Made by a program: the position numbers and the translations under genes
Part shown: in pieces, positions 1 through 64,000 of the stretch
How the letters are laid out: every line of letters begins with the position of its first letter
Position numbering within the stretch: the stretch's first letter is position 1
DNA from: Arthrobacter sp. Soil782
GTDB lineage: Bacteria > Actinomycetota > Actinomycetes > Actinomycetales > Micrococcaceae
Length of the DNA stretch: 64,000 nt
Direction: 5' to 3'
Assembly: GCF_001428435.1 (NCBI RefSeq)
Contig: NZ_LMSO01000009.1
Coordinates: 456,389 to 520,388, forward strand
The notes under the pieces: generated by a model
Database searches by the model: none
What the model saw: only the letters and a program-made list of their open reading frames with translations
What the model was told of the DNA's origin: nothing

Positions 1-172
1 GACACCCGGCCTGACGGTTTCCGTCACCGGCACCGTGATGGAGTCCTTCGACCTGCCGACCGTTGAGGAAGAAACCGGCCTTGACCTCGACGACGAAGTA
101 TTCGTTGACTTCGACGGCGAGAACTACGTCGTCGCCGAGACAGTCGACACCTCCGTGGACGCCGACAGCTAA
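1..172 (+). CDS. Small lipoprotein, OB-fold-like paralogue 1 (C-terminal end only)
   Basis: Only the last 56 codons are in the window; the reading frame is open from base 2 to the TAA at 170-172. The visible part, a beta-rich stretch with VTGTVMESFDLPTVE followed by an acidic Asp/Glu-rich segment, matches almost residue for residue the end of the complete lipoprotein at 34503-35003, and more distantly the proteins at 301 and 822. The missing N-terminus presumably carried a lipobox as in those paralogues. Function unknown; the shared core resembles a small bacterial OB-fold exported domain, which is inference from the strand pattern. Confidence 0.8.
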   Translation, partial: TPGLTVSVTGTVMESFDLPTVEEETGLDLDDEVFVDFDGENYVVAETVDTSVDADS

Positions 173-181
173 CCACATCAC

Positions 182-216
182 CCGGCCGGCCAGCTGCACT
201 TCTGCTGACCGGCCGG
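182..216 (+). repeat. Hairpin behind lipoprotein 1
   Basis: CCGGCCGG at 182-189 pairs with CCGGCCGG at 209-216, and CAGC/GCTG extend the stem inside one mismatch, leaving a 9-nt loop. No T-run follows it directly. Together with the next hairpin it forms a double structure between the first and second lipoprotein genes. Confidence 0.5.
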
Positions 217-225
217 CAACGAATT

Positions 226-265
226 GTCAGGTGGTCCGGCCCCGGGGGTGGGCCACCTGACTTTT
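226..265 (+). terminator. Intrinsic terminator or attenuator between lipoprotein genes 1 and 2
   Basis: GTCAGGTGG (226-234) and CCACCTGAC (253-261) form a perfect 9-bp stem with a GC-rich interior that can pair further, followed at once by TTTT (262-265). This is a good rho-independent terminator. The next gene starts only 36 nt later in the same direction, so the site may attenuate rather than end transcription, or a promoter may lie inside the structure. Confidence 0.7.
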
Positions 266-300
266 CTCCACCTCTACTCTCGGAAGGAGGAAGACAGGTC

Positions 301-747
301 ATGAGAACACCGATGAAACGGATCTGCCTCAAGAAGGTGATCGCGCTGTCGATAGCGACTGCTGCCGGTACAGGTCTATCCGGGTGTGCACTCGAGCCGG
401 AGCCGTATGACGGGGACTTCGACCCGAACTTCTACGATTCGATCGAAACTTATGCAGGTGAGGAAGTGAGCCTTTCCGCGGAGGTGCTCGATGTCCTCTC
501 CCCCACTTCCTTCACGATCATCAGCGGGGATGATCCCACTGCGAATCCGCTGCTCGTCTTGAATGAGGCCGATGCAGAAGACGTCCTACCCGGCATGCCC
601 GTCCAGGTCACCGGAGCCGTCAAGGAAGCATTCGACCCGAGCACCGCCGAAGAAGATCTAGGTGTCAACCTCGACGATGCGCTCTATGAGGACTGGATCG
701 GCGACTTCTATCTGGAAGTCACCGCCATCGACGCACCCGCCGAATAG
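301..747 (+). CDS. Small lipoprotein, OB-fold-like paralogue 2
   Basis: 148 aa. A strong AAGGAGG ribosome site at 284-290 supports the ATG at 301. The N-terminus is basic, then hydrophobic, ending in the lipobox LSGC (Cys about residue 29), so the protein should be lipid-anchored outside the membrane. The core has the pattern GEEVSLSAEV...SFTI...NPLLVL...VQVTGAV, shared with the proteins at 1-172, 822 and 34503, then an acidic tail. This strand pattern suggests a small OB-like barrel, but no catalytic residues are evident and the function is unknown. It is the second of three tandem paralogues upstream of lipid-metabolism genes. Confidence 0.85.
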   Translation: MRTPMKRICLKKVIALSIATAAGTGLSGCALEPEPYDGDFDPNFYDSIETYAGEEVSLSAEVLDVLSPTSFTIISGDDPTANPLLVLNEADAEDVLPGMPVQVTGAVKEAFDPSTAEEDLGVNLDDALYEDWIGDFYLEVTAIDAPAE

Positions 748-821
748 GGCACGGAGAAACAACCGGCCGGAACGACCGGTGAGCCGGACCCGACCTACAG
801 ATTCCACCAATGGAGGAAATG

Positions 822-1361
822 ATGGGCTCGACAACAAGAAAGACATGGGCAAAGAAGGCAGCGACGCTTGCGGTACTGCCAGCTGCGGTGCTTGGAGTGA
901 CCGGCTGCGGAGAGCAGAGCGTCTACGAAGCCGGGGTGGATCTTGAGGATCCGGACGCGGGTTTCATTGCCGGTGACGAGGAGTCCGACAACTCCCTCGA
1001 TTCCGGACCCTACGACGAAGTGTATGACCAGAGTTTCTGGGACGAGCTGACAATCTACTTCGGCGAGGAAGTGACACTGTCCGCGCAAGTCAAGGAACCA
1101 CTCGACCCGCGGGCGTTCACCATCGCGGGAATGGATGACACCACGGTGAACCCGCTGCTGGTGATTCATGAAGGGGAGGTTGAGCAACTGGAGCCAGGCC
1201 AGGCGCTGATCATCAACGGCACGGTCCATGAGTACCTGGACATCGAGATGGTCGAGGAAGAACTGGGCGTGGACCTGGACAACACGGTGTATGAGCAGTG
1301 GGAGAACGATCCCTATCTCCTGGCCACCTCTGTGAAGGCCGACGCCGCGTCAGCGCCCTGA
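822..1361 (+). CDS. Small lipoprotein, OB-fold-like paralogue 3
   Basis: 179 aa from ATG 822; the in-frame ATG at 819 is equally possible, and ATG 810 is unlikely because the ribosome site GGAGGAA (812-818) lies after it. Signal sequence with lipobox VTGC (Cys about residue 29), then an Asp/Glu-rich linker and the family core GEEVTLSAQV...AFTIAG-DDTT-NPLLV...LIINGTV. Lipid-anchored exported protein of unknown role. The next gene, a PLD enzyme, begins 2 nt after its TGA, so the two are probably translationally coupled; this ties the lipoprotein family to membrane-lipid enzymes. Confidence 0.85.
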   Translation: MGSTTRKTWAKKAATLAVLPAAVLGVTGCGEQSVYEAGVDLEDPDAGFIAGDEESDNSLDSGPYDEVYDQSFWDELTIYFGEEVTLSAQVKEPLDPRAFTIAGMDDTTVNPLLVIHEGEVEQLEPGQALIINGTVHEYLDIEMVEEELGVDLDNTVYEQWENDPYLLATSVKADAASAP

Positions 1362-1363
1362 GC

Positions 1364-2890
1364 GTGGACTTCCTCTCATGGTGGGGCTCCCCCGCCGGCC
1401 AGACACTGACATGGCTTGTCGTGGTGGACTTCGTAATCCGCGTCGTCGCCCTGGGCACTGTCCCCCACAATCGGCGCCCTTCCTCTGCCCTTGCCTGGCT
1501 CGCCCTGATCTTCTTTTTCCCGATCGCCGGTCTGGTGATCTTCCTGCTTTTTGGCAGGCTCCGGCTGCGTGGCAGCCGTGCAGCCTTCGAGCACCGCCTG
1601 GCCGATGAGTTACGGCGGAACGATGATCATCCTGCCCGGAAGGAGGCGGAACCCGATGTGCGGCTCGCACGGATCCCACCGGCGGTCTCTGCTGCGGTCA
1701 CGCTCAACCGGAATAACGGCGCGACCCCGCTGACGGCAGGCAACGAGCTGACCCTGCACACCGCCTACGACGAGAGTCTTGAGGCGATGACGCGGTGCGT
1801 GAAGCAGGCGGTGTCCTTTGTTCATGTGCAGTTCTACATCGTCGCCGCCGATTCCACGACCGACTGTTTTTTTGCCGCTCTGGTAGAAGCACATGCCCGA
1901 GGCGTACAGGTGCGCGTTCTGCTCGACCACCTGGGCAGCAAAGGTTTTCCTGGTTACCGGGCAGCCACGTCGCGGCTGGATGCCGCTGGGATCAGCTGGC
2001 GGAAGATGCTACCCGTTGCACCGCCGCGCTTCCAATACCAGCGCCCGGACCTAAGGAATCACCGGAAGATCGTGGTCGTGGACAACCGGGTGGGTTTCAC
2101 CGGTTCACAGAACATCATCGATGCGAGCTACAACAAGAAGCGGAACCGGCGAAAGAACTTCGAGTGGATCGACCTGATGGTCGAGGTCGAAGGCCCGACT
2201 GTTCCCCAGTTGAATACCGTTTTCCTCGCGGACTGGTCAGCGGAAACGCATGAGACAGAAACGCGCGAGGATATCGAAGTTCAGGCGGCAGCCCCATCGA
2301 CAGGACCCGTCAGGAACGCGCTGGGCTCCCAACTCCTGCCCAGTTACAGCCAACTGATTCCCAGCGGTCCGGGACTGGGTAACTCGAATAATCTACGTCT
2401 GTTCAATCACCTCATCTACGGGGCAGAGCAGCGCGTGGTCATCTGCAGCCCTTACCTGGTTCCGGACGAGTCGCTACTGATTGCGTTGACATCGGCTGCT
2501 CAGCGCGGAATTGACGTGGATGTGCACCTGGGTGCTACCTCTGATCATGTACTGACCCATCACGCACAGCGTTCCTACTACGAAGAACTCCTGCGGGCGG
2601 GGGTCAACATTCACCTCTATCGACAGCCGTTTGTGCTTCATTCCAAGTTCGTCATCATTGACAGTTACACCTCCGTCATCGCCTCCTCGAACATGGACGT
2701 ACGTTCCTTCGAGCTCAATCAGGAGATCAGCCTTCTGGTGCTGGACCGGCGCATTGTGGGCGAACTGGGTGAACTGGCCGCGCGCTACGCCGGTGAAAGC
2801 AGCACACTGGACCTATCCTCCTGGCGCGAGCGTCCAGCGCACCAGAAGTTTCTCGACAACGCATGCCGGCTCACGGCAAACCTGCAATAA
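1364..2890 (+). CDS. Cardiolipin synthase-like phospholipase D protein
   Basis: 508 aa from GTG 1364, placed 2 nt after the preceding stop; no clear ribosome site, so re-initiation is likely. Two N-terminal membrane helices precede two PLD domains, each with an HKD motif: HRKIVVVD with His233 and HSKFVIID with His426. This is the full architecture of bacterial cardiolipin synthases, which condense phosphatidylglycerol (ClsA type) or use CDP-diacylglycerol at the inner membrane. Context with a PAP2 phosphatase and small lipoproteins supports a role in membrane-lipid remodelling. The exact substrate cannot be read from sequence. A second, shorter PLD protein lies at 42129. Confidence 0.85.
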   Translation: MDFLSWWGSPAGQTLTWLVVVDFVIRVVALGTVPHNRRPSSALAWLALIFFFPIAGLVIFLLFGRLRLRGSRAAFEHRLADELRRNDDHPARKEAEPDVRLARIPPAVSAAVTLNRNNGATPLTAGNELTLHTAYDESLEAMTRCVKQAVSFVHVQFYIVAADSTTDCFFAALVEAHARGVQVRVLLDHLGSKGFPGYRAATSRLDAAGISWRKMLPVAPPRFQYQRPDLRNHRKIVVVDNRVGFTGSQNIIDASYNKKRNRRKNFEWIDLMVEVEGPTVPQLNTVFLADWSAETHETETREDIEVQAAAPSTGPVRNALGSQLLPSYSQLIPSGPGLGNSNNLRLFNHLIYGAEQRVVICSPYLVPDESLLIALTSAAQRGIDVDVHLGATSDHVLTHHAQRSYYEELLRAGVNIHLYRQPFVLHSKFVIIDSYTSVIASSNMDVRSFELNQEISLLVLDRRIVGELGELAARYAGESSTLDLSSWRERPAHQKFLDNACRLTANLQ

Positions 2891-2913
2891 GACCGAAAAG
2901 AAAGGCGCATCAA

Positions 2914-3516
2914 GTGCATACTCGCAAGCACAACAACGACGCCCACGTCCGAGGCCGACTCATCGGTGATGCGATCAGGGTCGCCGCAGTCATCAGCATC
3001 GGGATGGCCGTGTTGTGGTACGGAATTCCGGAAATTCTCGGCTTCACCGTCGTTGCGCTGGGGCTGATTGGCATACGGGTCGCCCACCTCGCCGGGCCCT
3101 TCGACGCGGCATTCGGCGCTACCATTCTCCTGGCTACATGGAGCGGCGTAGCGGGTCTCTACGAGGCGATCACCTGGTGGGACATTATGGTGCACTTCGT
3201 CACGGCCGGTTCTTCGGCAGCAGTGCTGTACCTGGTGCTTGCCAGCACCGAGGTCACCCCGGGCAGCCCTGTCAGCAAAGCCCTGCCGTCACGTTCGATC
3301 GTGGTGCTGACGTTCGCGTTCGGTATAACTGTGGCGGTGCTCTGGGAATTCGCGGAATGGGCAGGCAACGCGTTCATCTCCAAGGGTATCCACGTCGGCT
3401 ACGTCGACACCCTCCTCGATATCGCCGTGGGCGGGGTGGGTGCGATCATCGCCGGGATACTCCTTTCGTTATGGAAAGACCAGACCTCAGCCCTCCAGAG
3501 CTCAGCACGACAATGA
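2914..3516 (+). CDS. YjdF/DUF2238-like integral membrane protein
   Basis: 200 aa from GTG 2914, with a GAAAGG site about 9 nt upstream; a longer ATG start at 2863 would overlap the PLD gene. Five or six hydrophobic segments are visible. The segments WEFAEW and GYVDTLLDIAVGGVGAI resemble the conserved Trp-Glu-x-x-Glu and Tyr-x-Asp-Thr-x-x-Asp signatures of the YjdF/DUF2238 family, whose function is not established. It ends in an ATGA overlap with the next gene, so it is an integral part of the lipid/envelope operon. Confidence 0.7.
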   Translation: MHTRKHNNDAHVRGRLIGDAIRVAAVISIGMAVLWYGIPEILGFTVVALGLIGIRVAHLAGPFDAAFGATILLATWSGVAGLYEAITWWDIMVHFVTAGSSAAVLYLVLASTEVTPGSPVSKALPSRSIVVLTFAFGITVAVLWEFAEWAGNAFISKGIHVGYVDTLLDIAVGGVGAIIAGILLSLWKDQTSALQSSARQ

Positions 3517-4589
3517 GCGCCCACCAGCCCACGGGGAGGAACGTCTGGAGCACGGCCCTCGGTCACGCCGCCGTCAAACTGCACCTGGTGATCTTCGGGA
3601 CCTTCGCAGTGGTCATGGTCTGCATTGGGCTCAGCGCGGTGAAACTGGTCCTCATCCCAATACTGATCGCCTTGCTACTCACCGCCGCGATCAGTCCTCT
3701 CGTGCACTTCCTGCAACGCCGACGAATACCCAAATCTGCAGCCACTTTCATTTCCCTCCTGACCTGCCTGACAGTCTTGCTCGGCACCGGCGCCGCAGTG
3801 GCATACTCCATCTACACGCAGTGGAATGAGCTGAGAGCCAACTCAGAAGCCGGCCTGGCCAGACTTGCAGAAACTATCGCCCAAAGCCCGCTGCCCTTCT
3901 CGGAACAGCAACTACGGCAGGCCCGCGACAACGCGTTCAGGTCCATCACTGACGGCATGTCTGTCAGCGACGCGTTCGCCGCCCTCAACACGGTCGCAAC
4001 GTTCCTGACCGCCTTGCTTCTGATGATCGTGGTCCTGTTTTTCTTCCTCAAGGACGGCCAGTCCATGTGGGCATTCCTCATCCGCCCCCTGAAGGGTGAC
4101 CGCTCAGCCAGGGCTGCGCGTGCCGGACGGGAGGCTGTGGAAACCATGGGCGCCTATGTCCGCGGCATCTCGATCATCGCCTTCATCGACGCCGCAGGGA
4201 TCGGGCTTGCCATGGTACTGCTCGGAGTCCCCTTGGCCCTGCCGTTGACGGCGATCATCTTCCTCGGAGGATTCATCCCGGTCATCGGCGCAACCGTGAC
4301 CGGACTTCTCGCCGTTCTTGTGGCTTTCGTCACTAACGGTGCCGGTACCGCGCTCGCCCTCGCAGTCGCCGTCGTCCTTGTCCAGCAACTGGAAGGTAAC
4401 CTCCTGCAACCAGTCATTATGGGCAAGAGCGTCAAACTTCATCCGCTGGTGGTGCTGCTCGCGCTGGCCGTGGGAGCGATCCTCGCCGGCATCATCGGAG
4501 CGATCCTCGCCGTACCCGTTGCCGCCGTTATCTGGACCGTCGTCAAGTCATGGAACACCGAAAGGGACCCCACATGGCAGAAAAGTTGA
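3513..4589 (+). CDS. AI-2E family transporter (TqsA/PerM-like)
   Basis: 358 aa. ATG 3513 overlaps the previous TGA as ATGA, a typical coupled start. Seven or eight membrane segments with the family layout: an N-terminal helix pair, an extracytoplasmic segment about residues 95-150, then the conserved C-terminal block GGFIPVIGA...LEGNLLQPVIMGKSVKLHPL. Members export small molecules (TqsA, AI-2) or act as Na+/H+ antiporters in halophilic and actinobacterial relatives; the substrate here is unknown. Envelope or osmotic function fits the operon. Confidence 0.85.
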   Translation: MSAHQPTGRNVWSTALGHAAVKLHLVIFGTFAVVMVCIGLSAVKLVLIPILIALLLTAAISPLVHFLQRRRIPKSAATFISLLTCLTVLLGTGAAVAYSIYTQWNELRANSEAGLARLAETIAQSPLPFSEQQLRQARDNAFRSITDGMSVSDAFAALNTVATFLTALLLMIVVLFFFLKDGQSMWAFLIRPLKGDRSARAARAGREAVETMGAYVRGISIIAFIDAAGIGLAMVLLGVPLALPLTAIIFLGGFIPVIGATVTGLLAVLVAFVTNGAGTALALAVAVVLVQQLEGNLLQPVIMGKSVKLHPLVVLLALAVGAILAGIIGAILAVPVAAVIWTVVKSWNTERDPTWQKS

Positions 4590-5977
4590 GCACCGGGTTG
4601 GGACGGTTTTTCCTGCACACCGTACTGAGCCTCGTAGGGCTGATCGGGCTTGGTCTGGCGTTTGAGGCACTTGCGCCGCACACGGGAACGAGCGGTTCAA
4701 CCGGTAGCGGATTCCTGGTAGTGCTCGGCGGCGCTGTTAATTTCGTTGCTGAGATCGCTGCCCAGACCGGATGGCTGATCCTGCCTGTAGTAGTTGTGTG
4801 CTTGCTGATCCGCCGTCTCTACCCGTTGGCGGTTTATCTGGGCGTTGTGACGGCAGGTGCGGCGATTCTGGTCAGCGCAGGAATTCTCTTGACGAACGCC
4901 CTCGCCGTGTCCAAGGGCGGAAGTACCTTGTTCTCGGTTGGATCCGTTCACCTGGTTGTGACGTGCGGGGCGCTGCTACTGGTGTTCCTGCCGGTAATCC
5001 CAGCCCGGGGCAGAACCTGGACGATCATCGGAATCGTGGTGGCGGCGGCTGCCGTGGAAGCTATCCGAGCCATCACAGATGCGGTGTCCCTGTGGGCGGT
5101 TCTCGGTGGCTGGCTGATCGGCCTGACCTGGCTGTGGGTGAGCGCATGGGCCTTCCGACGCTGGCGCAGGCGGGACGGGCCATGGCCGGTTCTTCATTCC
5201 GGTTTGCCGGTTGAGGACCGGCGCGCGTTAGTGCCGGTTCCAGTTCGGGAACCGCTCCTGCCTGGCGGGGGTCGCAGCGTCCTCATACTTTGCGGTACAT
5301 GGCTGCTGCTCGCGTGCGCGGTCATCGGGTTGGGACTGCTCATTACAGGGGTGCTTTCTCCTGTCCGCTCCTTCGACCAGGCGGTGGTGGAGTGGTTCGC
5401 CGAGAATCGCACCGACACGTGGAATGCTCTTGCCACCATGGCCGGATCGTTCGGAACGACCGGGGGAATCATTGGAGCGCTGATTGTTACCGGGGCAATT
5501 TTCTCCGCAGCCACCCGGCGAGGCGCTCCAACGATCTTCCTGATCACTGCCGTGGTGGGAGAAACCGCCCTGTATCTGATCACCGGGATGATCGTGGGAC
5601 GACCCAGACCTGACGTTGACCACCTCTCCGAAGGAGTTCCACCCACCTCCTCATTCCCGTCCGGGCACGTTGCCGCGGCAGTTGTGTTTTACGGCGGGTT
5701 GGCTCTGTTGCTGCGGGTCTGGACCCGGTCCCGCCTGCGCGACCTCGGGCTGATCCTCGCGCCGCTCATCGTGCTCGGAGTGTTGCTGTCGCGGCTGTAC
5801 TGGGGCGTGCACTACCCCTCCGACACGATCGTTAGCCTGCTCTTCGCCACCGTCTGGGTTTGGGCTTGCTGGCGCTGCTTCGAACCGGCGCGCGGTGCAT
5901 CGCGTGAAGAGTCCCAACCTGCACCCGACACACTGCGGAATCATTCACAGCCAACCAGTCTCCAAGACCAGAAATGA
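4574..5977 (+). CDS. PAP2-superfamily phosphatase with a second, degenerate N-terminal PAP2-like half
   Basis: 467 aa from ATG 4574 (site GAAAGGGA just upstream; ATG 4550 is the alternative). The C-terminal half has the phosphatase motifs GRPRP, PSGH and SR-x5-H-x3-D (SRLYWGVHYPSD), so it should hydrolyse lipid phosphates or pyrophosphates such as PGP or undecaprenyl-PP at the outer membrane face. The lysine normally seven residues before the first RP is absent. The N-terminal half has about five helices and ends in WAVLGGWLIGLTWL, which looks like the tail of a PAP2 domain that lost its His and Asp. Coupled to genes on both sides. Confidence 0.8.
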   Translation: MAEKLSTGLGRFFLHTVLSLVGLIGLGLAFEALAPHTGTSGSTGSGFLVVLGGAVNFVAEIAAQTGWLILPVVVVCLLIRRLYPLAVYLGVVTAGAAILVSAGILLTNALAVSKGGSTLFSVGSVHLVVTCGALLLVFLPVIPARGRTWTIIGIVVAAAAVEAIRAITDAVSLWAVLGGWLIGLTWLWVSAWAFRRWRRRDGPWPVLHSGLPVEDRRALVPVPVREPLLPGGGRSVLILCGTWLLLACAVIGLGLLITGVLSPVRSFDQAVVEWFAENRTDTWNALATMAGSFGTTGGIIGALIVTGAIFSAATRRGAPTIFLITAVVGETALYLITGMIVGRPRPDVDHLSEGVPPTSSFPSGHVAAAVVFYGGLALLLRVWTRSRLRDLGLILAPLIVLGVLLSRLYWGVHYPSDTIVSLLFATVWVWACWRCFEPARGASREESQPAPDTLRNHSQPTSLQDQK

Positions 5978-7008
5978 AAGGTGACGCACAAAGCGCCATG
6001 CCCACAACTTTCCTCAGTTATGCCCGCCGCTTTCTGGCTACCGCAGTGCTTGCCACCGGAGCAGCCGTGCTCGCCCGCGGTTCATACGCGCGACATCTCA
6101 GGCAGGGCACCGTTGCAGGGCCCGGCAGTACCGTCACGGTCGACGACGGAATTCAACTCCATACCGACGTTGAAGACCATGCCGACGCCCGGCTTACCAT
6201 CGTCTTCGTGCATGGCTTCGCTGCCAGTTCCCAGGAATTCCATGAGCAGCGTGCTGCCCTCCGGGGTGCAGGGCGTCTGGTGCTTTTTGATCACCGCGGG
6301 CACGGCTCCAGTGGATGGGGTCGTTACCGAAGGGCCACCATCGATCAGCTCGGTCATGACCTCGGGCAGGTCATCGATGCGCAGCCGGCCACCATCCCGA
6401 TAGTCCTCGTTTCGCACTCCATGGGCGGCATGGCCACTCTTGCGCTGGCGAAACAACGTCCGGAACTCTTTACCGAGAGAATCGCCGCCGTAGCGCTTCT
6501 GTCGACTGCAGCAGGGCGCCTCCCGGCGACCAACATGCCCCGCCAGACGGCGCAGGCGATGGTCAGGACACACCTGGCTACCGTCGCTGCCTGGGCGCTT
6601 TGGCTGACCGCACCACTCATCGACGTGATCGCGCCGTTCCGGAGACAGTGGGGGCAGCGCTGGCTGCTCCACAAACTCTTCGGCGAGCAGGGCCCGCCGG
6701 AGAAAGCGGCCGGCCTGGTGGAGGACATGTGGATCGGCACTCCCATGTCGATGGCTTCCGCGTTCTACCCCGCCTTTGTCAGCTACAACGTTCCCGCAGC
6801 ATTGGATGTTCTGGATGACATTCCGGTTCTCGTCCTGGCCGGAACGAATGATCGCGTCATTCCGTCTGAACGCAGCGAAAACCTCGCACAGCAGATCGAC
6901 TCTGCCGAGCTGGTCCTGGTGGAAGGAGCCGGCCACATGGTGAACCTCACCCATCCCGGAAAAGTGAATAAGGCTCTGCGTGAACTGGTAGACCGAGCCC
7001 AGCCCTGA
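5974..7008 (+). CDS. Alpha/beta hydrolase with N-terminal membrane anchor
   Basis: 344 aa from ATG 5974, which overlaps the previous stop as ATGA; ATG 5998 is an alternative. A hydrophobic N-terminal segment (about residues 14-32) suggests a signal anchor. The hydrolase fold is shown by FVHGFAAS (oxyanion region), DHRGHG, the nucleophile elbow SHSMGG with Ser149, the acid strand VLAGTNDRVIP and the catalytic His in GAGHMVN. Substrate unknown; as the last gene of the lipid/envelope operon it may be an esterase or lipase of membrane lipids. Confidence 0.8.
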   Translation: MKGDAQSAMPTTFLSYARRFLATAVLATGAAVLARGSYARHLRQGTVAGPGSTVTVDDGIQLHTDVEDHADARLTIVFVHGFAASSQEFHEQRAALRGAGRLVLFDHRGHGSSGWGRYRRATIDQLGHDLGQVIDAQPATIPIVLVSHSMGGMATLALAKQRPELFTERIAAVALLSTAAGRLPATNMPRQTAQAMVRTHLATVAAWALWLTAPLIDVIAPFRRQWGQRWLLHKLFGEQGPPEKAAGLVEDMWIGTPMSMASAFYPAFVSYNVPAALDVLDDIPVLVLAGTNDRVIPSERSENLAQQIDSAELVLVEGAGHMVNLTHPGKVNKALRELVDRAQP

Positions 7009-7079
7009 CGGCAGCGGTATGGTGTTCCAGACAGTCGCAGTGAGCGAGGAGCGCCGGGCGGCGCCGTCAGGACGGAACC

Positions 7080-8429
7080 GTGAGCACTTCAACCGAGCTT
7101 CCCACCGGCGACCAGGTGGTTCAGGACCTGCCATGGCGGTGGCGCGTACAGGGCAAGATCTTCCTCATCGGCGGTCTTGGGTTCATGTTCGACGCCTGGG
7201 ACGTGACGCTCAACGGGTACCTCATCCCGCTGTTGTCCGACGAATGGGGACTGACGCCGGGCCAGGCCGCCTGGGTTGGCACGTCCAACCTGATTGGAAT
7301 GGCGGTCGGGGCGTTTGCCTGGGGGTCGATCGCCGACATCATCGGACGGAAAAAAGCGTTCACCGCGACCCTGCTGATCTTCTCGCTCTTCACGGTCTTC
7401 GGAGCGCTGTCCGGTGACCTGGTCTGGTTCTGCATCTTCCGGTTCCTCGCCGGTTTCGGCCTGGGCGGCTGCATCCCCGTGGATTACGCGCTGGTCGGCG
7501 AGTTCACTCCACGGAAGCACCGCGGCCGGGTGCTCACCGCCATGGACGGGTGGTGGCCTATTGGCGCTGCGCTGTGCGGTGTGGTGTCCGCGATCCTGAT
7601 TGCCGCGTTTGGAGATTGGCGCTACCTGATGCTGGTCATGGTGCTGCCGGCACTTCTGGTCTTCTGGGTGCGCCGCTCAGTTCCGGAATCGCCGCTCTTC
7701 CTCGTGCAGCGGGGGCGCACCGGCGAGGCGAAAGCCGTCATCGACCAGCTGGTCAAGAGCACCGGTGGGGCTGTGCGCGAGTGGCGCCTACCACCGGCTG
7801 GAGACGATCCGCGCCTCACGCTCGGCGGCCTGACCGGCCAGTTCACTGCGCTCTGGCGCTTCAATTGGCGCATCACCCTCGCCGCCTGGGGTCTCTTCCT
7901 GTCGATCCTTTTGGTCTACTACGGTGCCCTCACCTGGATGCCGCAGATCCTCATCGCCTCCGGGTACCGTCAGTCAGTGGCCTTCCTGACCACGGCGGGC
8001 ATGACCGGTATCGGGTTCCTCGGTGTGGTTGCGGCCGCACTCCTGGTTGAGCGGGTGGGCAGGAAATGGATACTCGCGGTATCAGGCCCGCTATCCGCCG
8101 TCGTGCTGGTGATTCTTGCGCTCAACCTTGACCTGCCGGCTGCGGCGACCGCCTGGCTACTCGCGTTCGGTTTCACCATCCAGGTGGCGATTCCGGTCCT
8201 CTACACCTATGTATCCGAGCTGTACCCAACTGAGCTGCGGGGGTCCGGGTTCGGCTGGGCGTCAACGGTTTCGCGGGTCGGCGCAGGGTTGGTTCCGCTG
8301 ATCTTCGGATCCCTGCTGTGGCCGTACTTGGGGCTGCCGCTGACCTTTGCGGTGACGGGGCTGCTGGTCCTGCTCGCTGTGTTGTGGATGGCATTCAACG
8401 CTCCGGAAACCCGTGGAACCCGTATTTGA
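7080..8429 (+). CDS. MFS transporter, sugar/organic-acid:H+ symporter type
   Basis: 449 aa from GTG 7080 with AGGACGGA just upstream. Twelve predicted helices. The motif GSIADIIGRKKAF between helices 2 and 3, EFTPRKHRGRVLT after helix 4 and VERVGRKW after helix 8 are the standard MFS signatures of the sugar and aromatic-acid porter branch; the MFDAWD start of helix 1 recalls the aromatic-acid/nicotinate group. Substrate not predictable. It sits just upstream of a secreted amylase but probably has its own promoter, so import of starch products is only a guess. Confidence 0.8.
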   Translation: MSTSTELPTGDQVVQDLPWRWRVQGKIFLIGGLGFMFDAWDVTLNGYLIPLLSDEWGLTPGQAAWVGTSNLIGMAVGAFAWGSIADIIGRKKAFTATLLIFSLFTVFGALSGDLVWFCIFRFLAGFGLGGCIPVDYALVGEFTPRKHRGRVLTAMDGWWPIGAALCGVVSAILIAAFGDWRYLMLVMVLPALLVFWVRRSVPESPLFLVQRGRTGEAKAVIDQLVKSTGGAVREWRLPPAGDDPRLTLGGLTGQFTALWRFNWRITLAAWGLFLSILLVYYGALTWMPQILIASGYRQSVAFLTTAGMTGIGFLGVVAAALLVERVGRKWILAVSGPLSAVVLVILALNLDLPAAATAWLLAFGFTIQVAIPVLYTYVSELYPTELRGSGFGWASTVSRVGAGLVPLIFGSLLWPYLGLPLTFAVTGLLVLLAVLWMAFNAPETRGTRI

Positions 8430-8491
8430 TTTGACACCTAAATGTGATCTGAGACACGCTATGAGGGTTCTTTCTACTCTCCGGAGGTCTC

Positions 8492-11215
8492 ATGATTGCC
8501 CGCAACGCCACTGTTGTCGTGCTTGCATCCCTGCTCGCAGCGACCGGCACCGCCCTACCCGCGCAGGCCAAACCGGCCGGCCCCAACAGCTCAACTCCCA
8601 CAACCACTGCTGAAGCGCAGCACTCGCTGCGCGCGCCGGTGACAGATGAGAATTTCTACTTCGTCATGGCTGACCGCTTCGCGAACGGAACTACAGCGAA
8701 CGACGACGGCGGCCTCGGTCCTGATCCGATGGTGTCCGGTTTCGATCCCACGAAGAAGGGCTTTTACAACGGCGGTGACCTCAAGGGCCTGCTGGACAAG
8801 CTCGACTACATCGAGGGCCTGGGCACCACGTCCATCTGGCTGACCCCGAGCTTCAAGAACAAGGCCGTGCAGCCGGCAGACAACTCGGCCGGCTACCACG
8901 GCTACTGGATCACCGACTTCACGCAGATCGACCCGCACCTCGGATCGAATGATGATCTGAAAGCGCTCATCGACGAGGCGCATTCCCGTGGCATGAAGGT
9001 CTACTTCGACATCATCACCAACCACACCGCGGACGTCATCGGGTACAAGGACGCTACCCGGATGCCTTACGTTTCCAAGGATGAGGTGCCGTACCGAACC
9101 GCTGACGGCGTCCCGTTCGATGACCGCGATGTAGCGGGCAGCGAGGACTTCCCCGAGCTCGATGCGGAGACCTCATTCCCTTACGCACCGGTGCTCGAGG
9201 AGGGCGAGGAAACCCTCAAGGTTCCGGCCTGGCTCAACGATCCGACGCTCTACCACAACCGCGGCGACACGACCTTCGCCGGGGAGGACTCCTACTACGG
9301 CGACTTCTTCGGCCTGGATGACCTCTTCACCGAGCACCCCAGAGTAGTTGACGGCATGAAGGAGATCTACCAGACCTGGATTGCCGACTTCGGTGTGGAC
9401 GGATTTCGCATCGACACCATGAAGCACGTCGATGACGGGTTCTGGCAGGAGTTCGGCCCGGACGTTCTGAAATTCGCCCATGACCAGGGCAAGGACGAGT
9501 TCTTCATGTTCGGCGAGGTCTTCGACACCACGAAGGACTTCACCTCGCAGTACACCACCCGCAACTCCATGCAGGCCGTTTTGGACTTCCCGTTCCAGGA
9601 GGCAGCCCGCAGCTTCGCTTCCCGGGGTGCGGACGCACAGCAGCTTGAGCAGTTCTTCATCGGCGACGACTGGTACACCGACGCCGATTCCAACGCCTAC
9701 AGCCTGCCCACCTTCCTGGGCAATCACGACATGGGCCGCATCGGTGGGTTCGTGGCCGCTGACAACCCGGACGCCGGCGAGGGCGAGCTGCTTGCCCGCG
9801 ACGAACTGGCGCACGAACTGATGTACTTCTCGCGCGGTAACCCTGTCATTTACTACGGCGACGAGCAGGGCTTCACCGGCCCGGGCGGCGATCAGGATGC
9901 CCGTCAGACCCTCTTCGCGAGCCAGGTGTCTGACTACCTCGATGATGACCTTCTCGGTACCGAAGCAACCCACGCCGAGGACAACTTCAACCCGGAACAC
10001 CCGCTGTACAAGACCATCGGCTCGCTCGCAGAAGTGACCGAAGAACACCCGGCTCTGCGCAACGGAGCCCACCAGCACCGTTACGCCTCCGAGGGGGCCG
10101 GGATCTACGCCTTCTCGCGGATCGACACGGAGCGTCAGCGCGAGTACGTCGTGGCACTGAACAACAGCGAGGAAGCGCAGACCGCCGAGATCCCGACGTA
10201 CATGCCGTCCCGGACCTTCAAGTCCATCTACGGCGAGGGGGAAGACCGCGTGAAGTCAGCGCGCAACGGCACCATCACCATCACGGTGCCGCCGCTTGCC
10301 GCCGTCGTCTATGAGGCTTCCGGGCGCATTCCGGCTTCCAAGACCGCTCCGGCCGTTCGTCTCACCCAGCCGACCCCGGCAGAAGGCGACAACGGGCGCA
10401 TGCTCGTGGAGGCCGCCGTCGACGGTTCCTCCTTCTATGAGGTGTCCTTCGAAGCGCGCACGGATGGCGGCGAGTGGACTCCGATCGGTACGGATGACAA
10501 CGCGCCCTACCGCGTCTTCCATGATGTTGCCGCGCTCGATCCCGGTACACCGCTGGAGTACCGTGCGGTGGTGTTGGACAACAAGGGTCACACCGCCGGC
10601 AGCGGTGTGGTGAACGCGGAGGCGCCTGCGCCGATCGTGACGCTTCAGGCTCCTGCGGAAAACGCCTGGGTACGGGACGCCGTCAAGCTCAGCGCCGTGG
10701 CGGACCCGGAGAAGGCAACCAATGTGGTTTCCTTTGAGCGCAGTGTGAACGGCGGCGACTGGGAGCAGATCGGCACGGATAGCTCCTCACCGGCGTACAC
10801 CCTGACCGACGACATCGCCGCCCTTGATCTGCCTGACAACACGCAGCTGCAGTATCGGGCGGTGCTTGGAGAGTCAGTGAGCAACGTGCGCACGGTGATC
10901 ATCGGCGACCCGGTGGTAGTCCAGCCGAATGCGGTATCAGTGCCGGGAAGCCTCAACTCGGAAATGGGCTGCCCGGGCGATTGGGACCCAGCGTGCGACC
11001 AGGCGCAGATGACGCTTGGCGACGACGGTCTCTGGCGGCTCACGGTTGACCTTCCGGCCGGTGGTTACGAGTACAAGGTGGCCATCAACAAGAGCTGGGA
11101 TGAGAACTACGGCGTGGGCGGCGGTCCCAACGGGAGCAACCTCGCGCTGGCGCACGACGGCGGTTCGGTAACCTTCACGTACGACCACCGGACACACATC
11201 ATCACCGCGGAGTGA
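8492..11215 (+). CDS. Secreted alpha-amylase-family glycoside hydrolase (GH13) with C-terminal accessory domains
   Basis: 907 aa; site CGGAGG 5 nt before ATG 8492. A signal peptide ends at about ALPAQA (residue 29). The catalytic barrel covers about residues 45-615, with D308 (GFRIDTMKH, nucleophile), E342 (MFGEVFD, acid/base) and D413 (LGNHDM, stabiliser) and a QADN-like first conserved region near DIITNHT. Then come two related beta modules (about 625-710 and 715-805), both with the pattern SFE...GG-W--IGTD, and a terminal domain (about 815-905, MGCPGDWDPACD...YEYKVAINKSW) like the X25/pullulanase-associated modules that bind starch. Extracellular breakdown of starch or related glucans is expected. 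Confidence 0.88.
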   Translation: MIARNATVVVLASLLAATGTALPAQAKPAGPNSSTPTTTAEAQHSLRAPVTDENFYFVMADRFANGTTANDDGGLGPDPMVSGFDPTKKGFYNGGDLKGLLDKLDYIEGLGTTSIWLTPSFKNKAVQPADNSAGYHGYWITDFTQIDPHLGSNDDLKALIDEAHSRGMKVYFDIITNHTADVIGYKDATRMPYVSKDEVPYRTADGVPFDDRDVAGSEDFPELDAETSFPYAPVLEEGEETLKVPAWLNDPTLYHNRGDTTFAGEDSYYGDFFGLDDLFTEHPRVVDGMKEIYQTWIADFGVDGFRIDTMKHVDDGFWQEFGPDVLKFAHDQGKDEFFMFGEVFDTTKDFTSQYTTRNSMQAVLDFPFQEAARSFASRGADAQQLEQFFIGDDWYTDADSNAYSLPTFLGNHDMGRIGGFVAADNPDAGEGELLARDELAHELMYFSRGNPVIYYGDEQGFTGPGGDQDARQTLFASQVSDYLDDDLLGTEATHAEDNFNPEHPLYKTIGSLAEVTEEHPALRNGAHQHRYASEGAGIYAFSRIDTERQREYVVALNNSEEAQTAEIPTYMPSRTFKSIYGEGEDRVKSARNGTITITVPPLAAVVYEASGRIPASKTAPAVRLTQPTPAEGDNGRMLVEAAVDGSSFYEVSFEARTDGGEWTPIGTDDNAPYRVFHDVAALDPGTPLEYRAVVLDNKGHTAGSGVVNAEAPAPIVTLQAPAENAWVRDAVKLSAVADPEKATNVVSFERSVNGGDWEQIGTDSSSPAYTLTDDIAALDLPDNTQLQYRAVLGESVSNVRTVIIGDPVVVQPNAVSVPGSLNSEMGCPGDWDPACDQAQMTLGDDGLWRLTVDLPAGGYEYKVAINKSWDENYGVGGGPNGSNLALAHDGGSVTFTYDHRTHIITAE

Positions 11216-11245
11216 TTCCCGGGTAAAAGGCCGGGCCACTCATAC

Positions 11246-11300
11246 CGAGCGGGCGGAAGGATCGGGGTTGCGACAGCGCCCCGCTCTTTCCGCCCGCTCG
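11246..11300. terminator. Bidirectional nested hairpin terminator between amylase and purN
   Basis: CGAGCGGGCGGAA (11246-11258) pairs perfectly with TTCCGCCCGCTCG (11288-11300). Inside the loop CGGGG and CCCCG can form a second stem. The structure lies between two convergent genes and can fold on either transcript. Confidence 0.7.
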
Positions 11301-11339
11301 CTGTGGTTAGGACGACGGGTTATTGCGACGAGCTGTTTG

Positions 11340-11906
11340 CTACGGGGTCAGGGCAAGGCCGCGCAGTGTCTCAATGAGCAGGGCGCGCTCCTGCACCTTG
11401 ATGCGTTCGTGGAGGGTCTCCTCGGTGTCACCCTCCAGGACCGGCACCGCGGCCTGGGCGAGGATGGGGCCGGTGTCAATCCCGGCGTCGGCAATCATCA
11501 CGGTGCAGCCGGTGACCTTGACCCCGTAGGCGAGTGCATCGCGCACCCCGTGCGCACCCGGGAAGCTGGGCAGCAGCGCGGGGTGCGTGTTGAGGTACCG
11601 GTTGGGGAACGTGTCGAGAAAGCGTTGATCGACAATGCGCATGAAGCCGGATGAAATGACAAAGTCGGGCTCATAGGAGGCAGTCCGGGCTGTCAGTTCC
11701 GCGTTCCAGTCAGCGCGGTTGCCATACTGCTTGAAGTCCGCCACGAACGTGGGAATACCGGCAGCAGCGGCACGCTCAACCCCGTACGTGCCAGGCCGGT
11801 CTGCGCCGACGGCAGCAATTTCCACCGGCAGTTCACCGGCCTCCACCGCGTCGATCACCGCCTGCAGATTGGAGCCTGTACCGGACACAAGGACAACGAT
11901 GCGCAT
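11340..11906 (-). CDS. purN: Phosphoribosylglycinamide formyltransferase
   Basis: 188 aa. Transfers a formyl group from 10-formyl-THF to GAR in de novo purine synthesis. The N-terminus VVLVSGTGSNLQAVIDA is the GAR-binding loop; SSGFMRI, NTHPALLPSFPGAHG (active-site Asn and His) and the loop TVMIADAGIDTGPIL with the catalytic Asp are all intact, and the length is typical. The ATG at 11906 has no ribosome site but a -10-like TACGCT 7 nt upstream, suggesting a leaderless mRNA. purH, often next to purN in actinobacteria, is absent here. Confidence 0.93.
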   Translation of the reverse strand: MRIVVLVSGTGSNLQAVIDAVEAGELPVEIAAVGADRPGTYGVERAAAAGIPTFVADFKQYGNRADWNAELTARTASYEPDFVISSGFMRIVDQRFLDTFPNRYLNTHPALLPSFPGAHGVRDALAYGVKVTGCTVMIADAGIDTGPILAQAAVPVLEGDTEETLHERIKVQERALLIETLRGLALTP

Positions 11907-11913
11907 GGGTTCA

Positions 11914-11919
11914 AGCGTA
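11914..11919 (-). promoter_or_regulatory. Leaderless -10 element of purN
   Basis: On the minus strand TACGCT is followed by TGAACCC and the ATG. The 7-nt gap puts the transcription start at the start codon. No good -35 is seen. Confidence 0.5.
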
Positions 11920-11957
11920 GTAGGTGGCGGCCCGCGCTGATGTGCCGCGGTGTGTCC

Positions 11958-11963
11958 TAGGGT
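11958..11963 (+). promoter_or_regulatory. Leaderless -10 element of the 11970 gene
   Basis: TAGGGT followed by 6 nt (TGAAGC... spacing) and ATG 11970, with no ribosome site between. It lies 38 nt from the divergent purN -10. Confidence 0.45.
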
Positions 11964-11969
11964 TGAAGC

Positions 11970-12413
11970 ATGAACAAACCCGCGCCCTCCGACCCGGCAG
12001 CCCGGCCTGCAAAGCCGTCGGGCCAGCCTTCGCCGCCGTCGGACAAGGACATTGCATCAACCCGCGGCCTCCTGCGCGTCTTCATGCTGCTCCTGCTCGG
12101 GACCCTCCTTGGCACCAACTTCCCCCTCCCGTGGAAGGTGCTGGGCCTTGTTTTCGGGCTGGCTGCGGTGACCGTCGGCATCCTCGCGCTGGTTGGCCTG
12201 GTCCGCCAGAAAGCCCCGACGCTGCTACGGATTTCGACGACGATAGGTCTGGTCGCGTCGCTCTTCCTCACCCTCGGTGCAGGCGCCGCCATTCTGCTAT
12301 GGCCGGTCACCGCGCAGTACGAGGAGTGCATGGCAACCGCACTCACGTCGAAGGCCCAACGGGAGTGTGACGAGGATCTACGCAACCTCGGCGGGCTGCT
12401 GGGATCCCGCTGA
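11970..12413 (+). CDS. Small membrane protein next to purN, unknown function
   Basis: 147 aa. A Pro/Ser-rich hydrophilic N-terminus (about 30 aa) is followed by three hydrophobic segments (about residues 35-50, 54-74, 85-108) and a short C-terminal tail with two cysteines (YEECMA, RECDED) predicted outside the membrane. No recognised family. Its ATG seems leaderless. It converges on the DUF6350 gene with 2 nt between the two stops, so no terminator separates them. Confidence 0.65.
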   Translation: MNKPAPSDPAARPAKPSGQPSPPSDKDIASTRGLLRVFMLLLLGTLLGTNFPLPWKVLGLVFGLAAVTVGILALVGLVRQKAPTLLRISTTIGLVASLFLTLGAGAAILLWPVTAQYEECMATALTSKAQRECDEDLRNLGGLLGSR

Positions 12414-12415
12414 AG

Positions 12416-13681
12416 CTACCGCGAGTCCCGCTCCAGCAGCGGGCTGACTGCGTAGCCGATGACGACGCCGACTCCCACCTCCGCTGCGATCAAGAGCGCC
12501 GTCCACCAGGGATCGGGGCCGATCTCGACGAACCGGCCAACTCCGACCGATGCACGGGAGAGAAACGCGACGACCGCCGTGCCGGCTCCGGCCAACACAC
12601 CGATGAACAACCCGAGCGTGACGGTGGATGCCGTGGCGGTGAACCAGCGGGCCTCCACTTTCAGTTGCAGCCACTCGTCGAAGTGATTTTCTCCCTCGCG
12701 GAAGAACCACCAGCCGGCCAGAATACCCGCAACAACCGGCAGGGCGAGGGCAGCCATCCCGTACTCGAGCTGTCCCGAGGGCACCGCGCCGAGAACGGGC
12801 AGCGCAGGCAGCGGCCCCGCCGTGGTTGCCAGCGGGCTGATGGAACTCCCGGTTCCCAGGGCGAACCCGGCGCCCGAGGACCAGGCAAGGGTCCAGACTG
12901 CGAGGTTGGGAATGAAGCCGAGCTGGCCGATGGTGACGACGGCGCCGCCCAGTATCCCGGCGTCGAGCCTCTCGTAGATGGTGGCGATGGCCGCCCAGTG
13001 AATCGCTAGCGTCACGGCGAGCAACAGCGCCGACAGTCCGAGCGCGGAAAGAACCGCAAGGAACGCAGCACGCACCGCGGACCACACGTAGGACCCGGCC
13101 CAGCGGGAATGTTGGCTAGTGGTGGCAATCCACTCCGCAAGGTCCACACCGATCAGGCGCCCCCACGAGCCGGCCTCGCGGTACGCGCCGATGATCAGGC
13201 CCGCACCGGCTGCGATGAGCGGCACACACGCACCGGCCGCAAGCGGTGCCGAGGTAACGCCGTCGTCAGCCAGGTAGGCGGCGCCGAGACCGAAGAGTGC
13301 ATACACCGCGAGGGCACCGAGCAGCGCCTGCCACAGCTGGTCGGTGTAGGAGGCGCGCGCCAACCGCCGCCCTGCGCGCCAGGCGAGGAGGAACGGGACG
13401 AGCGTCAGCGCAAGGGGAACTGCCCACAGCAGGCCGGTGCCGCCGTCGGGCCGTGCAAGTTCAAGGGGCGCACCATGCAGTACCAGCCAGGCCTGCGCGC
13501 CGAGGTGGAGTGTTCCGAGCGCGTCGCGCCCGCCAAAACCGCCCGTCAACCACACGGCACCGAGGGGAACCAGGACGATCAAAGCGGAGATCACCGCAGC
13601 CTGTCCCAGTTCAAAGGCGCCCTGCAGCCAGAGGGGCATCGGCAGCGCACGGGGCTTGGTAGGGAGTTTCATCCCTTCCAT
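12416..13681 (-). CDS. DUF6350 (PerM-like) polytopic membrane protein
   Basis: 421 aa with about ten hydrophobic helices. Sequence pattern and position near purN match the DUF6350 family of actinobacteria, which includes mycobacterial PerM, a protein linked to cell-division stability. Conserved features visible are the helix block NLAVWTLAWSSGAGFALGTGSSISPL, a GFALG-x-G segment also typical for the family, and a C-terminal membrane hairpin. ATG 13681 lacks a clear ribosome site and an internal ATG lies three codons on. Role in envelope or division is family knowledge, not visible here. Confidence 0.75.
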   Translation of the reverse strand: MEGMKLPTKPRALPMPLWLQGAFELGQAAVISALIVLVPLGAVWLTGGFGGRDALGTLHLGAQAWLVLHGAPLELARPDGGTGLLWAVPLALTLVPFLLAWRAGRRLARASYTDQLWQALLGALAVYALFGLGAAYLADDGVTSAPLAAGACVPLIAAGAGLIIGAYREAGSWGRLIGVDLAEWIATTSQHSRWAGSYVWSAVRAAFLAVLSALGLSALLLAVTLAIHWAAIATIYERLDAGILGGAVVTIGQLGFIPNLAVWTLAWSSGAGFALGTGSSISPLATTAGPLPALPVLGAVPSGQLEYGMAALALPVVAGILAGWWFFREGENHFDEWLQLKVEARWFTATASTVTLGLFIGVLAGAGTAVVAFLSRASVGVGRFVEIGPDPWWTALLIAAEVGVGVVIGYAVSPLLERDSR

Positions 13682-13764
13682 GGTGCCACCGGCGCGTGCA
13701 TCAGCCCCTGAACGACTCGGCGGTGTAGGTCACGGTGACGCCGGTCTCTGACTCTACTGGAGCG

Positions 13765-14517
13765 TCAGGCGAGCAGGTCCGCGATGCCCTTGATGAGCGC
13801 TGTTGCAGCACCGAGGAAGGCGATAACGATGACGGCGAAGCGCGCCTGGCGGTCGTGGATATACCGCGAGAGCCGCTCCCCCGTGAAAATCCCGAGGATG
13901 ATCGAGACCGGGATCAGCGCCCACATCCAGGTGTCCAGCGGCGGCACCTGCCCTGGGTCGATGAGGAGCTTGACGATGACGGTGACGGATCCGATAACGG
14001 CGAAGAACGGCTGCAGCGTGGCGGCGAACGGTCGCTGCGGCCACCGGGAGAGCAACGCGTAGGCGCTCACCGCCGGCCCGCCGACGCCTGCCATGGAATT
14101 AGTCAGTCCCGCCGAAAACCCGGCGACCGCCTTGGACCGGTTTCCCGTGACCATCACCGACGAACGCTGCAGCACCAGCGACGCCGTCAGCCCTGCCAGC
14201 ACGACGGCGGCAACGGTCACCGCCAGCGGCGCACTGGGCAGGTTCACCGCAGCAAAGGAGCCGGCAACCGAACCGAAAACGGCAGGGAACGTCAGCCACC
14301 GGAACATGCTCCAGTCGATGTCCTTCCACACCCGGGGCACGATGAGCGTTGAGGACACCACGCCGCAGATATTGATCAGGAGCACGCCCTCATGCGGGCC
14401 GAGGATCAGCACGAGGAACGGTGAAACCAGCAGCGCAAATCCTAGCCCGGCAATGCGCTGGGCTACTGCGCCCAGCACAATGAGGCCGAGGACCAGGATG
14501 AACAGCGCTATTGTCAC
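13765..14517 (-). CDS. TauE/SafE (TSUP) family anion exporter
   Basis: 250 aa from GTG 14517, chosen because TACTGT lies 7 nt upstream as a leaderless -10; TTG 14541 would add 8 residues. Eight hydrophobic helices in two repeats. The first repeat begins with a Gly-rich segment (AQRIAGLGFALLVSP), the second with TNSMAGVGGPAVSAYAL; these paired glycine/proline motifs define the TSUP family, which moves sulfite, sulfoacetate or related anions. Substrate unknown. Confidence 0.82.
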   Translation of the reverse strand: MTIALFILVLGLIVLGAVAQRIAGLGFALLVSPFLVLILGPHEGVLLINICGVVSSTLIVPRVWKDIDWSMFRWLTFPAVFGSVAGSFAAVNLPSAPLAVTVAAVVLAGLTASLVLQRSSVMVTGNRSKAVAGFSAGLTNSMAGVGGPAVSAYALLSRWPQRPFAATLQPFFAVIGSVTVIVKLLIDPGQVPPLDTWMWALIPVSIILGIFTGERLSRYIHDRQARFAVIVIAFLGAATALIKGIADLLA

Positions 14518-14524
14518 GCTGAAT

Positions 14525-14530
14525 ACAGTA
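14525..14530 (-). promoter_or_regulatory. Leaderless -10 element of the TauE/SafE gene
   Basis: On the minus strand TACTGT, then ATTCAGC, then GTG 14517. The gap is 7 nt and there is no ribosome site. It also decides the start codon. Confidence 0.45.
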
Positions 14531-14556
14531 CGCGCAGGCAACAGTTAAGCTGGAGT

Positions 14557-14562
14557 TAGGCT
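14557..14562 (+). promoter_or_regulatory. Leaderless -10 element of the DUF1684 gene
   Basis: TAGGCT with 6 nt to ATG 14569 and no ribosome site. It is back to back with the divergent TauE/SafE promoter, about 27 nt apart. Confidence 0.45.
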
Positions 14563-14568
14563 GGCAGT

Positions 14569-15213
14569 ATGACTCTCGCAGCGACGGCACTGAACACAGC
14601 GGACTGGCGTCGGGAAGTCTTCGCGCTGTATGCCGAAGTCCGTGATGCGGCAACTGCCGGCTCCCCCGCGCTGGCTCATGCTCACTGGCGCACCGGACGC
14701 GACCGGCTGTTTGCCGGGCACCCGGCGTCACCGCTTTCACCGGCAGCCCGGCAGGCCTTCGCCGGTCTGAACATCGCACCATATGACCCTGCCTTCCGTT
14801 TCGAAGCGGAGATTGACGACGACGGCGCGGGCCAGCTGATGGAGGTTCCCACCGGTACGGACGGCGTGGTCCCGTTCGAACGGCTCGGTACAGTTGCCCT
14901 TGACGGCGCGGCCTCCGGCGGTGTTGGCCGCCTCGCGCTGTGGCGGCTGAAGTCCTACGGCGGCGGGCTCTTCCTGCCGCTGAGGGACGGGTCCTCCGGG
15001 AAAGACGGCGGGAGCTACGGCGGCGGACGGTACGTGCTGGATACCGTCAAGGGCGCACACCTCGGCGAGCGCGGCGGGCGGCTGATCGTCGACCTGAATT
15101 TCGCCTACAACCCCTCCTGCGCCTATGACGAGGAGTGGGCGTGTCCGCTGCCCGGCCCGGACAACCGGCTGGACGTTGAGTTGCCGGTCGGCGAGCTGTA
15201 CGCCGCCTACTGA
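14569..15213 (+). CDS. DUF1684 family protein
   Basis: 214 aa, the usual size for the family. The C-terminal signature is clear: GGGRYVLDTVKGAHLG, then LIVDLNFAYNPSCAYDEEWACPLPGPDNRLDVELPVGE. Here Tyr-Asn-Pro-Ser-Cys and the second Cys in the Ala-Cys-Pro-Leu segment are the most conserved residues. The N-terminal third is helical (WRREVFALYAEVRD). No signal peptide, so probably cytoplasmic. No biochemical role is established for the family. Faces the GT4 gene in the same direction, 105 bp apart. Confidence 0.85.
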   Translation: MTLAATALNTADWRREVFALYAEVRDAATAGSPALAHAHWRTGRDRLFAGHPASPLSPAARQAFAGLNIAPYDPAFRFEAEIDDDGAGQLMEVPTGTDGVVPFERLGTVALDGAASGGVGRLALWRLKSYGGGLFLPLRDGSSGKDGGSYGGGRYVLDTVKGAHLGERGGRLIVDLNFAYNPSCAYDEEWACPLPGPDNRLDVELPVGELYAAY

Positions 15214-15305
15214 GTTGTACACTGCCTCTCAGTTGTACACCGCCTCCTGAGGCAGAGTTCATTCGAGCGCAACCTTCCGCTCGCCGGGTGCACAGAACCC
15301 GCTGC

Positions 15306-15311
15306 CAGTAT
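15306..15311 (+). promoter_or_regulatory. Leaderless -10 element of the GT4 gene
   Basis: CAGTAT with a 7-nt gap to GTG 15319. Weaker first base than consensus but the spacing matches the other leaderless genes in the window. Confidence 0.4.
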
Positions 15312-15318
15312 CGGGAGC

Positions 15319-16485
15319 GTGAGAGTTGCAGTGGTTGCCGAATCGTTCCTTCCACACATGAACGGGGTGACCCACTCCCTGCTGAAGGTGCTGGCCCACC
15401 TTCGTAGCCGGGGTGATGACGTGCTGGTGATCGCGCCGTCGTCGTCGTGGTTGGACAGGCCTTCCCGCGCCGTTTCCAAGGCGCCCGCCTCGGTGGAGGG
15501 CTATCCGGTGATCACGTTGCCGTCGGTGCCGCTGACCGGGTACGCCAACGTGCGGCTGGCGGCCGGTACGGTGTCCAGGGTGCGGCGAATCCTTGCTGCC
15601 TTTGCGCCGGACGTGGTCCATGTGGCCTCGCCGTTTGTGCTGGGATGGCGTGCGGTTCAGGCAGCGGAGCAGCTAGGGCTTCCCACCGTTTCCGTTTATC
15701 AGACCGAGATTCCCGCCTATGCGGCCCGGTACGGCGTTCCCTGGGCCGAGAACCTGTTGTGGCAGCGGGTCGAGAACATTCATCAGGCGTCGACGCTCAC
15801 GCTTGCGCCGTCGTCGTTCGCGCTGGAGCAGCTCGACTTCCACGGTATCGCGAGGTTGCGGCTGTGGCGCCGCGGAGTCGATACCGCCCGATTCAACCCC
15901 GTGAAGCGCGACGGCGGCTGGCGGCATTCCGTGGCCCCGCCCGGTTCGAAGATCATCGGCTACGTTGGACGCCTCGCCGCCGAGAAACAGGTTGAGGACC
16001 TCGCGGGGCTTGACGCTGTCCCGGGGACCAAACTGGTGATTGTCGGCTCCGGACCGGCGAAGGAGTCCCTACAACAGACGCTGCCCGGCGCACATTTCGC
16101 GGGGTTCCAGTCCGGCGAGGACCTGGCAAGGATGGTGGCGTCATTCGATGTCTTTGTGCATCCGGGTGAATCGGAGACGTTCTGCCAGACCATCCAGGAG
16201 GCTATGGCATCGGGAGTTCCGGTGGTTGCAGTAGGCCGCGGCGGTCCGCTGGATCTGGTTGATTCCTCCCGGACCGGCTGGCTGTACCGACCGGGTGGGC
16301 TGGACCAGCTCCACGCGGGTGTGATGGACCTGCTCGGGGACGACACGAAGCGCCGGGCTTTCGGGCGTGCAGCGTATTCCGCGGTGCAGGGCCGCACCTG
16401 GCCCGTGTTGTGTGAGCAGCTCACGTCCTACTACACGGAGGCGGTTGAGGCGCAGCGCCGGGCGCCGGTCAATACCTTTTCTTAA
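15319..16485 (+). CDS. GT4 family glycosyltransferase, GDP-mannose-dependent mannosyltransferase type
   Basis: 388 aa, GT-B fold. N-terminal half: AESFLPHMNGVTHSL with the acceptor-side Gly loop, and YQTEIPAYAARYG. C-terminal half: GYVGRLAAEKQVEDL and the donor-binding block HPGESETFCQTIQEAMASG, in which the two Glu residues form the E-x7-E motif of retaining GT4 enzymes. RLWRRGVDTARFNP is typical of the actinobacterial alpha-mannosyltransferases (MgtA/PimB type) that build lipomannan precursors or mannosyl-glucuronyl-diacylglycerol. Peripheral membrane location is likely; acceptor uncertain. Confidence 0.82.
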   Translation: MRVAVVAESFLPHMNGVTHSLLKVLAHLRSRGDDVLVIAPSSSWLDRPSRAVSKAPASVEGYPVITLPSVPLTGYANVRLAAGTVSRVRRILAAFAPDVVHVASPFVLGWRAVQAAEQLGLPTVSVYQTEIPAYAARYGVPWAENLLWQRVENIHQASTLTLAPSSFALEQLDFHGIARLRLWRRGVDTARFNPVKRDGGWRHSVAPPGSKIIGYVGRLAAEKQVEDLAGLDAVPGTKLVIVGSGPAKESLQQTLPGAHFAGFQSGEDLARMVASFDVFVHPGESETFCQTIQEAMASGVPVVAVGRGGPLDLVDSSRTGWLYRPGGLDQLHAGVMDLLGDDTKRRAFGRAAYSAVQGRTWPVLCEQLTSYYTEAVEAQRRAPVNTFS

Positions 16486-16596
16486 GAACGCACGTATGTT
16501 CAGTTGTCTTGTTCACTCCAGACCACTTCATTACGTTACAGACACTGCTGACTCTCAGCCGTATGAACCAAACTCGACGATCACAAGGGAGTAATC

Positions 16597-18162
16597 GTGC
16601 AAAAGTTCACTCGCGCCTCCATCGTGCTTTCGCTATCTCTGGCCGCAACAACTTTCGGGGCAGGGGGTATGCCCGCTGCTGCGTCCGAAGATCGGGAAAA
16701 TCGAGCGGCAAGTCCTGCACTCGAACGGCGCACTCCGATCCCGGAGGTCACCCTTCTGCCGACAACCGCGGACTCCTATCCGTTCGGCGGCGCCGAGCAT
16801 CAACTGGTACCCGAGGATCTGTCGAAGCAGGGCTATGTGGAATAGGAATTCCTCGCGAGCGGAAAGGCCAACGTCTACGGCTGGCCGGCTCCGGGGCCAG
16901 CCGTCGTACAAACGACGGATGCGCCCTACACGACGCGGGTCCTGGTGAGGAAACCGGCTGACGACAAGCAATTCAGTGGCAACGTCGTCGTAGAGATGCT
17001 TAATCCTTCCAATCTCTTCGATCTCAACATCGGCTGGGCGATGACGAGCAGGCAAATCGTCGACAATGGGGATGCCTGGGTTGGCATCACCGCCAAACCG
17101 ATCTCTGTTGAAGCCCTCAAGAATTTCGATGCTGAGCGATACGGCTCTCTGTCTTTCGCCAATCCTCTTCCGCTGAGCGATCCGCGCAACTGTCAACAGG
17201 TGGCTGCCGACAGCTCGAGAACGACCGAAAACGGCCTGGTGTGGGACATTTACAGCCAGGTCGGCGCGTGGTTGCGCAGTGATGCCCCCACTAATCCCCT
17301 GGCTTATGGCGGTGAAGCCACGCTCGTCGACAAAGCGTATGGGTTCGGCTATTCACAGACCGGCGGATATCTGGCCAACTACATCAACGGAGTACAGCCG
17401 CACGTAGTCGAACAAGACGGTGCACCCATCTACGACGGCTACATCGTGGGCGTGGCCGGCGGCGCCTTTGCCGGCGCCTACCCCATGAACCAATGCGAGA
17501 GTGCACCGCCGGCAGCTGATCCGCGCAGACAGTTCAACGACGTCGGTGTTCCGATCATCCGAATGATGTCCCAGTCGGACTACCTGTTCGGGATCGGTTC
17601 ACGCAGGCCGGACAGCGATCTTCCCGGCGACAAATACCGCCACTACGAGATGGCCGGGGCCGGACATGCCACACCGGACGAGTTGTACTTCTCCGCTCAG
17701 CCGGACGACATCATCGCGGCTGGACGCACTGTTCCGCCGATGAATTGCAACGAAGGTCCACGCAGCCGTTTCCCGAGCTCGATCTTCTTCAACGCTGCGC
17801 TGAAGAACCTCGATCTGTGGGTACGCGAAGACATCGCGCCTCCCAGCGCAGATCCCATCCTCGTCGAGAACGGGTCTCCTGTCCTGGACCAATTCGGAAA
17901 TGTTCAGGGCGGCCTGAGGTCTCCGTTCCTGGATGTCCCTACCAGTACGTGGTTCGGCACAGCGACCGGTGCATCGTTCTGCTTCATAGCCGGCTATGAG
18001 CGCCCCTTCGATGAGGACACGCTCAACAGCCTCTATCCAACTCACGGATCCTATGTGAAAGCGGTGAAGCAAAATGTGCGTGAACTGGAATCACAACGCT
18101 TCCTGACCAAGGACGATGCGCGGTCCCTTCACCGGGAAGCCGCCCGGGCAGAAATCCCATAG
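16597..18162 (+). pseudogene. Secreted alpha/beta-hydrolase-domain protein broken by an in-frame TAG
   Basis: Starts at GTG 16597 behind an AAGGGAG ribosome site and has a signal peptide ending near MPAAAS. Codon 83 is TAG (16843-16845), but the same frame stays open to the TGA... stop at 18160-18162 and continues the family: before the stop comes SKQGYVE, after it EFLASGKANVYGWPAPG, where relatives of the alpha/beta hydrolase domain family (PF20091 type) read GYVEEEF. A single GAG-to-TAG change explains it. Later motifs survive: AYGFGYSQTGGYLANY (nucleophile Ser), PIIRMMSQSDY and YEMAGAGHATPDE (His). Read through, it would be 521 aa. No ribosome site supports a restart at GTG 16945. Could be a sequencing error. 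Confidence 0.8.
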
Positions 18163-18174
18163 GCAGGAAGTGCG

Positions 18175-18249
18175 ATCAAGGGATCGGGTAGGCAACTGAG
18201 GGACGCTTCCAACGATGGTGGTGCCTGATGTTTGCCCGATCCCTTTGAT
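18175..18249. repeat. Long imperfect inverted repeat after the broken hydrolase gene
   Basis: ATCAAGGGATCGGG (18175-18188) pairs with CCCGATCCCTTTGAT (18235-18249) with one bulged base. GGCA/TGCC can pair within the loop. It begins 12 bp after the pseudogene stop and ends 36 bp before the next gene, so it may be its terminator, though no T-run follows. Confidence 0.5.
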
Positions 18250-18273
18250 AGTCAGCTGGCTGAGCAAATGTGG

Positions 18274-18279
18274 CACACT
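18274..18279 (+). promoter_or_regulatory. Leaderless -10 element of the 18286 gene
   Basis: CACACT followed by a 6-nt gap and ATG 18286; no ribosome site upstream. Confidence 0.35.
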
Positions 18280-18285
18280 GGCCGC

Positions 18286-19140
18286 ATGCAGACGTTCCTG
18301 CCCTACCCGGACTTCGCAGCCAGCGCCGCCGTGCTCGACCAGGCTCGGCTCGGCAAGCAGCGGGTTGAGACACTGCAGATCCTGCGCGCGCTGGTTCTGC
18401 CCGACTACGGTTGGCGCAGCCACCCGGTCACGAGGATGTGGATGGGCTATGTGCCTGCACTCACCGTGTATGGCCTGGCGATGGTCCGCGAATGGGTTTC
18501 GCGCGGCCACGCGGACAGCACTGCGCCGCTGATCAGCGAGTTCGCCCCTGATTCTGCCGCAGCCTTCGAAGCGGGCACTGGCCCGGAACCTGTTATGCCG
18601 CCGTGGCTGGGCAGGCCGGAGATTCACGTCAGCCACCAGTCCAACCTGATCCAGAAGGCACCCGAGTTCTACCGCGAGCGCTTTCCCGACGCGCCGGAGG
18701 AACTGCCGTACTCGTGGCCGGAACCGGAGCTGGAACTTCTACCGGTCGAGCCGCTTGGTGAGCGCCTCTGGATCTGGCACGGCCCGATCGATACCGTGGA
18801 CGGCGATGCGCTCCTGCTTCCCGGCCACCCGCCGGCTGGCCGGGCGGTACCCAAATGGTCCCGGCAGTACGCCGCGTTCACTGAGCTGGCGCGTGAGGGT
18901 GATGCTGCCGCCGTCGTAATGGAGGGCGGCGCCCGGCTACAGCGAGGCACACTGGGCCCGTTGACCATTAACCGGGAGGACAACAAAGACAACGACGACG
19001 GCGCGCCGGGCACCGCGCGGCGCCCCATCTCCCTGTCGGGTTGGCTTCGACGCAGCGACTTCGAGTATCCGGCGCTGCTGCAGGACCCGCGGCGGTTCTA
19101 TGCGGTGGAAGCGTCAGCCGCATCAGCCGCTCCCGAATAA
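18286..19140 (+). CDS. MSMEG_6728-like protein, pyrimidine dimer DNA glycosylase family
   Basis: 284 aa from ATG 18286. The N-terminus MQTFLPYPDFAASAAVLDQ followed by ARLGKQRVETLQILRAL is diagnostic for the actinobacterial family related to viral and bacterial pyrimidine-dimer glycosylases; WRSHPVTRMWMGY and the HQSNLIQKAPEFYRERFP segment are also conserved. The last third (after about residue 150) is less conserved. DNA repair activity is inferred from the family name and has not been shown for most members. Probably cytoplasmic. Confidence 0.8.
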   Translation: MQTFLPYPDFAASAAVLDQARLGKQRVETLQILRALVLPDYGWRSHPVTRMWMGYVPALTVYGLAMVREWVSRGHADSTAPLISEFAPDSAAAFEAGTGPEPVMPPWLGRPEIHVSHQSNLIQKAPEFYRERFPDAPEELPYSWPEPELELLPVEPLGERLWIWHGPIDTVDGDALLLPGHPPAGRAVPKWSRQYAAFTELAREGDAAAVVMEGGARLQRGTLGPLTINREDNKDNDDGAPGTARRPISLSGWLRRSDFEYPALLQDPRRFYAVEASAASAAPE

Positions 19141-19157
19141 CGCCGTCTTCGGGAGCG
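19128..19157 (+). terminator. Hairpin overlapping the stop of the glycosylase-like gene
   Basis: CGCTCCCGAA (19128-19137) and TTCGGGAGCG (19148-19157) form a perfect 10-bp stem with a 10-nt loop that contains the TAA. No T-run follows. It lies between convergent genes. Confidence 0.55.
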
Positions 19158-19194
19158 CTGCTGTATCCGCCCGGTCGTTGGTGAATCGATCTGC

Positions 19195-19905
19195 CTACAG
19201 CCCGTACAGCTCGAACCCGACCGCAGGGGTGCCGCTGTCCCCGGAGTTCCGGCTGGTGGCCCAGCGAACCTGTTCGGTTGCCTGCTCCTCAACCGGTTTG
19301 CTGTCCAGTGCCTGCAGGTACCTTGAGTGCGCGGCGAGGGAAAGAATGGCCTTCTCAATGCTTTCCTCGCTGACCTGCATGGCGTGTGTGGGGTTCATGC
19401 TCAGGATCGCGGTCCATTTCACCTCGTGGCGGGGGCCTTCAAGGTCAGGGAAGATCCACTCGTTGGCGGCATCGGCTACCGCGTTGAGCACTGACCGGCC
19501 GAGCGCCCGGTGATCCTCAGAGTTCCACTTGCCCGGGCCCCAGGTATCCCCGTGATTGAGTGTGACGATGCCGTCCGGCCGATGTCTGCGGATTGCTGCA
19601 GCCAGGTCGCGTCGAAGGTCGAGGGATTCCGTCAGGCGGCCGTCCGGGTGATCGAGAAATTCCAGCACGTCTACGCCGACCCGGCTGCATGCCGTGCGCT
19701 GTTCACCCTCACGCAGCGGGCCGCTTTCCTGCGGCGGGAGACCGGCGATCCCAGCCTCGCCCCGCGTTGCCAGCACGTAGCTGACCTCTTTGCCCTGCGT
19801 GATCCATTCGGCCACCGCGGCGGAGGTGCCGTACTCGGGGTCATCCGGGTGAGCCATCAGCACCAGCGCGCGCTTCCAGTCGGTCGGGAACGGTTCCAGG
19901 GTCAC
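19195..19905 (-). CDS. PIG-L/LmbE family zinc deacetylase
   Basis: 236 aa; GTG 19905 sits behind GGAGGAG and overlaps the ferritin TGA by 2 nt (GTGA), so the pair is coupled. The zinc site begins with AHPDDPEYG, where His and Asp-Asp are the metal and catalytic residues, and the distal His comes from SEDHRALG. TRGEAG is also conserved. The family removes N-acetyl groups from sugars (GlcNAc-PI, mycothiol or bacillithiol precursors); the physiological substrate here is unknown. Linkage to ferritin is unusual and unexplained. Confidence 0.85.
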   Translation of the reverse strand: MTLEPFPTDWKRALVLMAHPDDPEYGTSAAVAEWITQGKEVSYVLATRGEAGIAGLPPQESGPLREGEQRTACSRVGVDVLEFLDHPDGRLTESLDLRRDLAAAIRRHRPDGIVTLNHGDTWGPGKWNSEDHRALGRSVLNAVADAANEWIFPDLEGPRHEVKWTAILSMNPTHAMQVSEESIEKAILSLAAHSRYLQALDSKPVEEQATEQVRWATSRNSGDSGTPAVGFELYGL

Positions 19906-20432
19906 AGTGCTCCTCCGGCTGTGGGCGGCATATTGGGGTCGGTGCCGGCGTCACCGACACCCTCGCGGGCGAGGAAATTCTCGACGTCGAACAGATTGTC
20001 TGCACGCTCAACGATGGTCAGCAGCGTGGACATCGATGCGACCTCCTCCACCTGTTCCTTCAGGAACCACAGCATGAACTGTTCACCAAGGGCGTCGTTC
20101 TCTGCCCGGGCGCGGGCGAACATCGCCTCAATATCAGCAGTGACCTGCTTCTCCTGGGCGAGGGCCAGGGCAACCGGCTCGACGACGGACGTGAAGTTGT
20201 TCCGCACCGGTTCAACGCCCGGAATCTGCACGTCATGGCCCCGGTCAAGCATGTACTGGACCATCATGAGCGAATGGTTCCGTTCCTCGAGCGACTGCCT
20301 GTAGAAGTGCGCGGCGAGGCGCGGCAAATCCTGACCGTCGAACCACACCGCAATGGCCAGATACTGCTGCGACGCTGCGAGTTCGTTTCCGACCTGCCGG
20401 GCCAGCAGGGTTGAGAAGCTTGTGTCCGCCAT
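19902..20432 (-). CDS. Ferritin
   Basis: 176 aa from ATG 20432 (site GGAAGGA). Non-haem ferritin four-helix bundle with the di-iron ligands: Glu in LLARQVGNELAASQQY, the E-E-R-x-H cluster in SLEERNHSLMM, Glu in QEKQVTADI and the EQFMLWFLKEQVEEV helix. The family stores iron and protects against Fenton chemistry in the cytoplasm. The C-terminal tail after about residue 155 is longer than the core and Pro/Gly-rich. First gene of a two-gene operon with the PIG-L deacetylase, divergent from the Stealth gene. Confidence 0.9.
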   Translation of the reverse strand: MADTSFSTLLARQVGNELAASQQYLAIAVWFDGQDLPRLAAHFYRQSLEERNHSLMMVQYMLDRGHDVQIPGVEPVRNNFTSVVEPVALALAQEKQVTADIEAMFARARAENDALGEQFMLWFLKEQVEEVASMSTLLTIVERADNLFDVENFLAREGVGDAGTDPNMPPTAGGAL

Positions 20433-20539
20433 GGTGTCCTTCCATTTGCAGTGCATCCCTTCAGGGATTGCCGCGGGCAAGCCGGGCTGCTTGTAGGCAG
20501 GCTTATCATTGGAGCAGCAGCCGTGCAACCAATCTGCGT

Positions 20540-22180
20540 ATGCACCGGCACCACCGCACTTTGTTGAAACCGTTGGAGGATCCCATTACAGATACCGCCG
20601 CCCAGCATGATGTGTACTTTGGCGCCCCCGAAGTCGAGAATGACACCGAGCTGCTTGAGTCTGCCTCCAGCGCCGCCGTTGCCAGGCTGAACGACCGCGA
20701 TGACATCACCACGGTCAAGCGACGGTTTGCGCTCATCAATACGGAGACAACACCGCACCAGGCAATGGTGGAGGACCTACTGTTCATCCGCGAGGCGCTG
20801 GAACGCGCCGGCATTGAGTATCTGCTGGTGCGCGGCAATGATGAGCGGCCTGTCGTCGCCGTCGACCTCAAGCACCGCGAACGCCTAAGGGCGGCGCTCG
20901 TCGAGGCCTGCCGCAACGAGCCGTTCTACTCGCGCACGGTGGACACGAAGCGGCGCACCACTCTGCTGGTGGCGGACGGCGCCCTGTCCCCGAGTGAGAA
21001 AGCCCGGATCTTCCGGCTGTTCCGCCCTCGCATCGAGCCGATCGGCGGGCTCACGTTCGGCCCTTCGGCAGGCGTGCAGATAGAGCTGTGGTCCCTGGAC
21101 GGAGACCGCATCGAACTCCCAATGGAGAACTCACTGACCCGGCGCACCCTGCCGTCGAATGAAGTGGTGCGCGGCTCTGTCACCCGTCACGGCCTGGTCT
21201 GGCCGACCATCGACAACATGTTTGCGGACCACGCGACGGACATCGACTTCGAAATTGATCTCGTCTTCACCTGGGTGGACGGCAGTTCGCCGGAGTACCT
21301 CGCCGCACGTGCTGCCCGTATGCAGAACGTTGTAGTAGGTGAAGGTGATGATCATGAGGCACGCTACCGCCAGATCGACGAGCTGAAGTACGCGCTGCGC
21401 TCCGTCTACATGTTCGCTCCGTGGATCCGCCGCATCTTCATTGCCACGGATTCAGCGCGTCCCGAGTGGCTCGCTGACCACCCGTCGGTCACACTGGTTC
21501 CCTCCGTGGAGCATTTCAAGGATCCGTCCGTGCTTCCGACCTACAATTCGCAGGCCGTCGAGTGCCAGCTGCACCATATTCCGGACCTGTCCGAGCATTT
21601 TCTCTACTCGAATGACGACATGTTCTTTGGCCGCCCGGTGGGACCGGATATGTTCTTCTCCCCCGGCGGGGTCACCAAGTTCATCCAGGCGGACACGCGC
21701 ATCGGCCTGGGTGAGAATGACGCCGAACGCAGCGGCTTCGAGAACGCGGCACGCGTGAACCGCCGGCTTCTTCACGAGCGCTTCGGCCGCATCACCACCC
21801 GGCACCTGGAGCACACCGCGGCGCCCCTGCGCAAGAGCGTCATGGAAGAGATGGAGAACGAGTTCGCAGAGGAGTTCGCTGCCACGGCGGCGTCGAAGTT
21901 CCGCGCGAAAGACAACATCTCGGTCACCAATTCGCTGTACCACTACTACGCACTGCTGACCGGCCGTGCTGTGACGCAGGAATCAGCGAGGGTGAAGTAC
22001 ATCGACACCACCATGCGCTCCGGACTGCGGAAGCTTCACAAGCTGCTGGACAAGCGCAACATGGACTTGTTCTGCCTCAACGACGGCAGCTTCCCGGAAA
22101 TCCCGGCGGAAGAACGAGCCCGCGCCGTGACCGACTTCCTCGAGAAGTACTTCCCGGTGAAGGCCCCCTGGGAGAAATAA
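20540..22180 (+). CDS. Stealth-family sugar phosphotransferase
   Basis: 546 aa if ATG 20540 is used. The four Stealth conserved regions appear in order: CR1 DLVFTWVDGSSPEY (about residue 237), CR2 DELKYALRSVYMFAPWIRRI (about 280), CR3 around ITTRHLEHTAAPLRKS (about 420) and CR4 DLFCLNDGS (about 510). These enzymes transfer hexose-1-phosphate from UDP/GDP-sugars to make phospho-linked capsule or teichoic-acid-like polymers (CpsY, SacB type). The start is uncertain: GGAGG at 20574 lies after the ATG, next to no standard start codon. The gene stands alone, without other capsule genes nearby. Confidence 0.85.
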   Translation: MHRHHRTLLKPLEDPITDTAAQHDVYFGAPEVENDTELLESASSAAVARLNDRDDITTVKRRFALINTETTPHQAMVEDLLFIREALERAGIEYLLVRGNDERPVVAVDLKHRERLRAALVEACRNEPFYSRTVDTKRRTTLLVADGALSPSEKARIFRLFRPRIEPIGGLTFGPSAGVQIELWSLDGDRIELPMENSLTRRTLPSNEVVRGSVTRHGLVWPTIDNMFADHATDIDFEIDLVFTWVDGSSPEYLAARAARMQNVVVGEGDDHEARYRQIDELKYALRSVYMFAPWIRRIFIATDSARPEWLADHPSVTLVPSVEHFKDPSVLPTYNSQAVECQLHHIPDLSEHFLYSNDDMFFGRPVGPDMFFSPGGVTKFIQADTRIGLGENDAERSGFENAARVNRRLLHERFGRITTRHLEHTAAPLRKSVMEEMENEFAEEFAATAASKFRAKDNISVTNSLYHYYALLTGRAVTQESARVKYIDTTMRSGLRKLHKLLDKRNMDLFCLNDGSFPEIPAEERARAVTDFLEKYFPVKAPWEK

Positions 22181-22196
22181 GCCTGGGAGAAGTAGG
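22167..22196 (+). repeat. 15-bp tandem duplication spanning the Stealth stop codon
   Basis: CCTGGGAGAAATAAG (22167-22181) is followed directly by CCTGGGAGAAGTAGG (22182-22196), 13 of 15 bases identical. Both copies carry an in-frame-looking stop (TAA, then TAG), so the duplication left the protein end unchanged. Confidence 0.6.
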
Positions 22197-22207
22197 TCGG
22201 TGCGCCT

Positions 22208-23119
22208 TTAGACTCCGGTCAGCGTCCTGGCGGGTGTTGCCTCGGCGATCTGGACTCCGGCTGCTTCCAGGCGCCTACGGGTCTCCTCGCGGGGAACGGT
22301 CTCGCCGACCGCGGTATGGGTGCCGATAGGCACCACGGAGTGCACCACCGTGTCCTCGTACACGTGAACCAGGTTGTAAGCCTGGGCTCCGTCGCGACCG
22401 CGGGTGCCGCCGTCGTCGTACGTGAGGTCCTGGGTGTAGCAGGTGGCGGACGCCACCGACACCGGGATGCCCGCGAACAGCGCGTTGGTTGAGTAGTGCA
22501 GGTGCCCGGCCAGGATGGCGCGGACGTCCGTGCCGCGCACGACGTCGGCAAGCCGGCTCTGGTCGCGGAGTTCCACGAGGACCGAAAGGTCCTGGATGGA
22601 GGGAACCGGGGGGTGGTGAAGGGCCAGGATGGTGCCATAGGGGGCCGGGGTGAGGAGTTTGTTGGCCAGCCAGACAAGCTGCTCATGGCTGATCTCGCCG
22701 TAGTGGTGGCCCGGCACCGTGGAGTCCAGGGTGATGATCCGCAGGCCGTTGATCATATAGCTGCGGTCAAGCGGGGTGGTGTCGGCCGGCTCGCTGAGCA
22801 GTTCGCTGCGGAGGGTGGCGCGGTCGTCGTGGTTTCCCATCGCCCAGATGACCTCGGCGCCAAGCTTGCGGGCCGCCGGTTCGACGATGTTGCGGAGCTT
22901 CACATAGGCCTCGGCCTCGCCCTTGTCCGCCAGGTCTCCGGTGAAGACAATTGCCTCCGGCCGGGATCCGGACGCCTCCAGATCGGCGAAGATCTGGCGT
23001 AGCCTCGCTTCGCTGTCCACCGACCCGTAAAGGGGTTCCGGACCACCCACCAGATGGGTGTCGCTCATGTGCAGGATGAAATGTTGCGGCCGTGGATGCT
23101 CGGCCGTCCGGAAGTTCAT
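22208..23119 (-). CDS. cpdA: Rv0805-like cyclic nucleotide phosphodiesterase
   Basis: 303 aa, calcineurin-like metallophosphoesterase. All five metal-binding motifs are present: DTH (about residue 20), [13 protein letters not shown], the central HHPP and GHLH. The block [20 protein letters not shown]-type segment, [10 protein letters not shown] and [10 protein letters not shown] resemble mycobacterial Rv0805 closely, so it should hydrolyse cAMP and other cyclic nucleotides. It carries an extended C-terminus, as Rv0805 does. ATG 23119 follows AGAAGGCG. It converges on the Stealth gene with 27 bp between stops. Confidence 0.88.
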
Positions 23120-23322
23120 GATCGCCTTCTCGATAGAGCTCGACTAGCTTTCACTTCATTTAACCTTTATCAAAGCAGAGGCATTCCTACCTTGGGATGA
23201 ACGTCACACGGCGAGTCCGTTAATACTTTCCCGTCCTGTGGTGAGAGGTATTCGGACCCGGTGCCTCGACGGATTGCTGCTTCCTTTCGTGATCCTCGCA
23301 CTACCCTCCCAGCGCCGTCACG

Positions 23323-23328
23323 TAGCAT
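23323..23328 (+). promoter_or_regulatory. Leaderless -10 element of the M50-like gene
   Basis: TAGCAT, 7-nt gap, GTG 23336. It decides the start, because the longer GTG start at 23261 would place this -10 inside the gene. Confidence 0.4.
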
Positions 23329-23335
23329 CGCGCAG

Positions 23336-24082
23336 GTGGAATTCTTGGCGCAGTGGTGGGATCAGATCGTCGCAGGCTTCAGCAGGAGCCAGCCACCCGA
23401 ACTGACGTTGACCGAACTGCTGATCATTCTGCTGGCCGCCGCAGCCCTCTCCATTCCCAAGGCAACGTGGCGCTACTTCGGGCTGTTCAGCACCGTGGTG
23501 CATGAACTGGGGCATGCGTTCGCCGCCCTGATGACCGGGAGCCGCGTGACCGGAATCCGGCTCAATTTCGACCATTCCGGACTGACCACGTCGCTCGGCC
23601 GTCCTGGCTGGCGCACAGCGTGGGCAACTTTTTGGGGGTACCCGGTTCCCGCCGTCGTCGGCGCAGTTCTGGTGTGGGCAGGCTTTGCAGGCTGGGCACC
23701 GGCCGCGCTCTCGGTAGGTGCCCTGGTGCTGCTGCTGTCACTACTGTTCATCCGCAATGCCGGCGGCGTACTCATCCTGCTCGGAGCAGTGGCGGTGTCC
23801 ACCGTGCTGGTGGTGGCCGTTCCCGCCGAGTTCAGCGGGCATGCGGTGGTTGCGCTCGGAGTGGCGCTGCTGGTCGGCGCGGTCCGTGACCTCGGCAAAG
23901 TGGTCTCAGTCCATGCACGACGACGGCGGGACCGCGGACAGTCCGATGCCTACCTTTTGTACCGCTCAACCGGAATCCCCAGCGCGGTGTGGCTCGCGCT
24001 GTTCGCCGCAGTCATCGCAGGATCAGTCGCGTGGGTATGGCTGGTGGTCAGCGCAGTCGAAAGCCTGGCCAGCTCGCTCTAA
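23336..24082 (+). CDS. M50-type membrane zinc metalloprotease homologue
   Basis: 248 aa from GTG 23336; GTG 23261 would add 25 poorly structured residues. Six or so hydrophobic helices. HELGH (about residue 60), in the context STVVHELGHAFAAL, is the zinc-binding HExxH of M50 site-2-type proteases; a GYPVPAVVGAV segment follows. The second metal ligand (a late Asp in the LDG motif) is not obvious, so activity is uncertain. Actinobacteria have many such short M50-like proteins of unknown substrate. Its stop overlaps the convergent importer gene by 4 nt. Confidence 0.72.
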   Translation: MEFLAQWWDQIVAGFSRSQPPELTLTELLIILLAAAALSIPKATWRYFGLFSTVVHELGHAFAALMTGSRVTGIRLNFDHSGLTTSLGRPGWRTAWATFWGYPVPAVVGAVLVWAGFAGWAPAALSVGALVLLLSLLFIRNAGGVLILLGAVAVSTVLVVAVPAEFSGHAVVALGVALLVGAVRDLGKVVSVHARRRRDRGQSDAYLLYRSTGIPSAVWLALFAAVIAGSVAWVWLVVSAVESLASSL

Positions 24083-25104
24083 CCCTCTCCGAGCGGCCCC
24101 TCCGGCTCGGTGATGAAGCCCTGCTCCACCATGAAGTCAAAGGCAACGTCAGCGGGTTCTTCGCCCTCAACGTCCACGCGCAGGTTCATTGTCCGCAGTG
24201 CTTCGTCGGTGAGCGTGGGAGCAACCTGCGCGAACACCTCGGCGAGCTCCGGGTGCTCCTCGAGCGTTTCGGTGTAGTAGACAGGAGCAGCGTTATAGGC
24301 CGGGAAGAACCCTCGGTCGTCTTCGAGGATGGTCAGGTCGAGGGCATCGATCCGGCCGTCCGTGGAGAACACCTCTCCGAAATTGCACGCCCCGTTATCG
24401 GTTGCGGCATAGATGGCGCCGGTGTCGTAGATGTCAATGTTGTCCTCTGGCACGCCGGTCGGAGTACCTCGGGCCATGCCGTAGTGCGCAAGCATCGGAG
24501 TGAGGCCGTCCGGACGCGAGTTGAACTCTGCCTCAACGCAGAACGTGCGTTCCTCGACCGGAAGCTCGGCGATCTCCGAGATTGTACTGATGCCGCCGAG
24601 TTCCTCGACCGCTTCGGAACGGATAGCCATCGCATAAGTGTTGTTCAGCGGCGCCGGCTTCCCCCAGGTGAGTCCGTTCTTCAGATCCGCCTCATACACG
24701 GCCTGCCACTGCTCCTGCTGGTCGGGGATTCCCCGGTCCTTGCCGAGGTAGGTCAGCCAGGCGGTGCCGGTGTACTCCCACGTGACATCGGCCTGCCCTG
24801 ACAACATCAGTTCCCGGACCGGCTGGCTGCCCGGCACGTTGGTCAGGTCAGTCACGTCGAAGCCGGCGGCCTGCGCGGCGAGAACGCCGATCTTGCCGAG
24901 AATCAGCTGCTCCGTGAAGTTCTTGGACGTCACGGTGAGCGGTGCCCCGTCAACCACTTCGGTGATGCTGCCCGGTCCGGCCGCCGGTACATAGGACGTG
25001 GCCGGCTGCAGACCGCACCCCGTTGCCAATAACCCCGCAGAAAGTACGACGGCGGTCACCGCGCTTTTGCGCGCAGCGGCCGGGAAAGACAATGTTTTCA
25101 ACAT
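24079..25104 (-). CDS. Osmoprotectant ABC transporter, substrate-binding lipoprotein (OpuCC/ProX type)
   Basis: 341 aa. Signal sequence with lipobox ATGC (Cys about residue 30) anchors it outside the membrane. The mature part opens with TVTSKNFTEQLILGKI, the hallmark of quaternary-ammonium binding proteins of the OpuAC family, and has ADVTWEYTGTAW and the late block YNAAPVYYTETLEEHPEL. It captures glycine betaine, choline or similar compatible solutes. It is the last gene of the four-gene operon and starts directly at the end of the preceding permease gene. Confidence 0.9.
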   Translation of the reverse strand: MLKTLSFPAAARKSAVTAVVLSAGLLATGCGLQPATSYVPAAGPGSITEVVDGAPLTVTSKNFTEQLILGKIGVLAAQAAGFDVTDLTNVPGSQPVRELMLSGQADVTWEYTGTAWLTYLGKDRGIPDQQEQWQAVYEADLKNGLTWGKPAPLNNTYAMAIRSEAVEELGGISTISEIAELPVEERTFCVEAEFNSRPDGLTPMLAHYGMARGTPTGVPEDNIDIYDTGAIYAATDNGACNFGEVFSTDGRIDALDLTILEDDRGFFPAYNAAPVYYTETLEEHPELAEVFAQVAPTLTDEALRTMNLRVDVEGEEPADVAFDFMVEQGFITEPEGPLGEG

Positions 25105-25908
25105 CTAGAGTCCCTTCGGACGGGCGACATGTTCCACAACACGCCCGATCCAGTCGACAAGAAGTGCAAGCAGCGCCACCAGGATCGATCCTGCGACCAG
25201 CACATTGGTAAGGCTCAGGTTCACGCCGGTCACGATGAGTATGCCCATGCCTCCTCCGTTGATGAAGGCGGCCAGGGCTGCGCTACCGACCAGCAGCACA
25301 AGCGCCGTTCGGATTCCTGCGAGCATCACCGGCACCGCCAATGGGAGCTCCACTTTAAACAGCACAGCCACGGCGCTCATACCCATCCCTTTGCCTGCTT
25401 CCACAAGTCGTGCATCCACTTGCGTGATGCCCACCATCGTGTTCCGCAGAACGGGCAGGATCGCGTAGAGCACCAGCGCGATAACCGCTGCCGTGAAACC
25501 GAACCCGACGGCGATTGCCAACAGCACAACGAGGCCGATGGCCGGCGCTGCCTGACCAATGTTTGCGACAGCGAGCACCGGCCCCGTAAATTTCTTCAGC
25601 GGCGCTCGTGTGAGCAGGATGCCGAGCGGGATGGCGATCAGCAAAGTGATGACCGCGGACACGGCGGTCAACGCCAGATGGTCGATCGCGTATCCGAAGA
25701 GCGCATCCGGCGCGAGAGTGATCAGCTCCGTTTCCGAAAGATCCGCAGTCAACAACCAAATGACCACCGCGGCAAACACTGCGGCGATACCTGCGAGCTG
25801 CAGGATCAACGGCCGCCAGGATGGGCGCTTCACCTCGGAGTGAACGTTGGGGGCTTCCTCCGAAATAGGTTCCTGCGGCGCCTCAGGCTGTGCCGTCGTG
25901 CTACTCAA
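25105..25908 (-). CDS. Osmoprotectant ABC transporter permease 2
   Basis: 267 aa from TTG 25908, which overlaps the ATPase stop and follows GGGGAG; longer starts lie within the ATPase gene. Six membrane segments and the BPD-transport signature around EAGKGMGMSAVAVLFKVELPLAVP, which docks on the ATPase. A soluble 45-residue N-terminal extension is present. It forms the membrane channel with the permease at 27201. Confidence 0.85.
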   Translation of the reverse strand: MSSTTAQPEAPQEPISEEAPNVHSEVKRPSWRPLILQLAGIAAVFAAVVIWLLTADLSETELITLAPDALFGYAIDHLALTAVSAVITLLIAIPLGILLTRAPLKKFTGPVLAVANIGQAAPAIGLVVLLAIAVGFGFTAAVIALVLYAILPVLRNTMVGITQVDARLVEAGKGMGMSAVAVLFKVELPLAVPVMLAGIRTALVLLVGSAALAAFINGGGMGILIVTGVNLSLTNVLVAGSILVALLALLVDWIGRVVEHVARPKGL

Positions 25909-27208
25909 CGGGGCGCTCCCCCGCAGTGGATGACGACGCCGTGGATGGCGCCGTGTTCGATGGCGCCGCAACACTAACGGTGTCCAGTGTTCCCGTGTTG
26001 ATCCCTACCGGCCGGCCATCCGAATGTGCAGTCATCGCGTGTTTGTGCGCCCGGGTAATAGCGTCCATCACCGTTTCGACGTCGATGACCCCGAGGAACG
26101 TATCCCGCCTCCCGGTCACCAGTGCCGCGCCGGCACTGGAGACCAGCATGGTGTCCAGCGCGTCATTGAGCGTGGCACGGTCACCGACCACGGGAAGCTT
26201 GGCGTCGACGTCGTCACTCACGGTTTCCAGCCGCGAAAGCTGGCGGCGCGTGAGCCACTGGATGGGCCGGCGTCGTCCGTCAACAACCACAGCGTGATTG
26301 TGGCCGGCTTCGTCCAGCCGCGACAGGACATCACTGCCGAGATCACCGACAGTAGCGATGACGGCGTCAGCCAGTTCCACTTCGTTGACGCGGGTCAGCG
26401 TGAGCTGCTTCAGACCGGCACCCGAGCCGATGAAGTTTTCGACGAAGTCGTTGGCCGGGTCTGCGAGGATCCGCTCAGGTGTGTCGTACTGGACGAGCTG
26501 CGCTCCCTCGGTGAAAATGGCGATCCAGTCGCCGAGCTTCACTGCCTCATCGAAGTCGTGGGTGACGCAGACAATGGTCTTCTGCAGTTCTTCCTGAATG
26601 TTCAGGAGCTCATCCTGGAGACGCTGGCGGGTGATGGGGTCCACAGCCCCGAACGGCTCGTCCATGAGGAGGACCGGCGGATCGGCGGCGAGCGCGCGTG
26701 CTACACCAATGCGTTGCTGCTGCCCACCGGATAGCTCTTTGGGGAAGCGGTCGCGGTAGGTTGCCGGATCGAGGGATACAAGCTCCAGGAGTTCGTCGAC
26801 GCGGGCAGCGATCTTCTCCTTGCTCCATCCAAGCATCTTCGGCACAATCCCGATGTTGGTGGCGACCGTCATGTGGGGGAAGAGCCCGCCGGCCTGGATG
26901 ACATAGCCGATCCGCCGTCGAAGTGCGTCGCCATCGATGTCTGTGACGTCGTCGTCGTCCAGGACGATCCGGCCCTCGGTAGGTTCGATGAGCCGGTTGA
27001 CCATCTTCAGGGTGGTGGTCTTGCCGCAGCCGGATGGGCCCACCAGCATGACAATTTTGCCGGCCGGGATCTCCATGGTGAGTCCGTCAACGGCCGGCTT
27101 GGCCTGCCCGGGGTAACGCTTGGTCACCTTGTCGAGCAGAATGCTTGCACCGGTAACTGCATTTCCGTTTGCGGCGGTATTTTTGGGCTTTTCGATGGTG
27201 TCAGACAC
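25901..27208 (-). CDS. Osmoprotectant ABC transporter ATP-binding protein with CBS domains
   Basis: 435 aa from GTG 27208, overlapping the previous stop by 8 nt. Walker A GPSGCGKTT, Q-loop IQAGGLFPHMT, signature LSGGQQQR, Walker B VLLMDEPF and the switch His in VTHDFDEA. From about residue 265 two CBS repeats follow (HAVVVDGRRRP and TFLGVIDVETVMDAI), the regulatory part that senses ionic strength or cyclic-di-AMP in OpuA/OpuC-type importers. A low-complexity Ala/Ser/Thr tail ends the protein. It powers import of compatible solutes. Confidence 0.9.
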   Translation of the reverse strand: MSDTIEKPKNTAANGNAVTGASILLDKVTKRYPGQAKPAVDGLTMEIPAGKIVMLVGPSGCGKTTTLKMVNRLIEPTEGRIVLDDDDVTDIDGDALRRRIGYVIQAGGLFPHMTVATNIGIVPKMLGWSKEKIAARVDELLELVSLDPATYRDRFPKELSGGQQQRIGVARALAADPPVLLMDEPFGAVDPITRQRLQDELLNIQEELQKTIVCVTHDFDEAVKLGDWIAIFTEGAQLVQYDTPERILADPANDFVENFIGSGAGLKQLTLTRVNEVELADAVIATVGDLGSDVLSRLDEAGHNHAVVVDGRRRPIQWLTRRQLSRLETVSDDVDAKLPVVGDRATLNDALDTMLVSSAGAALVTGRRDTFLGVIDVETVMDAITRAHKHAMTAHSDGRPVGINTGTLDTVSVAAPSNTAPSTASSSTAGERPVE

Positions 27209-27842
27209 GGATACCTCGCGGGGTTGTGATGCGGCCAAGGCCGACGAGTAGAAGGTCAAGGATGAGGGCCAGAATGATGACGGCTACAACGCCGGTGATG
27301 ACCGACTCGAGCGAGTTGGCGCCGCCCAGACGGGACAGACCGGAAAAGATGAACCCGCCGAGGCCTGGCCCGAGGGCGTACGCGGTGATGGCGGCGATGC
27401 CCATCACCATCTGCGCGGAAACCCGGATACCAGCAAGGATGACCGGCCAGGCCATGGGCAACTCCACCTGAACCAGTGTGCGGAACCTGCTCATCCCGAT
27501 TCCGCGGGCGGATTCGATGACGGCTTTATCGATTCCCGTCAGTCCCACGACGGCGTTGCGCAGGATGGGCAGTGCGGCGAAGAAGGTGACCACGATGACG
27601 GCCGGCGTGACTCCGAAACCGAACGGCGCGATCAACAGGCCGATCAGCGCGAAGGACGGGATAGTGAGCCCGACGGCGGAAACGCTGTTGGCCAGTGACG
27701 TGAGCGCACCGCTGCGGTACACAAGCGCCGCGATGACCACCGACAGTATGGTTGCGAGGATGAGGCACTGAACCACAAGGCTCATGTGTTGCCATCCCGA
27801 GAACAGGATCTGATTGAACCTGTCACCTAGAAATTCCAACAC
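27201..27842 (-). CDS. Osmoprotectant ABC transporter permease 1
   Basis: 213 aa from GTG 27842, preceded by GAAGAAGG at the right distance; ATG 27875 would add 11 residues. Five or six membrane helices and the docking motif ESARGIGMSRFRTLVQVELPMAWPV, nearly parallel to that in the second permease. First gene of the operon permease - ATPase - permease - binding protein, all with overlapping or abutting ends. Confidence 0.88.
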   Translation of the reverse strand: MLEFLGDRFNQILFSGWQHMSLVVQCLILATILSVVIAALVYRSGALTSLANSVSAVGLTIPSFALIGLLIAPFGFGVTPAVIVVTFFAALPILRNAVVGLTGIDKAVIESARGIGMSRFRTLVQVELPMAWPVILAGIRVSAQMVMGIAAITAYALGPGLGGFIFSGLSRLGGANSLESVITGVVAVIILALILDLLLVGLGRITTPRGIRV

Positions 27843-28044
27843 ATCAAGACCTTCTTCACCGTAGTTACGTAGCATTTATCCGCTGTTCGCAAGGGAACCG
27901 TCGACCACCATAAGCACGTGAAGATCAAGATAACGTCACGCTGAGATCACGGAGCCATCACTATTGGAGGTGCAAACACTGGCGGCCGGTACCGCCCGGA
28001 CGTAGGCTCAAAGGCAGTCAACCCAGTTCTTCGAAGGAGTTCCG

Positions 28045-28452
28045 ATGAATCTCAGTCACATCCCCCTGCGACTCAGCACGGGGGCGTTTATCCTCAATTC
28101 CGGCATCACCAAGAGGGAACTCGATCGGGACACCGCAGCTTACTTGCAGGGCATGGCCGCGAACGCTTTTCCGCAGGTCAAGCAGCTGGAAACGGAGAAG
28201 TTCGGCAAGGTGATTTCCGCCGTCGAAATCGGTCTAGGCGCCGCGCTTCTGGTGCCGTTCGTTCCCAGCCGCCTGGTGGGGCTGGGTTTGGCCGCGTTCT
28301 CCGGCGGTCTGCTCGCGATGTACTTCCGCACTCCGGGAATGACCCAGGATGATGCCGTTCGTCCCAGCCAGGAGGGGACGCCCGTCGCGAAGGACGTGTG
28401 GATGTTCGGAATCGCGCTTTCCCTGATCATCGACGGCGGGCGGAAACGCTAG
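28045..28452 (+). CDS. DoxX-like small membrane protein
   Basis: 135 aa with a strong GAAGGAG site before ATG 28045. Four hydrophobic stretches; the sequence around LSTGAFILNSGITK and EIGLGAALLVPF resembles DoxX-type quinone or thiosulfate-oxidation-related membrane proteins, but similarity is weak and no catalytic motif is known. Divergent from the osmoprotectant operon. A hairpin follows. Confidence 0.6.
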   Translation: MNLSHIPLRLSTGAFILNSGITKRELDRDTAAYLQGMAANAFPQVKQLETEKFGKVISAVEIGLGAALLVPFVPSRLVGLGLAAFSGGLLAMYFRTPGMTQDDAVRPSQEGTPVAKDVWMFGIALSLIIDGGRKR

Positions 28453-28456
28453 TCCC

Positions 28457-28475
28457 GGCGCCACCGTTGGGCGCC
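28457..28475 (+). terminator. Short hairpin after the DoxX-like gene
   Basis: GGCGCC (28457-28462) pairs with GGCGCC (28470-28475), with partly pairable bases between. No T-run, so a weak terminator at best. Confidence 0.35.
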
Positions 28476-28490
28476 GCTGACGCATCGCCA

Positions 28491-28496
28491 TAGTCT
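28491..28496 (+). promoter_or_regulatory. Leaderless -10 element of the glutaminase gene
   Basis: TAGTCT, then TGCAGCT (7 nt), then ATG 28504; no ribosome site. Confidence 0.5.
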
Positions 28497-28503
28497 TGCA
28501 GCT

Positions 28504-30318
28504 ATGGAATCTCCAATTGAAAGCTACCTTGCGCGGATTCACCGGGAGATTGCGGATCTGAAGGACGGCAAGCCGTACAGCACCATTCCGGCGATGGCCA
28601 ACGTCAATCCGGACAACTTTGGGATTTGCCTCACCACCGTGGACGGGTACATCTACGAGGTCGGTGATACGCGCGAAGAGTTCAGCATCCAGTCGATCTC
28701 AAAGCCTTTCACCTATGGTTTGGCGTTGGCGGATCTCGGGCTGGACGCGGTGGACGAGAAAGTTGACGTTGAGCCCTCCGGTGATTCGTTCAACGAGATT
28801 TCGCTTGCCGAAGGTACCGGTCGCCCGGCAAACGCCATGATCAATGCCGGCGCGCTGACTGCCACCTCGCTGGTCAAGGGAGCGGGCGGCAATACCCGGA
28901 TCAAGCGGATCGTCAACACGTATTCGGCATTTGCGGGGCGGCAGCTTTCCATTGATGAGGAAATTTTCGCATCGGAGCTCGAACATGGTCACCGGAACCG
29001 CGCGTTGGCCTATCTGTTGAGGTCCTTCAACATCATCGAGGATGATCCGACGCCGGTAATCGAGGACTACTTCCGCCAGTGTTCGGTGCTGGTGAACTGC
29101 CTGGACCTTTCGCTCATGGCGGCGACCCTGGCCAACAGCGGGCGGAATCCCATGACCGGGAATCAGGTCATGGACATTGTGCCGGTGGAGCGCGTGCTGT
29201 CCGTCATGACCACCTGCGGAATGTATGACGACGCCGGCTCGTGGATCAGTACCGTCGGAATGCCGGCCAAGAGCGGTGTGGGCGGTGGAACGATCTCTGT
29301 ACTGCCGGGACAGGTTGGGCTGGCGGTCTATTCACCGCCGCTCGATGAGCACGGCAGCAGCGTGCGCGGCATGGCGACAAGCCAGCGGCTCTCGCAGGAC
29401 ATGGAGTTGCACTTTGTCCGGGCAGCGCGTGTGGGCAAGTCCGCTATTCGCTCGACCTACGACATCACTGCCGCGCCATCAGGCATCCGACGCGACGATG
29501 AGGCAATGGACCTCATTCGCGATCATGGGCATCGTGCACGCCTTGTCGAGCTGAATGGTGACCTGCTGTTTGCCGGTACCGAGTCGATGGTCCGCGAACT
29601 GAGCAACCTCCCGAACGAGGTGGAGCTTGTCATTCTGGACCTGCGTCGCGTCGATGAAGTTGCAGATGTTTCCCTCCGGCTCCTGGCTGAGGTCCGGGAG
29701 AACCTGGTCGATGAGGGCCGGGAGCTCGTGTTGATAGATGCGGAGGGAACGCTTGCCCATGCTTTCCGCGATGTCGACCGTGAGGTTCCGACTTTTGACA
29801 CGCGGACCGCAGCGGTTGAGTGGTGCGAGAACCGGCTGATTGCAACATACGGGAGCGATCTCGATCTGCCGAGCAAAGTCGACATTTTTCAGTGTCCGGC
29901 TCTTGGTCCGCTCAGCGCTGAAGACGTGCAGAAACTCGCAGACCGGATGGAAGATCAAAGTTACGACGACGGCGATGTCATCCGTCGTATCGGTCAGTCG
30001 TTCGGTGGAGTGTTTTTCATTCTGTCTGGAGCGGTCACGACGTCGGTGGTCGGTCCCACCGGCGATCGAGTGAAACTGACCACGCTCAGTGCCGGGATGA
30101 CTTTTGGGGAACTTGCGCTCGGCAGTGACGACCGGCAGGAAACCACCGTCAAGGCGTCCGGAAACGTTGTCATCAAGCTCCTCACGGCGGACGCCATATC
30201 TCGCTTGGAGTCGGAGGATGAGCGGCTCGCTCTTGAGCTGTGGAAAGCCCTGACCCGGGACGCATATACCCGAGTGGATCTCTATCTCAGGGAAACTGCT
30301 GTCAGGATCCGCGACTGA
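28504..30318 (+). CDS. glsA: Glutaminase fused to STAS and cyclic-nucleotide-binding domains
   Basis: 604 aa, twice the size of a plain glutaminase. Residues 1-305 are a serine-type glutaminase: SIQSISKPF holds the Ser-x-x-Lys pair, with GRPANAMINAGAL, and SGVGGGTISVLPG completing the active site; it releases ammonia from glutamine. Residues about 335-450 form a STAS domain (VELVILDLRRVDEVADVS). Residues about 460-590 are a cNMP-binding fold (IRRIGQSFGGVFFILSGAV and GMTFGELAL). The fusion suggests control by an anti-sigma-like partner or nucleotide. Leaderless start. Confidence 0.9.
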   Translation: MESPIESYLARIHREIADLKDGKPYSTIPAMANVNPDNFGICLTTVDGYIYEVGDTREEFSIQSISKPFTYGLALADLGLDAVDEKVDVEPSGDSFNEISLAEGTGRPANAMINAGALTATSLVKGAGGNTRIKRIVNTYSAFAGRQLSIDEEIFASELEHGHRNRALAYLLRSFNIIEDDPTPVIEDYFRQCSVLVNCLDLSLMAATLANSGRNPMTGNQVMDIVPVERVLSVMTTCGMYDDAGSWISTVGMPAKSGVGGGTISVLPGQVGLAVYSPPLDEHGSSVRGMATSQRLSQDMELHFVRAARVGKSAIRSTYDITAAPSGIRRDDEAMDLIRDHGHRARLVELNGDLLFAGTESMVRELSNLPNEVELVILDLRRVDEVADVSLRLLAEVRENLVDEGRELVLIDAEGTLAHAFRDVDREVPTFDTRTAAVEWCENRLIATYGSDLDLPSKVDIFQCPALGPLSAEDVQKLADRMEDQSYDDGDVIRRIGQSFGGVFFILSGAVTTSVVGPTGDRVKLTTLSAGMTFGELALGSDDRQETTVKASGNVVIKLLTADAISRLESEDERLALELWKALTRDAYTRVDLYLRETAVRIRD

Positions 30319-30435
30319 CCGGGCGAGGTTCTCCAGCGACGTTTCGCCGCCATGTGCCCAAGGAGTGATGTGGTCGATTCCGCAGGACCACGACGACCGG
30401 TTAACCCCGGATGAACACGGGCAACATAACCGAGC

Positions 30436-30984
30436 TCAGGGCCGCGGATCAGTCGCCAACATCCCCATCACTACGGCGTCAATCCACTCGCCGTTCCACC
30501 GCAGCGCATCCCGCAGCCGCCCCTCGACCCGGAATCCACACTTCTCGTAAGCCCGTTGTGCCCGCGGATTGAACGCGTACACCTCCAGGCTGATGCGGTG
30601 CACGCCGATAACATCGAACGCATGCCCGACGACGGCTCGCGTCGCCTCGGTGCCATAACCTAGACCGAACCTTGAATCAGCATTGAGTGCAATCCGGAAC
30701 CCGAGCGATGAATTGTCCGCGTCGTAATCATTCAGCACTACTTCACCGATGTGGGACCCATCCGACGTAAGGATGATCGCCCAATCCGCCCGTCCGTCAG
30801 TCGCTGCAAGCCCCGCAAGCCACGACTCGATCTGCGGCCGCGTGAACTGCCCGTGGGTTCCGGTCAGACGCATCGACTCGGGGTTCTGCAGCCCAATCCA
30901 GGTTCCTTCCACATGCTCCGGGCCCAGCGGTTCGAGACGCAACCTTGCTGTGGTCAGGACCGGCGGCGGGGTGAAATGAACCAT
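30436..30984 (-). CDS. GNAT acetyltransferase, RimJ/RimL type
   Basis: 182 aa. Starts with TTARLRLEPLGPEH, the usual opening of this branch, and has the acetyl-CoA loop RFGLGYGTEATRAVVGHAF (Q/R-x-x-G-x-G/A), then NPRAQRAYEKCGF and EGRLRD, all typical of ribosomal-protein or free amino-acid N-acetyltransferases. The acceptor is unknown. It is transcribed with the DHA2 exporter gene upstream, 26 bp apart, but with no coupling. Confidence 0.85.
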   Translation of the reverse strand: MVHFTPPPVLTTARLRLEPLGPEHVEGTWIGLQNPESMRLTGTHGQFTRPQIESWLAGLAATDGRADWAIILTSDGSHIGEVVLNDYDADNSSLGFRIALNADSRFGLGYGTEATRAVVGHAFDVIGVHRISLEVYAFNPRAQRAYEKCGFRVEGRLRDALRWNGEWIDAVVMGMLATDPRP

Positions 30985-31010
30985 CAGTTGGGTTTAATGT
31001 GCGGCCGAGC

Positions 31011-32540
31011 CTAATGTGCCAGCGGAGCGGCAGGTGCCTCCTCGCCGTCGTGCATTGACGACGACGGCGGCGGGCCGGCCGGCGCTGCCGGCTTACGGAC
31101 GAACAGCGCTGCGACCACCGCAAACAGGAAGATGACCGCTCCGCACAGGAAGGCCATCCGGATGCCGCCTGCCAGAGCAGGCACCTCCGCGGTGCCGGCG
31201 GCCATGAGCGCGCCTGTCTGCAGCGTCATGACGGATACGAAAAGCGCGATGCCCGTAGCCCCTGCCAGTTGCTGAACGGTGCCGACAACCGCACTCGCGT
31301 GAGAGTACAGCTGCGGCCGCACTGAGCCCAGAGCAGAAGTGAACAGAGGAGTGAACATACCGGCAAGCCCGATGCTCAAAGTCACGTGGCAGGCCAGCAC
31401 CCACGGGATCGGGGTCGAAGCATCAATCAGGGTCAGCGCCCAGAACGCCGATGCGACAAGCAGCGCGCCCGGAACTACCAGAACGCGAGGCCCGTGTTTG
31501 TCGAAGACACGCCCGACAACCGGTCCGAGAAGACCCATGGCGAGCCCGCCCGGCAGCAGCATCAGGCCGGCAGCCGCTGGTTCGAGACCGAGTACATCCT
31601 GCAGGTAGATGGGCAGCAGGATGACTGTTCCGAACAGCGCCATCATGCTGATGGCCAGCACGAGGATCGACACTGTGAAGGTACGCGATTGGAAGGTCCG
31701 CAGGTCAAGTAGCGCACGGTCGCGACGCTGCAGCACCAGTTGGCGTGCGATGAAGCACGCCAGCCCGACGAATCCGACGGCGAGCGGCACCCAACCCGGA
31801 ATACCCGATCCGGCTGCAGCCTCGCCGAATTGGCTCAATCCATAGACGATCCCGCCGAACGCGAAGGCGGAGAGAATGACGGAGAGGACGTCGATCGGCG
31901 TGCGTCGCGGCGTGGTCACGTTCTGGATGCGGATGCCGCCAAGGACCAGCGAACCGAGGGCGATGGGAAGCACCAGCCAGAACATCCAGCGCCAGTCCAG
32001 CACACTGAGAATGATCCCGGAAATGGTGGGGCCGATGGCGGGCGCCACTGAGATGACGATCGAGATGTTACCCATCGTCTTGCCGCGCGACGACGGCGGC
32101 ACGAGAGTCATGACGGTGGTCATCAGTAGCGGCATCATGATCGCGGTTCCGCCGGCCTGGATCACCCGGCCGACGAGCAGCATCTCGAAACCGGGCGCCA
32201 TCGCAGAGACCAGGGTGCCCAGGCTGAAGAGCGTCATGGCCGCGAGGAAGACCGGCCGAGTGTTGAAACGCTGGATTAGGAAGCCCGTGATGGGGATGAC
32301 AACCGCCATGGTGAGCATGAACGCCGTCGTCAGCCATTGTCCGGCCGAGGCGGTGATTCCCAGATCATCCATAAGGCGCGGCAGCGCCACTCCCATGATG
32401 GTCTCGTTCAGGATGACAACGAAGGCCGAGACGAGGAGCAGGGAGATGACCAGCCGGTCACGAGGAGAGACCTCGCTGACCTCGTCGATCTGGTTCGTGC
32501 CGCCGTCGGCCTGCGTGCGTTTGTTGGTCGTTTGCGACAC
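31011..32540 (-). CDS. DHA2-family multidrug exporter (EmrB/QacA type)
   Basis: 509 aa from GTG 32540 with AGGGGGA upstream. Fourteen predicted helices. Helix 1 contains the motif LNETIMGVALPRL (motif D1, with Asn-Glu), then VGRVIQAGGTAIMMP (motif B) and APAIGPTISGIILSVLDWRWMF (antiporter motif C), all marks of the DHA2 H+-driven drug exporters. The C-terminus ends in a short hydrophilic, Ala/Pro-rich tail. Substrates not predictable. It is divergent from the proline-rich peptide gene. Confidence 0.88.
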   Translation of the reverse strand: MSQTTNKRTQADGGTNQIDEVSEVSPRDRLVISLLLVSAFVVILNETIMGVALPRLMDDLGITASAGQWLTTAFMLTMAVVIPITGFLIQRFNTRPVFLAAMTLFSLGTLVSAMAPGFEMLLVGRVIQAGGTAIMMPLLMTTVMTLVPPSSRGKTMGNISIVISVAPAIGPTISGIILSVLDWRWMFWLVLPIALGSLVLGGIRIQNVTTPRRTPIDVLSVILSAFAFGGIVYGLSQFGEAAAGSGIPGWVPLAVGFVGLACFIARQLVLQRRDRALLDLRTFQSRTFTVSILVLAISMMALFGTVILLPIYLQDVLGLEPAAAGLMLLPGGLAMGLLGPVVGRVFDKHGPRVLVVPGALLVASAFWALTLIDASTPIPWVLACHVTLSIGLAGMFTPLFTSALGSVRPQLYSHASAVVGTVQQLAGATGIALFVSVMTLQTGALMAAGTAEVPALAGGIRMAFLCGAVIFLFAVVAALFVRKPAAPAGPPPSSSMHDGEEAPAAPLAH

Positions 32541-32690
32541 GGAAGGGTCCCCCTGAAGATACTGAACGGCGCGCAGGAGTGTGCGCAGCCAGAAGTAACA
32601 AGCGCGGCCGGCCGCCGCTTATTCCCGGCGTACGTTCTCCGGCGTACTGTTATTTCTGAGCGCACCGCTGACGGAGAGAAGGTCCTTTTG

Positions 32691-32903
32691 ATGTCCATCC
32701 CACCGCCTCATGAGCCGCATCCCGATCCGTCCCAGCCACGGCCGCCGGGCGAACCCGCGCCGGAGCCGCAGCCCGCTCCTTCCCCGTACCCCTTTCCTGA
32801 TCCGGCACCCGACACTCCTGGCGTGCCGCCGGAGCCCGGGCCCGGCCCCTCACCGGACAGGCCTATTCCGGAACCGGGGCCGTCAATACCCCCGCTGCCT
32901 TGA
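32691..32903 (+). CDS. 70-aa proline-rich peptide
   Basis: Starts at ATG 32691 behind a GAGAAGG site. Thirty-three of 70 residues are proline, mostly alternating X-Pro with Glu, Asp, Gly and Ser, and no Cys, Trp or Lys. No signal peptide or membrane segment. Such a chain would be an extended, intrinsically disordered polyproline rod, and its PPP and PP stretches should need elongation factor P. The good ribosome site and uninterrupted pattern argue that it is real; function unknown. Confidence 0.6.
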   Translation: MSIPPPHEPHPDPSQPRPPGEPAPEPQPAPSPYPFPDPAPDTPGVPPEPGPGPSPDRPIPEPGPSIPPLP

Positions 32904-32987
32904 CCCGCGATTGATCAGCTACCTGATTGTTGCTACCATTCCATCAGCTTGAGCAATGGGCACAGTGACAACTCCTGTGGAGATCCC

Positions 32988-33215
32988 GTGGAAGACAAGC
33001 TTCGCATCCTGGACCTACCGGCCGAGGAACTCCCATCGGCTCGATTTGATGCATCCTTGCTCAGCACCAGCGAACTGAAACTCAGATGCAACGAGTACTT
33101 TGCCCTGCTTGACCAGCTCAACCCTCCCGAGTGCCTGCTGGCCGACTATGAAGCGGCGTGCGACGAGCTGAGGCAGCGCCTTGCTGCCGCATCCCCCTCG
33201 CTGGAGACGGTCTGA
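32988..33215 (+). CDS. Small acidic hypothetical protein
   Basis: 75 aa from GTG 32988, with GGAG five bases upstream; a TTG start at 32949 would add 13 residues. Predicted helical throughout, with acidic segments (PAEELPSARFDA, ADYEAACDELRQRLAA) and no signal peptide or known motif. Not recognised. It is followed by an inverted repeat and the coiled-coil protein gene. Confidence 0.55.
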   Translation: MEDKLRILDLPAEELPSARFDASLLSTSELKLRCNEYFALLDQLNPPECLLADYEAACDELRQRLAAASPSLETV

Positions 33216-33252
33216 TCCGCGCACAGCACCGGATGGAAACAAGGTCCGGCGC

Positions 33253-33314
33253 GTTGAGCTGGCAGGACACGCCGTAAATGGTGAGCCTGAAGGGTTGTGT
33301 CCTGCACACTCAAC
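33253..33314 (+). repeat. Two-part inverted repeat upstream of the coiled-coil gene
   Basis: GTTGAG-ctg-GCAGGACAC (33253-33270) mirrors GTGTCCTGC-aca-CTCAAC (33297-33314): 15 of 18 positions pair, the 3 mismatches being together in the middle. The 26-nt spacer has no further clear fold. It ends 38 bp before the next start codon, so it could be a 5'-leader hairpin or an operator. Confidence 0.55.
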
Positions 33315-33352
33315 GGTAGAAACACAGCCAACCGTTTGGAGACCGTTCCGCA

Positions 33353-34246
33353 GTGACTGACCTCGCCGACATCGCGTCCGAGCTCTACTCGCAACCCCTG
33401 GACGAGTTCACCGCTGCCCGGAATACCCGCGCGAAGGCCCTCGATGACAAGTCGCTCGCCAAGGAAGTCCGCGCGCTGCGCAAGCCGTCAGCGTCAGCCT
33501 GGCTGCTGAACATGATGGCTATCCACCGCGAGAAGCAGTTGCGGGAGGCGCTGACGCTCGGTGCGGCGATGCGCGAGGCACAGGAACAGCTGGACCGGAG
33601 TGAGTTGAAGAAACTCGGCGCTCAACGCCAGCAACTGATTTCAGCGCTGGTCAAGGACGGCGTCGCCCTGTCTGAGGAATTGGGGCATCCGGCAAGTTCA
33701 GCTGCGGCCCTCGAAGTAGAGCAGACCCTGCGGGCAGCAATGGCCGACGCCGGTGCTGCCGCTGCCGTTGCTACCGGCCGCCTGGTCCGGCCGCTGGAGG
33801 CGACGGGCTGGGAAGCGGTGGATCTCGCCGGAGCAGTGGGCGGGCCCTTCGACGCAGGCGGCGCGGTGAACCGCGGCGACGCGAGCGCTGATGCAGCTGA
33901 TTCCGCAGACGCGACGAAGGCCGATGCGGCGAAGAAGGCGGAAGACGACCGCGCTGCCGACGCACGCGCTGACCTTGAGGACGCAGAAGATCACTTTGAG
34001 GAAGCCGGGTCTGCGTTGAAGCGTGCACACGAGCGAGTCGATCAACTCGACCGCGACCGTGACGCGCTAGTCGCTCAGGTAAAGGACCTGAGAAAGCGGA
34101 TTCGCGCCCTGGAACAGGACATCGACGTCATTGATGATGCCGCCGATGATGCGGTCCGCGAACGCACAGAGGCTGATCGTGCAGCAAAGGAGTCAGCCCG
34201 CGAGCTGGAGCGCGCCCGCAAAGCGCTCGAGAAGCTCACCCGGTAA
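33353..34246 (+). CDS. Alanine-rich coiled-coil protein, unknown function
   Basis: 297 aa from GTG 33353. A conserved-looking N-terminal region (about 1-120) with ELYSQPLDEFTAARN and LRKPSASAWLLNMMA precedes an Ala/Asp-rich linker (about 165-205) and a long charged coiled coil (about 205-297, QLDRDRDALVAQVKDLRKRIRALEQD). No signal peptide, so cytoplasmic. The N-terminal pattern is seen in unnamed actinobacterial proteins; function unknown. Confidence 0.7.
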   Translation: MTDLADIASELYSQPLDEFTAARNTRAKALDDKSLAKEVRALRKPSASAWLLNMMAIHREKQLREALTLGAAMREAQEQLDRSELKKLGAQRQQLISALVKDGVALSEELGHPASSAAALEVEQTLRAAMADAGAAAAVATGRLVRPLEATGWEAVDLAGAVGGPFDAGGAVNRGDASADAADSADATKADAAKKAEDDRAADARADLEDAEDHFEEAGSALKRAHERVDQLDRDRDALVAQVKDLRKRIRALEQDIDVIDDAADDAVRERTEADRAAKESARELERARKALEKLTR

Positions 34247-34392
34247 CGTCGGAATAACGATCGCCGCCGCCCACAAGGTGACGCTCTTCACCTCGTAGGC
34301 TCCGCCGTCGCTCGCGTTTCCCGAACCTACGCCGTTCGGGTAGAAGTTCTGTCTGAGCACTAGCGGGTCACGCCTCAGAGCGTACGGTCACG

Positions 34393-34410
34393 AACCGGTC
34401 AAGACCGGTT
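34393..34410. promoter_or_regulatory. Operator-like palindrome AACCGGTC-AA-GACCGGTT
   Basis: Two perfect 8-bp arms around an AA centre. The right arm overlaps the first bases of the TTGAAT -35 of the lipoprotein promoter, the usual place for a repressor or response-regulator site. Confidence 0.55.
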
Positions 34411-34437
34411 GAATACGTTAGCAAGCGTGCTTAGTGT
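34409..34437 (+). promoter_or_regulatory. SigA-type promoter of lipoprotein 4
   Basis: TTGAAT (34409-34414), a 17-bp spacer and TAGTGT (34432-34437). It predicts a transcript start near 34444, just at the base of the 5' hairpin. Confidence 0.6.
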
Positions 34438-34444
34438 CATAGAT

Positions 34445-34473
34445 GGCGCTGGCAGCTACGGCTGCCAGGCGCC
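34445..34473 (+). promoter_or_regulatory. 5'-terminal mRNA hairpin before lipoprotein 4
   Basis: GGCGCTGGCAGC (34445-34456) pairs with GCTGCCA and GCGCC (34461-34473), twelve base pairs with one bulged G and a TACG loop. It sits at the predicted 5' end and 18 nt before the ribosome site, so it may protect the mRNA or control translation. Confidence 0.55.
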
Positions 34474-34502
34474 GCCACCCTCACCAGAAAAAGGAGAACG
34501 AT

Positions 34503-35003
34503 ATGAACACGCGCAAGCCCATGTCACGGACCCGAACTCTGGCTCTTGCAGGAATCCTCCCGCTGGCCGCACTCGGCCTGACGGGTTGCAACGGCACATC
34601 CGGTTCGGAAGAAGGTGCCGACGTTGAGGATGTGGTGGAGGAAGACAACGAAACTGCTCCCTACAACGGCGCCCTCGATTCCGAATTCTACGATGCCTAC
34701 CAGAGCTACATCGGCGAGGAAGTAACTGTCTCCGCCGACGTCAACGAGATCGTGTCCGACACGTCCTTCACGATTGCAGGGACGGATGACACCACCGTCG
34801 AGGCGCTGCTGGTGGTTCTGGAGGAAGGCACGGTCGAAGTTGAGCCGGGCGCGGCAGTGTCGGTGACCGGAACCGTCATGGAATCCTTCGACCTGCCCAC
34901 CGTCGAGGATGACACCGGATTGGACCTCGAAGAGGACGCCTATGCCGACTACGACGGGGAAAATTACATCGTGGCCAGCGAAGTGGATGTCGAGGAGAGC
35001 TGA
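34503..35003 (+). CDS. Small lipoprotein, OB-fold-like paralogue 4
   Basis: 166 aa behind AAAAGGAG. Lipobox LTGC (Cys about residue 29), an acidic linker, then the family core GEEVTVSADV...SFTIAGTDDTTVEALLV...VSVTGTVMESFDLPTVE and an acidic end DYDGENYIVASEVD. Its C-terminal third is nearly identical to the fragment at 1-172, so these two are closest relatives, pointing to a recent duplication or dispersal. Exported lipid-anchored protein of unknown role. It has its own promoter, operator-like palindrome and 5' hairpin. Confidence 0.85.
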   Translation: MNTRKPMSRTRTLALAGILPLAALGLTGCNGTSGSEEGADVEDVVEEDNETAPYNGALDSEFYDAYQSYIGEEVTVSADVNEIVSDTSFTIAGTDDTTVEALLVVLEEGTVEVEPGAAVSVTGTVMESFDLPTVEDDTGLDLEEDAYADYDGENYIVASEVDVEES

Positions 35004-35063
35004 CGCGCGGCAGGAGTATCGTAACGGGATCGTGAGGTCAGTCAGCACACTGAGAAGTCAAGA

Positions 35064-35651
35064 ATGGGAGACATGGCAGAGATGAGAGCAGACAAGCGCA
35101 GGTATCTGAAAGCAACCGAGCACGACGACGCCCCATCCCGGCGGCGCAGTGCCTGGCTGATCATCGCCGCGGCTGTCATTTCGGTGGTCTCGCTCGCACT
35201 GGGCGCGCTGCAGTTGCAGTCTGTGCAGCGCGCCATTGGTATCCCACTTCCGGAAATGATGGTCGGTGGGTACGACGCCGACTACGTCGAGGCAGTCCGT
35301 GACCTTCTGGACGCTGCGGTCATCGAGCGCTACCAGAGCGTGCATTACCTCTGGTTCCTGCTGTTTCCCGTAGCGTTCGCCGCGCTGATCATCCTGCTGG
35401 TCCGCCGGTTCAGCCGCTCACCGCTCCGCTGGCTCTTCTACGCCGTCGCCGTGCTCTATGCCGCTGTGCATATCGCCGAGAACCTTGTGCTCGAAGCTGC
35501 CCTCGCCTCCGTAGAAATCACATCCTCCGAAGTGGCCTTCGCGAGTTTCTTGACGACGGCGAAGTTCATACTCTTCGCCGCCGCCATCCTTGCTTTTGCC
35601 CTGTCCTTCACCCTGAACCGGACGACCAGCCGGCGGCAAACCCGCCGCTAG
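35064..35651 (+). CDS. Four-helix membrane protein, unknown function
   Basis: 195 aa from ATG 35064 (ATG 35073 with GGGAG just before it is possible). Basic N-terminal tail, one helix (about 30-50), an external loop of about 50 residues, then three helices. No recognised family; the arrangement loosely recalls small regulatory membrane proteins. It follows lipoprotein 4 by 60 bp in the same direction, so they may be co-transcribed. Its stop is 2 bp from that of the convergent HtrA gene. Confidence 0.6.
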   Translation: MGDMAEMRADKRRYLKATEHDDAPSRRRSAWLIIAAAVISVVSLALGALQLQSVQRAIGIPLPEMMVGGYDADYVEAVRDLLDAAVIERYQSVHYLWFLLFPVAFAALIILLVRRFSRSPLRWLFYAVAVLYAAVHIAENLVLEAALASVEITSSEVAFASFLTTAKFILFAAAILAFALSFTLNRTTSRRQTRR

Positions 35652-35652
35652 G

Positions 35653-36756
35653 TCAGCCGTTCTCGACGGGCCGCTCACCGAGCGTAATCTCCACCTCCGA
35701 GGTTTCGCCTTCGCGCATCAGCTCCGCTGTCACCGTCTCCCCCGGATTCAAAGAGCGCAGTGCCGCCAGGACCTGTTCCGAGCTGGCGAGCGGCTCACCG
35801 TTGAGGGACACCAGAATGTCTCCCGCTTGGATTCCGGCCTCGCCGGCCGGTCCGCCTTCTTCCACCGCCAGCACCGCAACGCCCTGTTCAACGCTGACGC
35901 CGAGCTGCTGGGCAATCTGCGGCGTGACGGTGCGCGGAGCCAGGCCGAGGAACGCGTGTTCAGCCGAACCGTCCTCGAGGAGTTCCTCCACCACTTCGAC
36001 GGCGGTGCCGGCCGGGATCGCAAACCCCAGCGAGACCGCGCCCGCCTGCGGCGGAATATAGGCTTCGCTGATTCCCACCACCTGGCCCTGACCGTTGACC
36101 AGCGCTCCCCCGGAATTGCCCGGACTGATGGCCGCGTCTGTCTGCACCAGGTCCACAAGTGACTGGCTGTTGGTTGCCGAGCCCGGAATTTCCCGATGCA
36201 ACCCGGAGATTATTCCTGCGGTTGCCGTGTTCTCAAAGCCCAACGGGCTGCCGATGACAACGGCCAGCTCTCCCACCTCCGGCAGCTCCGTCTGGAACTC
36301 GGCGGGCGGAAGTCCAGTGCGGTCAGCCTGCACAAGTGCGAGGTCAGTGACGGCATCGATGGCAACCACAGTGCCGGTGACGCGCTGTCCGTCGGCGAAG
36401 GCAACCTGCACTTCCTCCGCACCGCGCACCACGTGTTCGTTGGTGAGGATCAGCCCGTCCTCGGTGTAGATCACACCGCTGCCCAGCCCTCCGTTGTCCA
36501 GGAAAATGGTCACCACGGATGGCTGGACGTCATCGATGATTTCCGGAATGTCCGCCACCGTGGCGGCCGGCGAATCAGCGGCGTCGCCGCTTCCCCCCGC
36601 CGATTCACCCGATGTTGCACCCGCCGTTTCACCTGCCGTCCCGGATTCCGTCTCCGGTTCATCCGTGGCCGTGCACCCCGCCAGGGCAAGGGAAGCAACA
36701 ACAGCGACGGCGGCGAGGCGCTTCACTCTCGGGGGCTGATTCTGTGCATTGTTCAC
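35653..36756 (-). CDS. HtrA/DegP-type serine protease lipoprotein with PDZ domain
   Basis: 367 aa from GTG 36756, preceded by AAGGAG. Lipobox LAGC (Cys about residue 28) followed by a Thr/Gly/Ser-rich linker. The trypsin-like domain has the triad His108 (LTNEHVV), Asp138 (AVTDLALVQ) and Ser215 (SPGNSGGALV). One PDZ domain covers about residues 275-365 (GLAPRTVTPQIAQQLGV...GDILVSLNG). Periplasm-like space quality-control protease or chaperone; lipid anchoring in place of the more common membrane helix is notable. Confidence 0.9.
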   Translation of the reverse strand: MNNAQNQPPRVKRLAAVAVVASLALAGCTATDEPETESGTAGETAGATSGESAGGSGDAADSPAATVADIPEIIDDVQPSVVTIFLDNGGLGSGVIYTEDGLILTNEHVVRGAEEVQVAFADGQRVTGTVVAIDAVTDLALVQADRTGLPPAEFQTELPEVGELAVVIGSPLGFENTATAGIISGLHREIPGSATNSQSLVDLVQTDAAISPGNSGGALVNGQGQVVGISEAYIPPQAGAVSLGFAIPAGTAVEVVEELLEDGSAEHAFLGLAPRTVTPQIAQQLGVSVEQGVAVLAVEEGGPAGEAGIQAGDILVSLNGEPLASSEQVLAALRSLNPGETVTAELMREGETSEVEITLGERPVENG

Positions 36757-36832
36757 GGCAGACTCCTTGCAGTTGGCGATTTTGTCTACCTTCATTCCTA
36801 CCAACTATGGGAAGTCACTGAAAGACAAGACT

Positions 36833-37354
36833 CTAGCGGCGGCCGGATGCCCGGGCCGGAATGGACCGCAGGCGCACCTCCCTGAGGACGCCGCCGTCCG
36901 CCTGGGCAGTAAGGAAAGTGCAGGTGGGCAGCCGCCGCCGGTCAGTCGGTGATCCGGGATTGAGCAGCCGCATACCGTTCGGTGTGGTGGTGTCCCAGGG
37001 AATGTGACTGTGGCCGAAGACCAGCACGTCAACATCGCTGAACATGGCATCCATGCGCTTCTCCCGGTTAGTTGCCGCTCCGGTTTCGTGGATCACTGCG
37101 AACCGGATGCCCTCGATGTCCGCCCGGGCAATTTCGGGCAGCCGCGCGCGAAGATCAGCACCGTCATTGTTCCCGTAAACACCGATGAGGCGCTGCGTGC
37201 GGTGCTCCAGTTCATCGAGCAGCTCCATATTCACCCAGTCACCGGCATGGACGACGACGTCGGCAACCTCCGCCTCCTCCCACACCTCCGGTGGGAGCCG
37301 GCGGGCGCGCTTGGGCACATGGGTATCGGCGATGATGAGCAACCGGGAAGCCAT
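36833..37354 (-). CDS. YfcE/MJ0936-type metallophosphoesterase
   Basis: 173 aa. Metal-site motifs ADTHVPK, HAGDW, YGNNDG, IHETG and FGHSHIP are all present, the standard small phosphodiesterase fold of the YfcE family, which hydrolyses model phosphodiesters with Mn2+. True substrate unknown. Note VIHETG, where many members have a Gly-His pair. It starts at ATG 37354, divergent from the NAD-dependent epimerase. Confidence 0.85.
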   Translation of the reverse strand: MASRLLIIADTHVPKRARRLPPEVWEEAEVADVVVHAGDWVNMELLDELEHRTQRLIGVYGNNDGADLRARLPEIARADIEGIRFAVIHETGAATNREKRMDAMFSDVDVLVFGHSHIPWDTTTPNGMRLLNPGSPTDRRRLPTCTFLTAQADGGVLREVRLRSIPARASGRR

Positions 37355-37409
37355 ATGCCCAGTCTGGCACGTGCGTCCGACGGTCCAGCCCGTGTGGGAA
37401 GCTCAGGGG

Positions 37410-38255
37410 ATGACTGTATTGATTGCCGGATGCGGCGACCTGGGTACGCAGGCGGGACTCTATTTTGCGGAAGCAGGGCAACGGGTTGTCGGGTGGCGGC
37501 GGTCCGCAGACAAGCTGCCGGCCCAGATTGAGGGCACCTCGGTTGACCTCACAGGCGAGCTGCCGGCCATCCCGGCGGACACCGACGTCGTGGTCATCGC
37601 ACTGACTGCGGACGGGCGGACCGAAGCTGCCTACCGCGCTACCTACTATGAGGGCACCGCAAACCTGCTCGGGGCACTCGCCCGCGACGGGGTTGAGCCG
37701 CGGCGGATCATTTTCGTTTCCTCGACCGCCGTATACGGCAATGACGACGGCGGCTGGATCGGGGAGAGCACGCCGCCTGCGCCGTCCACCGCCACTGGCG
37801 CGGTACTGCGTGAAACGGAGGAACTGCTCACCGAACGTGCGCCCCAGTCGGTACTGTTGCGGCTTTCGGGTATCTACGGACCGGGACGCACCCGGTTGAT
37901 CGACCAGGTGCGGAACGGCACGGCGCACGCGGGCGGCGCTCCGCACTGGACCAACAGGATCCACCGCGACGACGCCGCGGCGGTCATTGTGCACCTCGCA
38001 GGACTCGAGGCGCCGGCCACGGCGTATCTTGGCACCGACCAGGAACCGGCACTGCTGGCTGAGGTCCGGCAGTTCATTTCGGAGGAGCTGGGCCTGGCCC
38101 TGACTTCCGCCGAGGCGCCGGATGGCGGAGGCGAGCTCACCGGCAAGCGCTGCAGCAACGCGCTGCTCGCGTCAACCGGTTTCACCTTTACGTATCCGAC
38201 CTACCGGGAGGGGTACCGGGCAGTTCTGCAGGGCGTAGGCGTTCGACACCCCTAA
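37410..38255 (+). CDS. NAD-dependent epimerase/dehydratase family protein (YeeZ-like)
   Basis: 281 aa from ATG 37410. Rossmann start VLIAGCGDLGTQAGLYFAEAG with Gly-Cys-Gly-Asp-Leu-Gly, matching the short YeeZ-type branch. FVSSTAVYG supplies the Ser-Tyr pair and RLSGIYGPGR the substrate loop; the usual YxxxK lysine is replaced (the Tyr is in AVYGNDDG), so classic SDR catalysis is doubtful. Cytoplasmic; substrate unknown. Confidence 0.78.
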   Translation: MTVLIAGCGDLGTQAGLYFAEAGQRVVGWRRSADKLPAQIEGTSVDLTGELPAIPADTDVVVIALTADGRTEAAYRATYYEGTANLLGALARDGVEPRRIIFVSSTAVYGNDDGGWIGESTPPAPSTATGAVLRETEELLTERAPQSVLLRLSGIYGPGRTRLIDQVRNGTAHAGGAPHWTNRIHRDDAAAVIVHLAGLEAPATAYLGTDQEPALLAEVRQFISEELGLALTSAEAPDGGGELTGKRCSNALLASTGFTFTYPTYREGYRAVLQGVGVRHP

Positions 38256-38338
38256 CACCAGTAGCCTGGTCCCCAAAAACAATAATAAGTACCCTTTCTA
38301 TTTCACCTGAGTGTGCCTACTCTTGGAAACGTGTACAC

Positions 38339-38360
38339 CGGTGGGGCAGCCGTTCCACCG
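38339..38360 (+). repeat. Leader hairpin before the MscS-like gene
   Basis: CGGTGG (38339-38344) and CCACCG (38355-38360) enclose a 10-nt loop. It lies 38 bp before the start of the MscS-like gene, possibly in its 5' leader. Confidence 0.35.
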
Positions 38361-38398
38361 ATCTGGAAGCTCCATGAAGCCAAAAAGAGAAGGTTCCG

Positions 38399-39199
38399 AT
38401 GGAAGAAACCTTGAGAAGCGGTCTCGCGACCGTGGTCGAGTTCGTGCCAAAGCTGTTGCTGTTCCTCGTCATCCTGATCGTCGGGCTGCTGATCGCCAAA
38501 GCGATTTCCAAGGCGCTGGACAAACTGCTCGAACGTGTGGGGTTTGACCGCATCGTAGAACGCGGAGGTGTCAAGAAGGCGCTCGCGAAGTCGTCACTGG
38601 ATGCCAGCGACATCATCGCCAAGATTGTCTACTACGCGCTGGTGCTGTTTGTACTTCAGTTTGCTTTTGGAGTCTTCGGGCCGAATCCGGTCAGCGATCT
38701 GCTTGAAGGCGTCATTGCCTTCCTGCCGAAGATCATCGTCGCAATCATCATCGTCATCGTCGCAGCCGCCATTGCCGCGGCGGTCAAGAACCTCATCCAG
38801 GGCACCCTGGGAGGGCTTTCCTACGGGAAGGTCCTGGCGAATATCGCAAGCGTCTTCATTCTCGGCATCGGCATCATCGCGGCTCTCAACCAGGTTGAAA
38901 TTGCCACCACGGTGACCACACCGATCCTGATTGCCGTACTGGCCGCAATTGTCGGCGTCATTGTGGTCGGCGTTGGCGGCGGGCTCATCAAACCCATGTC
39001 GCAGCGCTGGGAGCACTACCTCAACCGGGCTGAGGAGGAAGCACCGCGGGTGAAAGCTGAGGCCCAGTCAACGCCGCCGGCCTCCCAGCAGCTCAAGGGC
39101 CAGGCACAGAAAGCCAAGGCACAAAGCCAGACCGCGGACACCTCCGGTAGCCACCAGGTGAACCAGACGGATGACCCGAACGCTCCTCGATTCCGTTAG
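38399..39199 (+). CDS. MscS-like TM-helix repeat membrane protein
   Basis: 266 aa with AGAAGG before ATG 38399. Five helices. The first two units show the conserved TM-helix repeat of small mechanosensitive-type proteins: FVPKLLLFLVILIVGLLIAK and FLPKIIVAIIIVIVAAAIA, each beginning with Pro-Lys. The C-terminal about 60 residues are hydrophilic and Gln/Ala-rich. The family (PF05552 type) includes cyanobacterial and actinobacterial proteins linked to osmotic response. It lacks the beta domain of full MscS, so gating activity is uncertain. Confidence 0.8.
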   Translation: MEETLRSGLATVVEFVPKLLLFLVILIVGLLIAKAISKALDKLLERVGFDRIVERGGVKKALAKSSLDASDIIAKIVYYALVLFVLQFAFGVFGPNPVSDLLEGVIAFLPKIIVAIIIVIVAAAIAAAVKNLIQGTLGGLSYGKVLANIASVFILGIGIIAALNQVEIATTVTTPILIAVLAAIVGVIVVGVGGGLIKPMSQRWEHYLNRAEEEAPRVKAEAQSTPPASQQLKGQAQKAKAQSQTADTSGSHQVNQTDDPNAPRFR

Positions 39200-39257
39200 G
39201 TTCCGGCTCCTCCGAAGCACTTCCCGTTCCAGAAACCCAGAGAGATAAGGAAAAATA

Positions 39258-39458
39258 ATGAACATCGACAAGCAGCAGATCATTGACCTTCTGAAGAATC
39301 AGGGCAACCAGGACAAGGCGCAGCAGGCTGACCAGGAACTGCCCGATCAGGTGGACACCGAGCGTGATTCCGGCCTTCTGGAAAAGCTCGGCATCAACCC
39401 ACAGGACCTGCTCGGGAAGCTCGGCGGCGGCGGTGGAATCGGCGGCCTGCTCGGCTAG
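39258..39458 (+). CDS. 66-aa protein with glycine-rich tail
   Basis: ATG 39258 follows GAGATAAGGA. The first half is Gln/Asp-rich and helical (QQIIDLLKNQGNQDKAQQAD), the end is LLGKLGGGGGIGGLLG. It lies 58 bp behind the MscS-like gene and directly before a strong terminator, so it probably belongs to that transcript. No signal peptide. Similar short Gln-rich proteins occur in actinobacteria without known function. Confidence 0.7.
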   Translation: MNIDKQQIIDLLKNQGNQDKAQQADQELPDQVDTERDSGLLEKLGINPQDLLGKLGGGGGIGGLLG

Positions 39459-39482
39459 TCACCAGGCAAGGAAGCAGTCCAC

Positions 39483-39517
39483 GAGGGGGAGGGTGCGCAG
39501 TGCGTACCCTCCCCCTC
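39483..39517 (+). terminator. Strong intrinsic terminator
   Basis: GAGGGGGAGGGT (39483-39494) pairs with ACCCTCCCCCTC (39506-39517), and the loop GCGCAGTGCGT can add about four more pairs. It ends the transcript of the MscS-like gene and the 66-aa gene. Confidence 0.75.
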
Positions 39518-39636
39518 CTCTTGTACTGACTACCACATGAGAGTGTCATGAGAACCGGAGGAAGAACCTTGAGCTCCTCCCAACTCTGCGCTTTCATGGA
39601 AGGACGACGACGGCGGACAATGAGGAGGTGCCTGAC

Positions 39637-40914
39637 ATGCAGCTCCCACCTCCGCCCGGCAGAACGCCCGCGGCCGCGCCTTCCGCACGGTCGGAGCCAC
39701 GGAGGCGCATCGGTGACCCGACCGGCGAAGTGCTGGATGGCCGCTACACCGTCGGTGCACTGCTTGGCAGCGGTGGGATGGCCGAGGTCCACAGAGGCCA
39801 CGATCAGGTGCTGGACCGGGACGTCGCTATCAAGCTCTTCCATGGTCAGCCGGACGCGCAGCTCTCCGACCGTGAGCGTGTGGAGGCGCAGTTGCTGGCC
39901 GGGCTGGATCACCCGGGCCTGGTCAAGGTGCATGATGTCGGAAACTCCCCCATAGCCGGGTGGGTGGTCATGGACCTGATCGATGGCCCGGACCTGCACC
40001 GGCTCCTGCGCGACGGCCCGCTGGGACCGGAACAAACGTGGGCTATCGGCCACGACGTTGCCCGGGCACTCGCGTATGTGCACGCGAAAGGAATTACCCA
40101 CCGGGACGTCAAACCTTCCAATGTGCTGACCCGCGACGCTGAACCGTCCTCCGGGCGCTTCGGATACGTCCTGACGGACTTCGGCATAGCCCGCAGGGTG
40201 GATAGCGACCGCCTCACCGCGACCGGTGAGACAATCGGCACTGCAGCGTATTTCAGTCCCGAACAGGCCCGCGGTGAAGCGGTTGACGGTTCCACCGACA
40301 TCTACGCGCTGGGCCTTGTGCTGCTCGAATGCCTCACCGGCGAACCTGCCTTCGAAGGCCGTGGACTGGAGACTGCGCTTGCCCGCCTGCACCGCTCTCC
40401 GGAGATCCCGACGGCGGTGAATCCTGCGTGGCGCGGGCTTATTTCACGCATGACGGCGGGAACCGGAAGCGAGCGGCCAGCGGCGGCCGAGGTCGCTAAT
40501 ACCCTGGCCGCTCAGCGGAACGCTTTCCTAGCTGACGCGCGCGCCGCCGCTGCTGATACCGCGGTCGAAGATGCCGGGCCTGCAACCAGAGCTATTCCCG
40601 GCGCAACCCACGGTTCTCAGACCGCGCAGAATTCGAACTCCACGCGCAGGGCCTTTGTCCTTGGACTGAACGAGCACTCAACACAGCCCCCGGAATCCAG
40701 CGAAGGACCCAGCACTTCGGGTAACCGGAAGCCAACCCCGCGGAACCGGCGCTGGTGGGTGGCGGGCGCCGTCGTCGTCGTTCTGGTTCTGGTGGTGCTG
40801 GGCGCTGTGCTGGCGGGGCTACTCAATCAGACGCCCGCCGTGGAACCTTTGCCGTCAGTTCCCGGCGTTCCCGGCGAGAGACTGTCTGAACTCTACGAAA
40901 GTGTGCAGCCATGA
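39637..40914 (+). CDS. PknB-type membrane Ser/Thr protein kinase without sensor domain
   Basis: 425 aa from ATG 39637, with GAGGAGG nine bases upstream. Kinase domain about residues 35-295: glycine loop LGSGGMAEV, Lys66 in VAIKLF, catalytic loop THRDVKPSN with Asp157, DFG with Asp181 and the activation segment ending GTAAYFSPEQARG. A Ser/Thr-rich linker, then one membrane helix (about 372-394), and only about 30 external residues, so no PASTA or other sensor is fused. The lipoprotein gene at 40911 overlaps its stop and could supply the external part. Confidence 0.9.
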   Translation: MQLPPPPGRTPAAAPSARSEPRRRIGDPTGEVLDGRYTVGALLGSGGMAEVHRGHDQVLDRDVAIKLFHGQPDAQLSDRERVEAQLLAGLDHPGLVKVHDVGNSPIAGWVVMDLIDGPDLHRLLRDGPLGPEQTWAIGHDVARALAYVHAKGITHRDVKPSNVLTRDAEPSSGRFGYVLTDFGIARRVDSDRLTATGETIGTAAYFSPEQARGEAVDGSTDIYALGLVLLECLTGEPAFEGRGLETALARLHRSPEIPTAVNPAWRGLISRMTAGTGSERPAAAEVANTLAAQRNAFLADARAAAADTAVEDAGPATRAIPGATHGSQTAQNSNSTRRAFVLGLNEHSTQPPESSEGPSTSGNRKPTPRNRRWWVAGAVVVVLVLVVLGAVLAGLLNQTPAVEPLPSVPGVPGERLSELYESVQP

Positions 40915-41435
40915 GGTCGAAGCGATACATGATTGTCCTCGCGTTGGCCTTGCCGGTGCTTGGAGGATGCGGAGGCGCTGAAGCTCTTGACCCGGGTGCA
41001 GCGCAGTCGCTTCAGCAGCAGGTGAGGGAACTTGCCGTTGTTACGCAGGAAGGCAACCTTGAACTTGCGGTGGACCGTGCGGAGGCCCTCAAAGCCGCGG
41101 TTCAGCAAGCAGAGGATTCCGGCGCCGTGACTCCGGGACGGGCGGAGCGGATCCAACAGAACATCGAGGCCTTCATCAACTCGGTGCAACCAGCCGAGGT
41201 CCCTGCGCCAACCGCACCGGCCGTACCTTCCACTGAACCGGCCCCCGTTCCCCCGCCCCCAACTTTTACAGCGCCGGCCAAGGGCCTGTTGGAAGACAGC
41301 AGGGATCCCGGAGAGACCCAGACGGACCGCGACAGGGAGCGGGCGGAGGAGGTCGCCGAGGAACTCCAGGAACAAGCCGAGAAGCAGGAGAAGGAAAGAC
41401 AGAAGCAGGAAGAAGAGAACAGCGGGGAAGACTAG
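40911..41435 (+). CDS. Lipoprotein with Pro-rich linker and charged coiled coil
   Basis: 174 aa. ATG 40911 overlaps the kinase stop as ATGA. Lipobox LGGC (Cys about residue 20). Residues 25-95 are helical (LQQQVRELAVVTQEG...), followed by a Pro-rich stretch (about 98-125) and a very charged Glu/Gln/Lys coiled coil to the end. Not a recognised family. Tight coupling to the kinase suggests it is its extracytoplasmic partner or substrate, an inference from context only. Confidence 0.75.
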   Translation: MRSKRYMIVLALALPVLGGCGGAEALDPGAAQSLQQQVRELAVVTQEGNLELAVDRAEALKAAVQQAEDSGAVTPGRAERIQQNIEAFINSVQPAEVPAPTAPAVPSTEPAPVPPPPTFTAPAKGLLEDSRDPGETQTDRDRERAEEVAEELQEQAEKQEKERQKQEEENSGED

Positions 41436-41436
41436 C

Positions 41437-42078
41437 ATGCGCACCATCTCAGGAAGCTGCTACCAACTGCAGCGTTCGAAAGGAGCCAACGGCTACCTTG
41501 TGCGCACGCCCAGCCACACCGCCCTCGTTGATCCTGGAATGGCCAGCGGGTATGACGCCCTGCTCGGTGAGTTGCGCGATGCTGCACCCATTGTTGGGCA
41601 GGTGACCGACATTCTGCTCACCCATTACGACGCCGATCACGCCCAGACCGCCCGGCGCCTTCAGCATGAACTGGACGCAACGGTATGGCTGGGCGCAGCG
41701 GATGCCGCCATTCTGCGCCGGGAAATTGCGCCTCCCACCCGCGTGCGCCGAGTGCTTTTCCGCCTGGCTCCGGTTGGACTGCCTGAAACGGTGACTGAGC
41801 TCGACGGCGAGCGTGAACTTTTCGAGGGTCTCACCACCTTCCCGATTCCCGGCCACACACCCGGTCAGATGGCCTTTCAGCTCGACGACGTCCTGTTCAC
41901 GGGCGACGCAGTCCGGGTTGAGCGCAACGGAACCATCAAACGCTTTTATAGCGCCCTGAACAGTGATAATCCGCTCGCTGCACGCACTACAGCGGACCTT
42001 CAGCGCAGAATCAACGCCGGCGGTGTCGGCTGGGTGTGCCCCGGACATAACCCTCCGGCACGGGTGAACGTTTCCTAG
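41437..42078 (+). CDS. Metallo-beta-lactamase-fold hydrolase
   Basis: 213 aa, starting one base after the lipoprotein stop. Metal ligands: THYDADHA (H-x-D-x-D-H, with Asp where the classic motif has His), the distal GHTPGQM, FTGDAV with the bridging Asp and the final CPGHN. No ribosome site stronger than the coupling itself. The substitution resembles that seen in ROO-type relatives, so metal type may differ. Substrate unknown; it completes the kinase - lipoprotein - hydrolase unit. Confidence 0.83.
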   Translation: MRTISGSCYQLQRSKGANGYLVRTPSHTALVDPGMASGYDALLGELRDAAPIVGQVTDILLTHYDADHAQTARRLQHELDATVWLGAADAAILRREIAPPTRVRRVLFRLAPVGLPETVTELDGERELFEGLTTFPIPGHTPGQMAFQLDDVLFTGDAVRVERNGTIKRFYSALNSDNPLAARTTADLQRRINAGGVGWVCPGHNPPARVNVS

Positions 42079-42115
42079 CCTAGGGAAGGTCAGTGTGTGC
42101 TGCTCCCCCGGCCAC

Positions 42116-42121
42116 TAGGCT
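42116..42121 (+). promoter_or_regulatory. Leaderless -10 element of the second PLD gene
   Basis: TAGGCT, then TGAACCC (7 nt), then ATG 42129. The same TGAACCC-ATG joins the purN promoter and start. Confidence 0.5.
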
Positions 42122-42128
42122 TGAACCC

Positions 42129-43385
42129 ATGCGTACTTTCCGCCGCCTTCACCTGTTTGCCCTGACCCGTTCGCTGCTTGCGCGGGCAGCCATGGCGTTC
42201 GCCGCCGTGCAGGCGCTGGTCATCGCCACCATCGTGATTATTGATGCAGTGGAAAAGAAGCTGCGCAGCAAGCGTCCGGGCTTTCCGCACCCCGGAACAT
42301 TTGAATCAGAAGTGGCGGGATCGAAAACCGCCGTTATTACCTACGGGCATGACCTGTACGAGGACATGCTGGCCTCTATCCGGAACGCCCGGCACACCAT
42401 CATGCTGGAGACCTACATCTGGAAGGGCGACGCCATTGGACGCCAGTTCAAGGACGCGCTGAATGAGGCGGCGGCCCGTGGTGTGAAGGTGTACGTAATC
42501 TATGACGGGTTCGCGAACCTCGTTGTTCCGTTCACGTTTTACCGGTTCCACCCGAATGTGCAGGTCTTCCGGTTCCCGGTACTGCGCCCGTCGATCGTCT
42601 TCACGAATATCCGGGGTACAGGCTTCGATCACCGCAAAATCATGGTGGTGGATGATTCCATCGGGTACGTCGGAGGCTACAACATCGGGTCGCTGTACGC
42701 CTCGAAGTGGCGTGACACGCACCTGAGGATCGAAGGAAGGTCCGTCTGGGAGTTGCGCCAGGCGTTTGTTGCGTTCTGGAATTCCGCTCCGACACAGCGC
42801 CATCGCGCGTTGGAGGAAACCAGTGCGGAGTTCTGGGAACCGCGTCTGCGCGCGGTCAACAACATTCCGGCCAACCTCGTTTTCCCGATCCGCGGGGTCT
42901 ATCTGGACGCCATCAATCGCGCCCACAGCCACATCTACATGACCACGGCCTACTTCATCCCTGACCAGCAGATCCTTGAGGCGCTCCTGCGCGCCAGCAA
43001 ACGCGGGGTGGATGTCCGGGTCATTCTGCCGGAGGACTCCAACCATGTGGTCTCCGACTGGCTGTCCCGCGGGTTCTACTCGGCACTGCTGCGCGACGGC
43101 GTGAAGATCCTTCTGTACCAGAACGCGATGATTCACGCGAAGACCGCAACTGTGGACGGCGAATGGACCACGGTCGGAACCGCCAACATCGACCGGTTGA
43201 GCCTGACCGGGAACTACGAGATCAACATTGAACTGTTCGATGAGAAGCTCGCCGCCACCATGGAGCGCATCTTCGAGATTGACAGCAGCAACTGCCGGGA
43301 ACTCTCACTCGAAGAATGGGAAGGCCGCCATATCGTGGCACGCGTCAGCGAAGCGATCCTCGCTCCCCTGCGGCCATTCCTCTAA
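42129..43385 (+). CDS. Phospholipase D-like cardiolipin synthase homologue (short type)
   Basis: 418 aa from ATG 42129. One N-terminal membrane helix (about 18-42) and two HKD motifs: DHRKIMVVD and IHAKTATVD. With one helix and no inner-membrane pair it resembles ClsB-type enzymes or PLD-family phosphatidyltransferases. It is transcribed after the MBL gene with 50 bp between, but has its own leaderless promoter. It differs clearly from the longer PLD protein at 1364, so the two are not a recent duplication. Confidence 0.83.
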   Translation: MRTFRRLHLFALTRSLLARAAMAFAAVQALVIATIVIIDAVEKKLRSKRPGFPHPGTFESEVAGSKTAVITYGHDLYEDMLASIRNARHTIMLETYIWKGDAIGRQFKDALNEAAARGVKVYVIYDGFANLVVPFTFYRFHPNVQVFRFPVLRPSIVFTNIRGTGFDHRKIMVVDDSIGYVGGYNIGSLYASKWRDTHLRIEGRSVWELRQAFVAFWNSAPTQRHRALEETSAEFWEPRLRAVNNIPANLVFPIRGVYLDAINRAHSHIYMTTAYFIPDQQILEALLRASKRGVDVRVILPEDSNHVVSDWLSRGFYSALLRDGVKILLYQNAMIHAKTATVDGEWTTVGTANIDRLSLTGNYEINIELFDEKLAATMERIFEIDSSNCRELSLEEWEGRHIVARVSEAILAPLRPFL

Positions 43386-43391
43386 CCTGCA

Positions 43392-44120
43392 TCAGGGAGC
43401 AAAGGTGGGCTCGGGAGATAGAGCCGAGTTTTTGTCGACGGAGAAGCGGTCCAGATACCCGACTTTGGACTGATGGACGTGATCGGCCATCAGCTGCTCT
43501 GCATTCGCGGAGTTGCCGGAGTCGATCGCCGCAAGAATGCTCCTGTGCTCGCTCCAGGACTCCTTGCCGCGGCGGTCGACGTCCGTTGCGTAGAGCCATT
43601 CGATCTTGCCTGCGATCTGGCGCAGCAGCGCCGTCAGCGAGGCGCTGCCGCTTAATTCCGCCACACCCAGGTGGAACCGGATGTTGAGTTCGGGCAGGAG
43701 ATCGAGCCGGTTCTGCGCGACAGCGGCATCTCCCTCATCGAGCACTGCTGCCAGCACTTTCCGGGCCTGCCACCACTCAACGCTGGGCGCGCCTGAATCG
43801 AACTGCGCAGCAGCCCGGTGCGCTGCGCGCCGGGCCGTTGCCGATTCCAGGGCTTCGCGGACGAAAAACAGGTCCTCGGCGTCGTCAACAGGGATCTTCG
43901 ACACCGTTGATCCGGCATAGGGCTTGGACTCGACGAAACCCTCGGCCTCCAACATGCGGAGAGCTTCCCGGACAGGAACCCGCGAGATTCCGTACTTGGC
44001 TGCGAGCGCTGCCTCGGTCACGCGGGTGCCCGGCGGCAACGCACCGAAGATGATGTCCCTCCGGATTTCGTCCTGGACGCGTTGCCTCGGTGCAGCGTCT
44101 TCGCTATCGGCCGGCTGCAT
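43392..44120 (-). CDS. GntR-family regulator, FCD (FadR) type
   Basis: 242 aa. Winged-helix N-terminus (about 12-75) with LPPGTRVTEAALAAKYGISRVPVREALRMLEAEGFV, the standard GntR recognition helix, then an all-helical FCD ligand domain with metal-site residues in ELNIRFHLGV and SEHRSILAAI. It overlaps the ggt stop by 17 nt and is the second gene of that operon, so it most likely controls ggt through the GTATAC sites upstream. The ligand is unknown. Confidence 0.87.
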   Translation of the reverse strand: MQPADSEDAAPRQRVQDEIRRDIIFGALPPGTRVTEAALAAKYGISRVPVREALRMLEAEGFVESKPYAGSTVSKIPVDDAEDLFFVREALESATARRAAHRAAAQFDSGAPSVEWWQARKVLAAVLDEGDAAVAQNRLDLLPELNIRFHLGVAELSGSASLTALLRQIAGKIEWLYATDVDRRGKESWSEHRSILAAIDSGNSANAEQLMADHVHQSKVGYLDRFSVDKNSALSPEPTFAP

Positions 44121-45915
44121 AGCCCTGCGCTCCGCGCGGGTTGGCCGCAGCCATCAAAACTCCTGTCGCCGGGTCGCTGACAACAGCCGACAGCCGGCCG
44201 AGCGCCCAGTCTCCCGCCCTCGTGACGACGTGACCGCGTTGTTCCAGGTCGGCGATGACCTCCTCACCCAGCCGGTCTTCGACCACGGCGCCGCCAGGCT
44301 CCCAGGTGCGTGGAAAGAAAGAGCCGGGTATCGACGTCGTGTGCAGGGACGGCGCGTCGATGGCCTGCTGCGGTGAGTAGCCGCCGACAATCGTGCGAAG
44401 GATATAGACCAGCTGCCACTGGTCCTGCTGGTCACCGCCGGGAGAGCCGAGCGCAACAACTGGCTTGCCGTCTTTGAGGATCAAGGTCGGTGTCAGAGTG
44501 GTGCGAGGCCGCTTTCCCGGCTCCAACGAGGATGGTGCGCCCTCCTCGAGCCAGGTCATCTGTAGGCGGGAGCCCAGGCAGAACCCGAGTTCGGGGATGG
44601 TGGGAGATGACTGCAGCCAGCCGCCCGACGGCGTCGCGGAAATCATGTTCCCCCACTGGTCAACCACGTCGATGTGGCAGGTATCGCCGCGTGTCTCGCC
44701 GTCGCGGGAGACGGTGGGCTCCCCTACCCCCGCGAAGCCGTCCTTACCCGTCAGCGCCGGCGGTGTGTATTCCGTCCGCAGCGGCGGTGTGAACGGCGTA
44801 TGCCCGGGGGCAGTCCCGGGGCGGAACTCGGTGGAAGCCTGATCGGTGATAAGCGCCCTGCGCTCGGCTGCATATTCTTCGGATAGCAGGTATTCCATCG
44901 GCACGTCGGAATCACCGTAGTATGCCTCGCGGTCTGCGATGGCCAGCTTCTGCGCTTCCAGGATGGTGTGCGCGCCGAGGGCTGTGGACGGGTCCATGTG
45001 ATCGTCCCCGAATCCGTTCAGGATGGCGAGGGTCTGCAGCAGGGCCGGGCCCTGACCCCACGGGCCGGTCTTGGCAATGGTGTAGCCGCGGAAGTCGAGA
45101 GTGGTGGCCTCCTCGTAGCCGGCCTGGAAGTTCGCGAAGTCCTGAAGGCTCATCACTCCCGCGTGATCCTGACCCGACGAGTGGCGGTGCGGTGTACTGA
45201 TGAAGTCGACTGCAGCCCGGGCGACGAAACCTTCGCTCCACTCGCGCCGGGCGGCGTCGATGCGTTCCTCGCGGGAGCCTGCGCCGCTCCCTGCGGCAAC
45301 GAGTCGGTCGAGCACTGAGGCGTAAGCCTCGTTTTTCACGATGTCGCCTTCTGCCGGGATTTTCCCGTCCGGCATCCAGAGCGCTGCGGAAGTGGGCCAG
45401 TGTTCGGTGAACAGCTCCTTGACGGCGTTGATCGTTGCACCGACCCGGGCCAGCACCGGGTGCCCGTGACGGGCGTAGCGGCAGGCGAAAGCCAGGACGT
45501 CGGCAAGTTCCCAGCTGCCGTGGTCCCGGAGCAGCAGGAACCAGGCGTCGACGGCGGCCGGGACGGCGGCTGCGAGCGCTCCGGCGCCTGGAACCAGCTC
45601 GAGTCCTTCGGAGAGGTAGTGCTCCCGGGTTGCACCGGCGGGAGCCGGTCCCTGTCCCATCAGGACCACGGGCTTTGAGGGGTTTTCCGCGGTGGCGAAG
45701 ACGCCGGTCATGTCGCCGCCGGGACCGTTGAGGTGCGGTTCAACGACATGGAGCACGAAGGCTCCGGCGACGGCAGCATCGAAAGCATTGCCGCCGCGTT
45801 CCAGGACGGCCTGCGCAGATGCCGTTGCCAGCCAATGCGTTGAGGCGCTCATGCCGAAGTTGCCTTGGAGCGTGGGGCGGGTGGTGAAGGAACCCGGGGC
45901 GACAAAAGCGGGCAT
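44104..45915 (-). CDS. ggt: Gamma-glutamyltransferase
   Basis: 603 aa, cytoplasmic-looking (no signal peptide), whereas many bacterial enzymes are exported. Self-cleaving Ntn hydrolase. The nucleophile is Thr412 in DTCHIDVVDQWGNM, where family members commonly read Thr-Thr-His; the neighbour is Cys here. GGGWLQSS-type loop and SLEPGKRPRTTLTPTLI are also conserved, as is ALGSPGGDQQDQWQL. It hydrolyses or transfers gamma-glutamyl groups, e.g. from glutathione-like or gamma-glutamyl compounds. First gene of a two-gene operon with the GntR regulator. Confidence 0.88.
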   Translation of the reverse strand: MPAFVAPGSFTTRPTLQGNFGMSASTHWLATASAQAVLERGGNAFDAAVAGAFVLHVVEPHLNGPGGDMTGVFATAENPSKPVVLMGQGPAPAGATREHYLSEGLELVPGAGALAAAVPAAVDAWFLLLRDHGSWELADVLAFACRYARHGHPVLARVGATINAVKELFTEHWPTSAALWMPDGKIPAEGDIVKNEAYASVLDRLVAAGSGAGSREERIDAARREWSEGFVARAAVDFISTPHRHSSGQDHAGVMSLQDFANFQAGYEEATTLDFRGYTIAKTGPWGQGPALLQTLAILNGFGDDHMDPSTALGAHTILEAQKLAIADREAYYGDSDVPMEYLLSEEYAAERRALITDQASTEFRPGTAPGHTPFTPPLRTEYTPPALTGKDGFAGVGEPTVSRDGETRGDTCHIDVVDQWGNMISATPSGGWLQSSPTIPELGFCLGSRLQMTWLEEGAPSSLEPGKRPRTTLTPTLILKDGKPVVALGSPGGDQQDQWQLVYILRTIVGGYSPQQAIDAPSLHTTSIPGSFFPRTWEPGGAVVEDRLGEEVIADLEQRGHVVTRAGDWALGRLSAVVSDPATGVLMAAANPRGAQGYAAGR

Positions 45916-45947
45916 CGTTGTCCGTTCGGGGAGGCGTTGTTGTGTAG

Positions 45948-45990
45948 TTTCGTATACAAACTATCGTGTCGACCGACCTTCGTATACCTT
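45948..45990. promoter_or_regulatory. Two TTCGTATAC operator-like sites upstream of ggt
   Basis: TTCGTATACAA (45949-45959) and TTCGTATACCT (45979-45989) share the core GTATAC, their centres exactly 30 bp apart, about three helical turns. FCD-type GntR proteins commonly bind TTGTATACAA-like palindromes, and such a regulator is encoded in this operon. Confidence 0.55.
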
Positions 45991-46091
45991 TTTGGGGAAC
46001 CGTATGACAGCTACCCGTCTTTCCACCGATCGCCTGCACCTGACGCTGATGCTGGTGTTGTTCAGGACAATGAGTTGGCTGAGGTGTCCGG

Positions 46092-46829
46092 CTAGGCCTC
46101 AAAGTGCGTGGTTGCGCTCGCGTTGTTCACCGACTCGACAACAGCCGCAGCAACCGCATGAAGCTTCACGTTCCGTGCGTTCGAGGCGGCCTTCAGGATA
46201 TTGACCGCTTCATCCTGGCTGCAGCGGTTCTGGCCCATGATGATGCCCACTGCAAGGTCTATGGTGGTGCGGTTCTCCATTGCGACACTCATGTGCTCGT
46301 TGTGCTCCATGAGAGTGGCCACGCGGACAGCTATCTGCAGTGAACGGGAAGCCCTGCGCGCGAACTGCTCAGCGGCGTCGATGCTTTCGGCATTGAACGC
46401 GAGCGGTTCTCGGCAGTACAGATCCAGGCCTGCATTTGCGTCTCCCTCGAGGAGAATCGGCACGCCGAGCGCTGAGCGGATGCCATGCCCCGCGACAGCT
46501 CCCGTGTACTCGCCGAAACGCTCCTCCTCCTGGAAGTCCTGCACTACTACCGTGGTGTACTCACGTGCCGCGCGCAGGCAGGGGCCGTCATCGAATGCGT
46601 ATTGAACCTCGTCCATGTTGCGGGCTTCCGGGCTGCTGCTGGCAACCGTCGCGGCACGCTTTGGACGCAGGAGGGTTACGGCCGAGTACATCGTCTTACC
46701 GGTAATCTCACCGAGTTCACGAGCGGCGATCTTCACCATCCCATCAAGAAATTCGTCGATCTGCGCGCTCTCGAGCACGAGGTCCTGCAGCTCGCCGCGG
46801 ATCGAATTTCCCTCGACTTCACCCGTCAC
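46092..46829 (-). CDS. GAF-ANTAR RNA-binding regulator
   Basis: 245 aa from GTG 46829, seven bases behind GAGGCGGG; TTG 46835 is also possible. GAF sensor about residues 10-165 (SAVTLLRPKRAATVASSSPEARNMDE, DDGPCLRAAREY, SALGVPILL). The C-terminal ANTAR helix bundle (about 180-240, RTTIDLAVGIIMGQNRCSQDEAVNIL) binds paired-hexaloop RNA hairpins to prevent transcription termination. The RNA target is not visible nearby. Cytoplasmic. Confidence 0.87.
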   Translation of the reverse strand: MTGEVEGNSIRGELQDLVLESAQIDEFLDGMVKIAARELGEITGKTMYSAVTLLRPKRAATVASSSPEARNMDEVQYAFDDGPCLRAAREYTTVVVQDFQEEERFGEYTGAVAGHGIRSALGVPILLEGDANAGLDLYCREPLAFNAESIDAAEQFARRASRSLQIAVRVATLMEHNEHMSVAMENRTTIDLAVGIIMGQNRCSQDEAVNILKAASNARNVKLHAVAAAVVESVNNASATTHFEA

Positions 46830-46958
46830 GTTCAAACCCGCCTCTACTCAATGGTGATGCACCTGCACGATAGCAGGACGGCTCGGGGGGTTGTGGGGCT
46901 GAATGGACACCCGTAGCCTGAATCCGATAAACAGTCTACTTACTATTGGAGGCCGGTT

Positions 46959-47198
46959 GTGAAGATCAGCGACGTCACCTGGAACGAACAGGCCCGGGAG
47001 AAGATTCTTGTCGATGCAGACAAAGCTCTGCAGGAAGCGGTGAAAGAGGCGGCGGCTGCGCACTCCGGCGGTGACCGGGATCAGGTGTACAAGTTCCTGT
47101 TCGAGAAGCTGCAGCCCCAGTTCGTCGACTTCGAGCCGGGCCCGGACCTCAGCGAGTACGCGGACGCAATCGCCAACGGCGAGTTCTCCGGAGAGTAG
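46959..47198 (+). CDS. Small hypothetical protein
   Basis: 79 aa from GTG 46959 with GGAGG upstream. Acidic, helical first half (WNEQAREKILVDADKALQEAVKEAAA), followed by a region with aromatic and charged residues (VYKFLFEKLQPQFVDFEPGPDLSEYADAI). Not recognised; no signal peptide. It is followed after 3 bp by the small acetyltransferase, suggesting co-translation. Confidence 0.7.
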   Translation: MKISDVTWNEQAREKILVDADKALQEAVKEAAAAHSGGDRDQVYKFLFEKLQPQFVDFEPGPDLSEYADAIANGEFSGE

Positions 47199-47201
47199 CT
47201 C

Positions 47202-47489
47202 ATGGCTGCTGACGTACAGGTAACAAACAACACCGGCGCCGGGCGGTACGAGATCACTCTCGATGGGAACCCGGCCGGCTTCGCGGCGTACCGCCTCAAG
47301 GACCAGCAGGTCACCTTCACCCACACTGAGGTGGATTCGGCCTTCGAGGGTCACGGACTCGGAAGCGCCCTCGCACGGTTTGCCCTGGACGATGTCCGGG
47401 AACGTGGGTTACACGCCGTGCCCCGCTGCCCGTTCATCGCCGCGTACATCGAGCGGCACCCCGAGTATCAGGACCTGGTAGCCAGCTGA
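47202..47489 (+). CDS. YjdJ-type small GNAT N-acetyltransferase
   Basis: 95 aa. A minimal GNAT fold with the short actinobacterial/Bacillus YjdJ layout: FTHTEVDSAFEGHGLGSALARFAL (acetyl-CoA loop G-H-G-L-G) and the C-terminal VPRCPFIAAYIERHPEY. Members acetylate small molecules; substrate unknown. It ends 5 bp from the convergent DUF1992 gene. Confidence 0.85.
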   Translation: MAADVQVTNNTGAGRYEITLDGNPAGFAAYRLKDQQVTFTHTEVDSAFEGHGLGSALARFALDDVRERGLHAVPRCPFIAAYIERHPEYQDLVAS

Positions 47490-47493
47490 AAAG

Positions 47494-48117
47494 CTAACGA
47501 CGACGGCGCCACCACGGTGAGCGTTTCGCTGCCTTCTGTTGGGCTGCTTCCCGATCGGCCTCCTGTGCGGCCGTTTCGTCCTGCTCAACCTGCGCATGGC
47601 GTGCTGCTCGACGTTCACGCCATCGTTCAATTTCCTGCTCAACGTCCCGCGTCTTGGTCACCACGGGCGGTCCACCCAGGAGCTGTCTGCGGGCATCAAC
47701 GACCTGCCGGTTGAAGTCCTCGAGTAGCTCGCGGACCTTGCTCTCCATGTACTGCTGATCCAGCTTTCCGTCGAGTTCAGCGTCCTCTGTGCGCAGGCGA
47801 AACGGCGCGGGTGCAAGGCCGGAGAGCTGCTCCCTTTCGATCAGTCCTTTGACCCACCAGTCTGGGTCAAGGGTTGCGCCGAGGCCTGGAATCGGCTTGC
47901 CGGCGTACTTCAGGTTGTCGAAATCACCTCGGGCGGTTGCCTGCCGGATCTCGAAATCTGCCTTGGCAGCGAAGTCCGTGATCGGCGCTTGCTCTTCTTC
48001 GTCGTCGTCGACCTGCTCGATGGCCTCCGCGCCGCTGCTTCCGGAGCGGCGCGCGGCCCGATATTCCGAAACGCGCTGCATGCGTCTGGTGCGTTCATTT
48101 CTGTCGTTCATCGTCAC
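47494..48117 (-). CDS. DUF1992 (DnaJ subfamily C28-like) protein
   Basis: 207 aa. The signature FDNLKYAGKPIPGLGATLDPDWWVKGLIEREQL identifies the DUF1992 family; the C-terminal half is Arg/Glu-rich, helical and coiled-coil-like, ending in WWRRRR. The family is named after the human DnaJ C28 homologue but lacks a J domain, so chaperone function is unproven. GTG 48117 and ATG 48111 are both possible starts. Confidence 0.85.
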   Translation of the reverse strand: MTMNDRNERTRRMQRVSEYRAARRSGSSGAEAIEQVDDDEEEQAPITDFAAKADFEIRQATARGDFDNLKYAGKPIPGLGATLDPDWWVKGLIEREQLSGLAPAPFRLRTEDAELDGKLDQQYMESKVRELLEDFNRQVVDARRQLLGGPPVVTKTRDVEQEIERWRERRAARHAQVEQDETAAQEADREAAQQKAAKRSPWWRRRR

Positions 48118-48241
48118 CCGCTTCCGCTGCTTCCCTTCAAGTATTCCGGCAGTGCGGAATGCGGGGCAAGCCGCCGGAGCTCCTGCCCTTAGTACGGACT
48201 GGGCTGGCGCGGCGCAGGGAACTTCATCCGGCTTCGGCCCC

Positions 48242-49255
48242 TCAGTCTCGGAGTTTTCTGAGGCGGTAGGTCAGCTTGGCGCGTCTGTTGCGGTCGTGAC
48301 CCAGGGCGTGCGTCTTGTCGATGTGCTCCTGGCCGTAGTGGACAAGCAGCAGATCATCGGCGGCGCGGACGTGGCCGGGAGCGAACTTGTACTGCACTTT
48401 GCGGGAGATGGCATCCCAATCGGCGGAAGCGACCAGTTCGGAGGCTTGCGCTACCGTGGTGACGCCGTGCATTTCGAGCAGTTCGCGTAACCACTCGTAC
48501 TGTTCGACGCGGCTGCGCGGGTTGCTTGGCAGCGCCTGTTCGAGAATGCTTTCGAGGGCCTCACCCGTGAGGGCAACCGGAAGGAGCGTGACCGCTTCGC
48601 CGGGGTTGGCTTTTTCGGCGGCGACCACACTGCTGATGGTGCTGAACTGGTTATCGGCCAGTTCGATTAGCCCGGACGCCAGAGTGAACGCCCGGTTGAC
48701 CTCCGGCGGCACTGGGCCTGCGCTCTTGTAGCGGATGTCATGCTCAAACTCCGCCCAGGCGTGCTGCAGGATGGTCCGGAACTGCACCTCAAAGCGTTCG
48801 CCGATGTGATTGCGGCACCCGTTCGGTGCGGTTGCCTCACTGACTCTGAGCACGAGGTGCTGACCCGAGTAGCCGAACTCCCCCTTTTCCCGCTGTTCGG
48901 CGGTCTTGTCGACGTGGGCAATAACGTCGAAGGAGTTGCGAAGGGCCGTCATTGCCCGCTCTACGTCGAGCTGAAGGAAGGTGATGACCCGGATGCCGAT
49001 GATGTCATCGATGCCGCGCAGCCCGTCCGCGTACTTCAGGTTTCCATCCGGATTGCAGCGCCTCAATTTCTGCTCCAGGGACTGGTGGTCCTTCACCCGG
49101 TATTCGATCGCGTGATAGTTGAGGCCGTCGTCGTCGAGGCGGGCGGCGATGGCATCCTGGATAGCGTTGGCGGCTGCGCGCTTCTCGTGCTGGGACGCAG
49201 CATATTCCTCGAGCCACTGTTCGATGAGCCGGTCATGGGTGAGATCCGGGTCCAT
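48242..49255 (-). CDS. Stand-alone RelA/SpoT-domain (p)ppGpp synthetase-like protein
   Basis: 337 aa, no HD hydrolase domain. Synthetase motifs: RVKDHQSLEQKLRR, DIIGIRVITFL, the GYSGQH loop that replaces GYRSIH and keeps Tyr and His, and EVQFRTILQHAWAEFEHDIRYK with the metal/ATP Glu. The C-terminal about 130 residues are helical and of unknown type. Stand-alone synthetases make (p)ppGpp or other pyrophosphorylated nucleotides in stress; some such proteins are toxins. RBS GGGAGG before ATG 49255. Confidence 0.85.
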   Translation of the reverse strand: MDPDLTHDRLIEQWLEEYAASQHEKRAAANAIQDAIAARLDDDGLNYHAIEYRVKDHQSLEQKLRRCNPDGNLKYADGLRGIDDIIGIRVITFLQLDVERAMTALRNSFDVIAHVDKTAEQREKGEFGYSGQHLVLRVSEATAPNGCRNHIGERFEVQFRTILQHAWAEFEHDIRYKSAGPVPPEVNRAFTLASGLIELADNQFSTISSVVAAEKANPGEAVTLLPVALTGEALESILEQALPSNPRSRVEQYEWLRELLEMHGVTTVAQASELVASADWDAISRKVQYKFAPGHVRAADDLLLVHYGQEHIDKTHALGHDRNRRAKLTYRLRKLRD

Positions 49256-49316
49256 ACGCCTCCCTACGCTGCGCCGGGTGAACCCAAGCTACTCCCTTTA
49301 CCGGCTCACCATCACG

Positions 49317-50556
49317 TCAGGACGGGCGACCATGTTGCTTTCGCTGAATTTCGATCAGGAATTCCCGGCCGGAATCGGTCACCTTCTTGTCCTCGGATAG
49401 AACGTCTTCGGACTTCGCCAGAACGTTTAGGCACTCCAGCGTCCGAATGACATCACGCACCAGAGCCCGCCCTTCCCTTTCAGTGATGGGACCGTCGTCG
49501 TAAGCGAAGCCGCGGGCTGTCAGGATTTCGGCCATTATTTTGCCACGCAGGTCATAGGACGGGAGGGCGTCCTTCACCAGCCACCGCACGACGACGGCAT
49601 TCACCAGCCCGATCGCAGCAGCCGGCGGGTGCGCAAGACGGTCGGAGAGGTACTCCCACAGCGCGGCATCGCTGTTCACCAGCCGTCTGCCGTTGGGCGT
49701 GAGTACAAGTTTTCCCTTGTACTTGCGCACCAGCTTCCACTCCTGCACCTGGTGGCGAAGATCCAGGATAGGGAGTGTCTGCGCCTCACGATTGAACTTG
49801 CCGTACCAGCGGTCGGTCCATCCCAGCCTGCATGGCTTCCTGCACAACTGACGGTTTCAGATACCCGTCCTTGGTGAGTTCAATGCCTTCGGCGCCAACC
49901 CGCTGCAGCAGCCACTGGACAGGATGGACGACGGCGGCAATCACCTCGGACGGCAACGCCGCGCGCCAGAAGAACCTTGCGAGCTCCGTGAGCTGCTGAT
50001 TAATCGCCTTCACGTCGACGTGTGCCGGATCAAACGCGGTTGCGGACTCCCCCGACACTGACTCGAACCAATCGACGGCATCGGCGGAGTCCTGCTGCTG
50101 ACCCTTCAGCGCCTCGATCAGCTTGTAGTAGCCATGGATGCCGCCGCAATCCTCTACCGGACCTCTCCTACTGGCGGCGATGCATTCGAGGTGGGCAGGC
50201 AGCACCGGATCGTTGCCGACGACGGTGACGAGATGGTCCCAGGCATCACCGAAGTCGTACTCGTATGCCAACTTGGCGCCCGTCCATCCTGCAATCGCAG
50301 CGAGCTCTGTCCGGGATGCGTCTTCAGTGCCGAGCTCATCGGCCGATTCTGCCGGGGTGAAGTCTGGTTGTCCCCGGAAGGTGTCACTCACAGAGAACTG
50401 GTAGAGGTGAAGATCCTGCCAGCCGAAAGCTCTCTGAATTACTTGGTGCAGGTCGCTCAGGAGGATGCTGGCGGAGACGGACAGGGTTCGTTCGATCGGT
50501 GGCGACGATTCATCAATCACAATATGCAGTTGCACACCGGGTACGCGGTCGATCAT
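49317..50556 (-). pseudogene. pRiA4b ORF-3 family gene with a +1 frameshift
   Basis: The first frame (ATG 50556, 256 codons to the TGA at 49786) encodes the family N-terminal domain: YEYDFGDAWDHL, a Cys-Gly-Gly-rich EDCGGIHGYYKL loop and the start of the C-terminal region up to YLKPSVVQEAMQ. The continuation LGWTDRWYGKFNRE...KYKGKLVLTP, needed to complete the family, is in another frame open from 49847. Deleting one G of the GG at about 49827-49828 restores AMQLGWTDRWYG, so one inserted base is the cause. Joined product would be about 410 aa. Family function unknown. Sequencing error not excluded. Confidence 0.8.
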
Positions 50557-50686
50557 AGCTGTGATCCTCTCATCCGCTCCGGAGGTCTTCCCGCTTCCGG
50601 ACGACGCGTGGCTTCACTCTTCACGAACGACGACGACGGCAATTACGCGTGAGTTGTGCGCGGCGCAGCGACGGGGTGCTTTCCAG

Positions 50687-50698
50687 AACGTGCACGTT
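50687..50698. repeat. 12-bp perfect palindrome AACGTGCACGTT
   Basis: It lies in the 194-bp non-coding interval between the HNH nuclease gene and the frameshifted gene, both transcribed leftward. Symmetric site of the kind bound by a dimeric regulator, but no partner is identified. Confidence 0.35.
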
Positions 50699-50750
50699 TT
50701 GAGAGACACTTAGCTCTCCGGAAACCGCGACTGGCGAACGGGCAGGCCGC

Positions 50751-52193
50751 TTACTCGCAGCCGACGCCGTCGCCGTTTCCATCCAGGTGAGCAGCGTACC
50801 CCGGCTGCCCCGCGTAGACGGGCGCAGCGCCAGCAGCCCGGGCTGCATCACAGTTCTTGTAGTACACATTCGCCGGGGCTGGCGCGGGTACCGGTGCCGG
50901 CGCGGGTGCTGGGGCTGGGGCTGGGGCTGGGGCTGGGGCTGGGGCTGACGCAGCCTCGCAGGCAACGCCGTCTGAATCGCCGTCGAGATCAGGACTGTAC
51001 CCCGGCCCACCGATGTAGAGGGGCCCGGCACCGGCAAGGAAAGCCTCCTCGCAGCTTGCGAAAGCCGCCTGCTCGACAGCCGGTTCCGGCTCACGTGTTG
51101 GGGTAGGTGTCGGTGTGGGCGAAGCCTGGTTGGTAGGCGCCAATGTGTCTGCGCAATCCGACAGAACCCGTGCCATTGCGTCATGCTCAGCCTGTGTAAC
51201 CCACAGATTGTAGGTTGCCTTCACGGAGATCTGCCGGGCGACGTATTCGCAGCGGTATCCGCGGTTCGGCGGAAGCCAGGTTGCGGCGTCGCCCGCACCC
51301 TTCTGTGCGTTGGTCGGACCGTCCGTGGACTGCAGATTCAGCGGGTCGTTGGCGAAGGCTACCCGTTGTTCGTAGGTGAGTTGCTGGGCGCCCTTCTGCC
51401 ACGCGTCGGCGAGCGCAACCATGTGATCGATCTGCACGTCAATGCTGGTCTCCTGCCCGCGGAGGAACGGGATAGTGGTTCCGGTATAGGGGTCATCCAG
51501 AGTACCGGAACGGACTTTGCAGGGAACGGAGTTCGCGTGCACGATGTCGCGAAGGTCCCGGTTGAGCATGTCGTTGCGGGTGTCGCAGCCATTGCGGTCG
51601 ACGTCGAGCCAGGCTTGACCGAACTCGTCCCGGTCATAGCCCGTCTTCGGTGCGCGACCCTTGATCGGCAGCGTCTCCAGCAGCGCGAGCGCCTTGACGC
51701 CATATTCGGGTTGATCGCTGGGAGCATTCGGGTCTCCCTCAGCGTCGACAACGGTGTCCCCGTCTATCGGCGCAGCGTCGGTACTCGGGGTAGGTGAGGG
51801 CTTCGGCGTAGGAGACGTTGTTGGCGCCGCTGTCGCAGTCCGTGACGGTTCAACAGCGGCGGTCTCGGTTTGCTCGGCTGAGGCCGCGGGGACGGTGTCC
51901 TCCGCGGAGGGCGTGATGGACCCGCCGACCAGGAGCGCAACAACGCTTGCCGCCGCGACGATGGATCCTGCCTTGCGGCCAGCGAGCCGCGCCCAGGAGC
52001 CGCGGCCGGTAAGCACCGTATAGAGGCCGGTGAGGAGCGCAAGGAGGCCCGCCATGACGAGAGCTCCGCCAATTCCGCCCGAGATGAGACCAACGACCAG
52101 AAGAAACAGACCAAACCCAGCAACAATGAGCGTCGATGCCTTTGCCTTGCTCCTTGTCCGCGTCTGTGTCTGTGTCTGTGTCTGTGTCTGCAT
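50751..52193 (-). CDS. Membrane-anchored HNH (DUF1524) nuclease with two Excalibur domains
   Basis: 480 aa from ATG 52193. It starts with a Gln-Thr repeat tract (five QT units encoded by TCTGTG repeats), then two or three helices (about 20-90), a Thr/Pro/Ser-rich linker and a DUF1524-type HNH nuclease domain (about 175-345) with the metal motif IDHMVALADAWQKGA. Two Excalibur calcium-binding motifs follow near the C-terminus (DLDGDSDGVACE and HLDGNGDGVGCE), joined by an Ala-Pro repeat tract. Predicted outside the membrane: a surface nuclease for DNA uptake or nutrient release. RBS GGGACC is weak. Confidence 0.85.
   Translation of the reverse strand: MQTQTQTQTQTRTRSKAKASTLIVAGFGLFLLVVGLISGGIGGALVMAGLLALLTGLYTVLTGRGSWARLAGRKAGSIVAAASVVALLVGGSITPSAEDTVPAASAEQTETAAVEPSRTATAAPTTSPTPKPSPTPSTDAAPIDGDTVVDAEGDPNAPSDQPEYGVKALALLETLPIKGRAPKTGYDRDEFGQAWLDVDRNGCDTRNDMLNRDLRDIVHANSVPCKVRSGTLDDPYTGTTIPFLRGQETSIDVQIDHMVALADAWQKGAQQLTYEQRVAFANDPLNLQSTDGPTNAQKGAGDAATWLPPNRGYRCEYVARQISVKATYNLWVTQAEHDAMARVLSDCADTLAPTNQASPTPTPTPTREPEPAVEQAAFASCEEAFLAGAGPLYIGGPGYSPDLDGDSDGVACEAASAPAPAPAPAPAPAPAPAPVPAPAPANVYYKNCDAARAAGAAPVYAGQPGYAAHLDGNGDGVGCE
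50911..50946. repeat. GGGGCT hexanucleotide repeat, six units
   Basis: Six perfect tandem copies encode an Ala-Pro tract between the two Excalibur domains of the nuclease. A unit change adds or removes exactly two residues without shifting frame. Confidence 0.75.
52163..52190. repeat. TCTGTG hexanucleotide repeat at the start of the nuclease gene
   Basis: Four full units and one partial unit code for alternating Gln-Thr directly after the initiator Met on the opposite strand. Slippage would change N-terminal length by two residues per unit. Confidence 0.75.
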
Positions 52194-52257
52194 AGGGTCC
52201 CGATTTTGAGCGGGAGGTAGCGAAGGGAGATTCAAAGGTGCCCCAAAAGTACGAGTA

Positions 52258-52288
52258 ATGGTTGAACTACGAGCGACGGTTCAACCAT
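52258..52288. promoter_or_regulatory. Inverted repeat in the divergent nuclease/Excalibur promoter region
   Basis: ATGGTTGAAC (52258-52267) and GTTCAACCAT (52279-52288) are perfect 10-bp arms around an 11-nt centre; TACG/CGTA outside can extend it, and TACGAG occurs twice nearby. It could be a shared operator for both genes. Confidence 0.55.
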
Positions 52289-52355
52289 CGTATCGGCGAC
52301 CGGCTATCACACCGGGCTGAATTAGCGCAGTACCAGGATAAAAATGTGGATAACC

Positions 52356-52385
52356 TTGACGACTCATAAGCTGGCTGTCTAATCT
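52356..52385 (+). promoter_or_regulatory. Promoter of the Excalibur surface protein gene
   Basis: TTGACG (52356-52361), an 18-bp spacer and TAATCT (52380-52385), a good housekeeping-type match. It lies 49 bp before ATG 52434. Confidence 0.6.
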
Positions 52386-52433
52386 CGTGTGATCCGCGTC
52401 TCATCACTCGCGGCATCAACATGAGGGGAAATA

Positions 52434-52871
52434 ATGAAGAAAACAACAGCAGGTTTTGCAGTTGCAGCAGCGGCAGGGTTCGTGGCGCTGTCAGCGACGC
52501 CGGCCGCGGCGGTGTCTCTCCCGTTCCAGAATTGCTCCGAGGCAGCGTCCGTCGGGGTCTACAACATTCCGATCGGCACTCCAGGCTATGCTCCGCGGTT
52601 GGACGCTGACGGCGACGGATTCGGTTGCGACGCAGCTGGTACGCCAGCTTACGACGCCAGCATCGTCGTCGGGCTGATGGGCACCACGCAGCCTACGCCG
52701 CCGCCCGCACCTCCGATGGGTAATCAGGTCACTCAAATGCCTGTGGGCGGCGCAGCCACCGGTGTCGAGGTGACGCAAACCGACAACACGGCGGCTCTTG
52801 CGCTGGGGGGCGGACTTGTCCTCGCCCTGGCAGCGGGGGGAACGTACGTGGTCCGTCGTCGCGCGGCATAG
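52434..52871 (+). CDS. Excalibur-domain surface protein, predicted sortase substrate
   Basis: 145 aa behind GAGGGGAAATA. Signal peptide ends near TPAAA (about residue 25). One Excalibur calcium-binding motif (about 32-63, NCSEA...RLDADGDGFGCD), a Pro-rich linker, then QMPVGGAATG, a hydrophobic helix (about 119-139) and the basic end VVRRRAA. This tripartite tail is like cell-wall sorting signals of actinobacterial Excalibur proteins, and the next gene is a class F sortase. It should be attached to the cell wall. Confidence 0.85.
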   Translation: MKKTTAGFAVAAAAGFVALSATPAAAVSLPFQNCSEAASVGVYNIPIGTPGYAPRLDADGDGFGCDAAGTPAYDASIVVGLMGTTQPTPPPAPPMGNQVTQMPVGGAATGVEVTQTDNTAALALGGGLVLALAAGGTYVVRRRAA

Positions 52872-52904
52872 GGAGCGAGTCGTCGAAAGCGTCGAGTGAT
52901 CGGA

Positions 52905-52910
52905 TACTTT
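52905..52910 (+). promoter_or_regulatory. Leaderless -10 element of the class F sortase gene
   Basis: TACTTT, then CATACAG (7 nt), then ATG 52918; TCGAAA sits 16 bp upstream as a possible -35. No ribosome site. Confidence 0.5.
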
Positions 52911-52917
52911 CATACAG

Positions 52918-53676
52918 ATGACTAGCCGCCTCCGGGACCGTTGCGGGAGCCTCCTGGCTGCTGCAACGGTCCCACTGCTGCTCCTCACGGGTTGTGCTCC
53001 ACCGAGCTCGTCTGACGCCGTCGGAGCCCAGCCAACTTTCACGGTAGCGGCGCCGTCGTCCCTTCCGGCGGAAGGGACGACAACCGCGCCCGGGCCTCCC
53101 CCAACAAATTCGGAGGCGTCCGCCGAACCGGCGCCGGCGAGTCCCGCCGCATCGGGTGCGCCCGCGGAGAATGCATCACCCGCGCCTGCACCAGCGCCCG
53201 TCGATGCAACTCCACAGGTATTCGGCCGTTCGTTGCCGGTGTCACTCTCGATGCCCACGCACGGAGTCAAGTCAGGCCTGCTGTACCTGGGGCTTCAACC
53301 GAACGGGTCTCTCGAGGTACCTCCGGGCCATCCTGGGGCGCCCGCATCGTGGTACCGGAACTCTCCCACACCGGGCGAAACCGGGCCATCAATCTTTCTC
53401 GGGCACGTGAACGCCAGCGATGGCGGGCCCGGAGTCTTCGCCTGGATCAAGCAGCTGAATCCGGGCGACACCATTGAGATTGCACGCGAGGACGGCACCG
53501 TGGCGACATTCGCCGTCGAACGCGGTGAGCAGTATTCGAAGGACGCTTTCCCAACACAGGCCGTCTACGGAAACACCGAAGGTCCTGAACTCCGCCTCAT
53601 CACGTGTGACGGGTACGATCCCGCTACCGGCACGTTCAATGACAACTACGTCGTGTACGCGAAACTCCTTCCCTAG
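52918..53676 (+). CDS. Class F sortase
   Basis: 252 aa. Lipobox-like signal LLTGC (Cys about residue 26), an Ala/Pro-rich linker of about 70 residues and a sortase beta-barrel from about residue 105. His163 in FLGHVNAS and Cys230 in LITCDGYD are the catalytic pair; NDNYVVYA follows in place of the usual Arg segment, as in class F. It cleaves a sorting signal and joins the protein to the cell wall. Directly downstream of its probable substrate gene. Confidence 0.88.
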   Translation: MTSRLRDRCGSLLAAATVPLLLLTGCAPPSSSDAVGAQPTFTVAAPSSLPAEGTTTAPGPPPTNSEASAEPAPASPAASGAPAENASPAPAPAPVDATPQVFGRSLPVSLSMPTHGVKSGLLYLGLQPNGSLEVPPGHPGAPASWYRNSPTPGETGPSIFLGHVNASDGGPGVFAWIKQLNPGDTIEIAREDGTVATFAVERGEQYSKDAFPTQAVYGNTEGPELRLITCDGYDPATGTFNDNYVVYAKLLP

Positions 53677-53744
53677 CGCTTCTCCTGAAGGTCCATGGAA
53701 GACCCCCAAGGGAATACTCGCCTCCCAGATCGGTTGTACTCGCC

Positions 53745-54407
53745 ATGGAAAATAACCTGACAACCATCGGCTTCATCGGCAGCGGCAACATCGGCTCACA
53801 ACTTGCCCGTCTTGCCATCCAAAACGGATACGGCGTCGTCATGAGCAACTCGCGGGGGCCGGAAACGCTGATCGATCTCATCGACGAGCTGGGCGACCGC
53901 GCCCGGGCGGCAACGCCGGAAGAGGCAGCGGAAGCAGGGGACGTCGTCGTCGTCAGCGTGCCGCTCAAGGCGATCGATGCGGTGCCGGCTGTCCAGCTCA
54001 AGGACAAAGCGGTGATCGACACCAACAACTACTACCCCGAGCGCGACGGGAACATCCCGGAGCTCGACGACGAATCGACCACCACCAGCGAACTCCTTGC
54101 CGATCGCCTACCGGACGCGCACATCGTCAAGGCGTTCAACAACATTTATGCCGATCACCTGACCAGCAAGGCGACCGCGCCCGGCACGCCGGGCCGCCGA
54201 GCGCTTCCTATTGCCGGAGACGACGACGACGCCAAGAAGACAGTTGCGTCGCTGATCGACCAGTTCGGGTTTGATGTAGTCGACGCCGGTCCCCTCGCTG
54301 AAGGGTGGCGGTTCCAGCGGGACACGCCGGTGTACGGGCCGGAATTCGACGCCGACCAGGTACGCGAAGGACTCCCCCAGGCGAAGCGTTACGCGGAGAT
54401 GGGCTGA
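53745..54407 (+). CDS. NpdG-type F420/NADP oxidoreductase family protein
   Basis: 220 aa. Rossmann start IGFIGSGNIGSQLARLA (G-x-G-x-x-G), then MSNSRGPETL, VVVSVPLKAI and the conserved VIDTNNYYPERDG; HIVKAFNNIYADHL and LPIAGDDDDAKK complete the family of NADP-dependent oxidoreductases related to F420-dependent enzymes. Whether F420 is used is not decidable here. It converges on the sugar-acid operon, 15 bp apart. Confidence 0.82.
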   Translation: MENNLTTIGFIGSGNIGSQLARLAIQNGYGVVMSNSRGPETLIDLIDELGDRARAATPEEAAEAGDVVVVSVPLKAIDAVPAVQLKDKAVIDTNNYYPERDGNIPELDDESTTTSELLADRLPDAHIVKAFNNIYADHLTSKATAPGTPGRRALPIAGDDDDAKKTVASLIDQFGFDVVDAGPLAEGWRFQRDTPVYGPEFDADQVREGLPQAKRYAEMG

Positions 54408-54422
54408 CGCCGGGGCGTTCCG

Positions 54423-55652
54423 TCACCAGTCGTGGATTGTGCCGTCCTTCAACCGGTTGAAGGGCAGGTATGCGGGTTCGTAGGGGTGGGCAGCCGCGGC
54501 CTCGAGGTTCAGTTCGACACCGAGGCCCGGCTTATCCCCCGGGTGCAGGTAGCCGTCCACGAAGGTGAAGGACTGCTCGAATACCTCGTTGGTGAGGTCC
54601 CCATGCCGCATGTACTCCTGAATGCCGAAGTTGTGAATGGCAAGGTCGAGGTGCAGCGCGGCCGCCATGCCCACCGGTGAGATATCGGTGGGCCCATGGA
54701 TGCCGGACTTGATCTGGTACTGCGCCGCGTAGTCGAGGATCTTCTTCATGGCGCTGATGCCGCCGGTATGCGTCACTGCGGAACGCACGTAGTCGATCAG
54801 CTGTTCGCGGATCAGCGTCTGGTAATCCCACACAGTATTGAACACTTCGCCGATGGCCAGCGGCGTGGTGGTGTGCTGGCGCACCAGGCGCAGAGCGTCC
54901 TGGTTCTCGGCAGGGGTGCAGTCCTCGAGCCAGAACAGGTCATACGGTTCCAGGGACTTCCCGAGGCGGGCCGCCTGGATCGGCGTCATCCGGTGGTGCC
55001 CGTCGTGGAGCAGCGGCAATTCGGGGCCGAACTCGTTACGGACGGCTTCGAAAACTGTAGGAATGTGGCGCAGGTAGGCCCGGGAATCCCAGTCCTCCTC
55101 CGCAGGCAGCGCCGCCCTCTGCGCGGGCTCGTAGTCGTAGCGGACGCCGCCGGCTGTGGGCTGGGCGGCCACACCGTAGACCGCGTTGATGCCCGGCACC
55201 GCGGTCTGGATGCGGATGGATTTGTAGCCCAGTTCCAGGTGTTCGCGGACGGAGTCCAGAATCTCGGGGATGTCCCGGCCGCTTGCGTGGCCATAGGCGC
55301 GCACGGCCGTGCGGCTTGCACCGCCCAGCAACTGGTAGAGCGGCATACCGGCCGCCTTCGCCTTGATATCCCAGAGCGCGACGTCGACGGCGGCAATAGC
55401 GGCCATGGTCACCGGTCCGCGCCGCCAGTAGGCTCCGCGGTAGAGGAACTGCCACGTATCCTCAATCCGGTGGGCATCCCGCCCGATCAGCAGCGGGACC
55501 ACGTGGTGCTCGAGGTACGCCGAGACGGCGAGTTCGCGGCCGTTGAGCGTAGCGTCGCCAAGGCCGGTGATTCCCTCCTCGGTGGTGATCTTCAGCGTGA
55601 CGAAATTGCGGTCGGGGCTGGAGACGATCACTTCTGCGCTACGGATCTTCAC
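54423..55652 (-). CDS. manD: D-mannonate dehydratase, enolase superfamily (ManD/RspA type)
   Basis: 409 aa. Converts D-mannonate to 2-keto-3-deoxygluconate (KDG). N-terminal capping domain with [24 protein letters not shown] and the ManD-specific GVRYDYEP loop; in the barrel HDGHHRMTP (Tyr/His region), [19 protein letters not shown] and [10 protein letters not shown] give the metal ligands and acid-base residues. Last gene of the sugar-acid operon, 37 bp behind the kinase gene. The annotation RspA for similar proteins is historical. Confidence 0.88.
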
Positions 55653-55689
55653 GGTGATTCCTTCTGCTGTGGAGCGGACGTTGGAGTGA

Positions 55690-56658
55690 CTAGCGAATGG
55701 TGGTTCCGGCGGATCGGATCAGGGAGAGCTCGTCCCGCGCCGGCAGGTTCTCCCAGTCACCCGTTGCGGCGACGGCAAACGCACCGAGGGTGACGCCGCG
55801 GTGCAGGCGCTCTTCCAGGGTTTCCCAGTCGAGCAGTCCGGAGAGGTAGCCGGCCGTGAACGCATCGCCTGCACCGACGGTGTCGACCACCGGAACGTTG
55901 ATCGCATCGCAGTGGCAGGTGCTGTCCAGCGTGTAGGCCGTAGCTCCCTCAGCTCCGCGCTTGATGATGACGTCCCGAACGCCGCGAGCGTGCAACCCGT
56001 CCACCAGCTCGGCCTCAGGCGCACGGGCGGAGGAACTACCCAGGAGATCGATCTCGTCCTCGGAAGCGATGACGATGTCCGCGATCCCGGCCAGCACGCT
56101 TAGAGCCTCCGCTGCATACTCCCGGTCCCACAGCTTGGCACGATAATTCACGTCAAAACTGACGGTGATTCCCCGTTCCCGCGCGGTTTCTGCAGCGCGC
56201 AGGGTTGCCTGTGCCGCACTTTCGGAGAGCGCCGGGGTGATGCCCGTGAAATGGAGGATCGACGGCTCTGCGTCCAGTGCCGGACCGAGGTCTTCGACGC
56301 TGAGCACAGATCCGGCCGAACCCGCACGGTAATAGGCGGCACGGGACACATCGGCAATCCGCTTTTCGAGCAGCATCAGTCCGGTGGGCCGGAGGGCATC
56401 ATGAACGACGGCGTCGGTGAGCACTCCCTCTGCGCTCAGGGTGCGTAGAGCGAACTTCCCGACCTCGTCCTCGCCGAGCCTGCCGACCCAGCGCACGCTG
56501 TGGCCGAGGCGCGACAGCCCGATGGCGACGTTGGATTCCGCTCCGCCGAGGGACATGGACATCGCTCCGCCGTGACGCAGCAGGCCTGCGGCGCGGATCG
56601 ACCCCATGGTCTCGCCGAATGTGAGGACCTGGGCCTTCGGGAGCGGTTCCCTGCTCAT
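55690..56658 (-). CDS. kdgK: 2-keto-3-deoxygluconate kinase, PfkB family
   Basis: 322 aa. PfkB signature [14 protein letters not shown] with the catalytic Asp, N-terminal [15 protein letters not shown] and [14 protein letters not shown], and [10 protein letters not shown]. Phosphorylates KDG (or its galactose epimer) to the 6-phosphate, the substrate of the aldolase upstream. ATG 56658 shares one base with the aldolase TGA (TGATG), so the genes are coupled. Confidence 0.88.
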
Positions 56659-57284
56659 CAGGCTGCTCCGGCTGAGAGCCGAAGGAATTCCTGTGCGCGC
56701 CGCCGAAGGGCGTCCAGATCCCCACCACCGGCGGCGTCCCCGATCAGCGGCGATCCGACTCCGACCGCGACGGCGCCGCGAGCCAGATACTCTGCCGCCG
56801 CTTCGGCATTCACGCCGCCCACGGGAATGAACGGGATGTCCGGGAACGGATCCCTCAAGGCTGAAAGGTAGCCGGGACCACCGAGGGAAGCGGGGAACAG
56901 CTTGATCGCAGTGGCGCCCCGGTCCATTGCTGAAAACGCCTCTGTGGGAGTCATCGCGCCGGCCAGCACCGGCAAGCCGAGGAGGACGCCGGAATCCACG
57001 GCTGCCGTGACAGCGGGGGTGACGAGGAACTGCCCACCTGCGTCCGCAACGCGGGCCGCGTCATCGCCGGTGAGCACGGTTCCGGCACCGACTGCAGCCC
57101 GATCACCGACTTCGCGCCGGACCGCCGTGATGACCTCGATCGCCTCCGGTGTGTTCAGCGAAACCTCCAGATAGGTGACGCCCTCCTCCACCAGCGTGAG
57201 GGCGGTGCGCACCGAAGCGGAACGCTCACTCCCCCGGATGATCGCCAGGAGGCGTGCCCGCTTCAGTCCATCAAGAAAATCCAT
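56658..57284 (-). CDS. 2-keto-3-deoxy-6-phosphogluconate/galactonate aldolase
   Basis: 208 aa from ATG 57284 behind GGAAGAGGAG. KDPG-aldolase barrel with YLEVSLNTPEA (catalytic Glu region), AGAMTPTEAF, the Schiff-base Lys in ATAIKLFPASLGGPGY and IPVGGVNAE for phosphate. Splits the phosphorylated keto-deoxy acid into pyruvate and glyceraldehyde 3-phosphate. Coupled to the kinase; the pair serves both dehydratases. Confidence 0.88.
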   Translation of the reverse strand: MDFLDGLKRARLLAIIRGSERSASVRTALTLVEEGVTYLEVSLNTPEAIEVITAVRREVGDRAAVGAGTVLTGDDAARVADAGGQFLVTPAVTAAVDSGVLLGLPVLAGAMTPTEAFSAMDRGATAIKLFPASLGGPGYLSALRDPFPDIPFIPVGGVNAEAAAEYLARGAVAVGVGSPLIGDAAGGGDLDALRRRAQEFLRLSAGAA

Positions 57285-57316
57285 CGTGCTCTTCTCCTCT
57301 TCCAGCGCAGGCGTGC

Positions 57317-58462
57317 TCACCACTCGGCGTACGCGCCGTCGTCGTGCCTCCACACCGGCGAGCGCCAGCTGTGGCCGGTCTTGTCCGCAATCCGTACCGC
57401 CGACTCGTCGATCTCAATCCCGAGCCCCGGTGCGGTCAGCCGCTCCACGTACCCGTCAACGAACTTCAGCGGTGTCTTGTCCAGCACGTAATCGAGCACT
57501 TCGGCGCCCTGGTTGTAGTGAATGCCGATGCTCTGTTCCTGGATGAGGAAGTTCGGCGTCGCAAAGCCGACCTGCAGGCAGGCCGCGAGCGCCAGCGGCC
57601 CAAGCGGACAGTGCGGAGCGAGCTGCACATCGAAGACTTCGGCGAGCGAGGCGATCTTCCGCACCTCGGTAATCCCACCGGCATGGGAGAGGTCCGGCTG
57701 CGCAACCGCGATGCCCGCCTGCAGCACCGGAAGGAACTCCTGCCGGTTGTACAGCCGTTCCCCGGTAGCCACCGGGATGGTGGTCGAGCGGGTGAGCCCG
57801 CCAATCAGGTGTGAGTTCTCCGGCACCGTGGGTTCCTCGAGGAAGAACGGGTGCAACGGTTCCAGCAGCGGTGCAATCCGGCGGGTGTCCGCAAGGGTGA
57901 ACCGGCCATGGAAGTCGACGGCGACGTCGCGGTGCGGACCAAGCACCTCACGTGCGGCAGCAACCCGCTCCACCACCTCGTTGATCGCGGCCACGCTTCC
58001 GAGCGCTTTCATCCGCCCGCTCGCGTTCATCTTCACTGCGGTGAGGCCCACGGAAAGCTGGGCTTCGACGGCGCCGGCAATTTCAGCCGGCTCATCCCCG
58101 CCGATCCACCCGTACATCCGGATCCGGTCGCGGACATGGCCGCCGAGCAGTTGGTGCACCGGAACGCCGAGCGACTTCCCGTGGATATCCCACAGCGCCT
58201 GGTCGAGACCGGCAACCGCGCTGGCGAGGATCGCGCCTCCCCGGTAGAACGAGCCCTTGGTCATGACCTGCCAGAGGTCTTCGATCCGCAGCGGATCCTG
58301 CCCGATCAGCAGCTCGGACAGCTGCTCGACGGCGGTGCGCACCGTTTCGGAGCGGCCCTCCACCACCGGCTCGCCCCACCCCACGATGCCGTCATCGGTT
58401 TCCACCCGGACAAAGAGCCAGCGCGGCGGCACGAGGAAGGTTTCGATTCTGCTAATGCGCAT
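57317..58462 (-). CDS. dgoD: D-galactonate dehydratase (enolase superfamily)
   Basis: 381 aa from ATG 58462, one residue shorter than E. coli DgoD, and similar along its length: LVPPRWLFVRVETDDGIVGW near the start, DLWQVMTKGSFYRGG, AVDFHGRF, EEPTVPE, GERLYNRQEF, QPDLSHAGGITE, LAPHCPLGPLALAACL and IGIHYNQGAE, ending HDDGAYAEW. It removes water from D-galactonate to give 2-keto-3-deoxygalactonate. The start overlaps the end of the gluconokinase gene. Confidence 0.9.
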   Translation of the reverse strand: MRISRIETFLVPPRWLFVRVETDDGIVGWGEPVVEGRSETVRTAVEQLSELLIGQDPLRIEDLWQVMTKGSFYRGGAILASAVAGLDQALWDIHGKSLGVPVHQLLGGHVRDRIRMYGWIGGDEPAEIAGAVEAQLSVGLTAVKMNASGRMKALGSVAAINEVVERVAAAREVLGPHRDVAVDFHGRFTLADTRRIAPLLEPLHPFFLEEPTVPENSHLIGGLTRSTTIPVATGERLYNRQEFLPVLQAGIAVAQPDLSHAGGITEVRKIASLAEVFDVQLAPHCPLGPLALAACLQVGFATPNFLIQEQSIGIHYNQGAEVLDYVLDKTPLKFVDGYVERLTAPGLGIEIDESAVRIADKTGHSWRSPVWRHDDGAYAEW

Positions 58463-58976
58463 GGACGGTGCTTTCGGTGAGGTGGGCGCACACGCGGTCG
58501 ACAATCGCGCCGGGCACCAGGGCGAGGTCGACGGTCAATCCGCGTTCGCCGTCGGACAGGGGTTCCAGGGTGTTGTACTGCGAGGCCAGCAGCGACGGCG
58601 GCATGTATTCGTGCTCGCGGGCGGTGAGCCGCGCCGCGACCAGTTCCCGTTCTCCGTAGGGATGCAGGACGAACAAGTTCGGCGCGTGCCCGCGCAGCAG
58701 GGCGCGGTAGGACCGCTTCAGTGCTGAACAGGCGACGACGACGCCGGCTTCCGTGCCGCGTGCCAGCTCCTCGCCGACATCGTGGAGCCAGGGCAGCCGG
58801 TTCTCGTCAGTCAGTGGAGTTCCCGCAGCCATAAGTTGCTTGTTCTTCTCCGAGTGGAGGTCATCGCCGTCGACAAAGCGCGCGCCGAGCCGCGCTGCGA
58901 GGAGGGCTCCGAGCGTACTCTTACCAGAACCCTGCACCCCCATGACCACAATCGGCGGGGTTGGTTGCTGCGCCAT
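58452..58976 (-). CDS. gntK: Gluconokinase
   Basis: 174 aa, the usual size of GntK-type kinases. P-loop GVQGSGKST, substrate region FVDGDDLHSEKNKQLMAAGTPLTDENRLPWL, ACSALKRSYRALLR and EHEYMPPSLLASQYNTLEP, which is strongly conserved in the family. Makes 6-phosphogluconate from gluconate, entering the pentose phosphate or Entner-Doudoroff route. It sits between permease and dehydratase genes, with 3 bp to the permease stop. Confidence 0.93.
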   Translation of the reverse strand: MAQQPTPPIVVMGVQGSGKSTLGALLAARLGARFVDGDDLHSEKNKQLMAAGTPLTDENRLPWLHDVGEELARGTEAGVVVACSALKRSYRALLRGHAPNLFVLHPYGERELVAARLTAREHEYMPPSLLASQYNTLEPLSDGERGLTVDLALVPGAIVDRVCAHLTESTVHAH

Positions 58977-58979
58977 GGC

Positions 58980-59879
58980 CTAGCCCTTGGTGGCACCGGC
59001 GGTGAGGCCGGACACGATGTACTTCTGGGTGAACAGGGCAATGACCATGATGGGGATGGTGACCACCACGGAGGCCGCCATGAGGCCTCCCCAGTCGATG
59101 CTCGCGTAGGCCACGAAGTTGAAGATCGCCACCGGCAGGGTCTTGGTGTCAGCTCCGGAAAGCACCAGGGCGAACATGAAGTTGTTCCAGGAGAAGATGA
59201 ACGCCAGGATGCTCGCTGTGGCGATCCCCGCCATCGAGAGCGGAAGGGTGACCTTGAGAAACGCGCCGATATGGGTCAGTCCGTCCACGCGGGCGGCTTC
59301 TTCCAGTTCCAGCGGCATGGAGTCGTAGTAGGACATCAGGATGTAGACGATCAGCGGCAGGGCGACAAACATGTGGGAGAGGATGAGCACGCTGTACCCG
59401 CCCACCATCGACATGTTCGAGAACACGTAGTACCAAGGCACCAGCAGGCTGACGCCCGGGATGATGCGGGCCATGAGGACCACCAGGGCCGAGCGGCGCA
59501 TCGCAAACCGGCTCATCGAGTAGGCCGCTGGAACACCGATGATCAGGGACAGCGCGGTGGAGGCGAAGGCCACCCAGAAGCTGTTGAAGACGAAGGACAG
59601 GTAGTTGTTCCTGCCCAGCACCGTCTCGTAGTTCGCTGTGGTGGGTTCGAAGATGAGGGTCTTGCTGGCGTCATAGATGTCGACATTGGTTTTGAGCGAT
59701 GCCAGCAGCATCCAGGCCAGTGGGGCGAGGAAGGACACCACGATGACGATCAGGGCCACGACGCGGAATACCTTGTACGCGCGGCTCTTGAACGGCTTCT
59801 TCCGGCGTGGCTGCTGCGGCGGGCGGGCCGCCGTCTCAGCACCGGGTCGGAGCATCTTGGGGGTTACGACGCTGCTCAT
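58980..59879 (-). CDS. Sugar(-acid) ABC transporter permease, MalG type
   Basis: 299 aa from ATG 59879, overlapping the previous stop as ATGA and behind GAAGGACG. Six helices and the EAA docking motif EEAARVDGLTHIGAFLKVTLPLS. C-terminal inner-membrane half of the importer channel. Context with sugar-acid enzymes points to an aldonate or related substrate. Confidence 0.9.
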   Translation of the reverse strand: MSSVVTPKMLRPGAETAARPPQQPRRKKPFKSRAYKVFRVVALIVIVVSFLAPLAWMLLASLKTNVDIYDASKTLIFEPTTANYETVLGRNNYLSFVFNSFWVAFASTALSLIIGVPAAYSMSRFAMRRSALVVLMARIIPGVSLLVPWYYVFSNMSMVGGYSVLILSHMFVALPLIVYILMSYYDSMPLELEEAARVDGLTHIGAFLKVTLPLSMAGIATASILAFIFSWNNFMFALVLSGADTKTLPVAIFNFVAYASIDWGGLMAASVVVTIPIMVIALFTQKYIVSGLTAGATKG

Positions 59880-60799
59880 TTCTGGACGTCCTTCCGGCGG
59901 CGGGTCAGAACCCACATGCAACCAATGATGATGAGGAAGAAGATGATGAGGACGGTGGAGGACAACCCGTAGTCGTTGTAGTCGAAGCTGAGCCCGTAGG
60001 CGTAGACGTTGAGCGTCTCGACCTCATGGAAGGACCCGCCGCCGCGTCCCTTGGTGGCGTAGAGCAGGTCGAACGTCTTCAGGGCGTCGATGCTGCGCAG
60101 GAGGATGGCTACGATGATGGTGGGCATCATGAGCGGAACGGTGATGAATTTGAATCGCTGCCAGGCGTTGGCCCCGTCAATGCGTGCAGCCTCGTCGGGT
60201 TCCTCCGAGAGGGAGGTCAACCCGGCCAGCAGGATGATGACCACCATGGGGGTCCACTGCCAGATGTCGATGAAGATCACGGTGGCCAGCGCGGTATCCT
60301 GCCCGGAAAGCCAGGGCTGGGCGGGAATGCCGAACCAGGCGAGGGCCTGGTTGGCGAAGCCGATGTTCGGGTCGAAGATCAGCCGCCACATCATGCCGAC
60401 GGCAACGGGGGTAGCCACCAGCGGCAGGAGAATGGCTACACGCACCCACTTCTCGCCCTTGAACGGACGCCACAGCAGGAGTGCGATGCACATGCCGAGG
60501 ACCATCTGGACGAGCAGTGCCGCGCCGGTGAAGATGAAGGTCCGGGCTACCGCGGGCCAGAAGCGCTCGGTGTCGGTGAGGACTTCGGCGTAGTTGGCGA
60601 AGCCGATGAATTCCGATTCGGCGCGCACCGAACCCGATGCGTCCGTGAGGCTGAGATACAGAGTCCACGCCAGCGGAAAGATGATGAGGATGGCAACAAA
60701 GGCCATGGCCGGTGCTGCGAAAAGCCACTTCCGGTGGTCGTTGGCCCAGTCGGAGTAGGCCTTCCACGCGGATTTCTGCGGCAGGGAGGCGACGGTCAT
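59876..60799 (-). CDS. Sugar(-acid) ABC transporter permease, MalF type
   Basis: 307 aa. Six helices, with a soluble loop after helix 1 (about residues 50-80) and the docking motif DEAARIDGANAWQRFKFITVPLM. Forms the channel with the partner permease; the ATPase is not encoded in the operon, so a shared MsiK-like ATPase must serve it. Confidence 0.9.
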   Translation of the reverse strand: MTVASLPQKSAWKAYSDWANDHRKWLFAAPAMAFVAILIIFPLAWTLYLSLTDASGSVRAESEFIGFANYAEVLTDTERFWPAVARTFIFTGAALLVQMVLGMCIALLLWRPFKGEKWVRVAILLPLVATPVAVGMMWRLIFDPNIGFANQALAWFGIPAQPWLSGQDTALATVIFIDIWQWTPMVVIILLAGLTSLSEEPDEAARIDGANAWQRFKFITVPLMMPTIIVAILLRSIDALKTFDLLYATKGRGGGSFHEVETLNVYAYGLSFDYNDYGLSSTVLIIFFLIIIGCMWVLTRRRKDVQK

Positions 60800-60868
60800 T
60801 GTCCACGTCCTTGGGGATGAAAGGGAAAAGTCTTCAAAGCGGCGGCCGGGCCGCGCTGTCAGGTGGTG

Positions 60869-60908
60869 CCGCCGTCGTGCCCGGGGTTGGAACCGGGCAC
60901 GACGGCGG
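60869..60908 (-). terminator. 16-bp perfect hairpin between binding-protein and permease genes
   Basis: CCGCCGTCGTGCCCGG (60869-60884) and CCGGGCACGACGGCGG (60893-60908) with an 8-nt loop. No T-run, so it may stop part of the transcripts or protect the 3' end of the upstream mRNA, raising binding-protein levels. Confidence 0.6.
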
Positions 60909-60925
60909 GTGGTTCAGGAAATCAG

Positions 60926-62227
60926 TTACTCGCGTTCGTCATCGAGGAACTGCTGGAACGCTTCGTCTGCCGAGTCGGCAGCCGCGTCCACCTCGCCACC
61001 GGTGATTCCGACGACGATCGGATCGCCGACGATCTCGCGGGCTTCACCGACATTGATGACCAGCGGGCGGTCGTGGCCTACGCCGTTCTCGGCGCTGACC
61101 TCGATGGCTGCTGCCAGATCCTCGGGGTAGGTCGCGGTACCTTCAGGGTTGGACCAGACCGACTTGCGGGGGCCCGGTACGCCTTCCTTCTGGATCTGCA
61201 GGACCATGTCCTTGCTGGTGGCCCACTCGACGAACTTCCAGGCGTTGTCCTGGTTCTTCGATGCTTCATTGATGCCGAGGCCCCACGAAGGAACGTTGTA
61301 GGGCTTCGAGCCGGCGGGGCCGGCGGGCATCGGCGCGAAGCCGACCTTGTCAGCAACCTGCGAGTTCGCCGGGTCAGTGGCGTTCTGGTAGAGGCTGTCA
61401 GCCTCGGTGTAGAACGCGGCACCACCCTGGGTGAAGATGGCCATTGCCTCGGGCCAGCTCATGTCGGTGCTGACATTCTCCGGTCCGTATTCGTTGATCA
61501 TTCGGCCGTAGTAGGCGTAGGCCTCTTTGGCTTCGGGGCTGGCGACGGCGGAGTTACCCTCATCATCGATGAAGTCGCCGCCGAAGCCGTACAGGAAGCT
61601 GGAGAACTGGGTGACGGCCGGGGACTTGCCGGTGCGGGCAACGAAGCCTGCGACGTCGGGGTTCTCTTCGTTGATCTTTTTGGCAGCAGCTTCAAGCTCT
61701 TCAAGGGTCTGCGGAACTTCCAGGCCGGCCTGCTCCAGGAGGTCGGTGCGGTAGTAGAGCACCTCACGCTCGGTGATGGTGGGGACACCGACAACCTTGT
61801 CTTCGAACGTGGTGGAATCCACCGGGCCCTGCTGGAAGTCGGACCACTCCCACTCAGGGTTGGACTGCACGCGGTCAGTCAGGTCCGCGAGGTAGCCGTT
61901 CTGGGCGAACAGCTTGCCCTCCTGGAGGGGGCGGTACATCATGACGTCGATTTCGTCAGTACCGGCATTGAGCTGAACGTTGTACTGGGCTGAGAGCTGA
62001 TCCTCACCCAACTGGGTGACCTCGACCGTCAGCCCGGTCTCTTCCTCGAACTCGGGGATGGCCTCGATGATCTGCTCGGTCCAGACGTGGTTGGCGAGAG
62101 TGACCCGCAGGGTGTCCGAACCCGCTTCCGCGTCTCCGCCGCTGCCGCCGCAGGCGGCCAGTGATCCGCCGGCGAACATTGCGATTGCTGCCGTGATTCC
62201 GGCTTTTCGCAGGATTGTGCGCTGCAC
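60926..62227 (-). CDS. Sugar(-acid) ABC transporter substrate-binding lipoprotein
   Basis: 433 aa from GTG 62227, placed 5 bases behind GGAG; ATG 62248 would be longer by 7. Lipobox LAAC (Cys about residue 25). Extracellular solute-binding family 1: IPEFEEETGLTVEVTQLGEDQL, DEIDVMMYRPLQEGKLFA, LADLTDRV, VPTITEREVLYYRTDLLEQAG, with aromatic-rich sites and PSWGLGINEASKNQDNAWKFVEW. First gene of the operon, preceded by the regulated promoter. Captures the sugar acid outside. Confidence 0.9.
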   Translation of the reverse strand: MQRTILRKAGITAAIAMFAGGSLAACGGSGGDAEAGSDTLRVTLANHVWTEQIIEAIPEFEEETGLTVEVTQLGEDQLSAQYNVQLNAGTDEIDVMMYRPLQEGKLFAQNGYLADLTDRVQSNPEWEWSDFQQGPVDSTTFEDKVVGVPTITEREVLYYRTDLLEQAGLEVPQTLEELEAAAKKINEENPDVAGFVARTGKSPAVTQFSSFLYGFGGDFIDDEGNSAVASPEAKEAYAYYGRMINEYGPENVSTDMSWPEAMAIFTQGGAAFYTEADSLYQNATDPANSQVADKVGFAPMPAGPAGSKPYNVPSWGLGINEASKNQDNAWKFVEWATSKDMVLQIQKEGVPGPRKSVWSNPEGTATYPEDLAAAIEVSAENGVGHDRPLVINVGEAREIVGDPIVVGITGGEVDAAADSADEAFQQFLDDERE

Positions 62228-62279
62228 TGTGTCTCCACTTCTCTTCATTGAGGGACGTCCGCTGTACGCGGGCTGGAGT

Positions 62280-62295
62280 AGATGCTGAAACATCT
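62280..62295. repeat. Small inverted repeat AGATG-N6-CATCT
   Basis: AGATG (62280-62284) and CATCT (62291-62295) in the leader of the binding-protein gene. Could be a second operator half or a leader hairpin; weak. Confidence 0.3.
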
Positions 62296-62308
62296 GCTGT
62301 ATAGCTCG

Positions 62309-62338
62309 AGTGTAGTGAGAAAGATCATACTTATGCAA
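62309..62338 (-). promoter_or_regulatory. Promoter of the sugar-acid operon with overlapping operator
   Basis: On the minus strand TTGCAT (62333-62338), 18-bp spacer, TACACT (62309-62314). The palindrome-like CATAAGTATG (62326-62335) overlaps the -35, a good position for repression by the adjacent GntR protein. Confidence 0.55.
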
Positions 62339-62366
62339 CCTATCTGAGTGATTGGGATGCTGTTGG

Positions 62367-62372
62367 TACGCT
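62367..62372 (+). promoter_or_regulatory. Leaderless -10 element of the GntR regulator gene
   Basis: TACGCT, then TCCTCC (6 nt), then ATG 62379; no ribosome site. Confidence 0.5.
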
Positions 62373-62378
62373 TCCTCC

Positions 62379-63122
62379 ATGCCACCCGCCGAAATCGAGT
62401 CTCCCGATGTCGCAGTATTCTCAGGCCTGCACGCCTCGGTGATCGATCAGATGGGACTGGCGATCGGCGCAGGCGAGTGGCAGAGCGGCAGCATCATGCG
62501 GATCGAAGAGCTGGAGGAACGCTACGGTGTCTCCCGCTCGGTGATCCGGGAAGTGCTGCGAGTGCTGGCCTCAATGGGCATGGTGCAATCCCGCCGCCGG
62601 GTCGGCGTGCAGGTCCTCCCGGCCACCGAATGGAACCTCTACGATCCCCAGGTGATCCGCTGGCGCCTAGCCTCACCCGGCCGGGTGGCGCAGTTGCGGT
62701 CGCTGACCGAGCTGCGTACCGCCGTCGAGCCCCAGGCCGCGCGCCTTGCAGCGATGCGCGCGCCGCTGGCGGATGCCAGCGAGCTGATGGGCCTCGCCGG
62801 GAAGCTGTGGGCGGCGGGCCAGGATGGCGATACGGAACTGTTCCTGAAACTCGATATCCAGTTCCACCACCTGGTGCTCTCAAGTTCAGGTAATGAGATG
62901 TTCGGCAAGCTCAACTCGCTGGTCGCGGAAGTCCTGACCGGGCGGACGCACTACGGAATGATGCCGGACCATCCGCATGAGGAAGCACTGCAGATGCACG
63001 TCGACGTGGCCAGCGCCATCCAGCGCGGCCACGCCGTTGACGCGCACGCAGCCATGCTCGCCATCATGGAACGGGCCATGACCGAGATGAGCACCCTGTG
63101 GGATGAGGCCGCGCACACGTAG
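62379..63122 (+). CDS. GntR/FadR-type regulator of the sugar-acid operon
   Basis: 247 aa from ATG 62379. Winged helix (about 15-80) with LEERYGVSRSVIREVLRVLASMGMVQSRRRVGVQV, then an FCD domain with likely metal ligands in DIQFHHLVL (Asp, His) and later His residues. The FadR-like branch commonly senses sugar acids, e.g. DgoR and galactonate metabolites. Divergent from the operon, sharing the 150-bp promoter region; its start appears leaderless. Confidence 0.87.
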   Translation: MPPAEIESPDVAVFSGLHASVIDQMGLAIGAGEWQSGSIMRIEELEERYGVSRSVIREVLRVLASMGMVQSRRRVGVQVLPATEWNLYDPQVIRWRLASPGRVAQLRSLTELRTAVEPQAARLAAMRAPLADASELMGLAGKLWAAGQDGDTELFLKLDIQFHHLVLSSSGNEMFGKLNSLVAEVLTGRTHYGMMPDHPHEEALQMHVDVASAIQRGHAVDAHAAMLAIMERAMTEMSTLWDEAAHT

Positions 63123-63163
63123 GGGCTGTTTGTTGCTCCTGCTTCAGCTGATTTTATTTGTCG

Positions 63164-64000
63164 TCAGGCGGAGAGCGGGCGGGCGGTTCGCATCGTCGTC
63201 GCACCGGCAACGATGAGCAGCACCAGCAACCCCGCTGACCACGCAAGTCCGGAGTAGCCGACCATCGACAGCACCAGACCGGATGCCGCTCCCCCGAACG
63301 CGCCGGCGAGGTTCATGGTGAGGTCAGTTCGGCCCTGGATGCGGGCCCGGGCAGCGCCGGTGACGAGGTCTGCGACCAGCGCTGATCCGGAAACTGTGGA
63401 CGCGCTCCAGCCGAGGCCGAGCAGAATCAGGCCAATCGTGACGAGCACCGGGTCGTCTTCCCCGAAAGCCACGGTGACCAGCGCAACCGCGAACAGTGCC
63501 TGGCCGATCAGGATGGTACCCACGCGGCCAAGGCGGTCGCTCAGCCAGCCGAACACCGGTGATAGAGCATACATACCGGCGATGTGGAGGCTGATAGTGA
63601 GCCCGACGATCGTGAGCGTCACGCCATGGTTCACCAGGTGGACCGGGGTCATGGACATGACCGAGACCATGACCGCGTGGCTGGCCGCGATCGATCCGAT
63701 GGCGAAAATCAGCGCTCCCCTGCCTCGGACCATGCCTGGTGCGTCATCTTTAGGGTCCGACGGCGTTGCCCGGCTGATGAGGTAGGGATCCGGCCGCAGT
63801 GCGATCAGATAGACGGCCGCTGCCGCGACCTGCGCGCCGACGGCGATGAGGAACGGTCCCGTCAGCTCGGGCATGCCAAGCCTTTCGGCGATTACCTCGC
63901 CCGGTCCGATGAGGTTGGGGCCGAGCACTGCTCCGACGGTGGTGAACCAGACCACCAGTGACAGGTCCCGCCCACGGTGCTCCGGACTTGCCATGTCGGT
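63164..64000 (-). CDS. MFS transporter, C-terminal part (cut by window end)
   Basis: The frame is open to base 64000, so the true start lies outside; 278 codons are visible. Eight helices remain, beginning with the cytoplasmic loop ASPEHRGRDLSLVVWFTTVGAV between helices 4 and 5. GWLSDRLGRVGT in the middle is the motif-A copy of the second half, and GSALVADLVTGAARARIQGRTD resembles the loop of drug exporters. Substrate unknown. Confidence 0.85.
   Translation of the reverse strand, partial: TDMASPEHRGRDLSLVVWFTTVGAVLGPNLIGPGEVIAERLGMPELTGPFLIAVGAQVAAAAVYLIALRPDPYLISRATPSDPKDDAPGMVRGRGALIFAIGSIAASHAVMVSVMSMTPVHLVNHGVTLTIVGLTISLHIAGMYALSPVFGWLSDRLGRVGTILIGQALFAVALVTVAFGEDDPVLVTIGLILLGLGWSASTVSGSALVADLVTGAARARIQGRTDLTMNLAGAFGGAASGLVLSMVGYSGLAWSAGLLVLLIVAGATTMRTARPLSA

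Follow-up and report, generated by a model that had tools for sequence, protein, structure and literature searches.

The question raised by this locus is what brings several OB-fold lipoproteins together with a series of closely spaced or overlapping lipid and membrane genes. These are co-located in an accessory insertion of ~11.5 kb between purH and an MFS gene, which directly adjoin each other in most congeners examined. The window, by which we mean the whole stretch of 64,000 nucleotides analysed, begins within this block. Our best reading, which we hold tentatively and at a little less than an even chance, is that the genes form an accessory, stress-regulated envelope-lipid module or island.

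Layout and genomic setting of the gene block

Table 1. Features of the gene block, its right-hand flank and the separate lipoprotein paralogue (window positions)
Feature	Position	Strand	Remarks
Lipoprotein D, 3' fragment	1..171	+	Matches paralogue C, residues 118-175, at 93% identity
Strong hairpin followed by TTTTC, between D and E	~226..265	+	Possible terminator or attenuator
OB-fold lipoprotein E, 148 aa	301..747	+	Lipobox LSGC, short linker
OB-fold lipoprotein F, 179 aa	822..1361	+	Lipobox VTGC, acidic tether, predicted OB barrel at residues ~62-179
Predicted HKD/PLD-type cardiolipin synthase (Cls)	1364..2890	+	TIGR04265 308.8 bits (equivalog cut-off 290)
YjdF-like membrane protein	2914..3516	+	Remote homology
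AI-2E family transporter-like membrane protein	3513..4589	+	PF01594 207.7 bits, above cut-off
Tandem PAP2 protein	4574..5977	+	PF01569 70.2; C-terminal phosphatase domain intact, N-terminal degenerate
Alpha/beta hydrolase	5974..7008	+	Abhydrolase_1 91.8
MFS transporter	7080..8429	+	Right-hand flank, purH neighbour in most congeners examined
Promoter-like site of G, TTGAAT-N17-TAGTGT	34409..34437	+	Spacer holds dyad AAGCGTGCTT at 34423-34432
OB-fold lipoprotein G, separate paralogue	34503..35003	+	

The order of the genes and their junctions from position 822 onwards, as given in the preliminary description, are confirmed by the ORF coordinates. Lipoprotein F is separated by 2 nt from the Cls gene, which has a GTG start and is followed after 23 nt by the YjdF-like gene. 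The YjdF-like and AI-2E genes overlap in an ATGA, the AI-2E and PAP2 genes by 16 nt, and the PAP2 and alpha/beta hydrolase genes in a further ATGA. The MFS transporter, which adjoins purH in the majority of the congeners compared, is placed outside the module; the MFS and amylase genes were considered as members and rejected, both being conserved flank. An origin of the island with visible mobile machinery was also rejected, since inspection of the island ORFs by eye revealed no integrase or transposase; ARAGORN detected no tRNA in the locus (L006).

The same purH–MFS site is occupied by ~7 kb of other sequence in one genome (G028) and, in another (G034), by a YjdF-PAP2-hydrolase cassette with no lipoprotein, Cls or AI-2E gene. 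Both cases favour an alternative in which this variable junction collects stress genes as hitch-hiking cargo, with regulation or mobility perhaps in common but with no shared biochemical step. We regard this as possible although somewhat unlikely, and the overlaps between the window genes speak against it.

The region between D and E folds at -65.2 kcal/mol, and a terminator scan lists 246-258 as terminator-like, in a scan whose total is at chance (5 found against 5.1 in shuffles). With this hairpin and its TTTTC in the way, it is uncertain that a single transcript spans C to the hydrolase, and a guaranteed one was rejected since hairpins lie between the two. No sigma-70 match was found in positions 1-7300.

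The OB-fold lipoproteins

Only three tandem lipoproteins had been described at first. The genome contains seven paralogous genes or fragments, A to G, of which A, B and C are located just upstream of the window. The first of the three, D, is a fragment whose 5' part is lost to a one-N assembly gap directly before the first base of the window (G000:C9:456389).

The Cys is invariant in an alignment of 40 members, which carry a signal peptide with a lipobox called by regular expression rather than by a trained predictor. Structure prediction had been expected to give an OB barrel, and the AF2 model of protein F bears this out with a predicted five-stranded barrel, 101 residues having a pLDDT of at least 90 within a confident region at ~62-179. 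The model aligns with the N-terminal domain of AsnRS with a VIA-align Z of 11.0 and an rmsd of 2.9 over 94 residues, and the PDB structures that we recognised among the matches listed are OB domains. The acidic tether, modelled at low confidence, is probably disordered.

The family is apparently undescribed. It is not covered by any curated family, and the 40 members give only weak Pfam matches, to DUF5818 (three members, best E 0.0019), tRNA_anti-codon (one) and Rep_fac-A_3 (one); a sequence search of the PDB returned nothing at E ≤ 1. BOF/YgiW and tRNA_anti-like lipoproteins are exported OB-fold families, which these proteins resemble as exported single OB barrels. However, no member among the 40 matches BOF or tRNA_anti-like in Pfam at E ≤ 0.01. 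No relatives of these families were recognised among the structure matches listed, and a relationship is possible.

A profile search of 394 genomes gave matches in 42 of them at E ≤ 0.001. We kept G000, G436, G325, G356, G437 and, as a weak case, G248. The other 36 were dropped because their matches are weak and almost always fall at the signal-peptide end of the profile; in three (G035, G375, G023) a portion of the OB region is matched within very long ORFs. Nine candidates were scored per genome and the lipoprotein counts are therefore lower bounds.

The distribution across genomes is patchy and multi-copy. This would suit a role in toxin defence, in which the lipoproteins shield the cell from membrane-acting toxins of competitors and the lipid genes serve repair. 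It would also fit the listing, in PMC12419801, of an OB-fold protein among the candidate immunity proteins beside CapCone-2 toxins. Such a role is very improbable: no toxin was recognised among the neighbour clusters present in at least 4 of 58 loci, whose annotation was largely by eye, and the promoter dyad described below ties some of the lipoproteins to stress-type genes. The OB lipoproteins might sense lipid remodelling, as the preliminary description suggests.

Lipid and membrane genes and their association with the lipoproteins

The Cls product exceeds the TIGR04265 cut-off and is assigned as a predicted cardiolipin synthase. Both HKD motifs (HRKIVVVD and HSKFVIID) are present in its translation, and its N-terminal membrane segment matches PLDc_N above cut-off. 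A difference from the known HKD-type enzyme is that it is an extra copy carried in an accessory island; a second copy, below the cut-off, is found at C9:498706.

The YjdF-like protein is probably a remote relative of DUF2238, the lipocone 'Wok' family. The window protein has no Pfam match at E ≤ 1, and three of seven homologues match DUF2238 weakly (best E 0.0037). The D..xH, E..E and DT..D positions, which we read as putative active-site positions, are invariant in the seven homologues and are aligned by hhalign with those of E. coli YjdF (E 0.0023, at a probability of only 12.7%). An AF2 model built from 2 sequences has a pLDDT of 46.

The PAP2 protein had been described as a double phosphatase. 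This is right by homology, a Geodermatophilus relative (L018) having two Pfam PAP2 stretches, but the N-terminal half of the window protein is without catalytic motifs. Its C-terminal domain (Pfam residues 330-445 of window:4550-5974) carries RP, PSGH and SRxxxxxHxxxD. Judged by eye, RP, PSGH and the H-D motifs are missing from the N-terminal half in the window, G034 and L053 proteins and intact in those of L018, L016 and L078.

Its best weak match is phosphatidylglycerophosphatase B (E 1e-6), and two undecaprenyl-diphosphatase models also match weakly (E 4e-6 and 5e-5), all below their cut-offs. The latter would agree with a cell-wall module, in which PAP2 serves as an undecaprenyl-diphosphate phosphatase, with wall glycans or lipid-linked precursors as the ligands of the OB lipoproteins. 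OB domains of other proteins bind oligosaccharides, which also favours this alternative, as does a cluster that recurs in 4 of 58 neighbourhoods (L014, L024, L064, L067) and, judged by eye, resembles class A penicillin-binding proteins. We nevertheless consider it improbable, given the identity of the best weak PAP2 match and the fact that the two most enriched of the four partners tested are the cardiolipin synthase and the YjdF-like protein.

Colocalisation was measured over 10 kb in 28 family-positive genomes with 43 lipoprotein loci. For the lipoproteins 56 matches were entered, with fragment D, G248 and the second pieces of split matches set aside. One second piece each was omitted for AI-2E and Cls, leaving 110 of 111 and 46 of 47 rows, and for PAP2 the omission of second domains in tandem proteins left 93 of 97. 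The lipoprotein match G697:C1:451041, which was counted as a locus, is part of a 1086-codon frame. Within 10 kb of a lipoprotein we found 9 of 46 Cls copies (0.41 expected), 8 of 30 YjdF-like copies (0.25), 7 of 110 AI-2E copies (0.93) and 3 of 93 PAP2 copies (0.71), in a Poisson test that assumes an even spread of genes, among related genomes that are not independent and with draft contigs ending near some loci. Excluding the window's own genome leaves 7 Cls (0.38 expected), 7 YjdF (0.22) and 6 AI-2E (0.86), and the PAP2 association is then not significant (2 against 0.67, P 0.15). The proposed link to lipid enzymes is thus statistically supported for Cls, YjdF-like and AI-2E genes and weak for PAP2.

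The association is non-random, yet not obligatory. None of the four partners is present within 10 kb at 26 of the 43 loci, as would be expected of hitch-hiking cargo. According to the preliminary description, homologues lying mostly without the PLD, PAP2 and AI-2E genes would refute its interpretation, and this is literally the case, all three being absent within 10 kb at 30 of 43 loci. On the other hand, Cls and YjdF are again associated with the lipoproteins at different sites and in further genera, Cls also outside the host's bacterial family, which argues against simple hitch-hiking. PAP2, hydrolase and calcineurin-like phosphoesterase genes occur in succession beside OB lipoproteins in L053 and in the Geodermatophilus locus.

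Lipid head groups are the proposed substrates of Wok proteins, whose genes have phosphoesterases or HKD Cls as neighbours; beside a synaptojanin-like phosphatase, Wok and HKD Cls are described as mutually exclusive (PMC12419801, eLife 2025). The present locus resembles these neighbourhoods in its probable DUF2238-type membrane protein with HKD Cls or phosphoesterases near. It differs in that the Wok-like and HKD Cls genes adjoin and are accompanied by AI-2E, PAP2 and OB lipoproteins, an arrangement not described in the parts of that source consulted. The same paper describes Skillet-1 operons, which pair a lipocone gene with that of an exported, lipobox-like protein, perhaps of OB fold. These are alike in that pairing, but their lipobox ends in GS, whereas here it is the classic Cys lipobox and the membrane partner resembles DUF2238 rather than Skillet.

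A promoter dyad and its possible regulon

A dyad, AAGCNNGCTT, is located between the -35 and -10 in ~12 lipoprotein promoters of the host's bacterial family. It was absent from the preliminary description. Each of A and C within the island, as well as G beyond it, has a promoter-like site with the dyad just before the -10. The fourth paralogue, G, is indeed a separate gene, but its supposedly separate regulation is at odds with a promoter dyad that is the same as before A and C.

The dyad was chosen after three copies had been seen in the window's own genome, and those three are not independent evidence. Lipoprotein loci totalling 1.32 Mb, duplicated loci included, hold 17 sites, and 13 of these are found no more than 350 nt upstream of an OB-lipoprotein gene; with the duplicated locus L052 left out, the figure is 12 of 16. 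A TTG is found 16-19 nt before the -10 in 9 of 12 lipoprotein sites, against a background of 4%. A TANNNT test for the -10, whose first T already comes with the dyad, is passed by eight of the 12; A and C, with TACGTA at this position, fail it. The dyad precedes 14 of the 102 OB-lipoprotein genes counted (again with duplicated loci), all 14 in the host's own bacterial family. It was not found before E, before F or before any of the lipid genes of the window, and was absent from 9 of 10 lipid-gene cassette starts tested. Unless transcription from C runs through one hairpin or more to reach them, the lipid genes may not belong to the dyad regulon.

In the same genus the dyad also precedes several genes of stress type, PRC/DUF2382, a Holin-X operon, DUF2254 and Mn-catalase, which we take to be stress genes. 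This likeness between the lipoproteins and actinobacterial stress-type genes supports the stress module suggested earlier. The inspected regions comprised 13 non-lipoprotein sites of G000, the window's own genome (12 regions), 8 hand-picked regions of G021, and 20 further sites, hand-picked and mostly perfectly palindromic, from G034, G003, G024, G019 and G009. By reading, only ~5 of the 13 other sites of the own genome stand before a stress-type gene, and several inspected sites (e.g. L158, L166, L167, L173, L186, L194, L195) have no evident one. The dyad is also common to unrelated gene types, a point in favour of hitch-hiking. Genome-wide, the 11-mer is above its control in only 6 of 8 genomes (21 against 10 in G000) and below it in G009 (11 against 13) and G487 (7 against 20). 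A literature text search with four exact forms of the dyad returned no work on Actinobacteria by title, and the open-licence full-text literature, judged from listings, held nothing on the lipoproteins, the gene set or the dyad in Actinobacteria.

If the block is a stress-regulated envelope-lipid module, a dimeric regulator bound to the dyad would gate the promoters in response to drying or to osmotic, oxidative or comparable stress. The OB lipoproteins would be exported and then lipid-anchored by Lgt/Lsp, the acidic tether holding the OB domain off the outer leaflet, where it could bind a phospholipid head group, a lipid carrier or a wall polymer. In the underlying membrane, Cls and the DUF2238-like protein would exchange head groups towards cardiolipin-type lipids, PAP2 would dephosphorylate phosphatidylglycerol phosphate or C55-PP, and the hydrolase would trim acyl lipids. 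The hairpins between lipoprotein genes could hold lipoprotein output above that of the enzymes.

In its boldest form, which strikes us as rather unlikely, an undescribed actinobacterial stress regulon marked by the spacer dyad would drive new outer-leaflet OB lipoproteins and head-group-exchanging lipid enzymes (HKD Cls with an adjoining Wok-type lipocone), as a dedicated envelope-remodelling system on exchangeable islands in some hardy Actinobacteria. If true, this would provide a handle on membrane change under stress in some Actinobacteria, a promoter element usable to find the regulator, and a family of surface lipoproteins, apparently not described before, whose fold is solvable. It would also place a proposed lipocone 'cardiolipin synthase' beside an HKD one, making that proposal directly testable.

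The dyad recurs, with one mismatch and in the same promoter design, 68 nt before the YjdF-PAP2-hydrolase cassette of the close relative G034, at the very purH–MFS site that the island occupies.

Lipoprotein array and fold

The window opens at G000:C9:456389 (contig C9 of the Arthrobacter genome itself, G000), one base past a one-N assembly gap, and lipoprotein D at its start is therefore present only as a tail. The preliminary description had placed three tandem lipoproteins here; E and F stand, and the first is reduced to this tail. F is followed, in order, by genes for Cls, a YjdF-like membrane protein, AI-2E, PAP2 and an alpha/beta hydrolase, and the gene spacing previously given from F to the hydrolase agrees with the ORF positions; the module may be read as a single transcript. 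The DNA ahead of the window encodes paralogues A, B and C together with a PRC-barrel/DUF2382 protein and a protein of 358 residues for which Pfam gives no match at E<=0.001. With G, which stands apart, the genome holds seven matches to paralogue C, counting C itself. The 3′ end of paralogue A is partly missing, and the 98 nt of its tail and spacer are identical to those of C (7557-7654 and 11291-11388 of L006, the island's own locus), so the array bears the mark of recent copying or conversion, or of an assembly collapse. What seems to be a decayed paralogue, the start of a short lipoprotein whose acidic tail is broken, was noted by eye between the genes of the DUF2382 protein and the 358-residue protein (L006 ~9130-9290). 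Relatives of both the membrane protein and the HtrA-like protease found beside G (see table) recur beside a lipoprotein at two other loci (L046, L047).

Features of the window and genes preceded by the dyad, a near-palindrome in the predicted promoter spacer
Feature	Location	Remark
Lipoprotein E	window 301-747	
Lipoprotein F	window 822-1361	
Alpha-amylase/pullulanase-like protein	window 8492-11215	large, secreted (by eye); between MFS gene and purN; in several congeners
Lipoprotein G	window, starts 34503	
195-aa membrane protein	window 35064-35651	next after G
HtrA-like protease	window 35653-36804	convergent, downstream of G (by eye)
PRC/DUF2382	L165 (own genome)	dyad-preceded
YeaQ-like	L161 (own genome)	dyad-preceded; Pfam match below cut-off
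Operon with Holin-X as later gene	L160 (own genome)	dyad-preceded
DUF4383	L164 (own genome)	dyad-preceded; Hsp20 gene near but not behind dyad
DUF2254	L168 (own genome)	dyad-preceded
Mn-catalase	L171, L180, L191 (relatives)	dyad-preceded; L171 by Pfam, others by likeness
SDR	L171, L192 (relatives)	dyad-preceded; L171 by Pfam, L192 by likeness
DUF2254	L177 (relative)	dyad-preceded

The lipobox cysteine is invariant in an alignment of 40 relatives. In the AlphaFold2 model of F (mean pLDDT 80.4), the first 60 residues, comprising the signal peptide and an acidic tether, have low pLDDT and those from about 65 onwards mostly exceed 90. Foldseek and VIA-align return anticodon-binding, RPA, MCM and telomere proteins (best match Z 11.0, rmsd 2.9, 94 aligned; VIA-align), whose matched parts we take to be OB domains. 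The OB-like core proposed from the sequence is supported by the model and these matches. The core may bind a ligand, one which the fold does not name since OB domains of many functions tie in the structure comparison. No family in Pfam, NCBIfam or PHROGs covers E, F or G, and over 40 members Pfam gives weak matches only: DUF5818 in three (best E 0.0019) and tRNA_anti-codon and Rep_fac-A_3 in one each. Both the family and the dyad appear undescribed in the open-licence full text searched. Distribution is patchy: the family is present in 10 of 57 genomes (own included), at least 23 of 395 Micrococcaceae and, weak matches set aside, at least about 6 of 394 genomes class-wide. Further carriers include Kocuria, Microcella, Kineococcus, Geodermatophilus, Modestobacter and Blastococcus, several of which tolerate drying or radiation.

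Insertion between purH and the MFS gene

purH was found in 36 of 38 congeneric genomes, and the site was compared at the best 30 purH loci, own included. At 25 of these the MFS gene lies within the 1.5 kb flank of purH, and ~80 to 180 bases separate the purH and MFS matches in the close relatives G024, G022, G017, G003 and G021. The five exceptions are our genome, where ~11.5 kb separates them, G031 and G019 (~1.6 kb), G034, and G028, in which no MFS match was found near purH. The island begins, on the purH side, after a shared stretch ending TCTAAAA; the leader on the MFS side is shared in part with G034. The latter, whose flanking genes are 93-99% identical to ours (purH 95-96%), carries in the gap genes for YjdF-like (65% identity), PAP2 (43%) and hydrolase (56%) proteins. 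G028 has ~7 kb of other sequence at the purH-side site (L116, between 9069 and 16164) which, with the missing MFS match, indicates that the purH junction is variable.

Association with lipid genes

Partners were counted within 10 kb of 43 loci, merged from 56 lipoprotein matches in 28 family-positive genomes. Under a Poisson test which assumes an even gene spread, related genomes not being independent, copies near a lipoprotein locus number 9 of 46 for Cls (0.41 expected, P 6e-10; one is a separate copy 7.8 kb from G), 8 of 30 for YjdF-like (0.25, P 3e-10), 7 of 110 for AI-2E (0.93, P 5e-5) and 3 of 93 for PAP2 (0.71, P 0.04). When our genome is left out, Cls (7 against 0.38 expected), YjdF-like (7 against 0.22) and AI-2E (6 against 0.86) persist, and PAP2 (2 against 0.67) is not significant. 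Cls, AI-2E or PAP2 occurs at 13 of the 43 loci and at least one of the four partners at 17. Among 58 neighbourhoods, not fully dereplicated and with clusters named mostly by eye, an OmpR-type regulator is found at 12, hydrolase and PLD/Cls at 11 each, PAP2, AI-2E and a calcineurin-like phosphoesterase at 7 each, and YjdF-like at 6. PAP2, hydrolase and phosphoesterase genes are consecutive beside OB lipoproteins in Geodermatophilus (L018) and in L053. A cluster resembling class A penicillin-binding proteins (4 of 58, by eye) counts against a purely lipid reading.

Enrichment and varying neighbourhoods together show an association which is real but modular, with genes that come and go. The proposed link between lipoproteins and lipid genes therefore holds as enrichment for Cls, YjdF-like and AI-2E, but 26 of the 43 loci have none of the four partners. 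On this evidence we tentatively favour a stress-regulated envelope-lipid module, the enzymes of which would yield its lipid products; its main rival, that the island is hitch-hiking stress cargo, seems to us less likely.

The window's YjdF-like protein has no Pfam DUF2238 match, while 3 of 7 homologues have a weak one (best E 0.0037). In hhalign, the D..H, E..EW and DT..D positions of its family align with those of E. coli YjdF (E 0.0023, probability only 12.7%), and the window protein is likely a Wok family member. The lipocone study PMC12419801 assigns DUF2238 in part to this family, proposed to be cardiolipin-synthase-like, and describes Wok and HKD Cls as mutually exclusive in one neighbourhood type; here the YjdF-like gene and HKD Cls lie side by side.

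A dyad in predicted promoters

A, C and G share an upstream near-palindrome. The motif AAGCNNGCTT has 17 sites in 1.32 Mb of lipoprotein loci, and 13 of them fall in the 350 nt ahead of an OB-lipoprotein gene (12 of 16 once a duplicated locus is left out; P about 1e-16). Ten of the 12 lie 87-117 nt ahead of the signal-peptide profile start. With sites aligned on the dyad, TTG with a 16-19 nt spacer occurs at 9 of 12 against a background of 4%, and TANNNT, beginning at the dyad's last T, at 8 of 12, its first T being fixed by the dyad itself; A and C have TACGTA there. In most sites, therefore, the dyad is predicted to fill the spacer of a sigma-70-type promoter. Counted over whole genomes, the exact 11-mer is above its reversed control in 6 of 8 and below it in two.

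Our genome has 16 distinct dyad sites, three ahead of lipoproteins; on our reading about five of the other 13 stand before stress-type genes (see table). A stress signal may act on the dyad promoters through a regulator. Some other sites have no stress gene behind them, and G024 and G003 carry dyad sites with no lipoprotein match. In G034 a one-mismatch copy of the dyad, accompanied by the promoter-like TTGAAT-N18-TACCGT, lies 68 nt ahead of the YjdF-PAP2-hydrolase cassette and links lipid genes directly to this promoter type; the nine other lipid-cassette starts tested, the window's own included, have no dyad site.

At five loci of the genus (L157, L169, L178, L184 and L188, dyad near 1200; Pfam on L157 only) the proposed ATG of an NAD(P)H-hydrate repair gene falls within the dyad TAAGCATGCTTA. 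In G021, a response regulator-like gene (L176 540-1273, by eye) has a dyad-like site just upstream and is a possible candidate for the regulator of the dyad.
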